From positions 186,001 to 250,000 of the forward strand of contig NZ_LHQS01000001.1 in assembly GCF_004102725.1 (NCBI RefSeq): a DNA stretch of 64,000 nt, in the 5' to 3' direction. Position numbers and translations under genes: made by a program. Shown piece after piece: positions 1 through 64,000 of the stretch (positions are counted from its first letter, which is position 1; every line of letters begins with the position of its first letter). The notes beneath the pieces were generated by a model. That model saw nothing but the letters and a program-made list of their open reading frames with translations. It searched no databases and had not been told where the DNA came from. The DNA comes from Methanoculleus taiwanensis. Lineage in GTDB: Archaea > Halobacteriota > Methanomicrobia > Methanomicrobiales > Methanoculleaceae.

Positions 1-1495
1 TGGCGCCGAGTCGCTCGCGGAGCCGCTCGGGGACGATAGCTCCAAACCAGTCCTTCCCGACGAGTTCCGCTTCGGTATACCCAAGGATCCGGCAGCCTTT
101 CCGATTCATCAGCTCGATCCGGGCGTCGGCGCCGACCACGGCGATCATCACCCCCGCAACGTCGAGATAACTCTGCGCACGGTCGCGCTGGGCGACGAGG
201 AGATCTTCGGCGATCTTCCGGTCGGTGACGTCCTCGGCGATCCCGAGTATATACTTCGCTTCGCCCCGGGAGTCAGAGATCGGCACCTTCTTGACCCGGA
301 GGATCCGTCCACTCCCATTCCCGACCTGGAACGTCTTCTCCGACAGGCTGTGGGCGTCATCCCCGAGGAACGCCGCCATATCTTCGGGGAAGAGTTCTGC
401 CGCCCGCTTGCCCGCCATATCCTCGCTCGTCCTTCCCAGGAGTTCTACGGCGGCGTGGTTGAAGAAGACGAACGTCTGTTCTTTGACCTCTTTGACGAAG
501 ACCATGCTCGGGATATTGTTCACGACGGAGTACAGGAACGATTTCCACTTCTTCACCCGCCGGATGGCATGCCTCCGGTCGGTGATATCACGGCAGACGA
601 ACCGGTATCCGGTGAACTCGCCGATGATATCGAAGACCGCCGTTCCGTTGGCCTCGAGGAATACCAGATGGCCGTCTTTATGGAGCATGGTGCATTCAAA
701 AAGGGTCGAGGCCGGCGTCCCGGCGCTCAGCGACCGAAGCCAGTCCCGTGCCCGATCCGCATCGGCGGGCGCCATGAAATCGCACGGGGTCTTCCCGACC
801 ATCTCCTCGGGGGCATAACCAAGAAGATCGCTGCTCTTCGGACTGACGTAGGTGAAGGTGCCGCCCTCATTCAGGTTCCAGATAAGATCGTTGATATTCT
901 CGACGAGGGCACGGAACATATTCTCGCTCTCCAGAAGCGCCTCCTCGGCCTGCTTCTTCTCGGAGATATCCTCGAGAATGATCGTCACCCCGGGCGAACC
1001 GTCGTTGAAGACGGTCGGGAGGATCTTGATCCTGAAGAAGAAGACCTCGGTCTGCCGGACGAACCGGAGCTCCTCGACGAAATCGGTGCCGCCCAGCGCC
1101 TGTGCGATCCTCGTCCGGATCAGCGGGTGATCGAAGGCGGCGAGCGGCGAGCGGGCCATCTCTTTCCCGAGGAGGTCGTCGCGGTCTCCCCCGGCAAACG
1201 AGCAGGCCGCATCGTTCGCCTGCATGATCCGGGTTTCACGATCAAGTACCACGACGATATCGGACGAGAAATTCAGCATGGCGGAGATGGGTACCCGCTG
1301 GGAGAGGAAGAAGACTTTCGCCTTCCCGTAGGTTCTCATCTCCGCCTGACCGGAGATGAGCAGGATATCGAGGTAGCGGGATACGGTATTTCTATTGATG
1401 CCAACGGCTGCGGCGATGTCGGTCACCGACATTCCTCGCGGATTCGCCTTCAGCAGACCGATTATCGGAGAGAGTTCGTCAGAATACGGATCCAT
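1..1495 (-). CDS. HTH-PAS multi-domain sensor regulator (3' end outside window)
   Basis: Open frame on the minus strand running off the left edge, about 498 residues visible. The start is the ATG at 1495; an in-frame TAG lies three codons upstream. Residues 1-65 form a winged-helix-like HTH (SVTDIAAAVGINRNTVSRYL) ending in LSQRVPISAM, which feeds directly into a PAS domain (about 75-190). Three further PAS domains follow (about 195-320, 325-440 and 445 onward), linked by motifs such as EDISEKKQAE and EDVTDRKIAE. No kinase domain is visible, but the C-terminus is missing. Two paralogs with the same N-terminal layout lie at 19573 and 21807. Inference: a transcription regulator that senses small molecules, redox state or partner proteins through PAS and binds DNA directly. 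The stimulus cannot be told from sequence. Confidence 0.85.
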   Translation of the reverse strand, partial: MDPYSDELSPIIGLLKANPRGMSVTDIAAAVGINRNTVSRYLDILLISGQAEMRTYGKAKVFFLSQRVPISAMLNFSSDIVVVLDRETRIMQANDAACSFAGGDRDDLLGKEMARSPLAAFDHPLIRTRIAQALGGTDFVEELRFVRQTEVFFFRIKILPTVFNDGSPGVTIILEDISEKKQAEEALLESENMFRALVENINDLIWNLNEGGTFTYVSPKSSDLLGYAPEEMVGKTPCDFMAPADADRARDWLRSLSAGTPASTLFECTMLHKDGHLVFLEANGTAVFDIIGEFTGYRFVCRDITDRRHAIRRVKKWKSFLYSVVNNIPSMVFVKEVKEQTFVFFNHAAVELLGRTSEDMAGKRAAELFPEDMAAFLGDDAHSLSEKTFQVGNGSGRILRVKKVPISDSRGEAKYILGIAEDVTDRKIAEDLLVAQRDRAQSYLDVAGVMIAVVGADARIELMNRKGCRILGYTEAELVGKDWFGAIVPERLRERLGA

Positions 1496-1545
1496 GCCAT
1501 ACTATCATTCGCCGGGATGGGTATTAGTGCTTTGTTTGTTGCACA

Positions 1546-1595
1546 CCATAACGCAAGCCATAACGAATGCGCTAATGCTTCAGTTAATGCAATGC
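1546..1595. promoter_or_regulatory. Short direct repeats upstream of the HTH-PAS gene
   Basis: CCATAACG occurs at 1546-1553 and again at 1558-1565, a 12-base period. AATGC occurs four times, at 1566, 1574, 1586 and 1591. They lie between the divergent HTH-PAS gene (start 1495) and the TATA element at 1609. Possible binding sites for that HTH protein or another regulator; this is inference only. Confidence 0.3.
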
Positions 1596-1600
1596 AATAA

Positions 1601-1618
1601 AGGAAATATTTATATAAG
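1601..1618 (+). promoter_or_regulatory. BRE/TATA promoter element
   Basis: A purine-rich BRE-like stretch is followed by TTTATATA at 1609-1616, a textbook archaeal TATA box. On the plus strand it predicts a transcript start near 1637, with no protein gene until 2121. The element is nearly symmetrical, so it might also drive the minus-strand gene starting at 1495. Confidence 0.55.
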
Positions 1619-1636
1619 TATCCCACCAACACTTGA

Positions 1637-1875
1637 TCCCCAGAGTCAGAAGAGATACGGGGAATCTCTCCGGACATGTGGCATGACCACATGTCTGATC
1701 TGGCATGTTCGGCCGGAGTCGGCACAACTCCGGTCAAACGGGCACCATTACCACCAAACGTCAGGGCTCCCGCACCACCTCCCGAATCAGGGGGGTTAGC
1801 GGACCCACACCTCTCTACCGAAACAACAGCATCCAAAGCACGGGAGGGCGGTCGGCACAGCCGCCCTCCCCGTAA
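1637..1875 (+). ncRNA. Candidate structured non-coding RNA
   Basis: Gene-free stretch just downstream of a good TATA box. It contains three strong hairpins. H1 is 1673-1695: a perfect 9-bp stem GACATGTGG/CCACATGTC with a 5-base loop. H2 is 1711-1735: a 9-bp stem including one G-U, with loop CGGCACA. H3 is 1842-1870: a perfect 10-bp stem GGGAGGGCGG/CCGCCCTCCC with loop TCGGCACAG. H2 and H3 have unrelated stems but share GTCGGCACA across the loop (1718-1726 and 1851-1859). A fourth, weaker hairpin is at 1925-1939. Ends are estimated from the TATA position and H3. No known RNA family was recognised, and there is no clear U-rich terminator after H3. Confidence 0.4.
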
Positions 1876-2059
1876 CGTCCCATGGTTATCACACACCTCA
1901 TCACCCCCCTCGGAGAATATCTGTCCGGCACTATGCCGGCAATCCATTCTTTTTCTAACCGCATTCTCAAAGAGGGCGAGCACCGGATCGGCACATTTCC
2001 GGAAACTCAGATATAACGTTAACGAAGTTCAACAACGCCACCCATCGGACTTTTTAGAT

Positions 2060-2070
2060 ATCTTTATACT
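2060..2070 (+). promoter_or_regulatory. TATA box for the kinase-permease-partner-switching operon
   Basis: TCTTTATACT at 2061-2070 predicts a transcript start near 2093, ahead of the ATG at 2121. An AGGGA ribosome-binding site lies just before that start codon. Confidence 0.5.
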
Positions 2071-2120
2071 GTGAAAACCGCAAGTCCTACTTACTGACCC
2101 CGCCGTCACAGGGATTTTCC

Positions 2121-5100
2121 ATGATTTCAGTACTGCATGTTGACGACGAGCCCGCACTCCTCGATATAACCCGGCTTTTCCTCGAGAGAAATAAAGAGAT
2201 TACCGTTGACGTAAGCACATCCGCCAGAGAAGCGCTCGATTTGCTCACGACCCGCAGGTTCGACGTCATCGTGTCCGATTATGAGATGCCCCTGATGAAC
2301 GGAATAGAGTTCTTAAAGCAACTCAAAGCACAGGGCAACGACACCCCGTTCATCATCTTCACCGGAAGAGGGCGGGAGCACGTCATCATCGAAGCGCTTA
2401 ACAACGGTGCGTCGTTCTACCTCCAGAAGGGCGGCGATCCGAAGTCCCAGTTCGCCGAACTGAAGCACATGATCGAGCAGGCCGTCGAACGGAAGAGAGT
2501 GGACGAGGCGCTCAAGGCGAGCGAAGAGCGCTACCGCGCCGTCGTCGAGAGCCAGACCGAACTCATCTGCAGGTTCCACCCCGACGGAACCCTCGTCTTT
2601 GCAAACGACGCCTTCTGTCGCTACTACGGCAGGGAGAAGTGCACCGGGCTGATTGGCAGACGGTTCTTCCCGAAGATCCCCGACGAGGAGCAGGAACTCA
2701 TCAAGCGGCATTTCGCGTCCCTGACGCTCGATTCTCCGGTCGGGACCATCGAGCACCGGGTTCTTATGCCGGACGGCACGACACGGTGGCAGCAGTGGAG
2801 CGACCGGGCGCTCTTCGACGAAGAAGGGCAGATTATCGAGTTCCAATCAGTGGGACGAGATGTCACCGATCGGAAGTTCGCCGAAGAAGCTCTGAAGGAG
2901 TCGGAGACGAAGTTCAAGGTTCTCGCCGAAAAGTCACTCGTCGGCGTGTATATCATCAGGAACGGCGTCTTCACCTACGTCAACCCCCGATTTGCCCGTA
3001 TCTTTGGTTACCGGGTCGACGAGATGGTAGGGAGAATCGGGTTCGACGAACTGACCCTCCCGGACGATCTTCCCATCGTCCGGGAGAAGATACGGAAGAT
3101 CTCCGGCGAGCAGGATTATCCGCACTTCGAGTTCCGGGGAGTCCGGAAAGACGGCGAGGCGATCACCCTCGAGGTCTACGGATCGGAGACCGCTATCCAG
3201 GGGACCCAGAGGATCATCGGGACACTCCTCGACATCTCCGACCGGAAGAAGATGGAGGTCTCCTTAAAGGAGAAGGTCAACTACGTCCAGGCGCTGATGG
3301 ACACCATTCCGGCGCCGGTCTTCTACCGCAACACCGACGGCGTCTACCAGGACTGCAACCGCGCCTTCGAGGAACTCGTCGGCCTTCAGAAAGAGGCGAT
3401 CATCGGCAAGACCATCTGGGACTTCTTCCCGAAGTTCTACGCCGACCACTACAAGTACAAGGACGACCTGATCGTCGCGCACCCCCACGTCCAGCGCTAC
3501 GAGTTCGAACTCCAGAACACCCGGGGCGAGAAATACGACGTCCTCTTCTCAAAGACCGCTCTCTTCCGGGCGGACGGGAGCGTCGCCGGGATCGTCGGCG
3601 TCATCATGGACATCTCCGACCGGAAGAAGATGGAGGTCTCCTTAAAGGAGAAGGTCAACTACGTCCAGGCGCTGATGGACACCATTCCGGCGCCGGTCTT
3701 CTACCGCGACACCGACGGCGTCTACCAGGACTGCAACCGCGCCTTCGAGGAACTCGTCGGCCTTCCGAAGGAGGAGATCCTCGGCAAAACAATCCACTAC
3801 TTCTTCCCGAAGGAGTATGCCGACATCTACAAAGAGAAGGACAATCTCATCATCAGCCATCCGCATATCCAACGCTACGAGTTCGCCATCACCGATGCCC
3901 GGGGAGCCGTTCACGACGTTCTCTTCTCAAAGACCGCTCTCTTCAGGGCGGACGGGGGCGTCGGCGGTATCGTCGGTGCGATCCTCGACATCTCCGACCG
4001 GAAGAAGATGGAGGTCTCCTTAAAGGAGAAGGTCAACTACGTCCAGGCGCTGATGGACACCATTCCGGCGCCGGTCTTCTACCGCAACACCGACGGCGTC
4101 TACCAGGACTGCAACCGCGCCTTCGAGGAACTCGTCGGCCTTCAGAAAGAGGCGATCATCGGCAAGACCATCTGGGACTTCTTCCCGAAGTTCTACGCCG
4201 ACCACTACAAGTACAAGGACGACCTGATCGTCGCGCACCCCCACGTCCAGCGCTACGAGTTCGAACTCCAGAACACCCGGGGCGAGAAATATGACGTCCT
4301 CTTCTCAAAGACCGCCCTCTTCCGGGCGGACGGGAGCGTCGCCGGGATCGTCGGCGTCATCATGGATATCTCCGACCGGAAGAAGATGGAGAAGGCTCTC
4401 CGGGAGAGCGAAGAGAAGTTCCGGACGCTGGCCGACTTCACTTACGACTGGGAATCCTGGCTCGGGCCTGAAGGAAACTACCTCTACGTCTCGCCGTCTT
4501 GCGAGCGGATCACCGGGTACACCGCAGAAGCATTCCTCGCCGATCCCCACCTGACCGAGAAGATCACCTTCCCCGGAGACCGGGCGATGGTGGCGCACCA
4601 CTACAACGAGATCTGGAAGACGAGTGACGGAGTGCACCATCTGGACTTCCGGATCGTTACGCCGTGCGGCGAGACCCGCTGGATAAGCCACTACTGCCAG
4701 CCGGTCTACCGCGAGGACGGGAGCTGGCTCGGCCGCCGTGAGAACAAGCGGGACATCACCCACCGGAAGATCGTGGAAGAAGCGCTCCAGCAGGCTAACC
4801 GGAAATTAAACCTCCTCTCGAGCGTCACCCGCCACGACGTCCTCAACCAGCTCACCGCGCTTGCCGGATACCTCGAGCTTTCGAAGGATTACGTCGCCGA
4901 TCCGTTCTTCTTCGAGATGATCGAGAAGGCGGAGCTTGCTGCGGGCACCATCAGGCACCAGATCACCTTCACCAAGGATTACCAGGACATCGGTGTCCAC
5001 ACTCCGACATGGCAGAACCTGAACAGAGTGGTGGAGCAGACGGCAGCGATCCGGAGCGCCGGTGCCGAGGTTTCGATCGCGGCTGATTATGTCGGTCTCG

Positions 5101-5435
5101 AGATCTACGCCGACCCGCTCCTCCAGAAGGTCTTCTCAAATCTCCTCGATAACGCGGCGAGGCATGCCGGCACCATCAGCAGGATCACGTTCTCGTGCTC
5201 GGAATCGGAAGAGGGTCTAACGCTCTTCTGCGAGGATGACGGGGTAGGGGTTCCCGATGCGGAGAAGAGCACGATCTTCGAGCGGGGCAGGGGACGAAAC
5301 ACCGGATACGGCCTTTTCCTCGCGCAGGAGATCCTCTCCATCACCGGGCTTTCCATCCGGGAGACAGGAGTGCCCGGAGAGGGAGCCCGATTCGAGATCC
5401 ACGTCCCGCGGGGGGCGTACCGGTTCACTGCGTGA
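2121..5435 (+). CDS. Response-regulator/multi-PAS hybrid sensor histidine kinase
   Basis: 1104-residue soluble kinase with no membrane segment. A REC domain occupies residues 1-120; the likely phospho-acceptor Asp53 is in VSDYEMPLMNG and the conserved Lys103 in LQKGG. PAS domains follow at about 133-255 and 260-374, then three highly similar PAS units of 126 residues each (about 375-752), then another PAS (about 755-885). The transmitter has a His in SSVTRHDVLNQL (about residue 904) and an ATPase domain with NLLDNAARHAG, DDGVGVPD and a GYGLFLAQE box. This is the archaeal intracellular multi-PAS kinase type. It is followed after 66 bp by the permease of the partner-switching cluster, with no evident promoter between, so it probably opens that operon and may regulate or receive signals from it (inference). 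Confidence 0.9.
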   Translation: MISVLHVDDEPALLDITRLFLERNKEITVDVSTSAREALDLLTTRRFDVIVSDYEMPLMNGIEFLKQLKAQGNDTPFIIFTGRGREHVIIEALNNGASFYLQKGGDPKSQFAELKHMIEQAVERKRVDEALKASEERYRAVVESQTELICRFHPDGTLVFANDAFCRYYGREKCTGLIGRRFFPKIPDEEQELIKRHFASLTLDSPVGTIEHRVLMPDGTTRWQQWSDRALFDEEGQIIEFQSVGRDVTDRKFAEEALKESETKFKVLAEKSLVGVYIIRNGVFTYVNPRFARIFGYRVDEMVGRIGFDELTLPDDLPIVREKIRKISGEQDYPHFEFRGVRKDGEAITLEVYGSETAIQGTQRIIGTLLDISDRKKMEVSLKEKVNYVQALMDTIPAPVFYRNTDGVYQDCNRAFEELVGLQKEAIIGKTIWDFFPKFYADHYKYKDDLIVAHPHVQRYEFELQNTRGEKYDVLFSKTALFRADGSVAGIVGVIMDISDRKKMEVSLKEKVNYVQALMDTIPAPVFYRDTDGVYQDCNRAFEELVGLPKEEILGKTIHYFFPKEYADIYKEKDNLIISHPHIQRYEFAITDARGAVHDVLFSKTALFRADGGVGGIVGAILDISDRKKMEVSLKEKVNYVQALMDTIPAPVFYRNTDGVYQDCNRAFEELVGLQKEAIIGKTIWDFFPKFYADHYKYKDDLIVAHPHVQRYEFELQNTRGEKYDVLFSKTALFRADGSVAGIVGVIMDISDRKKMEKALRESEEKFRTLADFTYDWESWLGPEGNYLYVSPSCERITGYTAEAFLADPHLTEKITFPGDRAMVAHHYNEIWKTSDGVHHLDFRIVTPCGETRWISHYCQPVYREDGSWLGRRENKRDITHRKIVEEALQQANRKLNLLSSVTRHDVLNQLTALAGYLELSKDYVADPFFFEMIEKAELAAGTIRHQITFTKDYQDIGVHTPTWQNLNRVVEQTAAIRSAGAEVSIAADYVGLEIYADPLLQKVFSNLLDNAARHAGTISRITFSCSESEEGLTLFCEDDGVGVPDAEKSTIFERGRGRNTGYGLFLAQEILSITGLSIRETGVPGEGARFEIHVPRGAYRFTA
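3243..4376 (+). repeat. Three tandem 378-bp PAS-encoding repeats inside the kinase gene
   Basis: A 378-bp unit, starting near 3243, 3621 and 3999, encodes a PAS domain beginning with MEVSLKEKVNYVQALMDTIP. Units 1 and 3 encode identical 126-residue proteins and differ by only a few silent third-position changes. Unit 2 keeps the first half almost unchanged but has a different second half (for example ILGKTIHYFFPKEYADIYK). The unit boundaries are approximate. The pattern indicates recent duplication or gene conversion within the gene. Confidence 0.9.
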
Positions 5436-5501
5436 CAGGGCATCGAATGCCGGTAATCCGCCGGGAGACTGCAGACCAGGTGCATAGGAGCCGAACCACC
5501 C

Positions 5502-7214
5502 GTGTCACAGAAACCACAGAACCTCGTTTACGGAGTTGAAGACCCGCTCCCGCTTCCGACCGCACTGCTGCTCGGGCTCCAGCACGTCTTCGTGATGGCC
5601 ACGGCGTTCATCTTTCCAGTCGTCATCGTCAGGAGCTTTGGCGGGACGGCAGAGCAGGCCGTTTTCATGGTCACCATGTCCATCCTCGCGGGCGGTGTCG
5701 GGACGATCCTCCAGGCGCTCCGAAAAGGAGGCATGGGTTCGGGGTATCTCTGCCCGGCGGTCTGCGGGCCGTCGTATCTCTCCGCATCACTCCTTGCGGC
5801 GCAGACCGGGGGGCTCTCGCTCGTCTACGGCATGACGGCAGTCGCCGGTCTCTTCGAGGTCTTTTTCTCCCGGCTCATGCATCGCCTGCGCGTCCTGTTC
5901 CCCGCCGAGGTCATCGGAGTCGTCGTCGCCCTCGTCGGGATCGCCGTCATCCCGGTAGCAGTCCCGAACTTCCTCGGGATAGCACCGGGAGATAGCGTAA
6001 CCGAGGCACTCGAACTGCTCGTCGCGGGAGTCACCCTCGGAACGATGGTCGCGATAAGCGTCTGGAGCAGGGGAAAAATCCGTCTCTACTCGGTTCTTAT
6101 CGGTATCGCCTTCGGGTATATCCTCGCTGCCGCGACCGGCATCCTCGATGGGGCAGCGATCGCGAGGATCCTCGACGCACCCCTGCTCGCATTCCCCGAC
6201 CTCAGCCACCTCGGGTGGTCGTTCGATGCAGCCCTGCTCATCCCCTTCATCATCGCCGTCCTCTGCTCGTCCTTAAAGTCTATAGGCGATCTGACGACCT
6301 GCCAGAAGATCAACGACGCCGACTGGAGACGGCCGGACATGCGGAACATCGGCAGCGGTATCCTCGCGGACGGCTCTTCAGCGCTCTTTTCCGGGCTTGT
6401 CGGTGGGATGGGGCAGTCAACCTCCTCGAGCAACGTCGGCCTCTCAGTCGGCACCGGTGCCACAAGCAGGGCAATCGCCTTTGCCGCAGGCGCTCTCCTC
6501 ATCGCACTGACGTTCTTCCCGAAACTGGCATCGGTCTTCGTCATCATGCCGAGCCCCGTCATGGGAGCGGGACTTGTCTTTGTCGCCGCATTTATGATCG
6601 TCAACGGGCTGCAGATCATCATGTCCCGGATGATGGATACGCGAAAGACCTTTGTTATCGGGTTCGCGTTCATCTTCGGCCTCTCGGTCGACATCTTCCC
6701 GGAGTTCTTCATTGCTCTTCCCACATCGGTGCAACCCGTCTTCAGTTCGTCGCTCGCCCTCGGAACCGCCACAGCGCTCATTCTCAATCTCATCTTCCGG
6801 ATCGGGATCGCCCGGCGAAAGACACTGCGCCTCGAACCCGGAACCGACTTCTCCGATACTGTCTTTTCGTTCTTCGAGGCAATGGGAGGCACCTGGGGCG
6901 CTCGCAAAGAGGTGATCCAGCGCGCTGAATCGGCGGTAAACGAACTCATGGAAGCAATCGTCTTCCTGGGTCTGACCCGGGAGACAGTCCGGGCCGAGAT
7001 CACATTCGAGGAGGATTCACTCGATATCGATGTCAGGTACCCGGGAAAACCGCTTGACCTTTCACCGGGAGGAGCTCCCACCGATACCGATCTTCTCGAA
7101 GACGAAAACGCCCTTGCCAGGCTCTCTGCGTTCCTGATACGGAAGTACGCGGATGTGGTCACCACGGACGTCCGGGACGGAGAGTGCCGGATCAGGCTGC
7201 ACTTCGACCACTGA
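5502..7214 (+). CDS. NCS2 (xanthine/uracil permease family) transporter with RsbW-like C-terminal domain
   Basis: 570 residues, GTG start. Residues about 15-455 are a polytopic NCS2 nucleobase-transporter domain, with the typical opening LLLGLQHVFVMATAFIFPV and CGPSYLSASL, and later GGMGQSTSSSNVGLS. Unusually, about 110 cytoplasmic residues follow the last helix. They align by eye with RsbW/SpoIIAB-type ATPases: an N-box-like AVNELMEAIVFLGL, a G1-like DVRYPGKPLDL and a final RLSAFLIRKYADVVTTDV strand-helix pattern matching the kinase at 9045. The G2 glycine loop and several ATP-binding residues are absent, so it is probably a pseudo-kinase binding module. It lies directly before a STAS gene. 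Substrate is unknown. Transporter assignment is firm; tail assignment is inference. Confidence 0.85.
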   Translation: MSQKPQNLVYGVEDPLPLPTALLLGLQHVFVMATAFIFPVVIVRSFGGTAEQAVFMVTMSILAGGVGTILQALRKGGMGSGYLCPAVCGPSYLSASLLAAQTGGLSLVYGMTAVAGLFEVFFSRLMHRLRVLFPAEVIGVVVALVGIAVIPVAVPNFLGIAPGDSVTEALELLVAGVTLGTMVAISVWSRGKIRLYSVLIGIAFGYILAAATGILDGAAIARILDAPLLAFPDLSHLGWSFDAALLIPFIIAVLCSSLKSIGDLTTCQKINDADWRRPDMRNIGSGILADGSSALFSGLVGGMGQSTSSSNVGLSVGTGATSRAIAFAAGALLIALTFFPKLASVFVIMPSPVMGAGLVFVAAFMIVNGLQIIMSRMMDTRKTFVIGFAFIFGLSVDIFPEFFIALPTSVQPVFSSSLALGTATALILNLIFRIGIARRKTLRLEPGTDFSDTVFSFFEAMGGTWGARKEVIQRAESAVNELMEAIVFLGLTRETVRAEITFEEDSLDIDVRYPGKPLDLSPGGAPTDTDLLEDENALARLSAFLIRKYADVVTTDVRDGECRIRLHFDH

Positions 7215-7298
7215 CCGGTAAAAATGGCTTCTGCACCGGAATGTCCTGCAGTAACGAAAGTAAAGACCTATCTAGCCACAGAGCACACTAAAAGATGA

Positions 7299-7655
7299 AT
7301 GAGCGGGAATCTGGAGATCACCGAACGGCACGAGGGGGAAGTGGCGATCGTCTCCCTGAAAGGGAGGCTTGACGCCGCATCGAGCCAGGATGCCGAACAG
7401 CGGATGAACGGGCTGATCGACGCGGGCAGCAGAGCGATCCTGGTCAACCTCTCGGGTCTCGACTATATCAGCAGTTCCGGTCTGCGTGTGCTGCTTGCCT
7501 CATTAAAGCGGCTGAAGAAGACCGGCGGGAACCTCCACCTCGCGGAGCCGAAACCTGCGGTCAGAGATGTCTTCACCATGGCAGGTTTTCACCGGATCTT
7601 CACCATCCACGACGACGAAGCATCGGCACTGAACAGCTTTAGCGCGGAATTCTGA
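7299..7655 (+). CDS. STAS-domain anti-sigma-factor antagonist-like protein
   Basis: 118-residue single STAS domain of the SpoIIAA/RsbV class. It shows the family order: a beta strand GEVAIVSLKGRLDA, then AILVNLSGLDYISSSGLRVLL, then a C-terminal helix. Serines 58-60 in ISSSGL fall on the site phosphorylated in bacterial antagonists. In bacteria these proteins are switched by a serine kinase and a PP2C phosphatase and release a bound target when dephosphorylated. Both enzyme types are encoded just downstream (7687 and 9045), and a transporter with a kinase-like tail lies just upstream. No sigma factor exists in archaea, so the output must be something else, plausibly the permease or a regulator. 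Start is the ATG at 7299. Confidence 0.9.
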   Translation: MSGNLEITERHEGEVAIVSLKGRLDAASSQDAEQRMNGLIDAGSRAILVNLSGLDYISSSGLRVLLASLKRLKKTGGNLHLAEPKPAVRDVFTMAGFHRIFTIHDDEASALNSFSAEF

Positions 7656-7686
7656 ACCGGCCGTCGCCACCACCGGAAGATCCAGC

Positions 7687-9048
7687 ATGGCATCGGCACT
7701 CACCGAGCTCTCCTTCATCCTCCTCCAGATGATCTGCGTCATCGTGGTGGTCGCCTACCTGATCACCAGGAGCGGGGCATTCACCGAGATCCTCGACAAG
7801 ACCTTCACCTGGAAGAATCAAGCGATTCTTATCCTTGTTTTCGGCGCCATCTCGATATACGGGACTGAGAGCGGTGTTGCGATCATGGGCGCCGTCATCA
7901 ACGTCCGCGACCTCGGTCCGATGGTCGGCGGGCTCGCCGCCGGGCCAATCGTCGGTCTCGGCGCCGGCCTTATCGGGGCTGCGTATCGCGCAACACTTGG
8001 TGGATTTACGGTCGTCCCCTGCGTAATTGCCACAATTCTCGCCGGAATCTTCGGCGGCACGATATATCTCCTGAATAATCGCAATTTTATCGGAGCACAG
8101 GGTGCCGTCCTCTTTGCCGTGGGGATGGAAGCACTCCACATGGGGCTTGTCCTCGTCATCTGCCGGCCATTCGAACAGGCTTGGAGTATCGTCGGGCAGG
8201 TAGCCTTCCCGATGATCCTCGCCAACGCCGCCGGAGTCTTCATCTTCGCCTTCATCATCGGCAACCTGATCACCGAACGGCAGACGAAGGCGGAACGGGA
8301 TGCGTACTTCTCCGAGCTCGAGCGGAAGCGCGCCGAGCTGCAGATCGCCCACGATATCCAGATGAGTTTTCTGCCCGAGAAACTCCCCCGCGTACCCGCG
8401 TACGACCTTGCCGCAATGAGCCTTCCGGCAAAAGAGGTCGGCGGAGACTTCTACGATGCCATCCCGCTCCCCGACGGGCGGCTCGGGATTGTTATGGCGG
8501 ACGTCTCAGGGAAGGGTGTCCCCGCCGCCCTCTTCATGGCGCTCTCGCGGACGGTCGTGCGTGCCCACGCCCGGCACAGCGGGGCAAAGGACGCCATTCA
8601 GGATGCGAATATCCTCATCGCGGAGGATTCAAAGTCAGGGATGTTCGTCACGCTCTTCTACGGGGTCGTCGACGCGGCACGGCTGACGATGACCTACGTC
8701 AACGCCGGACACAACCCCCCCCTGCTCTTCCGGGACGGTGAACCCCGGGAATTGAAAGCGACCGGGATCATCCTCGGGGTTATGGAGGACGCCGAGTACG
8801 AGGAGCAGACGGTCGATCTTCGAGCCGGGGATCTGCTGCTCCTCTACACCGACGGCGTAACCGAGGCTATAGACCCGGACGATAAGCAGTTCGGGGAAGA
8901 ACGGCTGATCGCCACCGTGCAGGAGTGCCGGCACCTCCCTTCAAGCGAGATCGTCGAACGGATACAACAGGCGGTTTTCGCCTTCTGCGGACGCGAACCG
9001 CAGTTCGACGACCTGACGCTGATGGTGCTGAAGGTGAGCGGCCCATGA
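7687..9048 (+). CDS. 5TM (LytS-type) membrane protein with SpoIIE/RsbU PP2C phosphatase domain
   Basis: 453 residues. The first 195 form a 5TMR-LYT sensor with the signature INVRDLGPMVGGLAAGP and GLGAGLIGAAYR. A helical linker (about 196-225) contains AERDAYFSELERKRAEL. Residues about 225-453 are a PP2C-type serine phosphatase with metal-binding motifs GGDFYDA, ADVSGKGVPAALFM and the final DDLTLMVLK. In bacteria such RsbU-type phosphatases dephosphorylate STAS antagonists; the STAS protein at 7299 is the obvious substrate. The membrane sensor presumably controls activity in response to an unknown ligand. The stop codon overlaps the next gene's start (ATGA), indicating translational coupling. 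The same 5TM sensor type is found twice in the Nramp fusion at 27911-30502. Confidence 0.92.
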   Translation: MASALTELSFILLQMICVIVVVAYLITRSGAFTEILDKTFTWKNQAILILVFGAISIYGTESGVAIMGAVINVRDLGPMVGGLAAGPIVGLGAGLIGAAYRATLGGFTVVPCVIATILAGIFGGTIYLLNNRNFIGAQGAVLFAVGMEALHMGLVLVICRPFEQAWSIVGQVAFPMILANAAGVFIFAFIIGNLITERQTKAERDAYFSELERKRAELQIAHDIQMSFLPEKLPRVPAYDLAAMSLPAKEVGGDFYDAIPLPDGRLGIVMADVSGKGVPAALFMALSRTVVRAHARHSGAKDAIQDANILIAEDSKSGMFVTLFYGVVDAARLTMTYVNAGHNPPLLFRDGEPRELKATGIILGVMEDAEYEEQTVDLRAGDLLLLYTDGVTEAIDPDDKQFGEERLIATVQECRHLPSSEIVERIQQAVFAFCGREPQFDDLTLMVLKVSGP

Positions 9049-9473
9049 CGCTCTCCGCACGGCTCACCGTCCCGGCAGACCTCGAGAACCTCTCGGTGAT
9101 CGCCGGGTTCCTCGAAGAGACCCTGGAGGAGGCGGGGTGCTCCGCCGAGACGCTCTTTGCCGTGCAGCTCGCGGTCGACGAGGCCTGCAGCAACACGATT
9201 CTGTACGGTTACCCCGGAGGAGAGAGGGGAGCAATCACGATCACCTGCGAAGTAGATGCGGATGAGGTCAGGGTAATGCTCGCCGATGACGGGCGGCCGT
9301 TCAACCCGCTCAACGCCCGCGAACCCGACCTGACCGCCGGACTTGAGGAGCGGAAGATCGGCGGACTCGGCGTTCACTTCATCAAAAGCGTCATGGACAG
9401 CGTCACGTACGCATATTCGGAAGAAAAGAACGTACTTCTGCTCGTAAAACGGGAGTCCACGCCGGGCAGGTGA
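9045..9473 (+). CDS. RsbW/SpoIIAB-like serine/threonine protein kinase (GHKL ATPase)
   Basis: 142 residues from the ATG at 9045, which overlaps the phosphatase stop codon by four bases. It is a HATPase_c_2 domain with an intact N box (AVDEACSNTILYGY), G1 box (LADDGRPFNPLN) and a glycine loop (EERKIGGLGVHFIKSVMDSV). Bacterial members phosphorylate STAS antagonists and bind target proteins. Its place after the STAS and phosphatase genes completes the kinase/antagonist/phosphatase trio. An upstream in-frame extension to 8925 exists but lies entirely inside the phosphatase gene, so it was rejected. The target protein is not identifiable, since archaea lack sigma factors. Confidence 0.9.
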   Translation: MTLSARLTVPADLENLSVIAGFLEETLEEAGCSAETLFAVQLAVDEACSNTILYGYPGGERGAITITCEVDADEVRVMLADDGRPFNPLNAREPDLTAGLEERKIGGLGVHFIKSVMDSVTYAYSEEKNVLLLVKRESTPGR

Positions 9474-9479
9474 CCCGTA

Positions 9480-10961
9480 TCATACAGGCGCAGGTTTCAG
9501 CCGCACCAGAATTGCGGTACCTGCCCCCGTGTCGCCCGGAACCCTGTTCTCCGCCCGTATATCCCCGTCGTAGCGCTCCACGAGCATTCTGCTGATGTAG
9601 AGGCCCAGGCCGCTGCCCGGCTCCCTGCTCTCGCCCCGCTGGAAGCGATTGAAGACCGCGTCTTTCAGGGCATCGGGGATACCGGGGCCGGTATCCCCGA
9701 CAACGACGGTGACCTCGCCGTCCCGCTCCTCAACACCGATGGTGATAGCGACGTCTGTCCCGCCGAACTTGAGGGCGTTTCCGATGAGGTTTCCAAAGAC
9801 CTCCGGAAGGAGATCGTCCGCCCAGACAGTCACTGCCGTGCCCGTATACCGGACATGCGCACCGGGATAGTGACCGATCGCGGTTCGTATCGCGGCATCG
9901 AGGTTCACCGGCCGGAGCCTGGCCTCCGGGTCACGGAGGGAGCGGAGCCGGCTGACTCCGGCGATGATAGCCGAGCTCTGTTCAATCCCCACACGAACGC
10001 GCCGGACATACTCCCGCTCCGCATCGCCGGCGAGCTCCTCGAGCACCTCCGTATACCCGAGGGCAACGGCATTGGCGTTATTGATATCGTGGGTCATGAG
10101 GTCGAGGTAGAGGTTCGCCTCCCGGGATGCCGCTTCCAGCCGTTCCTGGAGCATGGCACGAGAGATCACACCGCCAACCTCCTCGCCGATCGCTTCGAGC
10201 GTGCTCTTTTCAAGGTCGGTGAACCGGTGGAAACTGCTGCTTGCAATATGGATCGACCCGATCACCCGCCCGCCGACGGTGACCGGAATGCCCGCGAGCG
10301 AGAAGACCCCGAGTTCGCCGGACTCGTGGGAGACGTTGAGGTACTTCTCGGCGTAGCAGGGCCGCCCTTCGAGGAAGACCTCGCGGTAGTGGGGGGTGCA
10401 GATATCGACCGTGAGCACATCGGGGAAGTAGAGGTCGTAAAGACCGAAGAATGCCTTCAGATCCGCACGCTTGAACCGCGGATCCACAAGGTATACAGCG
10501 CCCGCATCGAAGTCCATCAGCTCGACGGTCTGCTGCAGCACCGTCTGCAGGACCTCCCCCGACGCCACCGGCGAGGCGCTCGCACGCATGATCCGGTTGA
10601 TAACACCGATCCGCCGGTTGCAGGAGTGGAGTTCCTCCTCCACCACGGCAGCGGGGCCTGTTTCCGTAACGGTAAGAAGGATGTGCTCCCCCTGCCCGTC
10701 CCTGGTCACGGGGAGAAGACGACTCTCGACCGCGAAGCTGCGCAGGTCTCCCGCTCTACCTCTCCAGGCAGCGGTACGATACCCCTCCCGGAGATCGCCT
10801 TCGGAGAGTGCCCTGACCGCCTCGTCCCTATCCTCCGGAAAGAGCAGATTCAGGGCGGGGTTTGTATAGACCGGCCGGCCGGCTCCGTCAAGAACCAGCA
10901 AAGGAACGGTGAGTCTCGCGAGAGCTTCCGCAGGGTCGAACGGCAGTGTCGGATCGGTCAT
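9480..10961 (-). CDS. PAS-GAF sensor histidine kinase
   Basis: 493-residue cytoplasmic kinase convergent with the partner-switching operon (6-bp gap). A PAS domain (about 10-125) is followed by a GAF domain (about 150-285). The phosphorylated His is probably in LMTHDINNANAVALGYTEV (about residue 290), an archaeal-type variant. The C-terminal ATPase has EVFGNLIGNALKFGG, GDTGPGIPDALKD and a GSGLGLYISRMLV box. No response regulator is adjacent; REC domains occur in this window only in the kinase at 2121. GAF suggests binding of a small molecule, but no ligand-specific residues were recognised. Orientation separates it from the operon to its left, so functional linkage is uncertain. Confidence 0.9.
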   Translation of the reverse strand: MTDPTLPFDPAEALARLTVPLLVLDGAGRPVYTNPALNLLFPEDRDEAVRALSEGDLREGYRTAAWRGRAGDLRSFAVESRLLPVTRDGQGEHILLTVTETGPAAVVEEELHSCNRRIGVINRIMRASASPVASGEVLQTVLQQTVELMDFDAGAVYLVDPRFKRADLKAFFGLYDLYFPDVLTVDICTPHYREVFLEGRPCYAEKYLNVSHESGELGVFSLAGIPVTVGGRVIGSIHIASSSFHRFTDLEKSTLEAIGEEVGGVISRAMLQERLEAASREANLYLDLMTHDINNANAVALGYTEVLEELAGDAEREYVRRVRVGIEQSSAIIAGVSRLRSLRDPEARLRPVNLDAAIRTAIGHYPGAHVRYTGTAVTVWADDLLPEVFGNLIGNALKFGGTDVAITIGVEERDGEVTVVVGDTGPGIPDALKDAVFNRFQRGESREPGSGLGLYISRMLVERYDGDIRAENRVPGDTGAGTAILVRLKPAPV

Positions 10962-11119
10962 GCCAGAGAGGTATTCGGCCTGATCCGCGAAATGCTTATC
11001 TGTGGCTGGACCAGAACAGGAAACCAGATAGAATCAGAAAAACGGCGATACTGGAGGTTGCCTTGAATCGCAACCATAATTAGATATCTTTTTTCATACG
11101 GAATACGACATTGCCTCAT

Positions 11120-11749
11120 ATGCAGATCAGAGGTATCGTACTCATCGCCTGCATCCTGATCGCCGCCACGGCGTTTGCAGGATGCACGGGAACCGTGCAG
11201 CAGCCGGCCGAAACGCCGACGGCGACGCCCACACCCGAACCGACCACCGCGGCGCCCACGCCGACACCGGAGCCGGAGCCCTACCCGGACGCTCTCGCCG
11301 TGGACGAGTTCTACCACTACGGCACGAACGAGACCGGACGCGAGGTCACCGTCGATCGCTATATGCTGCAGGACTCATACCGGATTCACCACCCCGACTG
11401 GGGGATGCGTGAGACGGTCGTATCGCCCGCCGCCGGAAACCAGTTCCTCTTCGTCTACCTGAAAGTGAAGCATGCAGGTACCGCAAAGGAGCTCTACACA
11501 CCGTATCCAGGCAGCATCTACGCCGTTGCCGACGGTGTCTCCTACTCCCATCGCGCTGACCGTGCCGAGTCCGTCACCACGGTGCTGGACGCCCGCGGGA
11601 TAGAGGATTACACGTTCCAGAAGATCTACAAGACGCAGACCATCGACGGATTCCTGATCTATGAGATTCCGGCATCGGTGACTGCCGGGGACATATACAT
11701 CGCCATGAACCTCGGCAACGACGAGGTGGCGGCCTTCGACCTCGCCTAG
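11120..11749 (+). CDS. Secreted lipoprotein, DUF4352-like
   Basis: 209 residues from the ATG at 11120; a TTG three codons earlier is less likely. The N-terminus is a lipoprotein signal peptide with hydrophobic core GIVLIACILIAATAFAG and lipobox AGCTG. A Thr/Pro-rich spacer with repeated PTPTPEP-like units (about 33-60) follows, probably O-glycosylated and spanning the S-layer. The remaining 145 residues form an all-beta domain like those of DUF4352/immunoglobulin-like surface lipoproteins (FLFVYLKVKHAGT...LYTPYPGSIYAVADG). Function is unknown. Its 3' end overlaps the converging gene at 11746 by four bases. Confidence 0.75.
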   Translation: MQIRGIVLIACILIAATAFAGCTGTVQQPAETPTATPTPEPTTAAPTPTPEPEPYPDALAVDEFYHYGTNETGREVTVDRYMLQDSYRIHHPDWGMRETVVSPAAGNQFLFVYLKVKHAGTAKELYTPYPGSIYAVADGVSYSHRADRAESVTTVLDARGIEDYTFQKIYKTQTIDGFLIYEIPASVTAGDIYIAMNLGNDEVAAFDLA

Positions 11750-12573
11750 GCGAGGGGCGAGTCCAGAGCCACCGGAAGATCCTCTTTTTTCAGCACCACT
11801 ACCGCCGACTCCTCCAGCATCAGGTTCACGCATTCGTGCCGCCCTGCCATCCGGAAGTCGGTTCGAAGGACGATTACCGGTTTTCCGAGCGCATAGGCGT
11901 ATCCCATCTCCCAGGCTGTTCCGGAATCCGCATCAGCACCGTCACAGACCGCGACGACGATGTCGGCCTCTCGGAGCGCCCGGACATGCCGGTCGAAGAT
12001 GGCGCGGTGCTCTTCCCTGTCCCGGCAGGAGCTGTTATCGCCAACCTCCTGCGGGAGGTAGACGTCGAAGAGGTGCCGGGTGAGGAGATCGTAGAGCACC
12101 AGGTTGTAGGCCAGCTCGGCTTCGGTGAAGAGCGGGCCTGCGAGGTAGATCCGGTGGCGGGCGAAGGTCTTCACGTCAAATGCACGGATATCGGAAAACC
12201 GTGCCAGAAACGCACCGCGTCCAGGCTGTTTTTCCGATGAGTAGTAGGTGGCGGTCACCCCGCAGGCCGGCGACGAGTCCACACCGACGATGCAGAGCGG
12301 TTCTCCCCGCTCGTGGACGATTTTCCTGACCTGTTCTGCAAGGTCGTCCAGGAGCGCCTCGAACGCCGGTGTCGCGAGGCGATCGAGGTACGACCCCGGG
12401 GAGCGATCGGTACCGAGGTAGATCGACTCCGGGCAGGGAAGGGCGACGACCTCGATACCGAACTTCCTGCACCGCTCAAGAGCGCGTGAAAACCACTGCT
12501 TATCCTCTTCGGTCGTGATGCCCCGGGCACGGCAGGCCGGGTTTAGAATACAGGGGCTGACAAGCACGTACAT
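11746..12573 (-). CDS. DUF523/TudS-like domain fused to nucleoside 2-deoxyribosyltransferase-like domain
   Basis: 275 residues. The N-terminal half begins VSPCILNPACRARG, has a later CPE motif and CIVGVDSSPACG. This cysteine pattern resembles DUF523/TudS proteins, some of which are thiouracil desulfidases with an Fe-S cluster. The C-terminal half (about 140-275) is a nucleoside 2-deoxyribosyltransferase-like Rossmann domain: IYLAGPLFTEAE, an ADIVVAVCDGADADSGTAWEMG segment with the catalytic-type Glu, and YALGKPVIVLRTD. The joined domains suggest a nucleobase or nucleoside salvage or cleaning reaction, for example on thiolated bases, but that is inference. Neighbours give no further clue. Confidence 0.75.
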   Translation of the reverse strand: MYVLVSPCILNPACRARGITTEEDKQWFSRALERCRKFGIEVVALPCPESIYLGTDRSPGSYLDRLATPAFEALLDDLAEQVRKIVHERGEPLCIVGVDSSPACGVTATYYSSEKQPGRGAFLARFSDIRAFDVKTFARHRIYLAGPLFTEAELAYNLVLYDLLTRHLFDVYLPQEVGDNSSCRDREEHRAIFDRHVRALREADIVVAVCDGADADSGTAWEMGYAYALGKPVIVLRTDFRMAGRHECVNLMLEESAVVVLKKEDLPVALDSPLA

Positions 12574-12609
12574 TGATAGGAGATGGGCTTTCAGATCATA
12601 ACAAGACCG

Positions 12610-13107
12610 ATGATACCGCTCTACGCCTACCGCGACAACACCTGCGATCCCCGGAAGTGCACCATGAAAAAGCTGGCGAGCCGCGGCCTTGTCAAAATCG
12701 TGACCCGCCTGCCGGATATCCCCCGCACGACGCTGCTCCTCGACCCGACAGCGGAGCAGGCGGTCTCACCGGCTGACCGGGCGCTCCCCTCCGTCACGGC
12801 GCTCGACTGCTCGTGGGAGGTCCTCGATACCGGAGCCGTGAGCAGATGGCGGAACCGGCGGGCACTCCCGTTCCTCGTCGCCGCCAATCCCGTCAACTTC
12901 GGCCGGCCGTTCCGGCTCACCTCAGTAGAGGCGATGGCGGCAGTGCTCGTTATCCTCGGTGAACAGGAGCAGGCGGTACGGATCCTCGAACCGTTCCGGT
13001 GGGGGCTCCGATTCCTCGAGGTGAACCACGACCCGCTCGAGGAGTACGCAGCGGCACGCAACAGCAGCGAGGTCGTGGCGATCCAGGCACTCTATATGGG
13101 CGACTGA
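12610..13107 (+). CDS. tsr3: Tsr3-type 16S rRNA aminocarboxypropyltransferase (DUF367)
   Basis: 165 residues from ATG 12610; an alternative in-frame ATG at 12583 would add nine residues that the family does not have. The start LYAYRDNTCDPRKCTMKKLA is the characteristic RLI-like/Tsr3 N-terminus, followed by LDCSWE (substrate pocket) and LPFLVAANPVNFGRPFRLT. The family transfers the aminocarboxypropyl group of S-adenosylmethionine to a hypermodified base in the small-subunit rRNA decoding region. Length matches archaeal members. Divergent from the deoxyribosyltransferase fusion with a 36-bp gap, so the two probably share a promoter region. Confidence 0.9.
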   Translation: MIPLYAYRDNTCDPRKCTMKKLASRGLVKIVTRLPDIPRTTLLLDPTAEQAVSPADRALPSVTALDCSWEVLDTGAVSRWRNRRALPFLVAANPVNFGRPFRLTSVEAMAAVLVILGEQEQAVRILEPFRWGLRFLEVNHDPLEEYAAARNSSEVVAIQALYMGD

Positions 13108-13134
13108 CCGTGCAGGAGACGGGGGTGAACCCCG

Positions 13135-14574
13135 TCAGTGCAGGGTTTCAAAGCCGGGGATCCCGAGGGTATGTTTTGCGAGGTACATTGCATCCGCAAG
13201 CGTCAAAACGCCGTCGCCGGTGACCTCGGCGGCAGGAGACGCCCCGAAGGCATACCCGGACACCCCGAGCAGGGAGCGGGCGAGACAGGTCGCATCGTAG
13301 AGGGTCACCCGACCATCGCCCGAGAGATCACCGTTCCTGACGACCGTCAGGGGAACGGCGACCGACGAGTTCACAGCCCCACTCTTCTCCATGACGGTCA
13401 CGCCGAGCCCGACCGACCGGTAGGTGCCGTTTTCGTGCGGCGATGCGGCCGTTGCCGCGATCTGTACCGTCCAGTGCCCGTCCTCCGCCTGCATCATCGG
13501 CATTGAGACCGGCCCGCCGATCGCGGAGAGATTGACCGTGACCGTCTCGATACCGCTACCACCGGTGACGGTCACCCCGAGCCTCGAAGACTCGCCCCAG
13601 GCCGGAGCCCCGTCGGTATCGACGGCGATGAGTCCCGGCGAGGCGGTTGGGAAAGAGACAGCGAGCGGGGAGGTGACAGTGATGAGATCGGTCCGGGTGA
13701 CCGTATCAGTTCCAGCGGCATTCCCGGTCGTCAGCGTTACCGAGTAGGTGCCGGGCACGGTGTAGATGTGTGCCGGATGCTGCTCCGTCGAGACCGCACC
13801 GTCCCCAAGATCCCACGTCCACGAGGTCGGGCTCCCGGTCGAGGTGTCGGTGAAGGCGACGGCAAGCGGCGCTGCCCCGCTCACGGGAGACGCGATGAAA
13901 GCGGCTGCCGGAAGCGGGGAGTCCTGCGAGGAACCGGCACCGATCGTGATCTCCTGTCTGGCGAGGTCGAGATCGTCGACGGAAACTTCGACGAGAACAC
14001 TCCCGTTCGTCACGCCCTCGAGCCCGAACGTGAGCGAGGCGACATCGACGCTGCTCGTAATCCCGCCGATCTCGAGAAGGAGGTCGGCAGTTGCGGCATC
14101 GGCCTCTGCTGTTCCGAAAACCTTCACCGAGCTTACCGTGGTGCCGGATGCGATATTACCGATACCCTGCGTCAGTTCGGCGATACCGCCGTCCGCGAGC
14201 ACGGCCATGCTGATCGGGAACCATCCGAAGGTAGCTTTGATACCTGCCTGCGTCACCGGCTCTGCCCTGATATGGATGCGGGAAGAGTCGAGCGAGAACG
14301 GGATTCGAAGATTCGTGGCTTTTAAGAAGAAGTCCTGCTGACCGTCGAGGTCTATCGCCGAGGCGATCCGGATAGAGAAACGGCTCCCGTCGGTAAGGTT
14401 GTAGACGGAGACCGTGACGCTGTCACCTTCCTCGATCTGGCAAGGGCCGATCGTGACGGCCGGAGCGTCAGAAGCGGGTGTCATGGTGGTGGGATCCACC
14501 GCCAGAACACCCTGCGTGATAAACCCCATGAGGAGCGTGAGAATGACAATGCCCCCTGGGCGGATGAATCTCAC
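13135..14574 (-). CDS. Secreted PKD- and dockerin-domain surface protein
   Basis: 479 residues from a GTG at 14574, chosen because it places the signal peptide (FIRPGGIVILTLLMGFITQG, cleaved near LAVD) at the N-terminus and fits the TATA element near 14645. The frame stays open upstream to 14904 without a signal. Residues about 28-215 are an all-beta region of unknown type. A PKD domain (about 218-295) contains AAPLAVAFTDTSTG and WDLGDG. A further beta domain follows, then two EF-hand-like calcium repeats (about 415-475: LSGDGRVTLYDATCLARSLL and VTGDGVLTLADAMYLAKHTL), which is a type I dockerin module. Dockerins bind cohesins in bacterial cellulosomes; archaeal ones have unknown partners. No cohesin is visible nearby. 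Confidence 0.82.
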   Translation of the reverse strand: MRFIRPGGIVILTLLMGFITQGVLAVDPTTMTPASDAPAVTIGPCQIEEGDSVTVSVYNLTDGSRFSIRIASAIDLDGQQDFFLKATNLRIPFSLDSSRIHIRAEPVTQAGIKATFGWFPISMAVLADGGIAELTQGIGNIASGTTVSSVKVFGTAEADAATADLLLEIGGITSSVDVASLTFGLEGVTNGSVLVEVSVDDLDLARQEITIGAGSSQDSPLPAAAFIASPVSGAAPLAVAFTDTSTGSPTSWTWDLGDGAVSTEQHPAHIYTVPGTYSVTLTTGNAAGTDTVTRTDLITVTSPLAVSFPTASPGLIAVDTDGAPAWGESSRLGVTVTGGSGIETVTVNLSAIGGPVSMPMMQAEDGHWTVQIAATAASPHENGTYRSVGLGVTVMEKSGAVNSSVAVPLTVVRNGDLSGDGRVTLYDATCLARSLLGVSGYAFGASPAAEVTGDGVLTLADAMYLAKHTLGIPGFETLH

Positions 14575-14928
14575 ACACGCGTTCTCATTCCCTCGTACAC
14601 AGGGGGAGCGTAACCCCCTATCAGATAAGTGGCTCATCAAGTATTTATGCCAATCCGTTTTTAATAACCGTTGTTTATGGCGATTTTTGCCGAACGGATG
14701 GATATTATGCCGTAGTTCCAGGCGACCAATGCCGAATAGGGAAACGATCGTACGGCACGGGAAACGAATGATCGATCCGTCCCGGATATTAGATGCAGGA
14801 CGTTTCCCGGATCTGCTGCTACAAAGAGCCGCCGCACCTTCCTTATCTCCCCTCAGAAGTCCGCCGGAGCCGCATCTTTTTATATGAGGGGAACAAGGGT
14901 TCAAATATCACGACAGGAGGTACCCGGA
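14575..14928. other. Divergent promoter region
   Basis: 354 bp between the dockerin protein and the 614-residue protein. It holds a minus-strand TATA-like element (CATAAATAC on the minus strand, around 14645) for the dockerin gene and TTTTTATATG around 14876-14885 for the plus-strand gene, followed by a perfect AGGAGGT ribosome-binding site at 14915-14921. I see no other structure. Confidence 0.5.
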
Positions 14929-16773
14929 ATGATCGAAGAGAGAGAGACGATGCTGCTCGCCACGGTGAGCGCCACAACCTTCAAACCCGATTATATGACG
15001 AATGATAAACTGGAGGCGGCAACCAGGGGGCATGGCGCGCTCGTCATTCCCGTATTCTGCGCGGCGAACTCCCTTGCAGAGGATATCTTCTGTAGTGCCG
15101 GGGCGCCGGAGATGCACCTCCTCGACCGGATGGCGGTGCTCGACGCCGCAGCACCGCACCTACCGCTCGATATGGTGATCGAGAAGGCAGTGCGGGAAGC
15201 GAAACTGGCGGGCGCTGCCCCTGAAAACGCAGCTCTCATCGTCGCAGCGCTCGCTTACTTCAGCGGGAGCTGCGCCCGTTCCGGGGTGCCGCTCGGAAAC
15301 CGGAAACTCGGTGCCATCGCCCGGATGCACGCCGGGGCAGGACGGACGAGTGCGATCGCCCTGACCACGAACAAGTTCACCCACCGGGTGCCCGCTTTCC
15401 CGGCGTATCTTGCGATCTACGAGCAACTGATGGAGGGGAAGCTGACCCGGGTGGACGGGTCGGTGCTCCCGCCATTTGTGGCCGGCGGCGGCGTTTACGG
15501 CCACGCAGCCCTTGGTGAGGACTATAACATCCCCGAACTCGCCCGGAACGCGGCGAAGGTCGGCACCGAAGCGATGATGAAGAGCATGGTTGGTGCCGGG
15601 ATCACACCCTATCCCCTCTGGCCGGCCCTCATCGCCTCGGCCGTTACCATGGAGCTCGTCCACCCCGACGCACTCCTCGGTGAGGAATTCGGCTCATTCG
15701 GAAAGGTCGATTCCGCATATCTCGCCGGAAAAGGTGCCGTAGAGGCAGCAGGGCTCCCTGATAAACTCCACATGCGGGGGACGGGCGAGGAGTACGACAC
15801 CGCCCGGATCGTCGGCGACTTCGGATTGATCCTGAAAGATATCGGCGGCCCCTCCGTCATCGGGTCTATGGCCATGAACGAGATCTTCGCAGGCTTTGCA
15901 GAGTCCGCCATGATCGGCGCAGGGTTCTCGGGCGGCCCCGTGAACGTGCCGCTCGGCCACCTCGCAGGCGACACCCTCCCGGCGCTGCGGCTCATGGTGA
16001 AGTACAACGGCGATATCCATCAGACGGCGGAGGCGATTAAAAACTACAAGAAGGAGTCGTTCATCGACCCGGAGATCGCCCTGACCGCGCTCAACACCAT
16101 CGCGAGGAAGGCCGAACAGGTCTCCCGGGGCTCGATCACCGCGGCATGCATCCTCGCAACCGAACCGGTCCGCGACCGGGCGATCTATCGCCGGGCGGTG
16201 AAGACCTACGAGATGATGAAAGAGGGCAGATCCGTCGAGGATGTCGCCCACGCCCTTGACGCCGAACGGCTTGCTTATGTCGAGAAACGGGGTTCTGCGA
16301 TCCTCTCCGGCTTTACCGGAAAGTCGATCGAGTTCAAGTTCACCGAGATCGCACCCCAGGCCAGAAGGACGGATCGCTTTACTGCGAAGTTCTGGGGATT
16401 CGACGCGAAGGCGTCGTACGACGTCACCATCGACGGGAAGAAATACCATATCGAGAACCTGACGGCAAAAGTCGTCCCCGAGTATGTCCTCGAAGGGAAG
16501 GGGCGGGACGACCCGAACATGGGGACGGCAATCTTCGCCGGAGCCGTCCTCCTGCAGGAGCTCCAGTATATCGGCCACACCATCATCAACCTCACCGTTC
16601 CGGCCGCCATGGCAGCCCTGCTCGGCATGGACGCTGCAGAGGCAGGGAAAAGAGCTGCGCAGGGAGCCTACCTGACGAACGCCATCCCCGGCGGACGGGA
16701 GACGGCCACGGAAGTCGCCGGTCTTGCACAGAAGATCTACACGCGCCTGAACGAACCGATGCCTGAGGCTTAA
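14929..16773 (+). CDS. Uncharacterised conserved protein, 614 residues
   Basis: Start at ATG 14929, seven bases after AGGAGGT. I do not recognise a family. The protein appears soluble, rich in Ala, Gly and Met. Glycine-rich stretches include VLPPFVAGGGVYGHAALGED, GDFGLILKDIGGPSVIGSMA and AGFSGGPVNVPLGHLAGDTL, suggesting an enzyme with phosphate- or cofactor-binding loops. Two nearby Cys residues (VIPVFCAANSLAEDIFCSAG) near residue 50 could bind metal. The last 180 residues include a beta-rich part (KASYDVTIDGKKYHIENLTA). It is followed 17 bp later by larC, so an operon is likely. Possibly part of the same nickel-cofactor or metal-related function, but that is a context guess. Confidence 0.7.
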   Translation: MIEERETMLLATVSATTFKPDYMTNDKLEAATRGHGALVIPVFCAANSLAEDIFCSAGAPEMHLLDRMAVLDAAAPHLPLDMVIEKAVREAKLAGAAPENAALIVAALAYFSGSCARSGVPLGNRKLGAIARMHAGAGRTSAIALTTNKFTHRVPAFPAYLAIYEQLMEGKLTRVDGSVLPPFVAGGGVYGHAALGEDYNIPELARNAAKVGTEAMMKSMVGAGITPYPLWPALIASAVTMELVHPDALLGEEFGSFGKVDSAYLAGKGAVEAAGLPDKLHMRGTGEEYDTARIVGDFGLILKDIGGPSVIGSMAMNEIFAGFAESAMIGAGFSGGPVNVPLGHLAGDTLPALRLMVKYNGDIHQTAEAIKNYKKESFIDPEIALTALNTIARKAEQVSRGSITAACILATEPVRDRAIYRRAVKTYEMMKEGRSVEDVAHALDAERLAYVEKRGSAILSGFTGKSIEFKFTEIAPQARRTDRFTAKFWGFDAKASYDVTIDGKKYHIENLTAKVVPEYVLEGKGRDDPNMGTAIFAGAVLLQELQYIGHTIINLTVPAAMAALLGMDAAEAGKRAAQGAYLTNAIPGGRETATEVAGLAQKIYTRLNEPMPEA

Positions 16774-16790
16774 GTCACGCCACGGATACC

Positions 16791-17996
16791 ATGAAGGCAC
16801 TCGTTATCGACCCGAAGATCGCAGGGATAGCGGGAGATATGCTCCTCGCCTCCCTCATCGATCTCTCGGGCTCTGCCGATCTCCTTGACCCGCTGGCCGG
16901 AGCAATTGCCGACCTCGACCACTGCCGGCAGTTCTCGTTCACCCCGCGGGAGGTCGACGCCGGCGGAATTACGGCGGTGCGCCTCGATATCCGGATCGAA
17001 GAGGAACGCTCCGGAAACGACGGCGATCTCCGGCAGTCACTTCTCGGAGTGGCCGAGACCATCGGGCTCCCGGAACGCGCAAAAACCCGGGCGCTCTCGG
17101 TACTCGACGATCTCGTCGCTGCAGAGGCAAAGCTCCACCGCACCGGGTTCCACCATCACGAGATCGCCTCCGTCGACACAATCTTTGATATTCTCGGCCC
17201 GCTGCTCCTCCTCGAAGACCTCGAGTTCCTCGACGGGATCATCTACGCAACCCCGCCCGCTCTCGGCGGCGGGTCTATCCGGACGGCTCACGGGGATATC
17301 GCGTGCCCTGCTCCGGCGACGCTGGAGGTGCTCTCCCGGCACCGGATCCCGTATACCTCCCTCCCGGTGGAGATGGAACTGACGACGCCGACGGGAGCGG
17401 CGATCCTCGCGGCGCTCGCGGAGAAGGTCGTCGATCCCTACCCCCCCATGACCCCGATCCGGGTCGGCTACGGCACCGGTACCCGACTGATCGACGGCAG
17501 ACCGAACGTCCTCCGGGTCGTCGAGGGCGAGGTCGCACCGGCGGCACGGCGCCGGGTGGTGATGCTCGAGACGAACCTCGACGATATCTCCGGCGAGACG
17601 GTCGGCTATGTCGTCGAGCGGCTTATGGACGAAGGGGCCATCGACGTCTTCGTCACCCAGGCCATCGGGAAGAAGAACCGGCCGGTCTCCGTCTTCTCAG
17701 TCATGGTGCACGAACGGGACGCCGACCGGATGCTCACCCTGCTCATGGCCGAGACCGGCACGCTCGGTGTTCGTATCCAGGAAATTCCGAAGGTCGTGGC
17801 GCACCGGTCAAAAGAGTCAATCCCGGTCGCCGTCGACGGCAGGACGTTCCCGGTCAGAGTGAAGACGTCGAGGCTGAACGGCCGGATTATCGCGAGGAAA
17901 CCGGAGCACGACGACCTCGCCGCCATCGCCCGGGAACTCGGGATCCCCCTCCGCGACGTCGCAGAGACGGTCAGGCGGCAGATACCCGGGGCGTGA
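16791..17996 (+). CDS. larC: LarC-family nickel-insertion protein (DUF111)
   Basis: 401 residues. Signature segments are DPKIAGIAGDMLLASLIDL, FHHHEIASVDTIFDILGP (His-rich metal site), YATPPALGGGSIRTAHGDI, TPTGAAILAAL and LETNLDDISGETVGYVVERL. LarC inserts nickel into pyridinium-3,5-bisthiocarboxylic acid mononucleotide to make the nickel-pincer cofactor of lactate racemase and related LarA enzymes. Full length for the family and not split by a programmed frameshift as in some bacteria. No larA, larB or larE is visible in the window. Its last 26 bases overlap the converging DUF72 gene. Confidence 0.9.
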   Translation: MKALVIDPKIAGIAGDMLLASLIDLSGSADLLDPLAGAIADLDHCRQFSFTPREVDAGGITAVRLDIRIEEERSGNDGDLRQSLLGVAETIGLPERAKTRALSVLDDLVAAEAKLHRTGFHHHEIASVDTIFDILGPLLLLEDLEFLDGIIYATPPALGGGSIRTAHGDIACPAPATLEVLSRHRIPYTSLPVEMELTTPTGAAILAALAEKVVDPYPPMTPIRVGYGTGTRLIDGRPNVLRVVEGEVAPAARRRVVMLETNLDDISGETVGYVVERLMDEGAIDVFVTQAIGKKNRPVSVFSVMVHERDADRMLTLLMAETGTLGVRIQEIPKVVAHRSKESIPVAVDGRTFPVRVKTSRLNGRIIARKPEHDDLAAIARELGIPLRDVAETVRRQIPGA

Positions 17997-18666
17997 TCAG
18001 GCCGGACATCGCCCGGGCGTTCCTGAGCATGGCGTGGTCGTTGTTGAAGAAGATATACGCACGGCCGGGGTCGACCCGGCAGATCGCGTCCCGGATCTCC
18101 CGGAGTTCCTCTTCGGAATAGTCGTGCCGGTACCAGTCGGTTCTCCCGTGCATCCGGAGGTAGACGATCTCTCGGGGGAAGATCCTTCTCTGGAAGTCCG
18201 GGGAGTCGACCGAGACGAGGGTGACCTCCTCCGAGAGCCGGCAGCAGACTGCGTCGTCCCCGAGGAGAGCGGGATTCCTGATCTCGAGGGCGAACCGCTC
18301 CAGAAGGTCGGTCTTCCGGGCAAATGAGAGCAGTCTCTCGGCGTCGTGCATCCGGGGCGGCGCCTGAAAGAGGTAGAAATCTACGAGGTCGTCCATGGGT
18401 TCCAGACGGTCGCGGAACCGCTTCCAGACCTCGAAGGCATTGTCGTTGAAGAGGTGCCGGTGCGTCACCGACCGGTTGACTTTCACGCTCCAGCGAAGAC
18501 GCGAACCGGCCTCTTCCCACGCTGCTACGGCAGATTCCGATGGAAACCGGTAGAAACTCATGTTCAGCTCGACGGCGCTGAGCCCCGACGCTTCGACGTA
18601 CCACGCGAGGCTCGCACCCTCATTCCAGTCGTACGCCCACCCGCTCGTACCGACATATATGTCCAT
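17971..18666 (-). CDS. DUF72 family protein (TIM-barrel-like)
   Basis: 231 residues. The start IYVGTSGWAYDWNEG, then GLSAVELNMSFYRFPS, RWSVKVNRSVTHRHLF, FALEIRNPAL, VYLRMHGRTDWYRHDYS and YIFFNNDH are the conserved blocks of DUF72 (YecE-like) proteins, which fold as TIM barrels. Their reaction is unknown; the E-x-N, R-N and H-G-R residues line a putative active site. Length is typical. The gene follows the methyltransferase at 18721-19458 by 54 bp on the same strand and overlaps larC at its 3' end. Confidence 0.88.
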   Translation of the reverse strand: MDIYVGTSGWAYDWNEGASLAWYVEASGLSAVELNMSFYRFPSESAVAAWEEAGSRLRWSVKVNRSVTHRHLFNDNAFEVWKRFRDRLEPMDDLVDFYLFQAPPRMHDAERLLSFARKTDLLERFALEIRNPALLGDDAVCCRLSEEVTLVSVDSPDFQRRIFPREIVYLRMHGRTDWYRHDYSEEELREIRDAICRVDPGRAYIFFNNDHAMLRNARAMSGLITPRVSAA

Positions 18667-18720
18667 ACCCGCCGTTGCAGAGACGGGAGGGATAAATAGT
18701 TGTGGTTAACAGTCGGGGGT

Positions 18721-19458
18721 CTACCAGATACCGGGCACGAAGACGTAGATCGCCCAGCCCATGTACTCGCGCCCGTAGCCGAAGTACTCTTCCTGGAGGC
18801 GGCGGAAGTAGCCCGCGATCTCCTCCCGCTCCGGGTGGTCGGGGTTGGCGGAGAGCCAGGCGAGAAGCGACTGCCAGATACCCGACTCGTAGCGGTCCCA
18901 GTCGTCCTCGCTCGCCCGCAGGACGGCGGCAAGGTCGAGCCCGGCGTCTCTGGCCGTGCCGAGGATCTCGTACTCGGTCGGGACACTGCTCCATTCCCGT
19001 GCAAACTCCGCCGGCACCCGGTCGTGCCGCCAGTAGCGGTCGCCCATGATGATCGCCCCGTCGTCGTGCACGAGGTCGAGCATCGCGTGAAGAGCAGGCT
19101 CAAACCCGTTCCAGATATGTGATGCTCCGATACAGGAGGCTCCGTCGAAGGGCGTCTCCGAGATGTAGGCGGCGGCATCAGTGCAGAGAACCTCTATCCG
19201 GTCGGCGAGCCCGGCCTCTGCAAGCAGGCCGCGTGCCTGCCCGCAGGCGCTCTCCCGGAGTTCGAGCCCGACGCCGGAGATCCCATAGGCTTCACCCCAG
19301 AGCGCGAGAGTCGTGCCGTTCCCCGAGCCCACGTCGATGATACGGCTCGCGTTGTTCCACCCGGCGGCTTTGCCTGCGGCAAGCAGTTTCTCAGGCGTTG
19401 TCGGGTTCATGATCGGCAGCGCTCCCTGCGATATGGTGACGATATCATTGACATTCAT
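18721..19458 (-). CDS. SAM-dependent methyltransferase
   Basis: 245 residues from ATG 19458, preceded by a GGAG ribosome-binding site. A class I Rossmann fold shows motif I IIDVGSGNGTTLALW, then GVGLELRESACGQARGLLAE (the acidic residue after beta-2 binds the ribose), CTDAAAYI and DGASCIGASHIW. It resembles small-molecule methyltransferases rather than rRNA ones, but no substrate can be named. The upstream minus-strand extension to 19839 overlaps the divergent regulator gene and was rejected. Shares its upstream region with the HTH-PAS-GAF regulator at 19573. Confidence 0.82.
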   Translation of the reverse strand: MNVNDIVTISQGALPIMNPTTPEKLLAAGKAAGWNNASRIIDVGSGNGTTLALWGEAYGISGVGLELRESACGQARGLLAEAGLADRIEVLCTDAAAYISETPFDGASCIGASHIWNGFEPALHAMLDLVHDDGAIIMGDRYWRHDRVPAEFAREWSSVPTEYEILGTARDAGLDLAAVLRASEDDWDRYESGIWQSLLAWLSANPDHPEREEIAGYFRRLQEEYFGYGREYMGWAIYVFVPGIW

Positions 19459-19535
19459 ACTGGTGATCTCCGGAGGATGAGGTGGAACCGAATCGATGAT
19501 GAAGGGATCCTTCGTCCTCCCTCCGGACCGGTGCC

Positions 19536-19547
19536 AATATATAAATA
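19536..19547 (+). promoter_or_regulatory. TATA box for the HTH-PAS-GAF regulator
   Basis: ATATATAAATA centred near 19542, about 30 bases before the ATG at 19573. The mRNA is predicted to have almost no leader. Confidence 0.55.
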
Positions 19548-19572
19548 CCGTCGCGGCACCGGTGCCCGTGCT

Positions 19573-21114
19573 ATGCAGCAGGAAGAGCACGATACCCAGA
19601 CGCGGATCCTTCGTGCTCTCCGGTTCCGGCCGAAGGGCATGACCATTACGGACGTAGCGAAGCAGATCGGGGCGACCAGGAGTTCGGCCTCGAAGCACCT
19701 CGAGATCCTGCAGATCGCGGGCAGGGTCGATGTGCGGAGCATTGGCAATGCGAAGCTCTACTCGCTCGCCCAGCGCGTCCCGATGTCCGCGTTCCTCTGC
19801 TTCACGAGGAACCTGATCCTCATCCTGGATGCCAGCCATCGGATCGTCCAGGTCAACGACCAGTGTCTCAGGCTTCTCCAGCGTTCAAAGGATGACCTCG
19901 TCGGCCTGACCCTCGAGGAGGCGGCGCTTCCGATCGTCTCCAAACCGGAAGCGATCGCCGTCGTCGAGGGGCTCGAGCGCGAGCAGGTCGTCACCGATCT
20001 CGGCTACCGGAGCGGCGGGAAAGACCTCTTCTTCCAGATGCAGGCGATCCCGACGACCTTCGACGACGGTGAGAAGGGCGCTACGCTCGTCCTCGAGGAT
20101 ATCACCGAACGGAAACAGTACGTCCGGAATATGGAATTCCTCGCCATGACCGCGATGGAGCTCGTCGATATGCCCGCTGAGGCGGATATCTACCAGTACA
20201 TCGGTAAGCGGATCATCGAACTTGCTCCAGAGGCATGTGTATATGTCCTTTCGTACGACGAGATCAACCAGCAGTTTTCTCTGCGGGCGACGGAAGGTGA
20301 GAGCTTCCACGACGGACTGATCCGAATCCTGAGGCGGGATCCGATTGGCCTAATAATGCCCTTTACCGAGGTACTATCTCATCCCCAGGGGGGAAACCCC
20401 ATAAGTCTACTCCATAGCGGCACCCATGAGATCGTATTCTATCCGGATCCCGGCCCGGAGGGATTATCATTCTATGATTTATGCTTCCGCCAGATCCCCG
20501 AAGAGATCTGCGAGGAGATCCGTCAGACATGGAATCTTGGGAAGGTGTATGTTACCTTCTTAGTCTGGGGAGAGCAGCTCTTCGGGGATGTCGGGATATT
20601 CATGGCACCGCATGAGAAACTCGAGAACCAGCAGGCGATCGAATCGTTCCTCCGGCAGACCTCCATCGCCATCGCCCGGCGGCAGACGGAAGAACGGCTC
20701 CGCCGCAGCGAGCGCCGGTTCCGGGACGTCATCGACTCCTCCCCCATCGCTGCCGCCATCATCGAGAGCGACGGCCGCTACTCCTTCATCAACCGCCAGT
20801 TCGCCGACCTCTTTGGGTATACGCTCGCGGACATCCCCACCGGACGGGAGTGGTTCCGAAAGGCATTCCCCGACGAGACCTCCCGCCGGGAGGCGATCGC
20901 CGCATGGAAGTCCGACCGGGAGCAGGCCGGCAAGGGCACACCCCGTCCCCGAACGTTCCGGGTCAGGTGCAAAGGCGGCGAAGAGAAGGCGGTTCTCTTT
21001 CGGCCCGTGGAACTCTGCGACGGGACAGAGCACATCACCTACGAGGATGTCACCGAAGAACGCCGGGCATACCGGGTACTGGTCGGGGAGATCGCAGAAC
21101 TGCGGCGGCGGTAG
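19573..21114 (+). CDS. HTH-PAS-GAF-PAS sensor regulator
   Basis: 513 residues from ATG 19573; in-frame codons upstream to 19477 contain the TATA box and cannot be translated from it. Residues 1-70 form a winged HTH (FRPKGMTITDVAKQIGATRS) ending in LAQRVPMSAF, then a PAS domain (about 72-190), a GAF-like domain (about 200-375) and a second PAS (about 385-500) with SFINRQFADLFGYTLADIPT. There is no kinase or output enzyme domain, so DNA binding through the HTH is the likely output. Paralog of the genes at 1495 and 21807; the C-terminal PAS is very similar to one in 21807 (LPTGEELFRQAFPTAS versus IPTGREWFRKAFPDETS). Confidence 0.88.
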   Translation: MQQEEHDTQTRILRALRFRPKGMTITDVAKQIGATRSSASKHLEILQIAGRVDVRSIGNAKLYSLAQRVPMSAFLCFTRNLILILDASHRIVQVNDQCLRLLQRSKDDLVGLTLEEAALPIVSKPEAIAVVEGLEREQVVTDLGYRSGGKDLFFQMQAIPTTFDDGEKGATLVLEDITERKQYVRNMEFLAMTAMELVDMPAEADIYQYIGKRIIELAPEACVYVLSYDEINQQFSLRATEGESFHDGLIRILRRDPIGLIMPFTEVLSHPQGGNPISLLHSGTHEIVFYPDPGPEGLSFYDLCFRQIPEEICEEIRQTWNLGKVYVTFLVWGEQLFGDVGIFMAPHEKLENQQAIESFLRQTSIAIARRQTEERLRRSERRFRDVIDSSPIAAAIIESDGRYSFINRQFADLFGYTLADIPTGREWFRKAFPDETSRREAIAAWKSDREQAGKGTPRPRTFRVRCKGGEEKAVLFRPVELCDGTEHITYEDVTEERRAYRVLVGEIAELRRR

Positions 21115-21227
21115 CCTTCCTGATCAGCATTATAAAGCTATGCAAGGCAATGCTGTTTCGCGGCTTTGACTCGTAAATATTGATGGTTCTTCGGACTATT
21201 CCTCTCCCGTCCAAGGAGGGGATAGAA

Positions 21228-21713
21228 ATGTCTGACGTGAAAGATCTTCGCGAGCAGCAGGAGGTTGTAAACCTTCTGGATCAGCTCATAAACGGCGATA
21301 CCTACTCAAGCATCCAGGCGGCCGCGGCTCTCGCCGCCGTCGGAGAAGGGGTCGAGAACTCGCTCCTGGCGCTCCTGACCGACAGCGGGACGGTCGACCG
21401 CTGGAATGTTGCCATGGCACTCGCCCGGGTCGGAACACCTGCCGTCGACGGCCTTATCACTGTCACAGCCACCGGAGACGATGCTGTCCGGAACCCTGCC
21501 GTCTGGGCGCTCGCCGAGATCGGGGATGCTCGGGCGGTGGAACCGCTCGCGGCCATACTCAGGGAGAGTACATCCGAGTGCTGCAGGGCGCTGACCGCCG
21601 CCGCCCTGCTGAAGATCGGCGACCCCGCCGGCATCGCAGCCGTCGAAGAGGAACTGGCTACGCACGGAGAAGCATTCGAGGGGCTCGTTATGGAGGCCTA
21701 CGAGGGGACGTAA
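21228..21713 (+). CDS. HEAT-repeat protein
   Basis: 161 residues from ATG 21228, with AAGGAGG ahead at 21213-21219. Most of it is four to five HEAT/PBS-lyase-like helical repeats (SSIQAAAALAAVGEGVENSL, DRWNVAMALARVGTPAVDGL, AVRNPAVWALAEIGDARAVE, ECCRALTAAALLKIGDPAGI). Such repeats usually mediate protein binding. It sits alone between two paralogous HTH-PAS regulators and may be an accessory or scaffold for one of them, which is context inference. A TATA-like GTAAATATT lies near 21174. A pyrimidine-rich tract just after the stop (21715-21735) could terminate transcription. Confidence 0.78.
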   Translation: MSDVKDLREQQEVVNLLDQLINGDTYSSIQAAAALAAVGEGVENSLLALLTDSGTVDRWNVAMALARVGTPAVDGLITVTATGDDAVRNPAVWALAEIGDARAVEPLAAILRESTSECCRALTAAALLKIGDPAGIAAVEEELATHGEAFEGLVMEAYEGT

Positions 21714-21806
21714 ACCGCCTCCCCCTTTCTTTTCCCGGCATCCTCCTGCCGTACCCGCCCCCGGTGCAAACCATTATCAACCCTGCCGGACTGATGCTGC
21801 GCAGGT

Positions 21807-23924
21807 ATGAGCCCGGATCAGGAGAAGGCCTCCCGGATCAGGAACGCTCTCCGGTTCAGGCCAAAAGGAATGACGATATCGGAGATCTCCCGGACTACCG
21901 GGATGAATAGGAACTCCGTTGCAAAGTATCTCGACGTCCTGCTCATCTCCGGGCAGGTGGCGATGGAAGAGATAGGCAACGCGAAGGTCTACACTCTCTC
22001 CCAACGGGTTCCGATCTCGGCGTTCGTGGATGTTACCCGTGACGGCGTCCTCATCCTTGATGCTGACCGTCGGATCGTCCAGGTGAACGAACAGTTCCTG
22101 CACCTGGCCGGTGTCGGGAGAGACGAGATCGTCGATCGATCTCTGGCAGAGATAAGGGCACAGGTGCCGGTGATCTCGACCATCTGCAGTTTTCTCGCGG
22201 AAGGAGCGGAACGTGAGGCGACGGTGGACGGCATCCCCATTCCGGACGGTGATGAACAGCGCTACTACCGGGCGAAGATCATCCCGACGGTCTTTGAAGA
22301 CGGGCAGCATGGAACAACTGTGATCCTCGAGGATACAACCCGGCAGACGAAGATCCGTGCGGTGGAAGCGCTCCTCGCCTGCATCGTCGACTCCTCCGAC
22401 GACGCCATCATCGGTGAGAACCTGAACGGGATCATCGCCAGCTGGAATGCCGGGGCATCACGGCTCTACGGCTATGCGGCGGAGGAGGCGATCGGCAGGC
22501 CAATCTCGCTCCTCTTTCCTCCCGAACGGCGCGAAGAACTCACTTACCTCCGAAGTCGCGTCCACCGGGGAGAGCGGGTCGAGCACTTCGAGACGGTCAG
22601 GATTGCGAAGAACGGAACGCCGATCGATGTCGCCGTCACGCTCTCACCGATCCTCGATCCGGACGGCGAACTAATCGGCGTTTCGACGATCACCCGGGAC
22701 ATCTCCACGCAGAAAACGGCTGAAGCAGAGATCGAAGGAGCGAACCAGCTCCTCTCCGGCATCATCGACTTCCTCCCGGACGCCACACTCGTCGTCGATA
22801 CGAATGATTGCATCATCGCCTGGAACCGGGAGATGGAGGTGTTGACGGATCTCCCGAAGTCCGAGGTGCTCGGAAAGGGCATCCATTCCTACGCCGTCCC
22901 GTTCTACAGGGAGTCGCGGAGCATGATCAACGGGCGTCCCGGTACACCGGATAGCCCAACCATCTCCATGAGGTTCAGGCGGAACGGCGATACCGTCTTC
23001 GGCACGGGATATTTCCCCCGCGCCTACGGGAAAAGAGGTGCGCACCTCTGGGGGAAGGCGTCACCCATCCTCGACCGGAACGGGAACCGGATCGGTACCA
23101 TCGAATCGCTCCGCGACGTCACCGGCCTGCGTGCTGCAGAGGAAGCCCTCCGACAGAGCGAAAGAAGGTTTCGGATGGCGGTCACCCACGCTCCGTTCCC
23201 GATCACCGTCGTCGACCGGGAGGGGCGGATCATCTGCCACAACCAGAAGTTCACAGAGATCTTCGGGTACGGCCAGGACGACCTCCCCACCGGAGAGGAA
23301 CTCTTCCGTCAGGCATTCCCGACCGCCTCGTACCGCAGAGAGGCGCGTACCGCCTGGCGTGAATTCGTTCACCAGGCAGAGACTGGTATGGTCGAATCAA
23401 GAAAGTTCAGGGTCAGGTGCAGAAACGGCGAGGTAAAACCCGTCCTCTTCCGGGCGACAGCGCTCACCGACGGGATCTATCTGCTCACCTGGGAAGATAT
23501 CTCCGAGGCACGCCGGATCTACACCATCCTCCTCACCGAGATGGTGAAAATGAAACAGGCAGGCGGCGACCAGGCAGGCACGGCGATCGTCATCACCGAT
23601 TCCGCCGGATACATCTCGTTCGTCAACCGGACACTCCTGGCACTCTGGGGGTATCAGGGAGAGGGAGAGATCCTGAACCGGCATGCAACCGAGTTATGGG
23701 ATGAACCCGACGAAGCATCCGATCTCTTTATCCGGCTCCGGCAGGGAGAAAGCTGGTGCGGCATGCTGAACGGGCGAGGGCGGGACGGTACGGCATTCTC
23801 CACGCTGGTCACCGCCGATCCGGTCATCGCCGGCACAGGTGGGATTACAACGCTGGTGCTGGCAGCGGTGCCCCTTCACCACCGCCTGCCGGCAAGCGAT
23901 CCGGCACCACGGAAAAGAGCATGA
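21807..23924 (+). CDS. HTH-multiPAS sensor regulator
   Basis: 705 residues. A winged HTH at 1-65 (FRPKGMTISEISRTTGMNRN) runs into LSQRVPISAF and a PAS domain (about 70-185). Four more PAS domains follow (about 190-310, 315-435, 440-565 and 585-690), including IDSAGYI-like and WNAGASRLYGYAAEEAIGRP motifs. No histidine kinase domain. The third of three paralogs in the window. A TATA-like CATTATCAA near 21771 suits the ATG at 21807. Stimulus and target genes are unknown; polyphosphate kinase lies 113 bp downstream with its own promoter. Confidence 0.88.
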   Translation: MSPDQEKASRIRNALRFRPKGMTISEISRTTGMNRNSVAKYLDVLLISGQVAMEEIGNAKVYTLSQRVPISAFVDVTRDGVLILDADRRIVQVNEQFLHLAGVGRDEIVDRSLAEIRAQVPVISTICSFLAEGAEREATVDGIPIPDGDEQRYYRAKIIPTVFEDGQHGTTVILEDTTRQTKIRAVEALLACIVDSSDDAIIGENLNGIIASWNAGASRLYGYAAEEAIGRPISLLFPPERREELTYLRSRVHRGERVEHFETVRIAKNGTPIDVAVTLSPILDPDGELIGVSTITRDISTQKTAEAEIEGANQLLSGIIDFLPDATLVVDTNDCIIAWNREMEVLTDLPKSEVLGKGIHSYAVPFYRESRSMINGRPGTPDSPTISMRFRRNGDTVFGTGYFPRAYGKRGAHLWGKASPILDRNGNRIGTIESLRDVTGLRAAEEALRQSERRFRMAVTHAPFPITVVDREGRIICHNQKFTEIFGYGQDDLPTGEELFRQAFPTASYRREARTAWREFVHQAETGMVESRKFRVRCRNGEVKPVLFRATALTDGIYLLTWEDISEARRIYTILLTEMVKMKQAGGDQAGTAIVITDSAGYISFVNRTLLALWGYQGEGEILNRHATELWDEPDEASDLFIRLRQGESWCGMLNGRGRDGTAFSTLVTADPVIAGTGGITTLVLAAVPLHHRLPASDPAPRKRA

Positions 23925-23985
23925 CGGAGTGGAGGCAGCGTTACTATACCTGCAATTCAATATAGGAGCAGGGACAAAATACATA

Positions 23986-23998
23986 AGACTATATAATT
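23986..23998 (+). promoter_or_regulatory. TATA box for ppk
   Basis: ACTATATAAT at about 23988-23997 predicts a transcript start near 24019, ahead of a GGGGAG ribosome-binding site and the ATG at 24038. Confidence 0.55.
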
Positions 23999-24037
23999 AT
24001 TCGCCTGCTACCCAGACCATCAGCAGGGGAGAGACCG

Positions 24038-26197
24038 ATGCCGCCCGATGCCGATACCATCCATACTCCTGCCCCGGAAACGCAGCCTGAAATGCCGCTG
24101 GACGCCCCGGAGCTCTACATCAACCGCGAGCTCTCCTGGATCCAGTTCAACCGCCGCGTCCTCGAAGAGGCGGAGGATACACGCCACCCCCTCCTCGAGC
24201 GGGTGAAGTTCCTCTCGATATTCTCAAGCAATCTCGACGAGTTCATGATGATCCGCGTCTCCGGGCTCCGGCGGCAGCGTGCCCGCGGCGTCCTCGAGGC
24301 GCCGCCGGACGTGATGACGCCGTCCGAGCAGCTCGCAGCCATCGGGCGGGAGTTGACCCCGCTTGTCGAAGCGGCAGGCCGATGCTGGCAGGAGGAGATT
24401 CTCCCGAGACTGAACGAGGCCGGGATCCGGATCCACTCCTACCGGAGCCTCCCGGGCGAGCAGCAGCAGGCGCTCAGGACGTTCTTCGAACGGCGGGTCT
24501 TTCCCGTCCTCACGCCGATGGCTTTCGATGTCAGCCACCCGTTCCCGTTCATCTCGAATCTTTCCTTAAACCTCGCGGTGATCATTAACGACCTCCGGCA
24601 GGGCGTGGTCTTCTCGCGGGTCAAGGTGCCGCTCGATATCCTCCCAAGGCTCGTCCGGATTCCGGAGCCGGAAGGAAAGGGAGAAAAGACGCCGGAAGCG
24701 GCGCTGCACCACCACTTCGTCTTCCTTGAAGACCTCGTCGCCTCCAACCTCGACCTCCTCTTCCCCGGAATGGAGGTGGTGGCCTCCTACCCGTTCCGGG
24801 TGACCCGGGACGCCGACATCGAGATTGAGGAAGACGAAGCGGCCGATCTCCTCACCGCCATCGAGGAAGGAGTGGAGCACCGCAGGAGCGGCATCCCCAT
24901 CCGGCTCGAACTCGACCGATCCGTCCCGGCCTGGGTTCGGGAGATCCTCACCACCAAGTTCAAGCTCTCGCAGAGCCAGATCTACACACCGGGCGGGCTC
25001 ATCGGTATGGCGGACCTGATGGAGCTGACCGCGATCGACCGGCCGGATCTGAAAGATCAGCCCTTCCTACCGGCCTACCCACCGAGTCTCAGCGAGACAG
25101 AGAGTATCTTTACAGCGATACGGCGGCACGATATCCTCCTCTACCACCCCTACGACAGCTTCACCCCGGTGATTGCCTTCCTCCAGCAGGCCGCAAGCGA
25201 CCCGGACGTCCTTGCCATCAAGATGACGCTCTACCGGGCGGGGCTAAACTCCCCCATCGTCGAGGCGCTGACGAACGCCCGGCTCGCAGGGAAACAGGTG
25301 ACGGTGCTCGTCGAGCTGAAGGCGCGGTTCGACGAGGAGAACAACATCCTCTGGGCACGGGCGCTCGAGCAGGCGGGCGTACATGTCATCTACGGCCTCG
25401 TCGGCCTGAAGGTGCATGCAAAGCTCGCCATGATCGTTCGGCGGGAAGGGGACGACCTTGTCACCTACACCCATATGGGTACCGGCAACTACAACGCCGG
25501 CACCGCGCGGGTCTACACCGACCTCGGGCTCTTCACCTGCGATCCCGCTATCGGGGCCGACGCCGCCGATCTCTTTAACGCTCTGACAGGATACTCCCGG
25601 AAGACCGATTACAGAAGATTCCTCGTCGCCCACGGCACAATGGGGACGATGCGGCGCGAGTTCATCGCCCTCATCGACCGGGAGATCCGGCGGCAGGAGA
25701 CCAATGGCGACGGGTATATCGCCCTGAAGATGAACGCTCTCGTCGATAAGGAATGTATCCGGGCACTCTACCAGGCGTCCTCTGCCGGGGTGACGGTCGA
25801 CCTGCAGGTGCGGGGGATCTGCTGTCTGCGCCCCGGCATCCCCGGCGTTTCCGAGAATATTACCGTCACCTCCATCGTCGGGCGGTTCCTCGAGCACTCG
25901 CGGATCTACTACTTCCACAGCGGCGGCGACGAGACCGTTCTCTCCGGGAGCGCCGACTTAATGCCGCGGAACCTCGACCGCCGGGTGGAGATCCTCTTCC
26001 CGATACGAGACCCCCGGATGAGAGAGGCCGCCATCCGGGATATCCTCGCCGTCCACCTCCGGGATACCGCCCGGGCGCGGCGGCTCCTCCCCGACGGCAG
26101 TTACGAGCGCATCAGGCCGGATCCCGGCGAAGAACCGCTCGACACCCAGCGGTGGATGCTTGCGCATCGGGGGATCTGGCATACCGACGGAGAATAA
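24038..26197 (+). CDS. ppk: Polyphosphate kinase (PPK1)
   Basis: 719 residues, full PPK1 length. The N-domain begins INRELSWIQFNRRVLEEA. The two phospholipase-D-like catalytic domains contain KVHAKLAMIVRR with the autophosphorylated His, YTHMGTGNYN, and a second active-site segment IYYFHSGGDETVLSGSADLM. The enzyme polymerises the terminal phosphate of ATP into polyphosphate, reversibly. The exopolyphosphatase gene follows 137 bp downstream on the same strand, so synthesis and breakdown are encoded together. Confidence 0.95.
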   Translation: MPPDADTIHTPAPETQPEMPLDAPELYINRELSWIQFNRRVLEEAEDTRHPLLERVKFLSIFSSNLDEFMMIRVSGLRRQRARGVLEAPPDVMTPSEQLAAIGRELTPLVEAAGRCWQEEILPRLNEAGIRIHSYRSLPGEQQQALRTFFERRVFPVLTPMAFDVSHPFPFISNLSLNLAVIINDLRQGVVFSRVKVPLDILPRLVRIPEPEGKGEKTPEAALHHHFVFLEDLVASNLDLLFPGMEVVASYPFRVTRDADIEIEEDEAADLLTAIEEGVEHRRSGIPIRLELDRSVPAWVREILTTKFKLSQSQIYTPGGLIGMADLMELTAIDRPDLKDQPFLPAYPPSLSETESIFTAIRRHDILLYHPYDSFTPVIAFLQQAASDPDVLAIKMTLYRAGLNSPIVEALTNARLAGKQVTVLVELKARFDEENNILWARALEQAGVHVIYGLVGLKVHAKLAMIVRREGDDLVTYTHMGTGNYNAGTARVYTDLGLFTCDPAIGADAADLFNALTGYSRKTDYRRFLVAHGTMGTMRREFIALIDREIRRQETNGDGYIALKMNALVDKECIRALYQASSAGVTVDLQVRGICCLRPGIPGVSENITVTSIVGRFLEHSRIYYFHSGGDETVLSGSADLMPRNLDRRVEILFPIRDPRMREAAIRDILAVHLRDTARARRLLPDGSYERIRPDPGEEPLDTQRWMLAHRGIWHTDGE

Positions 26198-26334
26198 AGG
26201 AGCAGGCGGACGGGGCAGCATAAATACTCGTTCCGCCTTATCATGAACCATGACCGACTCCCACCGCCCTCCGTGGTAGATGCGGGACGGCAGCCTTGTG
26301 CGGGGGAGATCTTCTGCAGGAGAATGATGATCGA

Positions 26335-27903
26335 ATGGCAGACCGATCTACAGAGAGAGTAGTGGCATTCATGGATCTTGGCACGAACTCTATTCGCGCC
26401 CTCATCGTCCGGCTCAACCCGAACGGTTCGTATACGATCCTCACGAAGCAGAAAGAACTTGTGCGCCTCGGTGAAGGTGAGTTCGAGCACGGAAACCTCC
26501 TTCCCGAGGCGATCGACAGGACGGTGAACGTCTGCAGGAAGTTCACCGAGCTCGCCCGCAGTTTCGGCGCCGGCGAGATCGTTGCATTCGCCACCTCGGC
26601 GACCCGCGAGGCGCAGAACCGCGATGAGCTTCTCAGGCGTCTCGAGGAGGAGGCGGGTCTTGCGTTCGGCGTGATCTCGGGGCGCGAGGAGGCACGGTTA
26701 ATCTATCTCGGCGTCGCGAGTGCCGTCGACCTCGGCGACCGGTCGATGCTCTTCATCGACATCGGGGGCGGGAGCACCGAGGTGGGCGTCGGCGACCAGC
26801 ACGGTTACCGGCTCCTCGAAAGTCTGCAGGTGGGAGCGCTCCGTCTCACCAACCTCCTCGTCAGGCCGGACAGGGAAGGCGTCGTTACCCCGGAGAACTA
26901 CCACGAGATCCGGAGGCACGTCAGAGCCGAAGGGATCCACCCACTGCACCGCCTCAAAAATCAGAAGGTCGATGTCTCTTACGGGTGCTCCGGGACTATC
27001 CAGACGCTCGCCAGCACCGCACGGCATCTCTGCCATCCCGGGGTTCCGGAGACAGAGTACGTCCTCGCGCATGCCGATCTCCAGCGGATTGCTGCCTACC
27101 TCTGCTCCCTCCCGCTCGAAGAACGTCGGCGAGTTCCCGGTATGGTCGCCGACCGGGCCGACATCCTCATCGGCGGTGCGGCAATCCTCGACGTGCTGAT
27201 GGAGGAACTCGGTATTCCGGAGATCCGCATCAGCGATCGCACCCTCCGCGACGGAATGCTCGTCGATTACCTCTCCCGCACAGAAGGGTTCCCCCACGCC
27301 GAACCGCTGTCAGTCAGGAGGCGGAGCGTCATCCAGCTCGGCCGGTCCTGCGGGATCGACGAAGAGCACGCGCTCACGGTCGTCCGCCTCGCGCTCGAGC
27401 TCTACGACAGCGCCGCCCGGGAAGGGCTTCACGCCTGCGGGCCTTGGGAGCGGGAGATGCTTGAGTACGCCGCATATCTCCACGACGTCGGCTCGTTCAT
27501 CTCCTTCAGGGGTCACCAGATCCATTCCCGGTATATCATCGGGAATGCGGATCTTCTCGGGTTCGATCAGGGTGAGACAGCTGTTCTCGCCCTGATCGCC
27601 CGCTACCACCGCAAAAAAGTACCGGGTAAGAAAGAGGCGGATCTCGAACCCCTCACCTCCCGGAACCGCCGTGCCGTCCGTATCCTCTCGACGCTGCTCC
27701 GTTACGCCGAACACCTCGACAGAACGCATGCCGATCTCGTACGGCACGCACGCTTCACCCACTGCGGGGATGACGAGGTCTGCCTCGAGGTCGGGTGTCC
27801 GGGCGACTGCTCGCTCGAGGTCTGGGCGGCCCGGTCTGATGCAGACGCCTTCGCAAAGGTCTTCGGGAAGAAACTGGTTGTCGCGAGCGTCTCCCCCAAA
27901 TAA
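26335..27903 (+). CDS. ppx: Ppx/GppA exopolyphosphatase with C-terminal HD domain
   Basis: 522 residues from ATG 26335, with AGGAGA upstream. The actin-like ATPase fold shows MDLGTNSIRALIVRL, the catalytic-type SGREEARLIYLG and FIDIGGGSTEVGVG. The C-terminal part (about 325-500) is an HD-type helical domain with YAAYLHDVGSFISFRGHQIHS and RYAEHLDRTHAD. The enzyme hydrolyses terminal phosphates of polyphosphate, and members may also act on pppGpp in bacteria. Placed directly after ppk. Six T residues follow the stop, a likely terminator. Confidence 0.93.
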   Translation: MADRSTERVVAFMDLGTNSIRALIVRLNPNGSYTILTKQKELVRLGEGEFEHGNLLPEAIDRTVNVCRKFTELARSFGAGEIVAFATSATREAQNRDELLRRLEEEAGLAFGVISGREEARLIYLGVASAVDLGDRSMLFIDIGGGSTEVGVGDQHGYRLLESLQVGALRLTNLLVRPDREGVVTPENYHEIRRHVRAEGIHPLHRLKNQKVDVSYGCSGTIQTLASTARHLCHPGVPETEYVLAHADLQRIAAYLCSLPLEERRRVPGMVADRADILIGGAAILDVLMEELGIPEIRISDRTLRDGMLVDYLSRTEGFPHAEPLSVRRRSVIQLGRSCGIDEEHALTVVRLALELYDSAAREGLHACGPWEREMLEYAAYLHDVGSFISFRGHQIHSRYIIGNADLLGFDQGETAVLALIARYHRKKVPGKKEADLEPLTSRNRRAVRILSTLLRYAEHLDRTHADLVRHARFTHCGDDEVCLEVGCPGDCSLEVWAARSDADAFAKVFGKKLVVASVSPK

Positions 27904-27912
27904 CCCTTTTTT
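27904..27912 (+). terminator. Oligo-T terminator after ppx
   Basis: CCCTTTTTT immediately downstream of the ppx stop codon, typical of archaeal U-tract termination. The converging Nramp fusion gene ends at 27911. Confidence 0.45.
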
Positions 27913-30502
27913 AGTTCTCCTGCCGCTCTTCGTGCAGCACGCCGGGCGGCACTCCAAGCTGCGGCTCCCGGTAGGGGCGCTCCTTGAGCACCGTCTCGAT
28001 CCCCCGCTCCCGGAGCATGGAGAGGAAGACTGAGAGCCCGACAGCGTTTGCCGCGATCAGCGGGAGGAGCACCGTCACCGGCGCTTCGGGGAGGCCGGAG
28101 ACCGGGATGAGGAGGAGGACCTGGATGCACGCAACGAGGGCTCCGAGGAAGATCAGCCGGAGGAAGCCGAACTGTCCCATCCAGCGTCGATTGAAGTATC
28201 CGGCCAGGAGACCGGCGACCACCGGACTTACCACGGAGGAGAACGCCGGCCAGCCCCCGGAAGAAGAGAAAGCCCCTCCGAAGAGGCCGGCGAGCAGCCC
28301 GGCAGCAGGCCCGCCGATGAGCCCGGCGATCATGGGGCCAAGGTCGCGGAAGGTAACGGCGAGCCCGGCGACCTCAAACCCCCGCATGCTCCCGTAAACA
28401 GAGAGGAAACCAGCGGAGATAACGAGCCAGAGAAGGTCCGTCGTCGACTGCCTGCCGAGGGCAAGGCGGCGGAAGAAGCCGGTCTGGGCAATCAGGAATG
28501 CGACGAACCCGAGGACAGCAATCCGCTCGATAAGCGGGAGTACGGAGGCCAGGAGGGATGTATCAAGAACGAACGCTGCGGGGAGCAGCGCGGCAAGGAC
28601 GACAAGGACGAAGAGCCCTCCCATCTCGTCGGGGGCAAGACCGCCATGCCTGATACGCTGATACGCCCGTACGACAAACCCGGCAGGATCGAGCGTCCGG
28701 ACAGGGCCTGCAGCGTCCTGGTTTCGGATCATGAAGAGGAAGAAGAAGAGCCCGAGGGTGTTCGTGACGACCATCGGGAGGAAGACAGTCCTGACCAGAT
28801 CGATGATGTCAGCGAGAGGGGCGGGATAGGCGAGGAGCGGGAAGATGATGAGGAGGTGCACCGATTCAACGAGGATGCCGAGGAAGATGAACCGGAGATA
28901 AGTAAACGCGCCCCAGCGGCGGGAGAAGCAGCCGGCGATGAGGCCTGCCGCGACGGTGGCGGCGAAGCAGGGAAACGCCGTCCAGCCCCCGAGGGAGTAG
29001 CGGTATGCCCCGCCGATGAGGCCGGTGAGGAGACCGGCGACGGGGCCGCCGAGAAGCCCTGCTATCATTGGCCCGAGATCGCGGAAGTTGATGATGGCAT
29101 CGTTGAATGGAATACCGTATGCCGTTCCGTAGATCGAGAAGAGAGAGAAGATAGTTACGACCGCCACCGTGTCGAGCGGTGTCAGGTAACCGGCGATCGC
29201 CCGCTGGATCAGGTTCGTCCGCAGGAGGAAGTAGACCACGAGCCCGAGGACGGCGAACCGTTCGATCAGGGGCAGACCAAAAGTCAGGAACATCTCTTCC
29301 TGCAGGAGCGCCACCGCGAGGAAGAGGGTGCTCCCGAGCACCATGACGGCGAGCCAGAGACGCGACCCGCGGGCATGAGCCGGGAGCCGGGAATCGAGAT
29401 AAATGACCATGAACCCGAGCACCGCGAACATGATCGAGGCGGCGGCGGCGACGTGGTGGATAACATCCGCAGGATGCCCGAAGAGTACTGCCGAGAGCAT
29501 GATAGCGGCGAAGAGGAGCAGGATTGCCCGGTACAGGGTCTTCTCCGACCGGCCGGTGCCGGTGGTCGACCGGAGGATGGAGGCGATCGCACGGGCACGG
29601 CCGTCCATGCCGCTCATGGTTGCGCCGAAGAGGGTGAAGAAACCCGTGATCAGAAAGACCGCCGCACCGCCGGGAAGGGCGTCGACGACGTGGGCGACGT
29701 CGCCGACCACCGCCTCAAGGCTCATGTGATCCGAACCGTGCCCGTGCAGGGCGGCGTATCCGAGCATGATGAACCCGAACGCAAAGATCCCGACGATGAC
29801 AAAGACCATGACCAGATTCTCGTTGACGCTCCGCATATGCGCCCTGAAATAGGCCTCCCCGTGCCGGTCGCCGATCTTCTCGTGCAGCCAGACGGAGTAA
29901 AGCAGGAGATTTAAGCCCGACCCGACCGCGCCCATCAGCGCCATGAAGGTGATGAGCGACTCCGCCTCGGCGACGGCGGAGAAACCATGCAGGATATCCG
30001 CGGTTGCCGGGAGCGGCACCGCAAAGAGACTGTAGAGGACACCGACGATGAACATCAGTCCCATTACGGTGAGAATATGTTCGAACCGCTCGTACGACTC
30101 CCGCCAGAGCAGAAAGACGATCACGCCGATGCCGGCGATTGCGATAAGTTCCCGGGAGGGGAGCGCCGGAACCAGGTGCGTCAGCATCGTCGCCGCAACG
30201 AGGGCGACTCCGCCGAACGCGATCGTCTCCATGAGGTAAATGAACATGATGAAGATGACTTCCCAGTTCTTCGGCCCGGGGATCTCGCGAAGCCCGTCGA
30301 AGATAGTTCTGCCCTCAGATATCGTATACCGGGCGATACCGCTCGTAAAGGCGTACTTGAAGATAAGCGTCAGGACAATGAACCCGAGGAGCCCGTAACC
30401 GTAGACGGCTCCTGCCGCAAGGAGCTCGGTGAGACCGGTCTCCCCGCTCACTTCGACGGCCAGCACGAGGCCGGGTCCGAGGAAGAAGAGCCGTTCGTTC
30501 AC
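27911..30502 (-). CDS. Nramp-like transporter fused to two LytS-type 5TM domains
   Basis: 863 residues, almost all membrane. Residues 1 to about 395 match the Nramp fold: GPGLVLAVEVSGETGLTELL then GAVYGYGLLGF. However, the metal-binding DPGN of helix 1 is replaced by SGETG, and the MPHN of helix 6 by a GSGLNLLLYS-type sequence, so transport of divalent manganese or iron is doubtful. Two 5TMR-LYT domains follow (about 400-590 and 640-830), each with the hallmark NFRDLGPMIAGLLGGP or TFRDLGPMIAGLIGGP. In LytS kinases this module senses at the membrane. The gene sits downstream of a TSUP permease and converges on ppx. Function is unknown: a sensor-transporter (transceptor) is my inference. Confidence 0.85.
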   Translation of the reverse strand: MNERLFFLGPGLVLAVEVSGETGLTELLAAGAVYGYGLLGFIVLTLIFKYAFTSGIARYTISEGRTIFDGLREIPGPKNWEVIFIMFIYLMETIAFGGVALVAATMLTHLVPALPSRELIAIAGIGVIVFLLWRESYERFEHILTVMGLMFIVGVLYSLFAVPLPATADILHGFSAVAEAESLITFMALMGAVGSGLNLLLYSVWLHEKIGDRHGEAYFRAHMRSVNENLVMVFVIVGIFAFGFIMLGYAALHGHGSDHMSLEAVVGDVAHVVDALPGGAAVFLITGFFTLFGATMSGMDGRARAIASILRSTTGTGRSEKTLYRAILLLFAAIMLSAVLFGHPADVIHHVAAAASIMFAVLGFMVIYLDSRLPAHARGSRLWLAVMVLGSTLFLAVALLQEEMFLTFGLPLIERFAVLGLVVYFLLRTNLIQRAIAGYLTPLDTVAVVTIFSLFSIYGTAYGIPFNDAIINFRDLGPMIAGLLGGPVAGLLTGLIGGAYRYSLGGWTAFPCFAATVAAGLIAGCFSRRWGAFTYLRFIFLGILVESVHLLIIFPLLAYPAPLADIIDLVRTVFLPMVVTNTLGLFFFLFMIRNQDAAGPVRTLDPAGFVVRAYQRIRHGGLAPDEMGGLFVLVVLAALLPAAFVLDTSLLASVLPLIERIAVLGFVAFLIAQTGFFRRLALGRQSTTDLLWLVISAGFLSVYGSMRGFEVAGLAVTFRDLGPMIAGLIGGPAAGLLAGLFGGAFSSSGGWPAFSSVVSPVVAGLLAGYFNRRWMGQFGFLRLIFLGALVACIQVLLLIPVSGLPEAPVTVLLPLIAANAVGLSVFLSMLRERGIETVLKERPYREPQLGVPPGVLHEERQEN

Positions 30503-30610
30503 GAAGGACGGCAGAAGATCGCGGATAGAGCGAAGAGACAGCCTGTATCACCTGATACCGGTACTGTTGGGGAGGAACCGGAAAAAGGGTGATCATTCTC
30601 ATCCGGACGG

Positions 30611-31513
30611 CTAGGGCAGGGCGATCCCGAGGTACTCCGCGATGAACCTGATCGAGGCGTAGGCGAAGTACAGACCGAAGAGCAGTTTCAGGACGCCGGG
30701 CGGGATGTACCGGATGACGGCAGCCCCGGTCTGCGCCCCGATGACGGACCCCATGGCGAGGATGACGGCAGCCCCGAGTGCCACGTAGCCCTGAGCCAAT
30801 TTGATGCCGCCGCCGATGATCGCCATCGGGAGTATCGCCGCAAGGCTCGTTCCCATCGTCACGTAGACCGGGGCGCCGAAGAGGTAGATGAGCCCCGGCA
30901 CCAGGGCAAACCCGCCCCCGAGACCGGTCAGGCCGGTGAGCACACCGACACCGACCCCGAACCCGGTAAACGCCAGCGTCGACCCGCCGATCCCCGCCCC
31001 GGCGGGGGCGGCGCTTTCCCGGGAAAAGAGGCCCTCGCGGATCATGTTGACCGCCGGGACGAGGAAGACGACCCCGAGGATCAGCCCGAGGAGATCCGTT
31101 TCATTCGCGAGGAGGGTAAAGAGCCACGAACCGAGCAACACGCCCGCAACGCCGCCGAGGGCGAGCCGGACGGCCACCCGGGTATCCGCGTTCTTTCGGA
31201 CGATGTGCCCGTACCCCCCGGAGAACGAGGTGAAGATGACGACGAAAAGGCCCGTCCCGATGGCGATCGTCTCGGGAAAACCGAGGGAGAAGTACATGAC
31301 CGGCAGCATGATCGTCGATCCGCCGATCCCGATGAGCCCTCCGAGCACTCCGGCAAGAACGCCGAGACCGAAGAGGACGAGTATCCGGCCGGTATCAAGA
31401 GGCGGCGTCTCCGGGCTCTCCGCGGTTCCGGTCAGAAAGACGGCGAACGCCAGGAGAAGGAGGAAGGCGAGAAGCGCCGCCACCGGGGCATACCGCTGCC
31501 GTACGGATTGCAT
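30611..31513 (-). CDS. TSUP family (TauE/SafE) membrane permease
   Basis: 300 residues from ATG 31513, just after AGGTGAGG; a GTG at 31522 would overlap that site. Eight or so membrane helices in two homologous halves, each starting with a G-rich motif: GVLAGVLGGLIGIGGSTIML and GVLTGLTGLGGGFALVPGLI. These duplicated GxxGGxxGxGGG blocks define the TSUP family, which exports or imports sulfite, thiosulfate, sulfoacetate or similar anions. The substrate here is not deducible. It lies 48 bp after glgP and 108 bp before the Nramp fusion, all on the same strand. Confidence 0.9.
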   Translation of the reverse strand: MQSVRQRYAPVAALLAFLLLLAFAVFLTGTAESPETPPLDTGRILVLFGLGVLAGVLGGLIGIGGSTIMLPVMYFSLGFPETIAIGTGLFVVIFTSFSGGYGHIVRKNADTRVAVRLALGGVAGVLLGSWLFTLLANETDLLGLILGVVFLVPAVNMIREGLFSRESAAPAGAGIGGSTLAFTGFGVGVGVLTGLTGLGGGFALVPGLIYLFGAPVYVTMGTSLAAILPMAIIGGGIKLAQGYVALGAAVILAMGSVIGAQTGAAVIRYIPPGVLKLLFGLYFAYASIRFIAEYLGIALP

Positions 31514-31561
31514 CGTCCTCACCTCAGGGATTCTGCACGGCGCATGTTAACGGAACAGTCG

Positions 31562-33742
31562 TCACAGCCTGCAGCTCTCAAGCGCACCGGTCATCGGTTC
31601 TCCCGCATACATGCAGACGGACGGGTAGTAGCGCGTAATATATTCCTTCACCATCCGGCGGGCGGAGTACTGCCACGCACAGCTCTTGATCGACTCCTTC
31701 ATCACCTTCACCCACCCGTGGGGGATCTCGTCCATCGGGCGCATGTAGTAGAGCGGGGCTATCTCTTTTTCGATGATATTGTAGACGGTCTCCGCGTCGG
31801 CACGATTGTTCTCCCCGTAGGGCTGGCTGCCTTCGAAGGCCCAGCCGTTCCTGCCGTTGTAGCCCTCCACCCACCAACCGTCGAGGACGGAGAGGTTCGG
31901 CACCCCGTTGAGCGCGGCCTTCATCCCGCTCGTTCCGCTTGCCTCCATCAGCGGCACCGGGGTGTTGAGCCAGACGTCGACGCCCTGCACCATGTAGCGT
32001 GCAAGTTGTTGACCGTAATTCTCGACGAACGCGATCCGCCCGGCAAACTCCGGCGACTCCGCAAACTGGTAGATCCGCTTGAGGACATCTTTGCCCCGGT
32101 CGTCTGCCGGATGGGCTTTTCCGGCAAAGACGAACTGGACCGGCCGCCACCGGTTCGTCACGATCTCCTCAAGCCGGTCGAGATCCTCAAAGATCAGATC
32201 CGCCCGTTTGTAGCCGGTAAACCTGCGGGCAAACCCGATCGTCAGGGTGGTGGCGTCGAGCATCAACCCCTCCGCCACGAGGTTCCACGGCTCGTTCCGG
32301 TACCCCGACCATTTCCGCCGCTTCCGTTCGCGGATCCGGGAGAAGAGTTTCATCTTCAGCCACAGGTGCACGTTCCAGAGCTCCTCGTCCGGGATCTCGT
32401 CGATGAACCGCCAGACAAGAGGATTGTCGTGTTCCTCCCGCCAGGTCGGGCAGACGGGATCCATGTACGTGTCAAAGAGCGTCTCCACCCGCCGGTTCAG
32501 CCAGGTGGGAACATGGACGCCGTTTGTCACCGATTCTATCGGGACAAGGCTCTCCGGCACTCCGGGCCAGAGGGACTGCCACATCTGCCGTGCAACCTCG
32601 CCGTGTTTCTGGGAGACGCCGTTGTGGAATCGGGTCATCCGAAAGGCAAACGCAGTCATGTTGAATCCCGCTTCAGGATCGTGGGGCGCCGCCCCAAGAT
32701 CGATGAACGTCTCCCAGTCGATTCCGAGGGAGGGGGCGTAGTCGCCGAAGTACCGGTGCATCAGGTCGAACGGGAATATATCATGGCCTGCCGGCACCGG
32801 TGTATGGGTTGTGAAGATCGAGGTGTTCCGTACCTGCTTCGCTGCCTCTTCAAACGACATGCCCGCATCAACCCGTTCCCGGAGCCGTTCGATGAGAGCA
32901 AAAGCCGAATGCCCTTCGTTAAGGTGCATGGCCGAGTAACTGACCCCGAGGGTGTTGAGCACCGTCCGGCCGCCGACCCCGAGCACCAGTTCCTGCCGAA
33001 GCCGTCCTTCGAGGTCTTTTTCGTAGAGCCGGTGAGAGATACTCCGGTTCTCGGGGAGGTTTTCATCGATGTGGGTGTCGAGGAGGTAGAGCGGGACTCT
33101 CCCGGCCTGCACTTTCCAGACCGCGACGTAGAGCGGCGGTTCGATGAGCGGTACCTGCACGACGAGCTGTCTGCCGTGCTCGTCCGTGACCCGGGTGATC
33201 GGGGCGGTTTCACGGTCGAGCAGTTCCACGATGTTCTTCTGCCAGCCATCCGCCTCAAGGTGCTGGTGCACGTAGCCCTCTGCATACAGGAACCCGACGG
33301 CGACCATGGGAACGCCGAGATCGCTGCACTCTTTGACGTGGTCTCCCGCAAGGATGCCGAGCCCTCCGGCGTAGAGCGGCAGGGAGGGGTGCAGCCCGAA
33401 CTCCGAGGAGAAGTAGGCGATAGTGAGCGGCAACCGCTCGGGGTAGTTCTCGGAGAACCAGCTGTTTTTACTCGCCATGTAGTTTCGGAACCGGCACATG
33501 AGCAGATCGTAGCGGCGGAGGTAGTCGGGATCCTCTGCCGCACGCTCGAAGAACCGCGCCGGGGTCTCAAGGAGCATCTTTACCGGGTTCTGCCCGCTCT
33601 CCTTCCATTCCGCCCGGTTGATCTGCTTGAAAAGCAGCATCGCCGAGGAATGCCAGCTCCACCAGAGATTGTATGCCAGCTCCACCAGCCCGGATATTCT
33701 GTCCGGGATGTGCGAGAACCGGTCTACAGGTATGTCCGTCAT
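31562..33742 (-). CDS. glgP: Alpha-glucan (glycogen) phosphorylase, GT35
   Basis: 726 residues, the shorter archaeal/bacterial phosphorylase type. Motifs include LAYNLWWSWHSSAMLLF at the N-terminus, YFSSEFGLHPSLPLYAGGLG, GYVHQHLEADGWQ, NEGHSAFALIER, GFARRFTGYKRADLI and the pyridoxal-phosphate site EASGTSGMKAALNGVPNLS. It releases glucose-1-phosphate from storage glucans such as glycogen or maltodextrin. A minus-strand TATA (GCTTATGT, near 33795) and GGTGAG site fit the start. No glycogen synthase is in the window. TSUP and Nramp-like genes follow on the same strand but have no obvious metabolic link. Confidence 0.94.
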   Translation of the reverse strand: MTDIPVDRFSHIPDRISGLVELAYNLWWSWHSSAMLLFKQINRAEWKESGQNPVKMLLETPARFFERAAEDPDYLRRYDLLMCRFRNYMASKNSWFSENYPERLPLTIAYFSSEFGLHPSLPLYAGGLGILAGDHVKECSDLGVPMVAVGFLYAEGYVHQHLEADGWQKNIVELLDRETAPITRVTDEHGRQLVVQVPLIEPPLYVAVWKVQAGRVPLYLLDTHIDENLPENRSISHRLYEKDLEGRLRQELVLGVGGRTVLNTLGVSYSAMHLNEGHSAFALIERLRERVDAGMSFEEAAKQVRNTSIFTTHTPVPAGHDIFPFDLMHRYFGDYAPSLGIDWETFIDLGAAPHDPEAGFNMTAFAFRMTRFHNGVSQKHGEVARQMWQSLWPGVPESLVPIESVTNGVHVPTWLNRRVETLFDTYMDPVCPTWREEHDNPLVWRFIDEIPDEELWNVHLWLKMKLFSRIRERKRRKWSGYRNEPWNLVAEGLMLDATTLTIGFARRFTGYKRADLIFEDLDRLEEIVTNRWRPVQFVFAGKAHPADDRGKDVLKRIYQFAESPEFAGRIAFVENYGQQLARYMVQGVDVWLNTPVPLMEASGTSGMKAALNGVPNLSVLDGWWVEGYNGRNGWAFEGSQPYGENNRADAETVYNIIEKEIAPLYYMRPMDEIPHGWVKVMKESIKSCAWQYSARRMVKEYITRYYPSVCMYAGEPMTGALESCRL

Positions 33743-34114
33743 TGTGATCTCACCGGAAGGTCTTCACCGGGGGGAGATGGGCACGGCAGTACATAAGCTC
33801 TTCCCCGACCGAGGGAGGAGTCGGAGAGTTTACTCCGGGGTACAGCTCCGCGAGATCCACCCACTGAAACCAGGGCTAAAACAGGAAAATACTCGCAAAT
33901 CTACCTCTTTTCGGGACGGACAGGGAGATGGTCTCCCCTCACCCGGACACCGGCGTGCCGACGGCCTCCGGAGGGCATGACCGGAGTATGGCGGTTTGCA
34001 ACACATGAGTGCCCGACCGTGAACGGCGGGAAACCGACTGGTTCGCCGTGTCCCGGTTACACGGGACTTCGGGAGAGAACCTCAGAGGAAGAATGAAAGG
34101 AAGGCTCTGATCCA
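33743..34114. other. Intergenic region between glgP and a small 2TM gene
   Basis: 372 bp. It holds the glgP promoter (minus-strand TATA near 33795) and two short inverted repeats: GGGAGA/TCTCCC at 33923-33937 and GTCCCG/CGGGAC at 34050-34067. The latter lies just past the end of the 2TM gene and might act as its terminator. No open frame with coding character was seen. Confidence 0.4.
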
Positions 34115-34402
34115 TCACCGCTTTCGCTCGTCTTTCTCCATCATCTCCCGGATTTTGCGTTCTTCCCACTCACTGCCGAAGATCCGGTTTCCGACAAAGA
34201 CATCGAGTGCGTGGAAGGCGATCCCGACCCCCCAGAAGAGCGTCACCCAGTAGAACCAGAGAGCACCGGGGCTCGTGAGGAGGTTGATAATCACAAGCAG
34301 GACATTGATGATGATATAAATGCCAAGGTGCGTGTAGAAACCCCGAATATCCTCGACACGCTTCTTCGCCCGCGCATACCGCTCGCTCTCATCCATCGTC
34401 AT
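34115..34402 (-). CDS. Small 2TM-domain membrane protein
   Basis: 95 residues from ATG 34402 (a second in-frame ATG at 34396). It fits the 2TM domain family: an amphipathic N-terminal RARAKKRVED-like segment (ARAKKRVEDIRGFYTHLGIY), two membrane helices (IIINVLLVIINLLTS and YWVTLFWGVGIAFHALDVFV) and a charged basic tail ending MMEKDERKR. A minus-strand TATA (CTTTATATC, around 34429) lies about 27 bases before ATG 34402, so the mRNA is probably leaderless. Function unknown; in bacteria this domain is often joined to histidine kinases. Confidence 0.75.
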   Translation of the reverse strand: MTMDESERYARAKKRVEDIRGFYTHLGIYIIINVLLVIINLLTSPGALWFYWVTLFWGVGIAFHALDVFVGNRIFGSEWEERKIREMMEKDERKR

Positions 34403-34535
34403 CAGGCTATCGTTGTCGCGACTCGATATAAAGAGACTGGATCCGCGCCCGGATCTCCCGGCACCGACTGAGAGCATACACTTTCGCCCCCCGCAGAGGG
34501 CGAGCTTATACCCTGCCCTGCCGAACCCGGAAGTA

Positions 34536-34946
34536 ATGGACGGCATGAGCCGGAGAGCGGGGTACATCCAGCGGTATCGCTCCTACGCGTACGACAGCCG
34601 GGGCTACTCCTGCCAGATCGTCGAGGTCACCATCCACGGCATCCGCTACGGCATCCGGGACGGCGAGCTCCGCCGGGCGCTCGCAGGCCGGGGACACGCC
34701 CGCGTCGAAGCGCTCCGGCAGGACTGGCGGCAGTACCTGGACGGCACCGTCGGGTACGCGAATCGCTCGAAGAGCGGCCGGGCACTTGTCATCGACCTCG
34801 CACCGGGGCGGCGGTACTCCATCGCCGCCGAGAGCCTGCGAGCGGTGCTCTCCCGGAAACGATCCTACGCATCCGTCATCGAGGTTGCACCCCGCCCCCA
34901 AAAACCCGGCTCTACCATGCAGCAGACCCTCGCCGGGATCGCCTGA
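34536..34946 (+). CDS. Hypothetical protein, 136 residues
   Basis: Not recognised. Start chosen at ATG 34536, about 28 bases after a GCTTATACC TATA-like element, again suggesting a leaderless message; the upstream extension to 34413 overlaps the divergent 2TM gene. The protein is basic and Arg/Tyr-rich (MSRRAGYIQRYRSYAYDSRG), with VTIHGIRYGIRDGELRRALA and RRYSIAAESLRAVLSRKRSY. It has no membrane segment or signal peptide. It converges with the membrane protein at 34955 with an 8-bp gap. Confidence 0.6.
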   Translation: MDGMSRRAGYIQRYRSYAYDSRGYSCQIVEVTIHGIRYGIRDGELRRALAGRGHARVEALRQDWRQYLDGTVGYANRSKSGRALVIDLAPGRRYSIAAESLRAVLSRKRSYASVIEVAPRPQKPGSTMQQTLAGIA

Positions 34947-34954
34947 CCGCTGCA

Positions 34955-35548
34955 TCAGGAGGGGCGGCAGACGACGACGGCAATCCCCTGATCACCGACG
35001 AGAACGGACGGGGAATACCGGAGGAGCCAACCGGAGACAATGATGTCCCCGATCGACCCGGCAGCGTTCAGAATCAGGATCAGAAGGAGGGGCGGCAGGA
35101 CGATGAGGGGCACCACGGTGAGGAGGAAGAGCCCGGCTACGGTGGTGACGAAGAGCGGCGCAAGCGCGATCCCGAAGTACCGGTTCCGGGCGACGGTGAC
35201 GCCGGGCGGCGCGCCGACGTATGCGTAGAACCCGGTAACCCCAAGCCGGGGACGCTCTCCCGTAATGAGCCAAAAGAAGAATGCATGCACCCCTTCGTGC
35301 ACCACCACCAGAACCAGCACCGCCCCGGCGAAAACGGCAAGCCCGGCGGCAATGGCGACCAGCCCTTCCATTCCGGAGAACGTAAACGAAGCCTCGGTGG
35401 GAATATCGGGCCGAAGCAGGATCGCCGCCTGCAGAAAGAGAAATGCCGAGGCCACGAGGCCGAGGAAACCCGCCATCTGGACAAGGATGATATTTTTCTT
35501 CGTCGAGAGGTCGAGCCTGCCGACCTCATGCAGGCCGGAACGGATCAA
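34955..35548 (-). CDS. DUF3267-like membrane protein with HExxH motif
   Basis: 197 residues, about five membrane helices. The motif VVHEGVHAFFFWLITGERP supplies an HExxH zinc-peptidase signature in a helix, and NAAGSIGDIIVSGWLLRY resembles the second metal-ligand region (N-x-x-D) of DUF3267 proteins, relatives of site-2 proteases. Substrate unknown. Its start overlaps the stop of the upstream IMPACT-family gene by four bases, so it is translationally coupled to that gene and the ROK kinase. Confidence 0.72.
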   Translation of the reverse strand: MIRSGLHEVGRLDLSTKKNIILVQMAGFLGLVASAFLFLQAAILLRPDIPTEASFTFSGMEGLVAIAAGLAVFAGAVLVLVVVHEGVHAFFFWLITGERPRLGVTGFYAYVGAPPGVTVARNRYFGIALAPLFVTTVAGLFLLTVVPLIVLPPLLLILILNAAGSIGDIIVSGWLLRYSPSVLVGDQGIAVVVCRPS

Positions 35549-35910
35549 GGCCTCTCCCGCTCCGCCGCCTCCGCCGCCCGTTCGCCCGCGTCCCGGAACG
35601 CCCGGGCGACCCCGCCGGGGCCAAGCCTGACGCCCCCGAAGACCCTTGAGACGACCAGGGCATGCCGGTCAAGGGCATGCCGCCTGAGCACCGTAAGAAG
35701 CACCCGGCCGGGCTGGCCAACCTCGCGATCGCTCCGGAACTCCTCCGTCCCGCCGATACGCACGGCAGCACAGTGGTGGGCGGCCTTCCGGTAGCAGCTC
35801 CGGTGCCGGTCGAGGATGACCTTGAGATCCCCGGCACTCTCGATCTCGTAGAGGTGCGCGTAGAACCGGGAACGACGCTCCTCGACGGCCACCACCGCCG
35901 ACTCCCACAT
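35545..35910 (-). CDS. IMPACT/YigZ (UPF0029) family protein, short
   Basis: 121 residues from ATG 35910, which overlaps the ROK gene stop as ATGA; an ATG at 35925 would add five residues. Conserved family blocks: RSRFYAHLYEIESAGDLK, HRSCYRKAAHHCAAVRI, SDREVGQPGRVLLTVL and VVSRVFGGVRLGPGGVARAF. It corresponds to the N-terminal IMPACT domain alone; the C-terminal YigZ ferredoxin-like domain is missing. The family is linked to translation control, but the molecular role in archaea is unknown. Part of a three-gene coupled operon. Confidence 0.8.
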   Translation of the reverse strand: MWESAVVAVEERRSRFYAHLYEIESAGDLKVILDRHRSCYRKAAHHCAAVRIGGTEEFRSDREVGQPGRVLLTVLRRHALDRHALVVSRVFGGVRLGPGGVARAFRDAGERAAEAAERERP

Positions 35911-36842
35911 CAGAGCGACTCCCATGCATAGGCTGCCGCCCCGAGGAGCGGCGCTCTGCCCTCAAAAGTGCTGACGACCAGGCGGGGCAGCGCGAGGTAT
36001 CGATCGACGAACGGCATCAGGTGCTCGATGACGAGATCACCGTTATACCGGGCGATGGGGCCGTCGAAGACGATAACCTCGGGATTGTAGGCGACGATGA
36101 CGTTCGAGATCCCGCGGGCGTTCACCCGGCCGAGCGCCTCCATGAACGCGAGGGCGACGGGCTCTCCCGCCCGTGCGGCGGCGAAGATCGCCGCAGGAGT
36201 GTCCGCCACAAATCCGGCATCGCCGATCCCTTCGCTCTCCTGCCAGGCAGCGAAGAACCGGGGCATGAACCGGCCTGACCCGTAAGCCTCCCAGTGGCCG
36301 AGGTGACCGCACCCGCAGCGCTGGTTGTAGTGGTTGTCGACGAAGAGATGCCCGATCTCGCCGGCGTTCCCGTTCCGCCCGAGAAGGAGACGACCACCGA
36401 CGACCGCGCCGCCGCCGATCCCGGTCGACATGGTGACGTATACGACGTTCCCGCACCCCCGGGCAGCACCGACCCACCGCTCACCGAGAAGACCCGCCCG
36501 GGCGTCATTGACGAGAAACGTCGGCACCCCGAACCGCTCCCGGACCGGCTCGACGAGGGCGACCTCGGGGAAAGCGATGTTCGGCGAGTGCACCATCATT
36601 CCGCGCGTAAGATCGAGCGGCCCGGCGGAACTGATCCCAACAGCGGCGATGGCAGCCTCCGTCCCGGCAGGAGACCGGAGCAGACGTTCGATCAGCCCGA
36701 GAAGCGCATCGGTGACGACCGCACCGGACTGCCCGACGACGGGCGTCGGCGTTCTGGCATGTTCGAGAATTCGTCCATTTTCCGTGACGATACCGGCACG
36801 GATCTGTGTTCCTCCAAGGTCGACAGCTATCAGGTTCGGCAT
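35910..36842 (-). CDS. ROK family sugar kinase (glucokinase-like)
   Basis: 310 residues. ATP-binding opening AVDLGGTQIRAGIVTENG, sugar-binding region with VNDARAGLLGERWVGAARG, VTMSTGIGGGAVVGGRLLLG and GEIGHLFVD. The catalytic Asp is in the VNDA segment. The ROK zinc motif normally reads C-x-C-G-x-x-G-C-x-E after GH; here it is CGCGHLGHWEA, with His replacing the third Cys, so zinc binding may use Cys2His2. Phosphorylation of glucose or a related hexose is likely. First gene of a coupled operon with the IMPACT and DUF3267-like genes. Confidence 0.9.
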   Translation of the reverse strand: MPNLIAVDLGGTQIRAGIVTENGRILEHARTPTPVVGQSGAVVTDALLGLIERLLRSPAGTEAAIAAVGISSAGPLDLTRGMMVHSPNIAFPEVALVEPVRERFGVPTFLVNDARAGLLGERWVGAARGCGNVVYVTMSTGIGGGAVVGGRLLLGRNGNAGEIGHLFVDNHYNQRCGCGHLGHWEAYGSGRFMPRFFAAWQESEGIGDAGFVADTPAAIFAAARAGEPVALAFMEALGRVNARGISNVIVAYNPEVIVFDGPIARYNGDLVIEHLMPFVDRYLALPRLVVSTFEGRAPLLGAAAYAWESL

Positions 36843-36954
36843 GCATCCTCCGGGATGGTTCTTGTCGTCGGTAATAATAACCCTGATGCCTCCGGCACAT
36901 TTCCTCCACCGCGGCGGAAGGATGTATGCGCAGCTATGCTATACGGCGCATCGC

Positions 36955-37068
36955 ATGGTCGATCCGATCCGGCTCATCCTGCTCGTCAACACCGTCTTCG
37001 CCATCATCATTGTCTTCGGCCGGAGCTCCTTCCGACAGCGGGGATTCATCAGAGAAGAAAGAGGGTGA
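36955..37068 (+). pseudogene. Possible small membrane ORF or gene remnant
   Basis: 37-residue frame with one hydrophobic helix (LILLVNTVFAIIIVFG) followed by a basic tail RSSFRQRGFIREERG. It has a plausible membrane-protein start but no ribosome-binding site. The sequence beyond the stop also codes plausible fragments in other frames, so a frameshifted remnant is as likely as a real microprotein. Confidence 0.25.
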
Positions 37069-37474
37069 TCTTCTCCTCGAACAGCATCTTCGCGATCGGC
37101 ATACCCCGAAGATCGACCATGCCCGCCCGCTCCCCGACGGGGAGCTCGGCACCTTCCACGGCCTCATCGCCATGCTGATCGGGAGCTGCTGCGGCTCTTC
37201 GAGGAGGATATCACCCGTTCGACCGAGATCACGCACGACCGGCGTAGGTGAAGGTGGGGGAGTCGGTCTCCCGCCTCGTCTCACCGATCCTCTGATCCGA
37301 TCGCCAGATAGGAAGAATGGACTCTCACGCAGATCGCCGACGGGCAGGGATATCTCACCGGTGATGACAACCTCCGGCAGCTCCGTTTCTGATGAAGGCG
37401 AACAGGCGCTATCTGCGCTCCGTGCCGACAGAGACTCCGGAAGGAGGTAATTCCGCTGCAGCAGAGTCTCACAT

Positions 37475-37492
37475 TTTTAGGTATACCGAAAT
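37475..37492. promoter_or_regulatory. Iron-regulator operator, site 1 (imperfect)
   Basis: TTTTAGGTATACCGAAAT, an imperfect inverted repeat TTTTAGG-TATA-CCGAAA. It shares the TTTAGG-n4-CC core with the perfect site 45 bp downstream. It resembles DtxR-family operators. The likely regulator is the DtxR-type protein encoded at 39504, third gene of this operon, giving autoregulation by iron (inference). Confidence 0.6.
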
Positions 37493-37519
37493 CATTAATC
37501 TCTCCGCTGCCGACCGATC

Positions 37520-37537
37520 TTTTAGGCAAACCTAAAA
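37520..37537. promoter_or_regulatory. Iron-regulator operator, site 2 (perfect palindrome)
   Basis: TTTTAGGCAAACCTAAAA: perfect 7-bp arms around a 4-base spacer, ending directly before the feoA ATG. It overlaps the expected transcript start, which suits repression when iron is plentiful. Confidence 0.7.
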
Positions 37538-37780
37538 ATGGTACATATGACAACCGAACTGATCACCCTGCAGACGGGGACACGCGCGACGGTCGTCGGA
37601 TTTACAGGACCCCAGGGCTTCGCCTGGAAACTCCGGACCATCGGCATCCGCGAAGGGAAGACGCTAACGGTGGTTGCCCGCCACCCCTTCGGCGGCCCGG
37701 TCGTCGTGAGCGTGGACGGCCGTGCAGTGACGCTGGGTAGAGGAATGGCCCGCAGGGTTCTGGTGGACGTGCAGGCATGA
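37538..37780 (+). CDS. feoA: FeoA family ferrous-iron transport accessory protein
   Basis: 80 residues, an SH3-like beta barrel typical of FeoA: ATVVGFTGPQGFAWKLRTIG, IREGKTLTVVARHPFGGPVV and VTLGRGMARRVLVDV. FeoA binds or regulates the FeoB transporter. Start could be ATG 37538 or ATG 37547; neither has a clear ribosome-binding site, and 37538 directly abuts the operator. Its end overlaps the feoB start by four bases, so the two are coupled. Confidence 0.9.
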   Translation: MVHMTTELITLQTGTRATVVGFTGPQGFAWKLRTIGIREGKTLTVVARHPFGGPVVVSVDGRAVTLGRGMARRVLVDVQA

Positions 37781-39507
37781 AGCGCATCGTCCTGATGGGC
37801 AACCCGAACGTCGGCAAGAGCGGGATGTTTTCGCGGCTGACCGGGGCGCACGTCATCACCTCGAATTATCCGGGTACGACCGTGGACTACTCACGGGGCA
37901 CCATACATGTCGACGGGGCGGCTGTCGAACTCGTCGACGCTCCCGGAACCTACTCCCTTGAGCCCTCCAATGCCGCCGAAGAGACAGCGGCCGCGATGCT
38001 GGAGACGGCCGACCTGATCGTCAGCGTCGTCGACGCGACCAACCTGGAACGAAACCTCTTCCTGACGCTCGAGGTGCTTGAGCGGGGAAAACCGGTCATC
38101 GTGGCGCTCAATCTCTGGGATGAGGCGGTGCACCAGGGAATCGCCGTCGACGTCGAACGCCTCGAAGACCTGCTGGGTGTGCCGGTCGTTGCGACGGTCG
38201 GACTCTCCGGGCAGGGGATCAGCGACCTGATCGGCAGGCTCGACGAGGCACGGCCGACCGGCACCATCGCACCCATGGACGCGGAGGAGCGATGGAAGAC
38301 CGTCGGTCGGATCACAGACGCGGTGCAAACGATCACCCATCGGCACCCCACCCTTCGCGACCGGCTCGCGGAGGCGAGTGTCCGGCCGGGAAGCGGCATT
38401 CTCATCGCTCTCGGGGTTATTGCAGCCGCTTTCTGGGCGGTACGGCTGATCGGCGAGAGTCTTATCCAGTACATCTTCGAACCGCTCTTTGATCTCTACA
38501 CGCCCTTCGTCCTGCAGCTCTCCGATCTCCTCGGCCCGGGCATCCTGCACGACATCCTGATCGGGAGGCTGAGCGACGGCGGGATCGACTACGTCGAAGC
38601 GATGGGGTTGCTGACGACCGGTCTTTACGTCCCCTTCGCCATGGTGCTGCCGTATATCGTGGCATTTTATCTCATGCTCTCGATCATGGAGGACTCCGGC
38701 TACCTTCCGAGGCTCGCGACGCTGACCGACACCTTCTTTCACCGGCTGGGCATGCACGGCTATGGGATCATCCCGCTCTTCCTTGGGCTCGGCTGCAACG
38801 TCCCCGGCGTTCTCGCAACGAGGGTGCTTGAGACGCGGAAGCAGCGGTTCATCGCCGCGACCCTGCTCGGGATCTCCATTCCGTGCATGGCGCAGATCGC
38901 AATGATCTTCGGGGTGCTCGGATCCTTTGGGATGCAATACGTGGCGGCGGTCTTTCTCACGCTCGCGCTCGTTTACCTGGCGGCAGGGCTCGTCCTGAAC
39001 CGGTTCATCGGCGGGGAATGCCCGGAGATCTTCCTCGAGATCCCGCCTTACCGGATGCCGGGGGCCCGGTTGACCCTCAAGAAGACCTGGACGCGGGTGC
39101 GCGGATTCATCATGGAAGCGGTCCCGTACCTCTTTCTCGGTATCCTGATCGTCAACCTGCTCTATACCGCCGGTATCCTCGATGCGCTGGGCATCCTGCT
39201 CGCCCCGCTGATGGAGGGCTGGCTCGGGCTGCCGCCGGAGGCGACGACCGCGCTCCTGGTCGGCATCCTGCGCAAAGATCTGGCCGTCGGAATGCTCGTT
39301 CCCCTGGGAATGACGCCGGTACAGCTGGTGATCGCGGTGACGATGCTGACAATGTACTTCCCCTGCATTGCCACGTTCGCGGTGCTCCTCCGGGAGCTCG
39401 GTGCGAGAGACATGCTCCTTTCAGCTGCCGTCATGACCGGGACGGCGCTGATCGTCGGCGGGCTGATGCACCTGGTGCTGGCAGGGCTTTTCGGAGGCGG
39501 ACTGTGA
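37777..39507 (+). CDS. feoB: FeoB ferrous-iron transporter (short form)
   Basis: 576 residues. The N-terminal G domain has G1 GNPNVGKS, a YPGTTVDYS switch I, G3 DAPGTYSLEP and G4-type NLWDE. A reduced cytosolic helical spacer (about 165-205) precedes the membrane domain with two Gate motifs (LGCNVPGVLATRVLE and the GILRKDLAVGMLVPLG region). It is shorter than bacterial FeoB of about 700-770 residues, because the helical spacer and C-terminal region are trimmed. Imports Fe(II) across the membrane. Coupled to feoA by an ATGA overlap and to the downstream dtxR gene by a GTGA overlap. Confidence 0.94.
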   Translation: MKRIVLMGNPNVGKSGMFSRLTGAHVITSNYPGTTVDYSRGTIHVDGAAVELVDAPGTYSLEPSNAAEETAAAMLETADLIVSVVDATNLERNLFLTLEVLERGKPVIVALNLWDEAVHQGIAVDVERLEDLLGVPVVATVGLSGQGISDLIGRLDEARPTGTIAPMDAEERWKTVGRITDAVQTITHRHPTLRDRLAEASVRPGSGILIALGVIAAAFWAVRLIGESLIQYIFEPLFDLYTPFVLQLSDLLGPGILHDILIGRLSDGGIDYVEAMGLLTTGLYVPFAMVLPYIVAFYLMLSIMEDSGYLPRLATLTDTFFHRLGMHGYGIIPLFLGLGCNVPGVLATRVLETRKQRFIAATLLGISIPCMAQIAMIFGVLGSFGMQYVAAVFLTLALVYLAAGLVLNRFIGGECPEIFLEIPPYRMPGARLTLKKTWTRVRGFIMEAVPYLFLGILIVNLLYTAGILDALGILLAPLMEGWLGLPPEATTALLVGILRKDLAVGMLVPLGMTPVQLVIAVTMLTMYFPCIATFAVLLRELGARDMLLSAAVMTGTALIVGGLMHLVLAGLFGGGL

Positions 39508-39932
39508 GGAAAAAAACCATCGAAGAGTATATCGAGACGATTGACGCGCTCGAGAAACGAGAGGGGCGGGCGCAGACCGGGATGATCGCGCAGGAGATCG
39601 ACGTCAAACCGCCTTCAGTGACCGAGATGCTGCGGAAGCTTGAGAAGAGCGGCCTTGTCGAGTACGAATCCTATTCCGGCGCCACACTGACCCCGACCGG
39701 AAGGAAGATGGCCTGCGATCTGCAGAAGAAGCACAGAACCGTGGCATCGTTCCTGGAGATGCTCGGCGTCGATCACGGTATCGCAGAAACCGACGCCTGC
39801 CAGATCGAACACCACGTGAGCCCCGAGACGGCCGAACGTCTCAGACTTTTTGTAGATTACCTCCGCGAATCGCCATTCGGTCGGGAATGCACGGATCATT
39901 TCGACAGGTACTGCAGAGAACGGGAGAGGTGA
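39504..39932 (+). CDS. DtxR/MntR family metal-dependent repressor
   Basis: 142 residues from GTG 39504, overlapping the feoB stop. A winged HTH (QTGMIAQEIDVKPPSVTEML, KLEKSGLVEYESYSGATLTP) is followed by the DtxR dimerisation/metal domain, LQKKHRTVASFLEMLGV and ETDACQIEHHVS with the Cys, Glu and His residues that bind metal. There is no third SH3-like domain. By position it should sense Fe(II) and repress feoAB through the palindromes at 37475 and 37520. Sequence alone does not exclude Mn(II). Confidence 0.9.
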   Translation: MRKKTIEEYIETIDALEKREGRAQTGMIAQEIDVKPPSVTEMLRKLEKSGLVEYESYSGATLTPTGRKMACDLQKKHRTVASFLEMLGVDHGIAETDACQIEHHVSPETAERLRLFVDYLRESPFGRECTDHFDRYCRERER

Positions 39933-39942
39933 GAGGCGGTCG

Positions 39943-40830
39943 TCACCCATCACCCCGTCTCCGGGAGCGGTCGATGAACCGCCGGAGGCGGGGAATATTC
40001 TGCTCGTAGTGGATACGGAGCGACGGGATCGTATGCGGGAGATACTTCGGGAGGACGGCGGCACCCATTATGCCCTTCCGGAGGAGACTTTTTTCCCACC
40101 CGACGACGCAGGCATGTTTCCGGAGGATTGCTTCCAGAAACCCGGCCGGATCCTCGGCCTCCGCCGCCGTGACCACACCCGCGAGGTCGCGGAGAATGTG
40201 CCCGTCCGTCCCCCCGGTGGCGGGCATATTCCGCCGGAGGGCAAGATCGGTGGCTTTCTGGTTCAGGAGATGCGTCATGTTCCCACAGATCGCCTCGATC
40301 CCGTCAAACCGGTCGAGAACAGACGGGTCGAGGTAGCCCCGGTCGATACACTTGCAGACGCCCTTGTTGAAGAATGCGTAGCCGAACGGGTGGGCGGCGA
40401 CGACGAAGGCGCCCGTGCCCTCGGCGGCGTCCAGGATATCTTCCGTGGTGCGGCGGATGGCGAGGCAGGGGCTCGTCTGCTTGTACTCCCGGACGTGGCG
40501 ATCGTAAAACTCCCGGAGTTCTGCAGTCTCTCCAAAGTAGAGAAGGATATGCGGGCCGTCGGCGGCACTGATCTCCATTCCGGGAACGACGACGAAGCCC
40601 GGGTTTTCCCGGCAGAGCCGGGCAGCCTCTTCGACGCCGCTCACCTGGTTATGATCGGTGATCGAAACACCGATGCCGAGACGCCTGCAGGCCATGAGCA
40701 GATCGGCCACCCGGGGCCGGCCGTCGGAGTGCTCCGTATGGACGTGCATATCGACGGGCAGAGAGCCCGCCGCCCGGAGTGCGGAGAGGTCGGGGACGGC
40801 GAACCGGATGCGGTGAGCGAGGGGAGACAT
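39943..40830 (-). CDS. PHP-domain metal-dependent phosphoesterase
   Basis: 295 residues. The PHP fold is marked by DMHVHTEHSDG, GIGVSITDHNQVSGV, VVPGMEISAADGPHILLYF, VVAAHPFGYAFFNKG and GGTDGHILRDLA, which supply the trinuclear metal ligands. Such stand-alone PHP proteins hydrolyse small phosphate esters or nucleotides; the substrate is unknown. The final 60 residues are rich in Arg and Leu. It converges with the dtxR gene with a 10-bp gap and has no operon partners. Confidence 0.88.
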   Translation of the reverse strand: MSPLAHRIRFAVPDLSALRAAGSLPVDMHVHTEHSDGRPRVADLLMACRRLGIGVSITDHNQVSGVEEAARLCRENPGFVVVPGMEISAADGPHILLYFGETAELREFYDRHVREYKQTSPCLAIRRTTEDILDAAEGTGAFVVAAHPFGYAFFNKGVCKCIDRGYLDPSVLDRFDGIEAICGNMTHLLNQKATDLALRRNMPATGGTDGHILRDLAGVVTAAEAEDPAGFLEAILRKHACVVGWEKSLLRKGIMGAAVLPKYLPHTIPSLRIHYEQNIPRLRRFIDRSRRRGDG

Positions 40831-40991
40831 CTGCTGAGGCGGGTATTCGCGGGCCGGGGTCTAACAGGTTTCGGTTCGGACGGGACGAAAAACCGCTGCC
40901 GCTCTCTCCGGATATCCCACATATTCCCGAGGCAGAGAGTCTCAGCTACGCGTGAAGAGATCCGGCTCCGACCATAGCCTGCCCTCCGGGG

Positions 40992-41207
40992 TCACCGCGT
41001 GGTTCGGGTGAAGGAGTAACGGCCCTCGATTGCGACCTCGAAGTACGCCATCGGCGACGTCGACGCCATCAGACCTCTGTAGACATCCGGTGGAACACCG
41101 TAGTAGCGGAAGGTCTCTCCGTTGCCGAAGAGGATATCGAGCGAACCGCTATGCTGGTCGTACTCAGCCGAGGTGATCGCTCCTGATGCAACGACTCTGC
41201 TCTGCAT
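40992..41207 (-). CDS. KTSC-domain small protein, copy 1
   Basis: 71 residues from ATG 41207; a longer frame to 41234 exists. It is a single KTSC-type domain: an ITSAEYDQHSGSLDILFGNG strand pair, then FRYYGVPPDVYRGLM and a final IEGRYSFTR. The name-giving K-T-S-C start is degenerate here. The domain is a small beta-rich fold, sometimes fused to nucleic-acid enzymes; its role is unknown. First of three paralogs lying in the same orientation. Confidence 0.75.
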   Translation of the reverse strand: MQSRVVASGAITSAEYDQHSGSLDILFGNGETFRYYGVPPDVYRGLMASTSPMAYFEVAIEGRYSFTRTTR

Positions 41208-41265
41208 GCCCGCCGAAGGAGACCGGGAACTCATATACTTTACGGCTCCAGGGTGCCGGCACGGT

Positions 41266-41490
41266 TCACCGGTAGGCCTCTTTCACCGGTGAGGACGGAT
41301 ACTGTCCCTCGATCATCCCGTAGAAGTAAGGGTCGGGCGGCATCGTCTCCACAAGGTCCTGGTAGACCGTCGAGGGCACCTGGTAGTACTGGACTACCCA
41401 GCCGTCGACGAACGCGATCTCAAGCGCCCGGCTGCCCCGGTCGTAGCCTATCGATTCGATGACTGCGGAGGTAACGGCTGTTCGCTGCAT
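41266..41490 (-). CDS. KTSC-domain small protein, copy 2
   Basis: 74 residues. Same domain as its neighbours: SAVIESIGYDRGSRALEIAF, VVQYYQVPSTVYQDLVE, then a Y-F-x-x-x-I-E-G-Q-Y-P end. It shares the Q-R-x-A-V/I start with copy 3 and the S-I-G-Y-D motif. It is separated from copy 1 by 58 bp and from copy 3 by 60 bp, enough for separate leaders, but they may be co-transcribed. Confidence 0.78.
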   Translation of the reverse strand: MQRTAVTSAVIESIGYDRGSRALEIAFVDGWVVQYYQVPSTVYQDLVETMPPDPYFYGMIEGQYPSSPVKEAYR

Positions 41491-41550
41491 GAACTTCCGG
41501 ATGATAGTCGGGAGTGGTAAGGCTTCTGCAGGATCGGGGGCGGCGCTCGG

Positions 41551-41763
41551 TTACTGCACCTTCTCGTAGGGATACCGCTCGCTGATGAACTCACGGAAGA
41601 ACCATTCCGGGGACTCGGCGGCAAGCAGATCATCGTAGATCGCCGGCGGGACCCCGAAGTACTCGTAAACACCCCCGCTCTCGAACTCCATACGGAGAAT
41701 TTCCATCTCCCGGTCGTAGCCGATAGACTTCAGACCGGCGGACTCGATCGCTTCCCGCTGCAT
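41551..41763 (-). CDS. KTSC-domain small protein, copy 3
   Basis: 70 residues from ATG 41763, chosen to match the M-Q-R start of copy 2; the frame stays open to 41826. Motifs SAGLKSIGYDREMEILRMEF, VYEYFGVPPAIYDDLLA and FFREFISERYPY. Copy 3 keeps the most family-like layout. The function of the three-gene set is unknown. Confidence 0.78.
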   Translation of the reverse strand: MQREAIESAGLKSIGYDREMEILRMEFESGGVYEYFGVPPAIYDDLLAAESPEWFFREFISERYPYEKVQ

Positions 41764-41908
41764 GGGCGAGGGTTGCGGCCCAGGGGGATAAGGGTTGCGG
41801 AGACGCCCGGAGTCCCACCTCACCATGACCCTGCAGGGCAGCGGCGGACTCAGCTGCCGGGCATCCCGGATGCATGTCCCTTTTTTTCGGATATCGGGGG
41901 GGTTCCGG

Positions 41909-42316
41909 TTACACCATCCCCTGCAGCCCCATCGTCACCAGCATCATTGCTGCAGCCGCCGAAAGCCCGAAGATGACCACCGCCCAGACGATCATGAAAG
42001 CGACGACCACCAGCATGCTCGTCTCCCGGTAGGGAACGAGGCCGTCGTTCATCCTTTTCGCCGTCCGGTAGGCGTCATAGCCGCCCCAGAGCCAGACCGC
42101 GACCCCGGGGACGATCATCACAAAGAGCCCGGCGAGGCTGCCGAACAGCACCAGAACACCTTTTCCGAACTGCCCGTTGTAGGCCTGCCCGAGGCCGTTG
42201 AAGAGGAGCGAGAGACCCGCCGCCATCGCCGGATTTTTCTTCTTCTCCCGGCGGGAGACCTCCGCCGCCGCAAGGGCATCCCGTATCGAGACCGGTTCTG
42301 CCGTTTCAGTACGCAC
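41909..42316 (-). CDS. TM2-like small membrane protein
   Basis: 135 residues with three to four hydrophobic segments. The core LSLLFNGLGQAYNGQFGKGV, IVPGVAVWLWGGYDAYRTAK is a TM2-domain-like motif (G-Q-x-Y-N-G-Q, a conserved D-A-x-R-T-A after the second helix). The N-terminal 30 residues are charged and cytoplasmic (AEVSRREKKKNP). It is clearly paralogous to the zinc-ribbon protein at 48449-48934, which keeps the same core. Role unknown. Confidence 0.75.
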   Translation of the reverse strand: MRTETAEPVSIRDALAAAEVSRREKKKNPAMAAGLSLLFNGLGQAYNGQFGKGVLVLFGSLAGLFVMIVPGVAVWLWGGYDAYRTAKRMNDGLVPYRETSMLVVVAFMIVWAVVIFGLSAAAAMMLVTMGLQGMV

Positions 42317-42418
42317 GATGCAGAGATACGCCCGATAGGAATATCAGCGTTTCCCGCAAGGGCGCTCCGATATCCTCATATCCTTCCGGCGCGATGCACT
42401 CTTTCGGAGAAAGCACAT

Positions 42419-42691
42419 ATGCCAGAGAGAGCGGTCACCACGGAAGAAGCAAAGATGATCGGCGAAGCGCTCGGCCTGACCTGGGATCGGTTCGACGTCG
42501 AGCAGTTCCGGCAGGGGATGGAGGTCGAACTCGAGCACGGCCTGCACGATCCGGCGACGAACGTGACGAACGACGACCTTCTGGTCACCGGCAAGATCGC
42601 TCTTGCGCACCTCAACGAGTTCCCGGACTATTACGACCGGCTCGAGGTCATGGAAGAAGAGGCGAAGCGCTACTGGAGCGGCAGAAGATAA
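42419..42691 (+). CDS. Small conserved protein, DUF5661-like
   Basis: 90 residues from ATG 42419, preceded by GGAGA. Acidic, helical and soluble: AVTTEEAKMIGEALGLTWDR, FDVEQFRQGMEVELEHGLHD and KIALAHLNEFPDYYDRLEVM. This EFRxGMxxELEHG-type pattern, with a following A-H-L-x-E-x-P-D-Y-Y-x-x-L, is typical of DUF5661 proteins common in archaea and phages; no biochemical role is known. Divergent from the TM2-like gene. Confidence 0.72.
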   Translation: MPERAVTTEEAKMIGEALGLTWDRFDVEQFRQGMEVELEHGLHDPATNVTNDDLLVTGKIALAHLNEFPDYYDRLEVMEEEAKRYWSGRR

Positions 42692-43007
42692 GTTCCCCGC
42701 AACAGCGGATCAGGGCGGCCACCCGCCTGGCCGCCTCGCACACTCCTTTGGAAGAGCACTCAAAGAGCCCGGGCTGTCGGGGTGGTGAGGGCGCGGCCTT
42801 TCCGCACGTAGAGTTCCAAAGAGGGCTCCATGAGGAGCCGGCGCTAGCCTTTATACAGGACATATCCTTAAAATCGTGAAAATTTCAAAAAATTCGATTA
42901 TTTTCAAGATTTTTTCCAGTTTGCGGTTATCCGTCGTCGATTCATTCCGGATGGCTTATATACCATCCTCAATCACATTTCGTCTATAGACATCTTTTGT
43001 GATTGCT
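42692..43007. other. Leader/promoter region of the large surface protein
   Basis: 316 bp. It contains a hairpin GGCTCC/GGAGCC with loop ATGA (42824-42839), a TATA-like CCTTTATACAGG near 42848, a strongly AT-rich tract about 42865-42915, and the best TATA box, CTTATATA, at about 42955-42962. The double promoter and AT tract suit high or regulated expression of the surface protein. Confidence 0.45.
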
Positions 43008-46000
43008 ATGTGTGGCATGCGGATGCAGGGAATAAACCCTCAGAACATCCTCTTCCGGGCGATCATCGTCCTGATTCTTGTCGGACTGCTGGCGATGCCG
43101 GCAGCGGCGGAAGAGGCACTCCCGGACGCGGTCCGGGTGGATGCAACGTATAACGAAATGACTCCTGACTACGGCTATCTGAACTTCTCGAGTATTCAGC
43201 CAGCGCTCGACGCCGTCGCCGAAGGCGGCACCGTCACCGTCGACGGGGGGACGTATACGGGACACCTGAACATAACGCAGGCCGTCTCGCTCGTCACCGA
43301 TGAAGACGCCGTCATCGACGCCGACGGCTGGGGTCTCGGTATCCTCATCTGCGTGGACGACGTCTCCGTTGAAGGCTTCACCGTGATCGGCGCGACGACC
43401 TACGGTATCGCCAGCAACATGGTTGACAACGCAGAGATCACCGGCAACACCGTCACCGTCCTCTCCGACGAGACCACGCTCGAAGCTCCCGTCGGGATCT
43501 ATCTCAACGGAGGCGCCGGCCATATCGTCACCGAGAACACCGTCACGGTGGAGAGCGATCTTCCTGAAGAGGCGGGTATTGTCGCCTGGAACGTGGAGAA
43601 CGCCGACGTCTCCGACAACATGGTCACCGTCTATGCCGAGTACGTCGCGATCGTACTCCTGGATACCGAGGCTTTAGAGGTTCATCCATTCGCCCAGTGG
43701 GGCGCAAGCGCCCGGCAGGACGAAGTCAGTGCTCTTGAGGATGAAGGGGACTTCAAATACGTCGAACCCATCGGGATTGTCGTGAACGGAACCGATGTAC
43801 TGATCGACGAGAACTCGATCGGGGTCGTCGCAACATGCCTCGGCGAGCCCGGCGAGGACGCCTTCTACGGAGCATACCCCCTCGGCATCAAGGCCGATGG
43901 CGAATCCGTCGAGGTCACGGACAACATAATTGAGGTCGAGAGCGAAGCCACCGACTACTCCTACGGCGACGGAATTGCGGCGAGGGGTGCGCTTGCTCTC
44001 ATCGAAGGCAACACCATCACCTCGATTGTGACCGCAGAGGATGCGGAGCCGTGGGGTATCAACCTCTACGATGCCCTGAAAGGCCAGGTCCTCGAGAACG
44101 AGGTCACTATCGCCATCTTCGCCGACTACGCCGACGATACCTACGGCATTCTTGCGGAAGAGTCCGGGAAGGCGCAGATACTCGACAATAACGTCACCTA
44201 TACCGCAGAGATCGGCGGCCTGGATATCACCGAAGCGGGCGCCGGTATCGAAGGCGTCGCCGTCTATGACTGCTACCAGTCGCAGGTCGCCGGGAACGAC
44301 GTTGAAGTCGCCATCATGGTCCTGGCGGTGAACGGACTCGATATCGGATCGGAAGACTCCGGCCTCTCCTCGACCGCCGCAGAGGTCTATGCCGACCTCA
44401 CCGGCGAGATCGTCGAAGGGTGGGCCGGAGCAACCGGTATCGACGTCGACGAAAGTGACGAAGCCTGGGTCCTCGAAAACGAGATCGCCGTCGAGGTGCT
44501 CCTCGCATCGGTGGACATCGCCGAGAACGTAAGCGTCGTCGAAGGCGGGATCTGGTCGACGGGCCTGCTGATCGAGGATTCGTACGGTGCCGTAGCCTTC
44601 GGGAATACCATCGATGCCGGTTTCATGACGGCGGCAGAGGGGATCGGTAGCGGCGACAACGCCAGCGTCGCCTACACCAGACTCTCCAGCGAAGTCGCCG
44701 GCGTGGTACTCTACGACACAGAGGATGCGGAGGTCTCCGAAAACTGCATTACGGCCGAGAGCCTCCAGATTACCGTCGCGGAAGCCCTGGCAGCCATTTC
44801 GGAGGACGGCGGTCTGGTGTATCTCCTCGACACCCAGCTGGCCGAGGACGAGACGGAGATGAACGCGTTTGCCGCGTCTCTCGATGAAGAGGGTGCATAT
44901 GCGGAGGCAATCTGGGAAGGCCTGAACGAGACCGCGCTCGCCCGCACACGCACAACTGCGGCCGCGGCCGGTATCTACGCCGATACCGATGGCGATACCG
45001 AGATCTATGACAACACCGTCGACGTAGCAATCGACTCTCTGGTCATGGATATCGCAATGTACGAAGTCATCAGTGAGGATGCGGTGACGTCCGCAGTCGG
45101 TCTTGCACAGGGCTTCGGTATCATCGGCCCCGACGGGTACGATGCATCCATATGCGGGAATACCGTCACGGTGGAATCAACCGGTGCCATTGAGGCAGTC
45201 TCAGCCGAAGGAGAGGTGTCCGCCGCAAGCGTACTGAGCGAATCGCAGCTCCGCGTCGCTGCACGGGGTATCGTCGGCCTTGCAGAGGAGAACGACATCT
45301 CCGATAACACTGTCGACATCGCCGCGATCGGCGAGTCCGAAGCCCTTGCATTCGAGGAAGTGCCCGACAGCCTGGCCGTTGCAGCCTCGCTGATCAAAAC
45401 CCGTGCGGTCGGCATCACGATTCCCCTCGCCGCAGAGTCTTATGACAACGAAGTCAGCGACAACACGGTGAATGTTCTCTCCACCCTGACGCCCGTCTCT
45501 GCGGCAGAGGGCGTCTCCGGGGAAATCGCGGCGATCGTACAGGGCAGGGCTGCCGGCATCGGCATTCGCGCACCCAACGCCTGGATCTCCGGCAACGAGG
45601 TGGACGTCATCGCATGTGTGGATAACGCCACCGCCGTCGCTGCCGAGGCATCCATACAGGAAGTGATAAGCGAAAACATTGCGATCGCAACCGCTCAGGG
45701 TATTGTGACGAAGAACGCCATTGTCGAGGATAACGTCGTCTCCGCTGAAGGCATCGCCACCGGAACGGTCATTTCCGAGACGGAAGAACTCCTCGAGAAC
45801 GCCGATGCCCTCATCCTCACCGAAGCCGTCGGCATCGGTATCCACGACCGCGGCCTCTCCACGATGATGCGCAACACCGTCACCGGAAACGGAGAAGCGG
45901 CCCTCTACGGCTATCTCGAGGGCTACCGCCTCGATGGGTTCGGCGTCGCCTTCGCCGAAGGTCTGGGTATCATGACGAATGGCGGAACCGTTGCCTACAA

Positions 46001-46802
46001 CAATATCGAGAGCGGCCTGCTGGGCGACTATAAAAAGGACATCCCGACCAGCGCGGCATACAACTGGTGGGGCGATGCAAGCGGTCCGTCCGGTTACGGC
46101 CCGGGAACAGGAAGCCCCATCTACGGCGTCATCTACTACGACGATCCCATGACCTGGGAACCCTGGCTGACCCGCCCCTACGAGACCGTCCTTGACGAGG
46201 ATAAGGCATACCTCGGTATCGAGCTCCGGCCCGACACGGGTCTTTCGAAGGGCTGGAACACGCTCTCGACGCCGATAGCCCTTGAGGACAATTCCTGGCG
46301 TGCCATCACCAGCATGGGCGAGGGGCTGAACTACAGCATCGCCTACACCTGGGACGCCGTCAGCCAGCGGTGGGTGCAGGTGCTTGACACCACCCGGATA
46401 AGCCCACTCGACGCCGTCTACGTGAAACTGCGTGAGGACGCCCGTCTTCCGGTCGCTATCAGCCCGGAGATCACGAGCCCGCCGGTGAAGTATCTCAAAT
46501 CCGGCTGGAACCTCATCGGCCCTGCGTATGCCTTCGATCAGGATACCCTTGCATGGGACGAGATGAAGGTCGACAAGGCACTCATTTCGATCGAAGAGAC
46601 GCCGGCAGGCCTCACCGGCTACACCGTCGTTCTCTCCCCGTCGATCAACGACGAAGCATGGGCGTATACCGCCGGCGCCGCCAAGACACCGACGATGAGC
46701 ACCGGCTACGGCTACTGGGTCCAGATGGAGAACCCGGACGCCCTGGCCGGCTTCAGCTCGACGCCCCTCAATCTCCCGGAGATCGATCTCGGGTGGGGCT
46801 AA
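43008..46802 (+). CDS. Large secreted beta-helix surface protein
   Basis: 1264 residues from ATG 43008 (GTG 42999 and ATGs 43017 and 43023 are possible). A signal peptide contains FRAIIVLILVGLLAMPAAAE. Residues about 50-1020 are a long right-handed parallel beta-helix with many repeated N-T-V/N-x-I turns (EITGNTVTVLSDETT, VTDNIIEVES, VSDNTVNVLS) and an SIQPALDAVAEGGTVTVDGG start, as in NosD/pectate-lyase-like surface proteins. AYNWWGDASGPSGYG closes the helix. The C-terminal 200 residues hold two related units, LSKGWNTLSTPIALED and LKSGWNLIGPAYAFDQ. Very acidic. No C-terminal anchor is seen, so attachment to the S-layer is unclear. The next gene may provide a partner. Confidence 0.85.
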   Translation: MCGMRMQGINPQNILFRAIIVLILVGLLAMPAAAEEALPDAVRVDATYNEMTPDYGYLNFSSIQPALDAVAEGGTVTVDGGTYTGHLNITQAVSLVTDEDAVIDADGWGLGILICVDDVSVEGFTVIGATTYGIASNMVDNAEITGNTVTVLSDETTLEAPVGIYLNGGAGHIVTENTVTVESDLPEEAGIVAWNVENADVSDNMVTVYAEYVAIVLLDTEALEVHPFAQWGASARQDEVSALEDEGDFKYVEPIGIVVNGTDVLIDENSIGVVATCLGEPGEDAFYGAYPLGIKADGESVEVTDNIIEVESEATDYSYGDGIAARGALALIEGNTITSIVTAEDAEPWGINLYDALKGQVLENEVTIAIFADYADDTYGILAEESGKAQILDNNVTYTAEIGGLDITEAGAGIEGVAVYDCYQSQVAGNDVEVAIMVLAVNGLDIGSEDSGLSSTAAEVYADLTGEIVEGWAGATGIDVDESDEAWVLENEIAVEVLLASVDIAENVSVVEGGIWSTGLLIEDSYGAVAFGNTIDAGFMTAAEGIGSGDNASVAYTRLSSEVAGVVLYDTEDAEVSENCITAESLQITVAEALAAISEDGGLVYLLDTQLAEDETEMNAFAASLDEEGAYAEAIWEGLNETALARTRTTAAAAGIYADTDGDTEIYDNTVDVAIDSLVMDIAMYEVISEDAVTSAVGLAQGFGIIGPDGYDASICGNTVTVESTGAIEAVSAEGEVSAASVLSESQLRVAARGIVGLAEENDISDNTVDIAAIGESEALAFEEVPDSLAVAASLIKTRAVGITIPLAAESYDNEVSDNTVNVLSTLTPVSAAEGVSGEIAAIVQGRAAGIGIRAPNAWISGNEVDVIACVDNATAVAAEASIQEVISENIAIATAQGIVTKNAIVEDNVVSAEGIATGTVISETEELLENADALILTEAVGIGIHDRGLSTMMRNTVTGNGEAALYGYLEGYRLDGFGVAFAEGLGIMTNGGTVAYNNIESGLLGDYKKDIPTSAAYNWWGDASGPSGYGPGTGSPIYGVIYYDDPMTWEPWLTRPYETVLDEDKAYLGIELRPDTGLSKGWNTLSTPIALEDNSWRAITSMGEGLNYSIAYTWDAVSQRWVQVLDTTRISPLDAVYVKLREDARLPVAISPEITSPPVKYLKSGWNLIGPAYAFDQDTLAWDEMKVDKALISIEETPAGLTGYTVVLSPSINDEAWAYTAGAAKTPTMSTGYGYWVQMENPDALAGFSSTPLNLPEIDLGWG

Positions 46803-46839
46803 CACCCCCCCCTCCTCTCCACACCGTGAGGACCCAACC

Positions 46840-47979
46840 ATGCAGAGAACCACACACACACTCGCACTCCTGCTGGCACTCGCAGTCCTGACCGTGCCGG
46901 CAGTCGCAGAAGATCCGTCCGGACCGGTGCCCCATGCCTTCTACGGCACCCTGCTGGATTCCGACGGGACGGCAGCGCCGGTCGGGACCATCGTCGTCGC
47001 TTCGGTCAGGGGACAGAACGTGGGAAGTATCACCGTCACCACGGCAGGCGAGTACGGCAATGCCGCTGACGGAGCTGCAAAGCTCATCGTCTGGAACAAC
47101 GCTCTGGTCACCGGCGATCCGATCACATTCTATATCGACGGTGTCCGTGCCGCAGAGACCGCTTCCTTTGAGGCAGAAATGGTGACACGCCTCAATCTCA
47201 CCGCAAGCGCTCCGCTGCCGAAAGAGCAGCCAGGGGAGAGCACGACCGAACCAGTCTCCCCGAAGCAGGGCCAGGAGACGACGGTGACCGGTAATGCGAC
47301 CGGCACCTCAGTCACCATCACGACGACGGTCGACCTGACGGACGAGACGATAGCCTTCACGGCCTTTGAAGAGCCTCCGGACAACCAGGCTGTTCCCTCG
47401 ACCCTGGCATCCGTCGGGCGGTACGCCGAGATCACGAGCACCATCTCGAACAATCAGATCCAGAGCGTAACGATCCGTATCTTCTACACCGACGCCGATA
47501 TCGCCGCCGCAGGGATAGACGAGGCGAGCATCCGGGTCTACTGGTGGAACCCGACCGCTCAGGTCTGGGAACAGCTCCCCGGCGGCGTCGACACTGCTCA
47601 GAACGTTGCCTGGGGCACGACGAGCCACTTCTCCACCTTCGCTCTCCTCTCGGTGAAAGCGGTCACCCCGACACCGGGCGGCGGCGGAGGTGGCGGCAGC
47701 GCGGCCGGCGGTGCAGCAGGCCCGATCGTCTATCCGACCGATACCTTCGGGACGCCGACGGTGACCCCGACCGTGACGGCAACGATGCCGACCAACATTC
47801 CAACGACGGCCGCTCCTGGTGAGACGGTGGTTCCGGGCGGAGCAGCGGGGCAGCAACCCGGCGAGCCCGGAGCAAGCGGCGGGCAGACGGGAGAAGAACT
47901 TCCGATGGCCATCATCGCCATCGCGGTTCTCGTCATCGCCGGTATCGCGGCTGCCTTCTTCTTCCTGAAGAAGCAGTAA
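46840..47979 (+). CDS. Secreted surface protein with C-terminal membrane anchor
   Basis: 379 residues. Signal peptide TLALLLALAVLTVPAVAE. A beta domain (about 30-125) with AFYGTLLDSDGTAAPVGTIV precedes a second one (about 155-275) with SVTIRIFYTDADIAAAGIDE, WWNPTAQVWEQLPGGVDT and TSHFSTFALL, a pattern common in methanogen surface proteins. A low-complexity Gly, then Thr/Pro-rich stalk (about 280-345) leads to a membrane helix (AIIAIAVLVIAGIAAAFFFL) and KKQ. The stalk is probably O-glycosylated. It follows the beta-helix protein by 37 bp, so the two are likely co-expressed and may form one surface complex (inference). Confidence 0.82.
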   Translation: MQRTTHTLALLLALAVLTVPAVAEDPSGPVPHAFYGTLLDSDGTAAPVGTIVVASVRGQNVGSITVTTAGEYGNAADGAAKLIVWNNALVTGDPITFYIDGVRAAETASFEAEMVTRLNLTASAPLPKEQPGESTTEPVSPKQGQETTVTGNATGTSVTITTTVDLTDETIAFTAFEEPPDNQAVPSTLASVGRYAEITSTISNNQIQSVTIRIFYTDADIAAAGIDEASIRVYWWNPTAQVWEQLPGGVDTAQNVAWGTTSHFSTFALLSVKAVTPTPGGGGGGGSAAGGAAGPIVYPTDTFGTPTVTPTVTATMPTNIPTTAAPGETVVPGGAAGQQPGEPGASGGQTGEELPMAIIAIAVLVIAGIAAAFFFLKKQ

Positions 47980-48448
47980 CCCGAAACACTTCCTTTTTTC
48001 AGGCAGGGCTCTCTTCCGCACGATTCGTCAAGCGACACTTAAATAGCCGCAATTCCGGCCGGATCCGGCTAAATTTCGACCCGCACAGAAGCCCCCAGAC
48101 GGCCGATCTCGTGGCGGGGTATGGATTACATCCTCCGAACATTACCTTCGCTCATATCGCTGTTATACCTCGGTGAATTTTCCGGCAATCAGGAATCAGA
48201 GCGCAATGCTCCGGGTTCCGGGAGCACCCGGATCAGTCGTCTGAAACCGGCCTTAAAATCAAAAAAGAACCCTAATGTGCCCTTGGTTCAGGGCGGAAAG
48301 AGGGCGGGTCCCCACCCGGCCATCCCGGAGACCGCCGGGCACTCTCGAGCAGCCCCATACAGGACGACGGCGACAGCATCCCGGGGGCGGAAGGGTGGCG
48401 GGTCTGCACCGACAGTCCGCAGAAAAACACGCGGATCCGGAGGCGCCC
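47980..48448. other. 469-bp intergenic region between convergent genes
   Basis: Apart from the oligo-T tract at 47992, it holds CTTAAATAG (near 48038, TATA-like, plus strand). No convincing gene follows: the frame from ATG 48121 becomes Arg/Pro/Gly-rich and runs antisense through the TM2-like gene. I see nothing else in it. Confidence 0.4.
47992..47999 (+). terminator. Oligo-T terminator after the surface-protein genes
   Basis: CCTTTTTT 15-20 bases after the stop at 47979, consistent with U-tract termination. Confidence 0.4.
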
Positions 48449-48934
48449 TCACGGCCCCTGCGGGAGGGTCGGTTCCCCGGGAAGCCCCAGAAGCGGGAAA
48501 CCCCCCTGCGGTAGACCGAAGAGGACGTTCCCAAGCGATGTTGCGAAGATGAAGAGCAGCATGAGCGCGACGAGCCAGATCGCAAGGAAGATGACCATAT
48601 CGCGCCGCCGGATCTCCCGGAACGCGATCTCGCCGGCATTCATCCGCCGTGCCGTCCTGTGGGCGTCGTAGATACCGTAGAGCCAGACCACGACGCCGGG
48701 CACGATGAAGAGGAAAAGCCCGGCGAGCGTCCCGAAGAGGACGGCAAGGCCCTTCGCAAGCTGGCCGTTGTAGACCTGCCCGGCACCGTCGAAGAAGACC
48801 GAAAGAAAGAACGCCGTCCAGGGATTCTTATCCCTCCGCAGGTAACTGCCCGGAACGCTCGCCCCGCAGCTCTGACAGTACTCGACCCCTTCCGACCGGA
48901 GCGGCTCCCCACACGTCTCGCAGACCTTTGCCAT
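48449..48934 (-). CDS. Zinc-ribbon TM2-like membrane protein
   Basis: 161 residues from ATG 48934. An N-terminal zinc ribbon (VCETCGEPLRSEGVEYCQSC: two CxxC pairs) is followed by a membrane core LSVFFDGAGQVYNGQLAKGL, IVPGVVVWLYGIYDAHRTAR, and a third helix VIFLAIWLVALMLLFIFATS. A Gly/Pro-rich tail ends the protein. It is a paralog of 41909-42316, which lacks the zinc ribbon. Function unknown. Confidence 0.8.
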   Translation of the reverse strand: MAKVCETCGEPLRSEGVEYCQSCGASVPGSYLRRDKNPWTAFFLSVFFDGAGQVYNGQLAKGLAVLFGTLAGLFLFIVPGVVVWLYGIYDAHRTARRMNAGEIAFREIRRRDMVIFLAIWLVALMLLFIFATSLGNVLFGLPQGGFPLLGLPGEPTLPQGP

Positions 48935-49041
48935 CCCTTCACCCCTCGGGGGTGAGTGGCAACGAGAATATATAGCGTTTTCCCATGCCGGGCAGAAAAA
49001 ACGCGAAGGCTTATTGCGCATCGTCAAGCGAGTATACAAGC

Positions 49042-49260
49042 ATGGATGCGAGGAGAGGTGAAGCGGCCTGGACGAGGATCCGGCAGCGCCGGCTCTTCGA
49101 CGGCGCAGAATACTACGCCGAACGGCTCTTTGAGACCCAGCAGGCCGCACGCAGTTACGCCCGCCTGCTCGAGACGCGGGGCGCGATTGTCCAGGTGGCT
49201 CCCTCGCACGCGGAGGGAGGGAAACGAGGCTATGCCGTCTTCGTCCGGCGGGAGCGATGA
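49042..49260 (+). CDS. Small basic hypothetical protein
   Basis: 72 residues from ATG 49042, about 28 bases after a TATA-like GCTTATTGC, so probably leaderless. Composition is Arg/Ala-rich with a regular alternation: AAWTRIRQRRLFDGAEYYAE, LFETQQAARSYARLLETRGA and KRGYAVFVRRER. The Q-A-A-x-x-Y-A-x-x-L helix followed by an I-V-Q-V strand could be a small alpha/beta fold. Its 3' end overlaps the converging acetyltransferase gene by 31 bp. Not recognised; moderate support only. Confidence 0.5.
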   Translation: MDARRGEAAWTRIRQRRLFDGAEYYAERLFETQQAARSYARLLETRGAIVQVAPSHAEGGKRGYAVFVRRER

Positions 49261-49823
49261 TCCCGGCCGGCACTTCCCGCGAGGTACTCCTCTTTTACAA
49301 TCCCGTAGATCCCGATATCCTCAAAAAAACCCCACTTCTGCACATGCCGGCGGAGGCACCCTTCGTAGGCCATGCCGCACTTCTGCATAACCCTCGCCGA
49401 GGCGGGGTTCCGGGTAAAGTACATCGCGTAAATCCGGTTTAAACCGAGCCCCCCGAACCCGTATGCAATGATCGCCCCTGCAGCCTCGGTGGCATAGCCC
49501 CGGTTCCAGTAAGGCTTTCCTATCCAGTAACCGAGCTCTCCGCGCCGGTGCCGCCGGTCGATGTTCATGAGTCCGATCGCACCGATGAGCAGGTCGTCGT
49601 CGGCGGGGGTGACCGCAAAGACCACCATCTCCCCGAGCACGAACCCTTCTTCGTGGCCGGCGATCCAGGACCCCGCCACGCCGTCCGGGTACGGATAGGG
49701 GATATCGAGGGCATTCGCCGCAACGTCGTAGTCCCCGGCGAGCCGCTGCACCTCCGGGGCGTCAGTAAGGGTCATCGGGCGAAGGAGGAGCCGCTCGGTC
49801 GCAAGCGTGGGCTGACGGGTCAT
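49230..49823 (-). CDS. GNAT family N-acetyltransferase, RimJ/RimL type
   Basis: 197 residues. The start LATERLLLRPMTLTDAPEVQ and the acetyl-CoA loop YWIGKPYWNRGYATEAAGAI are typical of RimJ/RimL-like enzymes, followed by GLNRIYAMYFTRNPASARVM and GMAYEGCLRRHV. These acetylate protein N-termini or antibiotics and metabolites; the substrate here is not known. The last 35 residues (SAGRDHRSRRTKTA) are basic and may be a readthrough tail beyond the domain. No operon partners. Confidence 0.88.
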   Translation of the reverse strand: MTRQPTLATERLLLRPMTLTDAPEVQRLAGDYDVAANALDIPYPYPDGVAGSWIAGHEEGFVLGEMVVFAVTPADDDLLIGAIGLMNIDRRHRRGELGYWIGKPYWNRGYATEAAGAIIAYGFGGLGLNRIYAMYFTRNPASARVMQKCGMAYEGCLRRHVQKWGFFEDIGIYGIVKEEYLAGSAGRDHRSRRTKTA

Positions 49824-49892
49824 ACTCTGATCCTCACCCTTTCAGTAGCGGAATACTTAAAAACCTGCCACATGGGCGCTCCCGGAGCCGGA

Positions 49893-50345
49893 TCACGGAA
49901 TCTCGCGGATCTCAAGCGGTCCGTAGAACGCCCTGCTCTCCCAGACGACCGTTCCGTCGGGCTCGCGGATCACGGCATCGACCGTGACCGTCTCGCCGGG
50001 GCGGCGGTCAACGAGGATGATGACGGGATTTTCCGGGCCGACGTTCTCATAGAGCCGATCGTCCGCCCGTTCCCGGGTAGTGCTGTCTGTCAGAACCTCA
50101 TAGGAGACCCGGTATGCCGTCGGCTCATCGCTCCGTGGAACATACCGGGCGATGATGCGCTCCTCGGTGACGAACCCCTCCTCGAAGAACGCCCCCGCCT
50201 CGCCGGTCAGTACCTGGACGGGCGTCTCAGACAGGGTGACGATGCCGCCGGACGGGGGTGCGCCGGGGGTGGTGCACCCGGCCGCGAGTAGCCCTGCCGC
50301 GACGAAGAGGATGAGAATACCGATGGGTTGTGATCGCGGGGTCAT
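49893..50345 (-). CDS. Secreted lipoprotein
   Basis: 150 residues from ATG 50345. Signal peptide GILILFVAAGLLAAG with lipobox AAGCTT. The mature part is a beta-sandwich-like domain: RYVPRSDEPTAYRVSYEVLT, PVIILVDRRPGETVTVDAVI and GTVVWESRAFYGPLEI, resembling small surface lipoproteins with an immunoglobulin-like fold. Function unknown. Divergent from gap with 170 bp of shared upstream sequence. Confidence 0.72.
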   Translation of the reverse strand: MTPRSQPIGILILFVAAGLLAAGCTTPGAPPSGGIVTLSETPVQVLTGEAGAFFEEGFVTEERIIARYVPRSDEPTAYRVSYEVLTDSTTRERADDRLYENVGPENPVIILVDRRPGETVTVDAVIREPDGTVVWESRAFYGPLEIREIP

Positions 50346-50479
50346 GCTGCTGACCCGTTGATCGAGAGAGGATGTAGAGGTTTTGGAGCAGGTAAGCTGG
50401 TATAGGAAATTATAGGCGGCAGGAAGGCCTTGAAACCTGAATCGCCCCGGAATGGCGAGCAACCCGTGCAATTTTCAGC

Positions 50480-50490
50480 AACCTTTATCA
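50480..50490 (+). promoter_or_regulatory. TATA box for the glyceraldehyde-3-phosphate dehydrogenase gene
   Basis: CCTTTATCAGG centred near 50486, about 29 bases before the ATG at 50516. Predicts a leaderless or nearly leaderless mRNA. Confidence 0.5.
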
Positions 50491-50515
50491 GGTTTTGTTC
50501 TGTATTCCAACGTAC

Positions 50516-51538
50516 ATGATCAAAGTAGCCATCAACGGGTACGGCACCATCGGCAAAAGGGTGGCCGATGCGGTTGCCGCTCAGCCTGATATGGAAGTTA
50601 TCGGCGTATCCAAGACAAGCGTCAGCGCTGAGGCGTTCATTGCCGGAAAGCGCGGCTACCCTCTTTATATCACCGACCTCTCGAAACGCGAGGCGTTCGA
50701 GAAGGCCGGGATCGCGGTCGCCGGCGACGTCGAGGAGATGATCAAGAAGGCCGATATCATCGTCGACGCCACTCCCGGCGGTGTCGGGGCGAAGAATAAG
50801 CCGATCTACGAACTCTACCAGAAGAAAGCAATCTACCAGGGCGGCGAGGATCACGAGGTCGCCGGCACGAGCTTCAATGCGCACGCGAACTACAAAGAAG
50901 CCATCGACAAACAGTTCGTCCGCGTCGTCTCCTGCAACACCACCGGGCTCGTCCGGGTCATCAACGCACTCGATCAGGCCTTCGGCGTCCGGAAGGTCCG
51001 GGCGGTGATGGTGCGCCGCGGCGGCGACCCGAACGACATCAAACGCGGACCGATCGACGCCATCGTCTTAAACCCGCAGACGATCCCGAGCCACCACGGC
51101 CCCGACGTTCAGACCGTGCTCCCGCAGATCAACATCGTCACCATGGCGATGATCGTCCCGACGACCTTCATGCACATGCATACCATCCATGCCGAGCTTG
51201 ACAAGGAGACAAACCGCGATGAGGTTCTGAAGATCTTCCGGGAGCACAGCCGCATCGGCCTCGTCACCAAAGCGACGAAGATCACGAGCAACGCAGAGCT
51301 CCGCGAGTATACCCAGGATCTCGGCCGGCCGCGGACGGATCTCTGGGAGAACGGAGTATTCGAGGATTCGGTCTCGGTGCTCGACGGAAAGGAATTCTTC
51401 TGCTTCCAGGCGATCCACCAGGAGGCGGACGTCATCCCCGAGAACATCGACGCCATCCGCGCCATGATGGGAACGGTGAAGGATCCGGCGGAATCCATCC
51501 GGATGACCAACGACGCGCTCGGCTTTGTGGCCATCTAG
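50516..51538 (+). CDS. gap: Type II (archaeal) glyceraldehyde-3-phosphate dehydrogenase
   Basis: 340 residues from ATG 50516. The Rossmann start [20 protein letters not shown] and the catalytic Cys in [11 protein letters not shown] are diagnostic of archaeal type II phosphorylating GAPDH, along with the [17 protein letters not shown] segment. It interconverts glyceraldehyde-3-phosphate and 1,3-bisphosphoglycerate, mostly in the gluconeogenic direction in methanogens, usually with NADP. Length matches the family. First gene of a same-strand run with tyrS, rio1 and pno1; tyrS follows after 37 bp. Confidence 0.96.
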
Positions 51539-51575
51539 AAGAAGCATTAACACCACATCCTACCCATTATTTTTA

Positions 51576-52520
51576 ATGGATCCCTACTCACTGGCAACGA
51601 GGAATACGGTAGAGGTCGTCATGGAGGACGAACTGCGCTCACTCCTTGACCGTCCCGCAAAAAGTGTCTACGCGGGGTATGAACCGAGCGGTGAGATCCA
51701 TCTCGGACATCTCGTCACCGTCAACAAACTGATGGATCTGCAGGAAGCGGGATTTGACGTCACGATCCTGATCGCCGACCTCCACGCATTCCTGAACCGG
51801 AAAGGGACGATGGACGAGATCCGGGATCTCGCGGAGTACAATCGCCGCTGCTTCGAGGCGCTCGGCCTCACCGGGGTAAACTACGTTCTCGGCTCCGACG
51901 TGCAGCTGACGCCGGAGTATGAACTGCAGGTGCTTAAACTCTCGCAGGAGATCACCGTCAACCGCGCCCGGCGGAGCATGGACGAGGTCGGCAGGCAGAT
52001 GGAGCACCCCACGGTCTCGCAGATGGTCTACCCGATCATGCAGATGGTCGATATCGCGACCCTCAAGGTCGAAGCTGCGGTCGGCGGGATCGACCAGCGG
52101 AAGATCCATATGCTGGCACGCGAACACCTCCCCTCCGTCGGCTACCCGGCACCGGTCTGTATCCACACCCCGATCATCAACGGTCTTGACGGCAAGAAGA
52201 TGTCCTCCTCGGCGGGCAACGTCATCTCGGTCGCCGACTCGGAAGAGGAGATCGAGAAGAAGATGAAGAAGGCCTTCTGCCCACCGGAAATCGAAGAGAA
52301 CCCGGTGCTCCAGATACTGAAATACCATGTCTTCCCGCGGGTCGGGACGGCCGTCGTGAAGCGGCCCGAGAAGTTCGGCGGAGACGCCGATTTTGGGACG
52401 TACGAAGCGATCGAGCAGGCCTACGCCGCCGGCAGCATCCATCCCCTCGACCTGAAGAAGACCGCCGCCCGCTACCTGATCGATATCTTCGCCGACGCAC
52501 GCGACTGTATACACGGGTGA
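51576..52520 (+). CDS. tyrS: Tyrosyl-tRNA synthetase, archaeal type
   Basis: 314 residues, class I. The HIGH-like motif is in YEPSGEIHLGHLVTVNKLMD and the KMSKS-like loop is DGKKMSSSAGNVI. Tyr recognition follows the archaeal/eukaryotic pattern (QMVYPIMQMVDI). It lacks the C-terminal S4 domain of bacterial TyrRS, as usual in archaea. Charges tRNA-Tyr. The start ATG 51576 follows a weak TATTTTTAA sequence rather than a ribosome-binding site. It is followed by rio1 after 6 bp, so the two are co-transcribed. Confidence 0.95.
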   Translation: MDPYSLATRNTVEVVMEDELRSLLDRPAKSVYAGYEPSGEIHLGHLVTVNKLMDLQEAGFDVTILIADLHAFLNRKGTMDEIRDLAEYNRRCFEALGLTGVNYVLGSDVQLTPEYELQVLKLSQEITVNRARRSMDEVGRQMEHPTVSQMVYPIMQMVDIATLKVEAAVGGIDQRKIHMLAREHLPSVGYPAPVCIHTPIINGLDGKKMSSSAGNVISVADSEEEIEKKMKKAFCPPEIEENPVLQILKYHVFPRVGTAVVKRPEKFGGDADFGTYEAIEQAYAAGSIHPLDLKKTAARYLIDIFADARDCIHG

Positions 52521-52526
52521 CCCGAC

Positions 52527-53303
52527 GTGAGCCTTGAAGATCAGCAGGAACGGTTCGACCGCGAGATCGAGGCGATGGGCGTCCGACTCAAGGACGCCGA
52601 CCAGATGAAAGTCAGGGAGGACGTCTTCGACGAAGTCACCCTCATTGCCCTCTACAAACTCGTCCACAAAAAGCTCATCTCCGTCATCGGCGGACCTATC
52701 AGCACCGGCAAGGAGGCGAACGTCTTCTACGGCGAGCAGGACGGGCGCGGGATCGCGATCAAGATATACCGGATCCAGACGGCGAACTTCAAGGCGATGA
52801 GCGAGTACCTGACGGGCGACCGCCGGTTCTCGAGTATCCGGGGGTCCCGCAAAGAGATCATCTTCGCCTGGACGAAGAAGGAATACAGCAACCTCGCCCG
52901 GGCATACGAGGCCGGCATTCCGGTTCCGCAGCCGCTGGCGTTCGACCGGAACATCCTGCTGATGGAGTTCCTCGGAGAAAGCGAGCGGCCCTATCCGCAG
53001 CTCCGGGTAGCGGCGGTCGACGACCCGGCGGCGACGTACCGGGAGATTCTCGGGTATATGGAGACGCTTTTTGTAAAAGCCCGGCTGGTACACGCCGATC
53101 TCTCCGAATACAATATCCTATATGCACAGAGGCCTTACCTGATCGACATGGGTCAGGCAGTCACCCTGGATCATCCGCGGGCTGCTTCGTTCCTCTTCCG
53201 GGACGTGAAGAACATCAACCGGTTCTTTTCGCGGTACTGCGATGTGCAGGACGAAGAGGAGATAATGCAGCGTATCCTGGGCAAAGCCCGTCAGGAACCG
53301 TAA
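52527..53303 (+). CDS. rio1: RIO1-type serine protein kinase
   Basis: 258 residues, GTG start. The phosphate-binding loop is GGPISTGKEANVFYG, with Lys in IAIKIYR. Catalytic LVHADLSEYNILY and metal-binding LIDMGQAV are the RIO1 signatures. RIO1 kinases act in late small-ribosomal-subunit maturation. Preceded by tyrS with a 6-bp gap and followed by the Pno1-like KH gene, a typical archaeal ribosome-maturation neighbourhood. Confidence 0.95.
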   Translation: MSLEDQQERFDREIEAMGVRLKDADQMKVREDVFDEVTLIALYKLVHKKLISVIGGPISTGKEANVFYGEQDGRGIAIKIYRIQTANFKAMSEYLTGDRRFSSIRGSRKEIIFAWTKKEYSNLARAYEAGIPVPQPLAFDRNILLMEFLGESERPYPQLRVAAVDDPAATYREILGYMETLFVKARLVHADLSEYNILYAQRPYLIDMGQAVTLDHPRAASFLFRDVKNINRFFSRYCDVQDEEEIMQRILGKARQEP

Positions 53304-53329
53304 AACCGACGATAGAGAGGTTTGTGATC

Positions 53330-53872
53330 ATGGCAACACAGGAGATAAAAGTTACAGCAAACAGGATTGGTGCACTCATCGGCAAGGCCGGTGCCACCAA
53401 ACGCGAGATCGAGGAGAAGACGGGAGTCGCCATCCTGATCGACAGTGAAGAAGGGATTGTCACCGTGGACGGGGAAGACCCGGTCAACATGCTCGCCGCC
53501 GTAGAGATCATCCGGGCGATCAACCGGGGTTTCTCGCCGGAACGGGCGTTCAAGCTCCTCGACGACGAAGACATGATGCTCGACATCATCGACCTCTCCG
53601 AGATCGCCGGATCGACCCGGCAGATGGAACGGCTCCGCGGCCGGATCATCGGCAAAGCAGGAACGTCACGTGCCCAGATCGAGGATATGACGAACACCGG
53701 CATCTCGGTGCACGGCAAGACCGTCGCACTGATCGGCCTGCCTGACAATATCAAGACCGCGAAGAGCGCCGTCGAGATGCTCATTCAGGGCGTCCCCCAC
53801 GAGCACGTCTACTCCTTCCTCGACAAGAAAAAGAAAGAAGCGAAGCACGATATGCTGGAATACTACTACTAA
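53330..53872 (+). CDS. KH-domain RNA-binding protein, archaeal Pno1/Dim2 type
   Basis: 180 residues from ATG 53330; a GTG two codons earlier is possible. Two KH domains: the first with IGALIGKAGATKREIEEKTG, the second with GRIIGKAGTSRAQIEDMTNT, each having the GxxG loop. The Pno1-like middle INRGFSPERAFKLLDDEDMM is diagnostic. In eukaryotes Pno1 guides 18S rRNA 3' maturation with Rio1 and Nob1; the archaeal protein is thought to be equivalent. Co-oriented with rio1. Confidence 0.92.
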   Translation: MATQEIKVTANRIGALIGKAGATKREIEEKTGVAILIDSEEGIVTVDGEDPVNMLAAVEIIRAINRGFSPERAFKLLDDEDMMLDIIDLSEIAGSTRQMERLRGRIIGKAGTSRAQIEDMTNTGISVHGKTVALIGLPDNIKTAKSAVEMLIQGVPHEHVYSFLDKKKKEAKHDMLEYYY

Positions 53873-53903
53873 AAGACCGAACGTGAGGGAAAAAGCCGGA
53901 ACC

Positions 53904-53914
53904 AACATTTTTTA
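53904..53914 (+). promoter_or_regulatory. Oligo-T / TATA-like element before hel308
   Basis: ACATTTTTTACATG at about 53906-53919. It could serve either as the terminator of the rio1-pno1 operon or as the TATA element of hel308 (predicted start near 53939). Both readings are possible. Confidence 0.35.
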
Positions 53915-53972
53915 CATGCCGGCAAAACCTCCCCACCCGACTAACCACCATGACAACCAGAGATACTGCCTC

Positions 53973-53995
53973 GTGCACTGGAAATGAAGGGGTTC
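53973..53995 (+). other. ORB-like element in the hel308 leader
   Basis: GCACTGGAAATGAAGGGGTT at about 53975-53994 matches the origin recognition box consensus seen at 57540 and 60911 (CACTGGAAA-x-x-AAGGGGTT), with the first TTC changed. It lies directly before the hel308 start at 53998, 3.2 kb from the main ORB cluster. Confidence 0.5.
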
Positions 53996-53997
53996 TG

Positions 53998-56139
53998 ATG
54001 CAGATCGCCGATCTTCCAATCGCTCCTGCCCTCGCTGCCTGCTATGCCGAGAAGGGGATACGGGCGCTTTACCCTCCACAGGCAGACTGCGTCGAAAAGG
54101 GTCTCTTCGAAGGGAACAACCTCCTCATCGCCATCCCGACAGCGAGCGGCAAGACGCTCGTCGCCGAGATGGCAATGCACCACCATATCGGGCGTGGCGG
54201 CAAATGCCTCTACATTGTCCCGCTCCGGGCGCTCGCAAACGAGAAGTACGATGACTTCTCCGGAAAGGGCGTCAGGGTCGGTATCGCCACCGGCGACTTC
54301 GACCGCAGGGACGACTATCTCGGGAGGAACGATATTATCGTCGCGACGAGCGAGAAGGTCGATTCTCTTCTCCGGAACAAGACGAACTGGCTCTCCGAGG
54401 TCAGCCTGCTGGTACTCGACGAAGTCCACCTGATCGACTCCCCCGACCGGGGCGCGACGCTCGAGATGGTGATCACAAAACTCCGCCATAAGAACCCTGC
54501 AATGCAGATTATCGCCCTCTCCGCGACGATAGGGAATCCGGAGAGCCTTGCGGGATGGCTCGACGCCGAGCTCATAGAGAGCGAATGGCGGCCCGTCGAC
54601 CTCCGGGAGGGCGTCTACTATCATGGGTGCATCCACTTCCCGGACAATGACCGGCCGGTCGAGCGGCGGACAAAACACGAAGACCTCGACCTCTGCCTCG
54701 ACACGATCAGCGAGAACGGGCAGTGCCTGGTCTTTGTCAGTTCACGGAAGAACGCGGAGGCGTTCGCGAAAAGGGCTGCCGCCGGTCTCAAGCTGGAGAG
54801 CCCCGTCCTCACCGGATACGCGGAGAGTATCCGGTCGAAGGCGGATACCGATACCGAAAAGACGCTCGCCGCCTGCGTGGCGCACGGTGCGGCGTTCCAC
54901 CATGCCGGCCTCAAGAAGGAAGAGCGCCGGATCGTCGAACAGGGATTCCGGGAAGGCGCGATTAAGGTCATCTCCTCGACGCCGACGCTTGCGGCGGGTC
55001 TGAATCTCCCCGCCCGGCGGGTGATCATCCGCGACTACCTCCGCTTCAACTCCGGCGAAGGGATGGTTCCGATCCCGGTGCGCGAGTACCGGCAGATGGC
55101 CGGGCGTGCCGGGCGGCCACACCTCGATCCCTACGGCGAGTCGGTGCTGATCGCGAAGGGCGAGGAGATGATTGACGAACTCTTCGACTGCTATATCGAA
55201 GCGCCCGCCGAGGATGTCCGGAGCCAGTGCGCGAACGAAGCGGTCATCTGCTCCCATATTCTCTCACTGATAGCGACCGGGTTTGCGCGGGAGCACGACG
55301 AGCTGACGGCGTTCATGGAGAAGACGTTCTACGCCGCCTCGAGCGAGAGCCCGGCCATCCTGAAGCGGGCGGTGCACCGGGTGCTCGAGTTCCTCCGGGA
55401 GAGCGAGATGATCCTCGAGGTCGGGGAGTGGATTGAGCCGACCGAGTACGGGTCGCTTGTCTCCCGGCTCTACCTGAATCCCTGGAGCGCCGAGCGGATC
55501 GCAACGACGCTGCCGCGGGTGGATGGGTACAGCGATATCGGCCTTCTGCAGCTCCTCTGCACGACGCCCGATATGCCGACCCTGTACGTCCGGAAAAACG
55601 ACGCCTACTACCTCGATAAATTCATCGCGGAGCACGGCGAGGAGCTCTGGACCGAGATCCCCTGGCATGCCGACGAGGGATTCGAACGGAGCCTGAAGAC
55701 GGCGCTCCTCCTGAACGACTGGGCAAACGAGCTCGGGGAGGAGATGATCTGCGAACGTTACGGTGTCGGACCCGGGGATGTCTACGCAATGGTGGAGAGT
55801 GTGAACTGGCTCATTCACGCAAGCCGGCAGCTCGCCGGGATGTTCGCACCGGAGCTTGCAAAATCCATCGAGGAGATGGAACTCCGGATGAAACACGGGA
55901 TCAGGCCTGAACTCCTTCCGATTGTCAGGCTCCGCGGGATTGGCCGTGTCCGTGCCCGCAGACTCTTTAACAACGGATTTACGAGCCTCGACGCCATCAG
56001 GAGCGCCGGACCGGAGAAACTCGGCAGGATACTCGGCCAGGGGATCGCGGCGCAGATCTTCGAACAGCTGGAGGGGAAACGGGACGCTATCGGCGAAGAA
56101 CCGGCTGATCAGCAATCCACCCTCTTCCATTTCGGGTGA
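53998..56139 (+). CDS. hel308: ATP-dependent DNA helicase Hel308
   Basis: 713 residues from ATG 53998; another ATG at 53950 would add 16 residues through the ORB-like element, and the family normally starts M-x-I-x-D-L-P-I. Superfamily 2 motifs: Walker [33 protein letters not shown], then [14 protein letters not shown] and [15 protein letters not shown] winged-helix and ratchet domain follow, and a C-terminal helix-hairpin-helix ([20 protein letters not shown]). The 3'-5' helicase unwinds forked DNA and is linked to replication-fork restart. Downstream cgi121 is 6 bp away. Confidence 0.95.
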
Positions 56140-56145
56140 ACATTC

Positions 56146-56661
56146 ATGGATAGGATTACGTGTGAAATACACCGGGCCACCGCCCGGATAGACGATAAAA
56201 TTGCATTTCTACACCGGGTGCGAGCGATCGCGGATACTTACGAGACCCATATCATCCTCTTTGATGCCGATCTGATGGCAGGAGAGAAGCACGTCAGGAC
56301 GGCGCTCGAGCATGCATACCGATCCTACGCTGCCGGGACGCCGATCGCAAACTCACTCGAGATGGAAGTGCTGCTCTATGCAGCAGGGACACGCCAGTGC
56401 CTGGTCGCGACGAACTTCGGGATACACCAGGGTGAGAACCGGCTCTACACCTGCATCTGCCCCCCTGCAGCGGGAGCCCGCAAGGAACTTGCCGCCGTCA
56501 TGACGTTTGTAGAAGAGGAGTTCGGGGGGATCGATGAGGCGAAGGCGGAGCGCCTGATGGAGGCCTTCGGGATCACCCGGGACGAACTCGAAGCAGTCGG
56601 GGAAGATCGAATTGCCGAGCTCGTTCTCGAGCGGGTCGCACTCCTCGATGTCTACCGGTGA
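56146..56661 (+). CDS. cgi121: KEOPS complex subunit Cgi121
   Basis: 171 residues. It has the Cgi121/TPRKB layout: an N-terminal strand region, a long helix pair (KHVRTALEHAYRSYAAGTPI), SLEMEVLLYAAGTRQCLVAT, then FGIHQGENRLYTCICPPA. The final helical part (AFGITRDELEAVGEDRIAEL) is the archaeal extension. KEOPS makes the universal t6A modification of tRNA; Cgi121 binds the Bud32 kinase and tRNA. It is translated right after hel308 (6-bp gap), a conserved pairing in Methanomicrobiales as far as I know. Confidence 0.9.
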   Translation: MDRITCEIHRATARIDDKIAFLHRVRAIADTYETHIILFDADLMAGEKHVRTALEHAYRSYAAGTPIANSLEMEVLLYAAGTRQCLVATNFGIHQGENRLYTCICPPAAGARKELAAVMTFVEEEFGGIDEAKAERLMEAFGITRDELEAVGEDRIAELVLERVALLDVYR

Positions 56662-56666
56662 ACCCT

Positions 56667-57155
56667 TCACCGGGATGCGTGCGTCAGGATATGCCGGATC
56701 TCGGGGATGATGATCTCGCGAGTCGCAAGGGTAACGGCCTTTGAAGATCCAGGGATGCAGAAAACGGCACGGCCACCGATAACACCTGCCACCGCCCGGG
56801 AGAGAATCGCGGCAGAACCGATCTCCGCGTAGCTCTTCATCCGGAAGAGTTCCCCGAACCCGTCCATTTTTTTGTCGAGCAGGGGTAAGACAGCCTCGAT
56901 TGAGACATCGTCGCTGGTGAGCCCGGTTCCTCCGGTGATGACGATGCATGATGCCTTCGAAAGAGCCAGGTAGACCTCCCGGCGGATAGAGGGCATATCG
57001 TCAGGGACGATTGCGTAGTGGGTTATTACGATCGACGATTCCTCAAAGATCTCCATGATCGTACGACCACTGACATCGGACTCCTCCGTACGGCTGGAGG
57101 AGACGGTGATGACCGCAGCAGTGACATGAACCGGTTTATGATGATTGCTGTCCAT
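56667..57155 (-). CDS. moaB: Molybdopterin-biosynthesis MoaB-like protein
   Basis: 162 residues. The MoaB/MogA fold is shown by AAVITVSSSRTEESDVSGRT, CIVITGGTGLTSDDVSIEAV, FGELFRMKSYAEIGSAAILS and RAVFCIPGSSKAVTLATREI. These bind molybdopterin and adenylylate it before metal insertion. Methanogens need molybdopterin or tungstopterin for formylmethanofuran dehydrogenase. It converges with cgi121 (5-bp gap) and its upstream region is the origin-like sequence, so its promoter lies within the ORB cluster zone. Confidence 0.92.
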   Translation of the reverse strand: MDSNHHKPVHVTAAVITVSSSRTEESDVSGRTIMEIFEESSIVITHYAIVPDDMPSIRREVYLALSKASCIVITGGTGLTSDDVSIEAVLPLLDKKMDGFGELFRMKSYAEIGSAAILSRAVAGVIGGRAVFCIPGSSKAVTLATREIIIPEIRHILTHASR

Positions 57156-57220
57156 CCGATGATCTGGTATCTCGGGATACTTTATTTTACTTTGTGAGAA
57201 TAGGTGCCGAAAGCTCTGAC

Positions 57221-57251
57221 TTCCCCCACCCCTTTATTTCCATTGGAACTC
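57221..57251 (-). other. Origin recognition box, ORB-a (minus orientation)
   Basis: Read on the minus strand it gives AGTTCCAATGGAAATAAAGG followed by GGTGGGGGAA. This fits the ORB consensus (TTCCA-x-TGGAAA-x-x-AAGGGGT). Its GGGGTGGGGGA tail matches ORB-b at 57421. Inverted relative to ORB-b; the pair flanks the AT-rich stretch. Confidence 0.8.
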
Positions 57252-57329
57252 TCCTCCTCACCGCCTACCAGATCAATGGTATTTCGAACGGCTTGGGACG
57301 GTCCGGGATCTTCGATCGTACTTCTTTCG

Positions 57330-57352
57330 TTAATTTTATATATTATAATTTA
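57330..57352. other. AT-rich stretch, candidate duplex-unwinding element
   Basis: A 23-base run of A and T only (contains TTTTATATATTATAATTT), unusual in this GC-rich window, lying between the inverted ORB-a and ORB-b. It is followed by AGAGAGGTACAC (57352-57363), a 12-mer repeated exactly next to ORB-e at 60935-60946. Confidence 0.65.
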
Positions 57353-57419
57353 GAGAGGTACACATGACTGTTTTCATCATCATTCATCATCGATGATCAG
57401 AAGGTCTGTATCATCATCA

Positions 57420-57449
57420 CATTCCACTCGCAACAAAGGGGTGGGGGAC
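57420..57449 (+). other. Origin recognition box, ORB-b
   Basis: TTCCACTCGCAACAAAGGGG at 57422-57441 followed by TGGGGGAC. The central TGGAAA is altered to CGCAAC, so it is a degenerate copy, but the G-rich tail is identical to that of ORB-a. Confidence 0.65.
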
Positions 57450-57539
57450 CCGGGCTCTCGCCCGGTGATCGGTTCTTCCACATGCCTCCCCGCGTACGGG
57501 GAGTTCTGGACAGATCCGGGGCAGTCCAGTATCTCCATT

Positions 57540-57562
57540 GTTCCACTGGAAACGAAGGGGTT
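57540..57562 (+). other. Origin recognition box, ORB-c
   Basis: GTTCCACTGGAAACGAAGGG then GTTATC: a near-perfect ORB. It is about 78 bp upstream of the orc1/cdc6 start and just before its likely promoter (CCTTATCAGG near 57588), so Orc1 binding here could also repress its own gene. Confidence 0.8.
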
Positions 57563-57639
57563 ATCATACCTGAAAACGAACACCTTATCAGGCTGCGAGA
57601 GAAACCGATCTCGTCCTGGCCATTTCCCCCGGTGACACT

Positions 57640-58923
57640 ATGTCGGACGATAAAAACAATCCTATGGGTTTATTCAAGAAATATCTCACCAATAGAAGGA
57701 TATTCAAGAACCGTGAAGTGCTCAGGCACAGTTACCGCCCGCATATCCTCCCTCACCGGAAACCGCAGATCGACGAGCTGGCATCTATCCTTGCTCCGGC
57801 ACTGAATAATGAAACGCCCTCGAATATTCTGATATACGGAAAGACCGGGACCGGGAAGACTGCGAGTGTCAGGTATGTCGGCCTCGAGCTTGAGAATGCC
57901 AGCGGGGTCACCGGAACGCGCTGTCGGATCGTCCACCTCAACTGTGAAGTGATCGATACCCAGTACCGGGTGCTGGCGCAGATAGCAAACTGCCTTGAGG
58001 ATCACGACGAGCACGCGAGTGACAGCACCCGGATCCATATCCCGATGACCGGGTGGCCGACTGACCAGGTATACATGGAGCTCAAAAAGCAGCTCGAGAA
58101 CAGCGGCGGGGTGATGGTGATTGTTCTTGACGAGATCGACAAGCTCGTCAAGAAGAGCGGAGACGACACCCTCTACAACCTTACCCGGATCAACTCGGAC
58201 TTAAAGCGGGCGAAGGTCAGCATCATCGGGATCTCAAACGATCTCCGGTTCACCGACTTCCTCGATCCACGGGTGCTCTCCTCGCTCTCGGAGGAGGAGA
58301 TCGTCTTCCCGCCCTACAACGCCCCGCAGCTCTGCGATATCCTGCAGCAGCGCTCCGAGATAGCCTTCGTCGAGGGGGCGCTCGACGAGAGTGTCATACC
58401 GCTCTGCGCCGCTCTCGCTGCCCAGGAGCATGGTGATGCCCGCCGTGCACTGGATCTCCTGCGGGTCTCAGGGGAACTCTCCGATCGCGAAAACTCAGAT
58501 ATGGTGACCGAGCGGCACGTCAAGATGGCGCAGGAGAAGATCGAGACCGACAGCATGGTGGAATGCGTCTCAACGCTCCCGACCCAGAGCAAAGCCGTCC
58601 TTTACGCGATGCTGATCCTCGAGCAGATGGGCAAGCGGATCTTCACGAGCGGCGAGGTCACGATGGTTTACCGGGAGATCGCGCGGATCCTCGATCTCGA
58701 TGTCCTGACGCACCGGCGGATCACCGATCTTATTTCGGAGCTGAATATGCTCGGTGTCATCAACACGCGGGTCGTCTCGCGTGGCCGGTACGGCAGAACG
58801 AAGGAGATGTGGTTCGATGCCGCCACGAGCAAGATCGACGAGGTCGTTTCGCGCGATCCGCGGCTGTCCGACCAAAGGTTGAAAGAGATCGACATCAATC
58901 GTTTGAGAGCAATGTTCAGGTGA
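57640..58923 (+). CDS. orc1: Orc1/Cdc6 replication initiator
   Basis: 427 residues. An N-terminal basic segment with HILPHRKPQIDELASILAPA precedes the AAA+ core: Walker A IYGKTGTGKTASVRYVG, Walker B IVLDEIDKLVK, and LRFTDFLDPRVLSSL (initiator-specific region). A C-terminal winged helix carries TSGEVTMVYREIARILDLDV and RGRYGRTKEMWFD. It binds ORB sequences and loads the MCM helicase. Length is typical. The origin-like sequence is directly upstream. An Lrp-like gene follows after 4 bp and may be in the same transcript. Confidence 0.96.
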   Translation: MSDDKNNPMGLFKKYLTNRRIFKNREVLRHSYRPHILPHRKPQIDELASILAPALNNETPSNILIYGKTGTGKTASVRYVGLELENASGVTGTRCRIVHLNCEVIDTQYRVLAQIANCLEDHDEHASDSTRIHIPMTGWPTDQVYMELKKQLENSGGVMVIVLDEIDKLVKKSGDDTLYNLTRINSDLKRAKVSIIGISNDLRFTDFLDPRVLSSLSEEEIVFPPYNAPQLCDILQQRSEIAFVEGALDESVIPLCAALAAQEHGDARRALDLLRVSGELSDRENSDMVTERHVKMAQEKIETDSMVECVSTLPTQSKAVLYAMLILEQMGKRIFTSGEVTMVYREIARILDLDVLTHRRITDLISELNMLGVINTRVVSRGRYGRTKEMWFDAATSKIDEVVSRDPRLSDQRLKEIDINRLRAMFR

Positions 58924-58927
58924 TTTC

Positions 58928-59419
58928 ATGGATGAGAAGGATCGTCTGCTCCTCCGGGAACTGGAGGAGAACAGCAGTGTTCCGCTGGAAGATCTGGCGG
59001 TCATGGCCGACTTAAGTGAGAGTGACGTACAGAATCGGATCCGGCGACTGGAAGAGGCGGGCGTTATCCGGAAGTATACCGCCGTCGTCGATTGGGAGCG
59101 GGCAGGGGACGGGATTGTCGCTGCCGTCATCGAACTGAAGGTCTCGCCCGAGCGGGATTACGGGTACGACCGAATCGCCGACCGGATCGCCCGGTTCCGG
59201 CAGGTCCGCTCGCTTCGGCTGATGACCGGCACCTATGACCTCCAGCTGATCGTTACCGGGGGGAGCATGCACGAGATAGCCCGTTTTGTCTCCGAGCAGA
59301 TTGCGCCCATGGATCGTATCCGGGAGACGGCGACGCATATTGTCATGAAATCCTACAAGGAGAACGGCAATATCCTCGCCGAGCGCGAAGAGGTCGAACG
59401 TCTCCCCTATTCGTTCTGA
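58928..59419 (+). CDS. Lrp/AsnC family transcription regulator
   Basis: 163 residues. An N-terminal HTH (NSSVPLEDLAVMADLSESDV) and RRLEEAGVIRKYTAVVDWER are followed by an RAM/ligand-binding beta-alpha-beta domain (MTGTYDLQLIVTGGSMHEIA, where GTYDLxxxV is the family signature). Lrp proteins sense amino acids and usually control metabolic genes. It precedes a class I aminotransferase by 12 bp, as in many methanogen genomes, so it may regulate that gene according to amino acid supply (inference). Confidence 0.9.
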   Translation: MDEKDRLLLRELEENSSVPLEDLAVMADLSESDVQNRIRRLEEAGVIRKYTAVVDWERAGDGIVAAVIELKVSPERDYGYDRIADRIARFRQVRSLRLMTGTYDLQLIVTGGSMHEIARFVSEQIAPMDRIRETATHIVMKSYKENGNILAEREEVERLPYSF

Positions 59420-59431
59420 GGTGACCCGGGC

Positions 59432-60589
59432 ATGAAGGACTTCATCTCTTCGAGAGCACGCTCCATCCCCCCGTCAGGCATCCGGAAGTTCTTCGATATT
59501 GCCCAGACGATGGAGGACGTCATCTCGCTTGGCGTTGGCGAACCCGACTTCTCGACGCCGTGGAACGTCTGCGAGGCGAGCATCTACTCCATCGAGCAGG
59601 GCGTAACGAACTATACCTCGAACAAAGGGACGCCGAAGCTCCGGGCTGCGATAGCGCGGTACCTCGAGAGCAGCTTCCAGACTCCGTACGATCCCGAGAA
59701 TGAGATCATCGTTACGAACGGCGTCTCCGAGGCCGCGGACATCGCTATCCGATCCGTGGTGGACGTCGGCGACGAGGTACTCGTCGCCGAACCCTGCTAC
59801 GTCTCCTATTCCCCCTGCATCACCCTTGCAGGCGGGGTGCCGGTACCGGTCCCCTGCACTGCCGAGACTGAATTCCGGCTGACCCCCGATGCGCTGATGG
59901 AGCGGATTACCCCGAGATCGAAGGTGGTGATCGCAAACTTCCCGAACAACCCGACGGGCGGGACGATGAGCGAGGCCGATTACCGGGCGGTCGCGGACGT
60001 CGTCGTTGACCACGATCTCCTGCTGATCAGCGACGAGGTCTACGCCGAGCTCACCTACGACGGATCCCACTTCTCCCCGGCGGCGCTCCCCGAGCTCCGG
60101 GAGCGGACGGTCACCCTGAACGGATTCTCAAAAGCGTATGCCATGACCGGATGGCGGGTCGGCTACCTCTGCGCACCGCCGGCGATCACGGCCGCCGCCC
60201 TGAAGATCCACCAGTACGTTGCACTCTGCGCTCCCGTCATGGCGCAGGTGGCCGCATACGAGGCGCTCCGGAATGGGGCGGCGGAGAAGGATGCGATGGT
60301 GCGGGAGTACCGGATCAGGAGAAACCTCTTTGTGAACGGCTTAAACCGGCTTGGCCTTACTTGCCACCTCCCGAAGGGAGCGTTCTACGCGTTCCCCTCG
60401 GTGGAGAGTACGGGGCTCTCGGATCAGGAGTTCGCCGAGGCACTCCTCCGCGAGCAGCATGTCGCCGTCGTGCCGGGCAGTGTCCTCGGCGGTCCGGGGC
60501 ACGTCCGGTGCGCGTACGCTGTCTCCCGGGAGAGCCTGAAGACAGCACTTGAGAGGATGGAAACATTTCTGGCAGGTTTGAAAACCTGA
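59432..60589 (+). CDS. Class I/II aminotransferase (aspartate/aromatic type)
   Basis: 385 residues. Fold type I pyridoxal-phosphate enzyme: GEPDFSTPWNVCEASIYSIE, YTSNKGTPKLRAAIARYLES, NFPNNPTGGTMSEADYRAVA, DEVYAELTYDG, and the lysine in LNGFSKAYAMTGWRVGYLCA. The C-terminal domain has RRNLFVNGLNRLGL and SVLGGPGHVRCAYAVSRESL. It transfers amino groups among aspartate, glutamate and aromatic or branched amino acids; exact substrate is uncertain. In an operon with the Lrp-type regulator. Confidence 0.93.
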   Translation: MKDFISSRARSIPPSGIRKFFDIAQTMEDVISLGVGEPDFSTPWNVCEASIYSIEQGVTNYTSNKGTPKLRAAIARYLESSFQTPYDPENEIIVTNGVSEAADIAIRSVVDVGDEVLVAEPCYVSYSPCITLAGGVPVPVPCTAETEFRLTPDALMERITPRSKVVIANFPNNPTGGTMSEADYRAVADVVVDHDLLLISDEVYAELTYDGSHFSPAALPELRERTVTLNGFSKAYAMTGWRVGYLCAPPAITAAALKIHQYVALCAPVMAQVAAYEALRNGAAEKDAMVREYRIRRNLFVNGLNRLGLTCHLPKGAFYAFPSVESTGLSDQEFAEALLREQHVAVVPGSVLGGPGHVRCAYAVSRESLKTALERMETFLAGLKT

Positions 60590-60666
60590 ATCCTCTCCTG
60601 ATCTCCCGGCTTCGAAATACAAGCTCTTTTATAGCTCTTTTCCTCCGGCGGAACGGAAAGAATGCA

Positions 60667-60681
60667 GTTTGTCTGACAAAC
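60667..60681. promoter_or_regulatory. Perfect 15-bp palindrome
   Basis: GTTTGTCTGACAAAC: perfect 7-bp arms around a central T. It looks like a dimeric repressor operator but has no nearby start codon; it lies 10 bases left of ORB-d. Confidence 0.4.
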
Positions 60682-60690
60682 GGAGGTCGG

Positions 60691-60714
60691 ATAACCCCTT
60701 TATTTCCAGTGGAG
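60691..60714 (-). other. Origin recognition box, ORB-d (minus orientation)
   Basis: On the minus strand: CTCCACTGGAAATAAAGGGG followed by TTATCC. It shares the GGGGTTATC tail with ORB-c. Inverted relative to ORB-e. Confidence 0.75.
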
Positions 60715-60909
60715 ATGAAGATTTATTCGGCTTTTTTTGGTGCTGGAGATCGGAGGTACCCCTGTCGAACAGTATGGAACCTGTCCGTTGAATCCCGGAA
60801 GGATCTTCGAAATTTGCGAATGCGGAAGAACCCGGGAAATTCGGGACATCAGCGATCCCGGAGGGTCTAAAAAGTCCGTGAGAATGGACGAGGATGGTGA
60901 AAACCGGTC

Positions 60910-60934
60910 GGTTCCACTGGAAATAAAGGGGTTC
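60910..60934 (+). other. Origin recognition box, ORB-e
   Basis: GTTCCACTGGAAATAAAGGG followed by GTTC, a near-perfect ORB. It is directly followed by AGAGAGGTACAC, also present next to the AT-rich stretch of oriC. Confidence 0.78.
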
Positions 60935-61041
60935 AGAGAGGTACACGGACGCGCTGTCTCATCTCTTCCCGGTGTCGGACGAGGCCGCCCGACCATACTT
61001 ACATATACTGCCTGATGATAGTCTCATCCGGAGAAAGAACC

Positions 61042-61344
61042 ATGCGGAAAGCGGTAATAAACGCATTTGTCGATGCTATCGCCCTGATTCTATTCATACC
61101 CTCCCTCATATCGGGAGTTGTCCTGTACGTCGTCCTTCCCTCGGGGGGAGGCGGGTTTCGCGGCGGCACCAGTGTCGCGAGCGCCGATATCTTTCTCGGC
61201 ATCGCCAGGAGCGACTGGAAGGATCTGCATACGTATACAAGTCTCGCCTTTGCGGCACTCATCATCGTGCACCTCCTCCTCCACTGGCGGTATATGCGGT
61301 CTCTCGGGCGTATCTTCCGTGGAACCCGCACCGATACGGAGTGA
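61042..61344 (+). CDS. Small membrane protein, DUF4405-like
   Basis: 100 residues from ATG 61042, with CCGGAGA upstream. Two membrane helices (AFVDAIALILFIPSLISGVV and YTSLAFAALIIVHLLLHWRY) with a His-containing end HLLLHWRYMRSLGRI, typical of DUF4405/cytochrome b561-like two-helix proteins that might bind heme or metals. A Gly-rich loop FRGGTSVASADIFLGIAR lies between them. It stands alone between the second ORB pair and the purA region. Function unknown. Confidence 0.7.
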   Translation: MRKAVINAFVDAIALILFIPSLISGVVLYVVLPSGGGGFRGGTSVASADIFLGIARSDWKDLHTYTSLAFAALIIVHLLLHWRYMRSLGRIFRGTRTDTE

Positions 61345-61781
61345 TGATCCTTTCTCCGTAGGCCGTGACCTGCAGGTGAAGGGATGGCAGCGGAGCCCAA
61401 CCCCGAGAGTGTCCCGTTAAAGAGACGGGTCGAGGCGATCGAGGATTCCGTCTCTGATACCCACCTTTTTTGAAACCCTTGTGCTCTCCCCGTCGCAATC
61501 ATGCGGTATGGGTTGCCGCGATGGATGTTGACTGAGATATCACGGTGCAACGCCTGCCAATGTCGCATACCCAGCCGTATATCATTATTCCTGCTACGCT
61601 GAAGCGCTGACGGGCAGCCTGACCTGGGCAGAGCCGGCGGGCGGGTACCGGAGTGGCCGCCCGAAGCGGCCGGTAGAACGGGCAGGGTTCCCGGGGAGCA
61701 TCCGCCGCCGAATGCCCCGGCTAATTGAGCACATTCGATGTTTTTATCACTATGAATCACTCCATCCTACATGATAGAACA
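61345..61781. other. 437-bp intergenic region with GC-rich hairpins
   Basis: It has an oligo-T tract after CCCACC (61466-61471), a possible late terminator for the DUF4405-like gene. About 61600-61720 is G+C-rich, with three copies of GGGCAG and two hairpins: GGCCGC/GCGGCC (around 61650-61675) and CCGGGG...CCCCGG (61691-61720; extended by CAT/ATG). A TATA element TTTTTATC (61740-61747) for purA follows. It could hold a small RNA, but no family was recognised. Confidence 0.3.
61464..61471 (+). terminator. Oligo-T tract
   Basis: Six T residues after CCCACC, 120 bp past the DUF4405-like stop; a candidate termination site. Confidence 0.3.
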
Positions 61782-62792
61782 ATGAGCTGCACAGTTATCG
61801 TCGGCGGATTCTTCGGAGACGAAGGAAAGGGTAAGATCGTGGCGCACATCGCCTACGAAGACAGACCGACAATCATCTCACGCGGCGGTGTCGGGCCGAA
61901 TGCGGGGCATACCGTCCAGGTCGGTGAGAAAGAGTACGGCGTCCGGATGGTGCCGTCGGGTTTCATCTATCCGGATGCCCGTCTCATGATCGGGAGCGGC
62001 GTTCTTGTAGATCCCCGCGTATTTCAGCGGGAGGTCGACCTTCTCGGCGTCGGAGATCGGATCTACATCGACGGTCGCTCGGGGATCATCGAAGAGGAGC
62101 ATATCGAGCGCGACCGCGGGAGCGAACACCTCAAGACCAAGATCGGCAGCACCGGAACCGGATGCGGCCCGGCGAACGCCGACCGGGTGATGCGGACCTC
62201 CCGGCAGGCGAAGGACGTGCCGGAGCTCGCCCGATATATCACCGACGTTCCCTGCGAGGTCAACGCCGCCATCGAGCAGGGCGAGGCGGTGCTGCTCGAG
62301 GGCACCCAGGGTTTCGGGATCTCGCTCTACTATGGAACCTACCCCTATGTCACGAGCAAGGATACGTCGGCCTCGCAGATCGCCGCTGACAACGGTGTCG
62401 GCCCGACGAGAGTCGACGACGTGATCGTCGTCTTCAAGGCATTCCCGACCCGGGTCGGAGAAGGGCCTTTCTCGACCGAGATGACGCTTAAGGAGTCGAA
62501 CAGTCTCGGTATTGAGGAGTTCGGGACTGTGACGCACCGCCAGCGCCGGATCGGCCTCTGGGACGGTGAGATGGCCAGGTACTCCGCTATGATCAACGGG
62601 TGTACCCAGGCTGCGATCACCGGTATCGACCGGATCGACGCTTCCTGCTACGGCGTCACCGAGTATGCAAAACTTACGAAGAAGGCGAAAGACTTCATCG
62701 CGCAGGCAGAAGAGGATATCAGAGCGCCCGTGACGCTGATCTCAACGGGGCCCGATATCTCTCAGATCATCGATCTGCGGAAGGATCTATGA
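61782..62792 (+). CDS. purA: Adenylosuccinate synthetase (archaeal short form)
   Basis: 336 residues from ATG 61782, with an upstream TATA at about 61743. N-terminal GTP/IMP site: GGFFGDEGKGKIVAHIA, SRGGVGPNAGHTV. Then KTKIGSTGTGCGPANADRVM, LLEGTQGFGISLYYGTYPYV and DNGVGPTRVDDVIVVFKAF. It lacks about 90 residues found in bacterial PurA, normal for archaeal forms. Converts IMP and aspartate to adenylosuccinate with GTP. Its stop overlaps the Trm112-like gene start by four bases. Confidence 0.95.
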   Translation: MSCTVIVGGFFGDEGKGKIVAHIAYEDRPTIISRGGVGPNAGHTVQVGEKEYGVRMVPSGFIYPDARLMIGSGVLVDPRVFQREVDLLGVGDRIYIDGRSGIIEEEHIERDRGSEHLKTKIGSTGTGCGPANADRVMRTSRQAKDVPELARYITDVPCEVNAAIEQGEAVLLEGTQGFGISLYYGTYPYVTSKDTSASQIAADNGVGPTRVDDVIVVFKAFPTRVGEGPFSTEMTLKESNSLGIEEFGTVTHRQRRIGLWDGEMARYSAMINGCTQAAITGIDRIDASCYGVTEYAKLTKKAKDFIAQAEEDIRAPVTLISTGPDISQIIDLRKDL

Positions 62793-62974
62793 GACGCGAT
62801 CTGCTGGATATCCTCTGCTGCCCTGTCTGCAAGGGTGCACTGATCCTGACGGTCACCGAAGAGAACGCCGACGAGATACTGGAAGGGAGCCTTCGATGCG
62901 AGGCTTGCAGCGTCTCCTACCCCATCTGCGAGGGCATCCCAAACCTCCTCCCGAAGTCGCCCGCTGAGGACTGA
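62789..62974 (+). CDS. Trm112-family zinc-ribbon methyltransferase activator
   Basis: 61 residues, ATG overlapping the purA stop (ATGA). Trm112p-like zinc binding: LLDILCCPVCKGALILTV with one Cys pair and LRCEACSVSYPICEGIPNLL with the second pair. In eukaryotes and archaea Trm112 binds and activates several methyltransferases that modify tRNA, rRNA and release factor. No methyltransferase partner is adjacent. Length of about 60 residues is the usual minimal form. Confidence 0.88.
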   Translation: MRRDLLDILCCPVCKGALILTVTEENADEILEGSLRCEACSVSYPICEGIPNLLPKSPAED

Positions 62975-62982
62975 GAGCCGCG

Positions 62983-63507
62983 ATGCCGGTTGAGATTCAC
63001 TTAAACAGGCGGGGCATCAACTCGATCGAGGTGCACCCGGAGGTGGCGGTCACGGCAGGGAGCGACCTCGCCCTTGAGATGATCAACCACGGCGCTCCCC
63101 TGCACCTGACGCTTTCGAGTCAGAACTCGGGAATGTTCACCGACTTTTTCCACGCGAATCTCTACGTTGCCGACCGCGAAGCCTTCATAATACCGATACG
63201 GCCGGATTCGTACCCGGGTTTCTTCGACGTCGCGATCATTACCGGGTACGGTGCCAAGCGGGCGGCATTCCGGGTGGTCGTCCACCAGGTGCCGCCCGAA
63301 GTCCCGGAGGAGCCGGAAGAACTGCCCCCACACCCCCAGGCTCCGGCACGGCGGATCGGCGTCGCCCTCCCGGCCGGTTTTCTCGTAGCCGCAGGCCTCG
63401 TGCTGTACGGTCTCTGGCTTGCCTTCCGGCTCGATATGTATAATTATACGGCATTCCTCGCGCTGCTCGCCGGAGTTCTCATGCTATGGTTCTCGCGGCG
63501 CTCGTAG
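62983..63507 (+). CDS. Uncharacterised conserved membrane-anchored protein
   Basis: 174 residues. About 110 N-terminal residues form a beta-sandwich-like domain (IHLNRRGINSIEVHPEVAVT, ALEMINHGAPLHLTLSSQNS), followed by a Pro/Glu-rich linker (PEEPEELPPHPQAPARR) and two membrane helices (VALPAGFLVAAGLVLYGLWL and YTAFLALLAGVLMLWF). The layout resembles DUF7524-type archaeal proteins. No signal peptide; the beta domain would face the cytoplasm or outside depending on orientation. Its end overlaps cbiB by 22 bp, so the two are translationally linked. Confidence 0.7.
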   Translation: MPVEIHLNRRGINSIEVHPEVAVTAGSDLALEMINHGAPLHLTLSSQNSGMFTDFFHANLYVADREAFIIPIRPDSYPGFFDVAIITGYGAKRAAFRVVVHQVPPEVPEEPEELPPHPQAPARRIGVALPAGFLVAAGLVLYGLWLAFRLDMYNYTAFLALLAGVLMLWFSRRS

Positions 63508-64000
63508 TCGCTCTTGCACTGCTGGTCGATCGGGCCGTCGGCGATCCCCGCTCGCCCCTGCACCCGGTCGCCCTGCTTGGACGGTTCATCGGGTGGTGGG
63601 GCGTCCCGTCCCGGTATCCGGCCTCTCTTCAGCGCGCCGCCGGTGTCGTCTTCACCCTCGCGACCGCGCTGCTCTTTGCCGCACCTTTCCTTATCGTCGA
63701 GGCTGCTGCCCCCTGGTTTCTCTACCTGATCGCCGCTCCCCTGCTCCTGAAGGCCTGTTTCGCCTGGCGGGCTCTCGAGGAGCATACCCGTGCAGTTGTA
63801 GAGGCGGCAGCAGGCGACCTTGACGAGGGGCGTGAGGCTGTCGGAATGATGGTGAGCCGCGAGACCGCCTCCCTCGACCGGGAACACGTCCTTTCCGCAG
63901 CCTACGAGTCGATGACCGAGAACCTGACGGACAGCATCGTCTCGCCGCTCTTCTACTTCGGTCTCTTCGGCCTCTCCGGGGCGGCGTTCTACCGCGCCGT
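63486..64000 (+). CDS. cbiB: Cobalamin biosynthesis protein CbiB/CobD (5' part)
   Basis: The first 171 residues are visible; the gene continues past the right edge. Start ATG 63486 inside the previous gene. CobD/CbiB hallmarks: LVDRAVGDPRSPLHPVALLG, LEEHTRAVVEAAAGDL, AVGMMVSRETASLDREHVLS and the catalytic-region YESMTENLTDSIVSPLFYF. This membrane enzyme joins the aminopropanol linker to adenosylcobyric acid in cobamide synthesis. Methanogens need corrinoids for methyl transfer. Confidence 0.93.
   Translation, partial: MVLAALVVALALLVDRAVGDPRSPLHPVALLGRFIGWWGVPSRYPASLQRAAGVVFTLATALLFAAPFLIVEAAAPWFLYLIAAPLLLKACFAWRALEEHTRAVVEAAAGDLDEGREAVGMMVSRETASLDREHVLSAAYESMTENLTDSIVSPLFYFGLFGLSGAAFYRA

Follow-up and report, generated by a model that had tools for sequence, protein, structure and literature searches.

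Linkage of an archaeal partner-switching trio to an NCS2-fold permease with a degenerate RsbW-like tail

In the window, a stretch of 64,000 nucleotides of Methanoculleus taiwanensis DNA (contig NZ_LHQS01000001.1, positions 186,001 to 250,000), genes for a STAS protein, a SpoIIE phosphatase, and an RsbW kinase follow the gene for an NCS2-fold permease that carries an RsbW-like C-terminal tail. Chance does not explain this arrangement: the trio has intact catalytic motifs, and its linkage to the permease is seen repeatedly in different lineages. We lean slightly toward reading it as a partner-switching module whose output would be the transporter rather than a sigma factor, with the STAS protein docking on the tail as on a dead kinase. 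The trio itself has been known since 2009; the permease link is the new element.

The locus and its switch proteins

An open reading frame check of the window, together with Pfam/NCBIfam searches, confirmed the coordinates, plus-strand orientation, and domains of the five-gene block that the initial annotation had described. The features of the locus and the evidence for each are as follows:

2121..5435, + strand: REC-(PAS)6-HATPase histidine kinase, a neighbor (Pfam/NCBIfam: REC, about six PAS, and HATPase_c)
5502..6791, + strand: NCS2-fold transport domain of the permease, residues 1-430 (Pfam, PDB alignment, AlphaFold2 model)
6792..7211, + strand: RsbW/SpoIIAB-like C-terminal domain of the permease, residues 431-570 (HATPase_c_2 match, profile-profile comparison, model, fold search)
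7299..7655, + strand: STAS-only protein of the SpoIIAA/RsbV type (STAS, E 9e-23; ant_ant_sig above cut-off)
7687..9048, + strand: membrane phosphatase with a 5TM-5TMR_LYT sensor and a SpoIIE PP2C domain (Pfam, alignment)
9045..9473, + strand: RsbW/SpoIIAB-type Ser kinase (HATPase_c_2, E 4e-31; motif alignment)
9480..10961, - strand: GAF-HATPase histidine kinase, a convergent neighbor (Pfam/NCBIfam)

The intergenic gaps within the block are, in order, 66, 84, and 31 bp, followed by a 4-bp overlap (ATGA) of the RsbW start with the SpoIIE stop codon. The overlap had been recognized from the outset, whereas the 66 bp given as the largest gap had to be corrected, since a gap of 84 bp is also present. 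The window gave no matches in Rfam or tRNA scans.

The multi-PAS gene had been counted as part of the cassette. It does encode a kinase, of the histidine-kinase class and not a Ser kinase, but among the loci examined it adjoins the cassette only in the sister species G001. It was rejected as a core component on this ground and probably lies outside the module core. Methanoculleus-type relatives share the divergent PAS kinase upstream (65% identity), and there the trio comes after it without the permease and without the multi-PAS gene, so that both genes were either inserted here or lost in the relatives. A second tailed permease in this genome (61%) has no trio beside it. The kinase next to that second permease resembles the convergent 9480..10961 kinase in its HK part (52%).

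The trio is complete, as had been claimed, and its motifs make catalysis plausible. The candidate phospho-acceptor of the STAS protein is Ser59 (7473-7475) in YISSSGLR, and this phosphorylatable Ser is conserved in 18/18 module STAS proteins. In the phosphatase, the 5TM-5TMR_LYT region (about 7780-8262; 3e-43) precedes the SpoIIE PP2C domain (about 8470-9036; 1e-53), in which alignment found the acidic motifs GGDFYD, ADVSGKG, TDG, and FDD intact, metal-binding Asp residues included. The N-box (DEACSN), G1 (DDG), and G2 (GGLG) kinase motifs of RsbW are likewise intact.

The presence of such a cassette in an archaeon is not in itself a new find. Anderson et al. (2009, PMC2686161) described the STAS/SpoIIE/RsbW trio in Methanomicrobiales, reported not finding it outside that order, and noted that the genome does not allow its targets to be determined; no sigma factors are known in archaea. 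Our scans extend its range to Methanotrichaceae and Methanophagales-type genomes. With a threshold of E 1e-20, relatives of the 5TM-SpoIIE protein were found in 98/394 genomes of the phylum, and among the best 30 loci, most have SpoIIE flanked by STAS and RsbW. Complete trios without a tailed permease are common in relatives, so the permease can be at most one of several trio outputs. The permease, whose tail the initial annotation had named as the most visible candidate for the output, is the best candidate so far but cannot be the sole output.

The permease and its C-terminal tail

The permease (5502-7214) matched the NCS2 family profile Xan_ur_permease (PF00860) at E 3e-54 in Pfam/NCBIfam. 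The AlphaFold2 model of its transport domain resembles UapA, SVCT1, and UraA, with SLC26 as the next fold match after NCS2. Alignment with PDB structures placed Lys259 (6276-6278) at the position of the substrate-binding Glu in TM8 of UapA and UraA, and all 80 relatives, tailless ones included, have Lys there. The position of the TM10 Gln of UapA is taken by Ser308 (6423-6425), with Ser in 77/80. The protein thus has neither the nucleobase-binding TM8 Glu nor the TM10 Gln/Glu, which weakens nucleobase transport as the default reading and makes the label of a nucleobase-type permease doubtful. Since Lys replaces the nucleobase-binding Glu throughout the relatives, the substrate is probably something other than a classic nucleobase; an anion is our guess. 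A neighborhood survey for the substrate found acetyl-CoA hydrolase, TctA, chaperonin, LRR, and other genes beside unlinked permeases.

A full-length Pfam scan of the permease did not detect the tail domain, and the tail alone matched HATPase_c_2 at E 4e-4, under the curated cut-off. Comparison with a profile of the module RsbWs gave a probability of 95.9 and an E value of 6e-9 over 127 columns, and in BLAST, the RsbWs of two other archaea matched the tail directly (E 2.5e-7 and 1e-6). The AlphaFold2 model of the tail (pLDDT 92.9) has the GHKL fold of the RsbW/SpoIIAB branch; in a fold search, its best 20 PDB matches were all SpoIIAB, RsbW, UsfX/SigF-complex (anti-sigma), or Leptospira LvrC chains. 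The RsbW-like tail proposed in the initial annotation was thus borne out by profile comparison, model, and fold search.

The residues needed for nucleotide binding are missing from this domain. The Mg-binding Asn of the N-box is found in 0/75 tails; the adenine-binding Asp of DxG is missing in 75/75, with Tyr in its place in 73/75, and the GGLG motif is gone. The N-box Glu is retained in 70/75. Stand-alone RsbWs of the modules keep the nucleotide-binding residues, Mg-binding Asn included, in 16/16 proteins checked, with a few varying at the G of DxG. The tails share the conserved motifs WGARxEVI, FDEFNLD, and HFxH, and W465, E481, Y513, G515, and H570 are near-invariant. Taken together, the comparisons show the tail to be an RsbW homolog under continued constraint in which, judged by motifs, ATP binding and catalysis have most likely been lost, and the absence of nucleotide-binding residues points to a target or docking domain as its likely role rather than that of an additional kinase.

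Linkage of permease and switch across genomes

Tailed permeases are rarer than the trio: a permease match at 1e-60 was obtained in 25/394 genomes, some of these matches being tailless. A SpoIIE gene lies within 1.5 kb of 10/19 tailed archaeal loci, compared with 0/30 control NCS2 loci having any module gene within this distance (Fisher test, 1.4e-5). The controls (L007-L030 and L127-L132) were mostly canonical NCS2 permeases, with L127-L132 being six tailless relatives. It should be noted that a few control loci end at contig edges and that L015, a tail fragment, was excluded from the Fisher test, which therefore used 29 controls. Tail fragments were seen at G014 and G025.

A contig scan with the permease alignment yielded 80 named loci. 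The archaeal ones come from Methanoculleus, Methanothrix/Methanosaeta, Methanophagales, Methanoregula, and Methanospirillum, and the bacterial ones include Syntrophales/Smithellaceae, Desulfobacteraceae, Cloacimonadota, Armatimonadota, Bacteroidales, Chloroflexi, and the complete genome of Formimonas warabiya; many loci derive from metagenome-assembled genomes, and names for single contigs may be wrong. STAS, SpoIIE, or RsbW was found within 3 kb of 38/67 tailed permeases, with both STAS and SpoIIE at 31 of them, and 29/67 had no module gene nearby. For close tailless relatives, the corresponding value was 2/11 for any module gene (P = 0.02), a modest contrast, and 2/11 for STAS and SpoIIE together, a difference that was not significant (P = 0.11); tailless loci were few.

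About ten gene orders occur among the linked loci, including the following (NCS2t, tailed permease):

NCS2t-STAS-SpoIIE-RsbW: window, L152, L158
STAS-SpoIIE-RsbW-NCS2t: L154, L155, L157
convergent: L156
STAS-SpoIIE-NCS2t: L172, L175, L176, L191, L218
SpoIIE-STAS-NCS2t: L167-L169, L178
NCS2t-[SpoIIE-RsbW fusion]-STAS: L166, L170, L193, L194, L205

The sister species and L158 share the order of the window; Methanothrix, further Methanomicrobiales, and numerous bacteria have different ones. The SpoIIE-RsbW fusion of L166 carries Cache and HAMP domains. Linkage extends to Methanophagales-type genomes (family f10, L088), and in family f22, a high-scoring 5TM-SpoIIE protein and a tailed permease occur in exactly the same four genomes (G208, G250, G308, and G355). 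Gene order in relatives had been proposed as a check on the cassette, and the link between permease and trio passed it, being kept across lineages through these rearrangements. On a quick permease tree with some long branches, linkage changed at least 14 times and the tail once. Methanothrix copies nest with those of Syntrophales, a clear case of transfer between domains.

Proposed working of the module and known systems

Permease and switch are paired repeatedly in archaea and bacteria, in many different gene orders, which makes the transporter the leading candidate at present for the target of the sigma-less switch. In the mechanism that we propose, RsbW (9045-9473) would phosphorylate the STAS protein on Ser59, and the SpoIIE phosphatase (7687-9048), activated when its 5TM domain receives a ligand or a membrane signal, would strip the phosphate off again. 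Unphosphorylated STAS could then dock on the permease's catalytically dead tail in the way that RsbV docks on RsbW, and the transport activity or stability of the permease would change as a result; phosphorylation of STAS would free the tail. Here, we infer the enzyme activities, the binding of STAS to the tail, the direction of control, and any effect on transport. Divergence of the tail tracks that of STAS at r 0.83, compared with 0.65 to 0.75 for transporter segments. This excess is not significant (the bootstrap interval includes zero), and we regard tail-STAS coevolution as suggestive of contact rather than as proof. The chances seem to us evenly balanced for the broader proposal of a widespread interdomain module in which a STAS switch has as its direct client the pseudo-kinase tail of a distinct, Lys-type NCS2-fold transporter. 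Ser phosphorylation would then gate transport without transcription, and the module would be one of the outputs of the archaeal SpoII-type switch, which works without a sigma factor.

The permease could instead be a sensor, or transceptor, in which substrate occupancy alters the tail, which then sequesters or releases STAS and informs RsbW and SpoIIE of an external solute, the real output lying elsewhere. Other outputs must exist, given how common permease-less trios are; this genome does encode further STAS and SpoIIE genes, and the unusual substrate-site residues Lys259 and Ser308 would suit such a role. However, the phosphatase already has what looks like a sensory input, namely its 5TM domain or, in L166, Cache-HAMP, and no shared output gene was seen in the neighborhoods examined. 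We therefore consider a sensor unlikely, though the strongest of the alternatives.

Cassettes that lack RsbW bear on the partner of the tail. In L139, L140, and L141, the cassette consists of permease, STAS, and SpoIIE; in L142 and L143, SpoIIE and the permease alone were recognized. Tails in these cassettes are equally degenerate, and their genomes encode RsbW elsewhere, which for L139-L141 fits the tail as a client and not as a kinase. The tail as a second active kinase, also in modules without an RsbW in the operon, was rejected on its motifs; in every such genome searched, an RsbW is encoded at another site. Binding of the tail to RsbW, which would tether the kinase at the membrane or inhibit it and leave STAS without a direct role at the tail, is a natural thought for a full-length RsbW homolog, since GHKL proteins of the RsbW/SpoIIAB type dimerize and RsbW and SpoIIAB function as dimers. 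Yet in L139-L141 and L167-L169, the permease has STAS and SpoIIE as neighbors but no RsbW, and the distances of STAS and tail correlate well, so we rate this idea as improbable, below the sensor. Least probable of all is that the genes merely travel together as a mobile cluster without acting on each other: the clear interdomain transfer seen in the Methanothrix copies, the 29 tailed permeases without a module nearby, and the tail fragments at G014 and G025 would fit, but linkage persists through about ten orders and is absent from the control loci, the near-invariant residues indicate constraint on the tail, and the f22 genomes match one to one.

Docking of STAS on the tail, our preferred reading, can be set beside several known systems. 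The same three proteins make up SpoIIAA/SpoIIAB/SpoIIE and RsbV/RsbW/RsbU of Bacillus; the archaeal trio, with the same motifs intact, has no known sigma factor, and the transporter linked to it carries a dead RsbW domain. It is also the trio of Anderson et al. (PMC2686161), a paper that does not mention the transporter link, and a search of the open-access literature found nothing connecting an NCS2 or xanthine permease with RsbW or anti-sigma proteins. Further partner switches, among them Bordetella Btr, Vibrio SypA/SypE, Rhodobacter RbaV, and Nostoc HmpV, have been reviewed (PMC8256260). They share the STAS/kinase/phosphatase core and have an output that is unknown or no classic sigma factor; in the parts of that source describing them, no membrane transporter is named as a client, unlike in our proposal. 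By its recurrence in rearranged form, the linkage to a single transporter subfamily names a concrete, testable candidate client for the archaeal SpoIIAA/AB/E-like switch and, if the proposal is true, transporter control joins the outputs of partner switching.

With the NCS2 nucleobase permeases UraA, UapA, and PbuX, the permease shares the fold and PF00860, and the Asn of the TM10 motif is retained in most relatives. Relative to UapA, the TM8 Glu ('ACECIGD') is replaced by the invariant Lys and the Gln of 'AQNN' by Ser in most, and the 140-amino-acid tail is extra. SLC26/SulP transporters combine a related 7+7 TM fold with a cytoplasmic tail that, as here, comes from the STAS/anti-sigma world. 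There the tail is a STAS domain, whereas here it is an RsbW-like STAS partner and STAS is a separate protein; if the proposed docking is true, the module would be a mirror image of the SLC26-STAS design.

Permease copies outside the window

The source genome carries a second NCS2-fold permease with a C-terminal RsbW-like tail (locus L031), matching the window permease at 61%. It adjoins a PAS histidine kinase in place of the trio of STAS protein, SpoIIE phosphatase and RsbW kinase, and orthologous permease-kinase pairs are present in the sister species (G001) and in G016. Matches in two further genomes are confined to the final 28 to 37 residues of the tail, and these fragments are probably remnants of lost permease genes.

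G000:C2:1092730-1094430, second tailed permease
G014:C1:51003-51113, short tail fragment
G025:C57:21443-21529, short tail fragment

In the permease tree, Methanothrix/Methanosaeta copies cluster with those of Syntrophales/Smithellaceae (L172, L175, L176, L180-L182, L191 and L218, together with L167-L169 and L178). This grouping suggests that the gene was transferred between a methanogen and its syntrophic partner.

Genes and repeats around the trio

Window 3213-4268, tandem PAS repeat within the multi-PAS kinase gene, three units, each 378 bp long
Window 11746-12573, minus strand, nucleoside 2-deoxyribosyltransferase-type gene

Among the PAS units, copy 1 shares 98% identity with copy 3, and copy 2 shows 86%; judged by these values, the repeat is the product of a recent internal duplication. 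Orthologues of the deoxyribosyltransferase-type gene directly follow the trio in Methanoculleus-type relatives (L059-L066), where the trio locus has no permease.

Candidate further outputs

L101 6547-7845, protein with N-terminal STAS domain
L102 10648-11913, protein with N-terminal STAS domain
L109 5722-7035, protein with N-terminal STAS domain

These proteins (~420 to 440 amino acids, the remainder without assigned domain) adjoin the trio in family f4 and a HAMP-SpoIIE in the source genome; they are possible other outputs of the switch.
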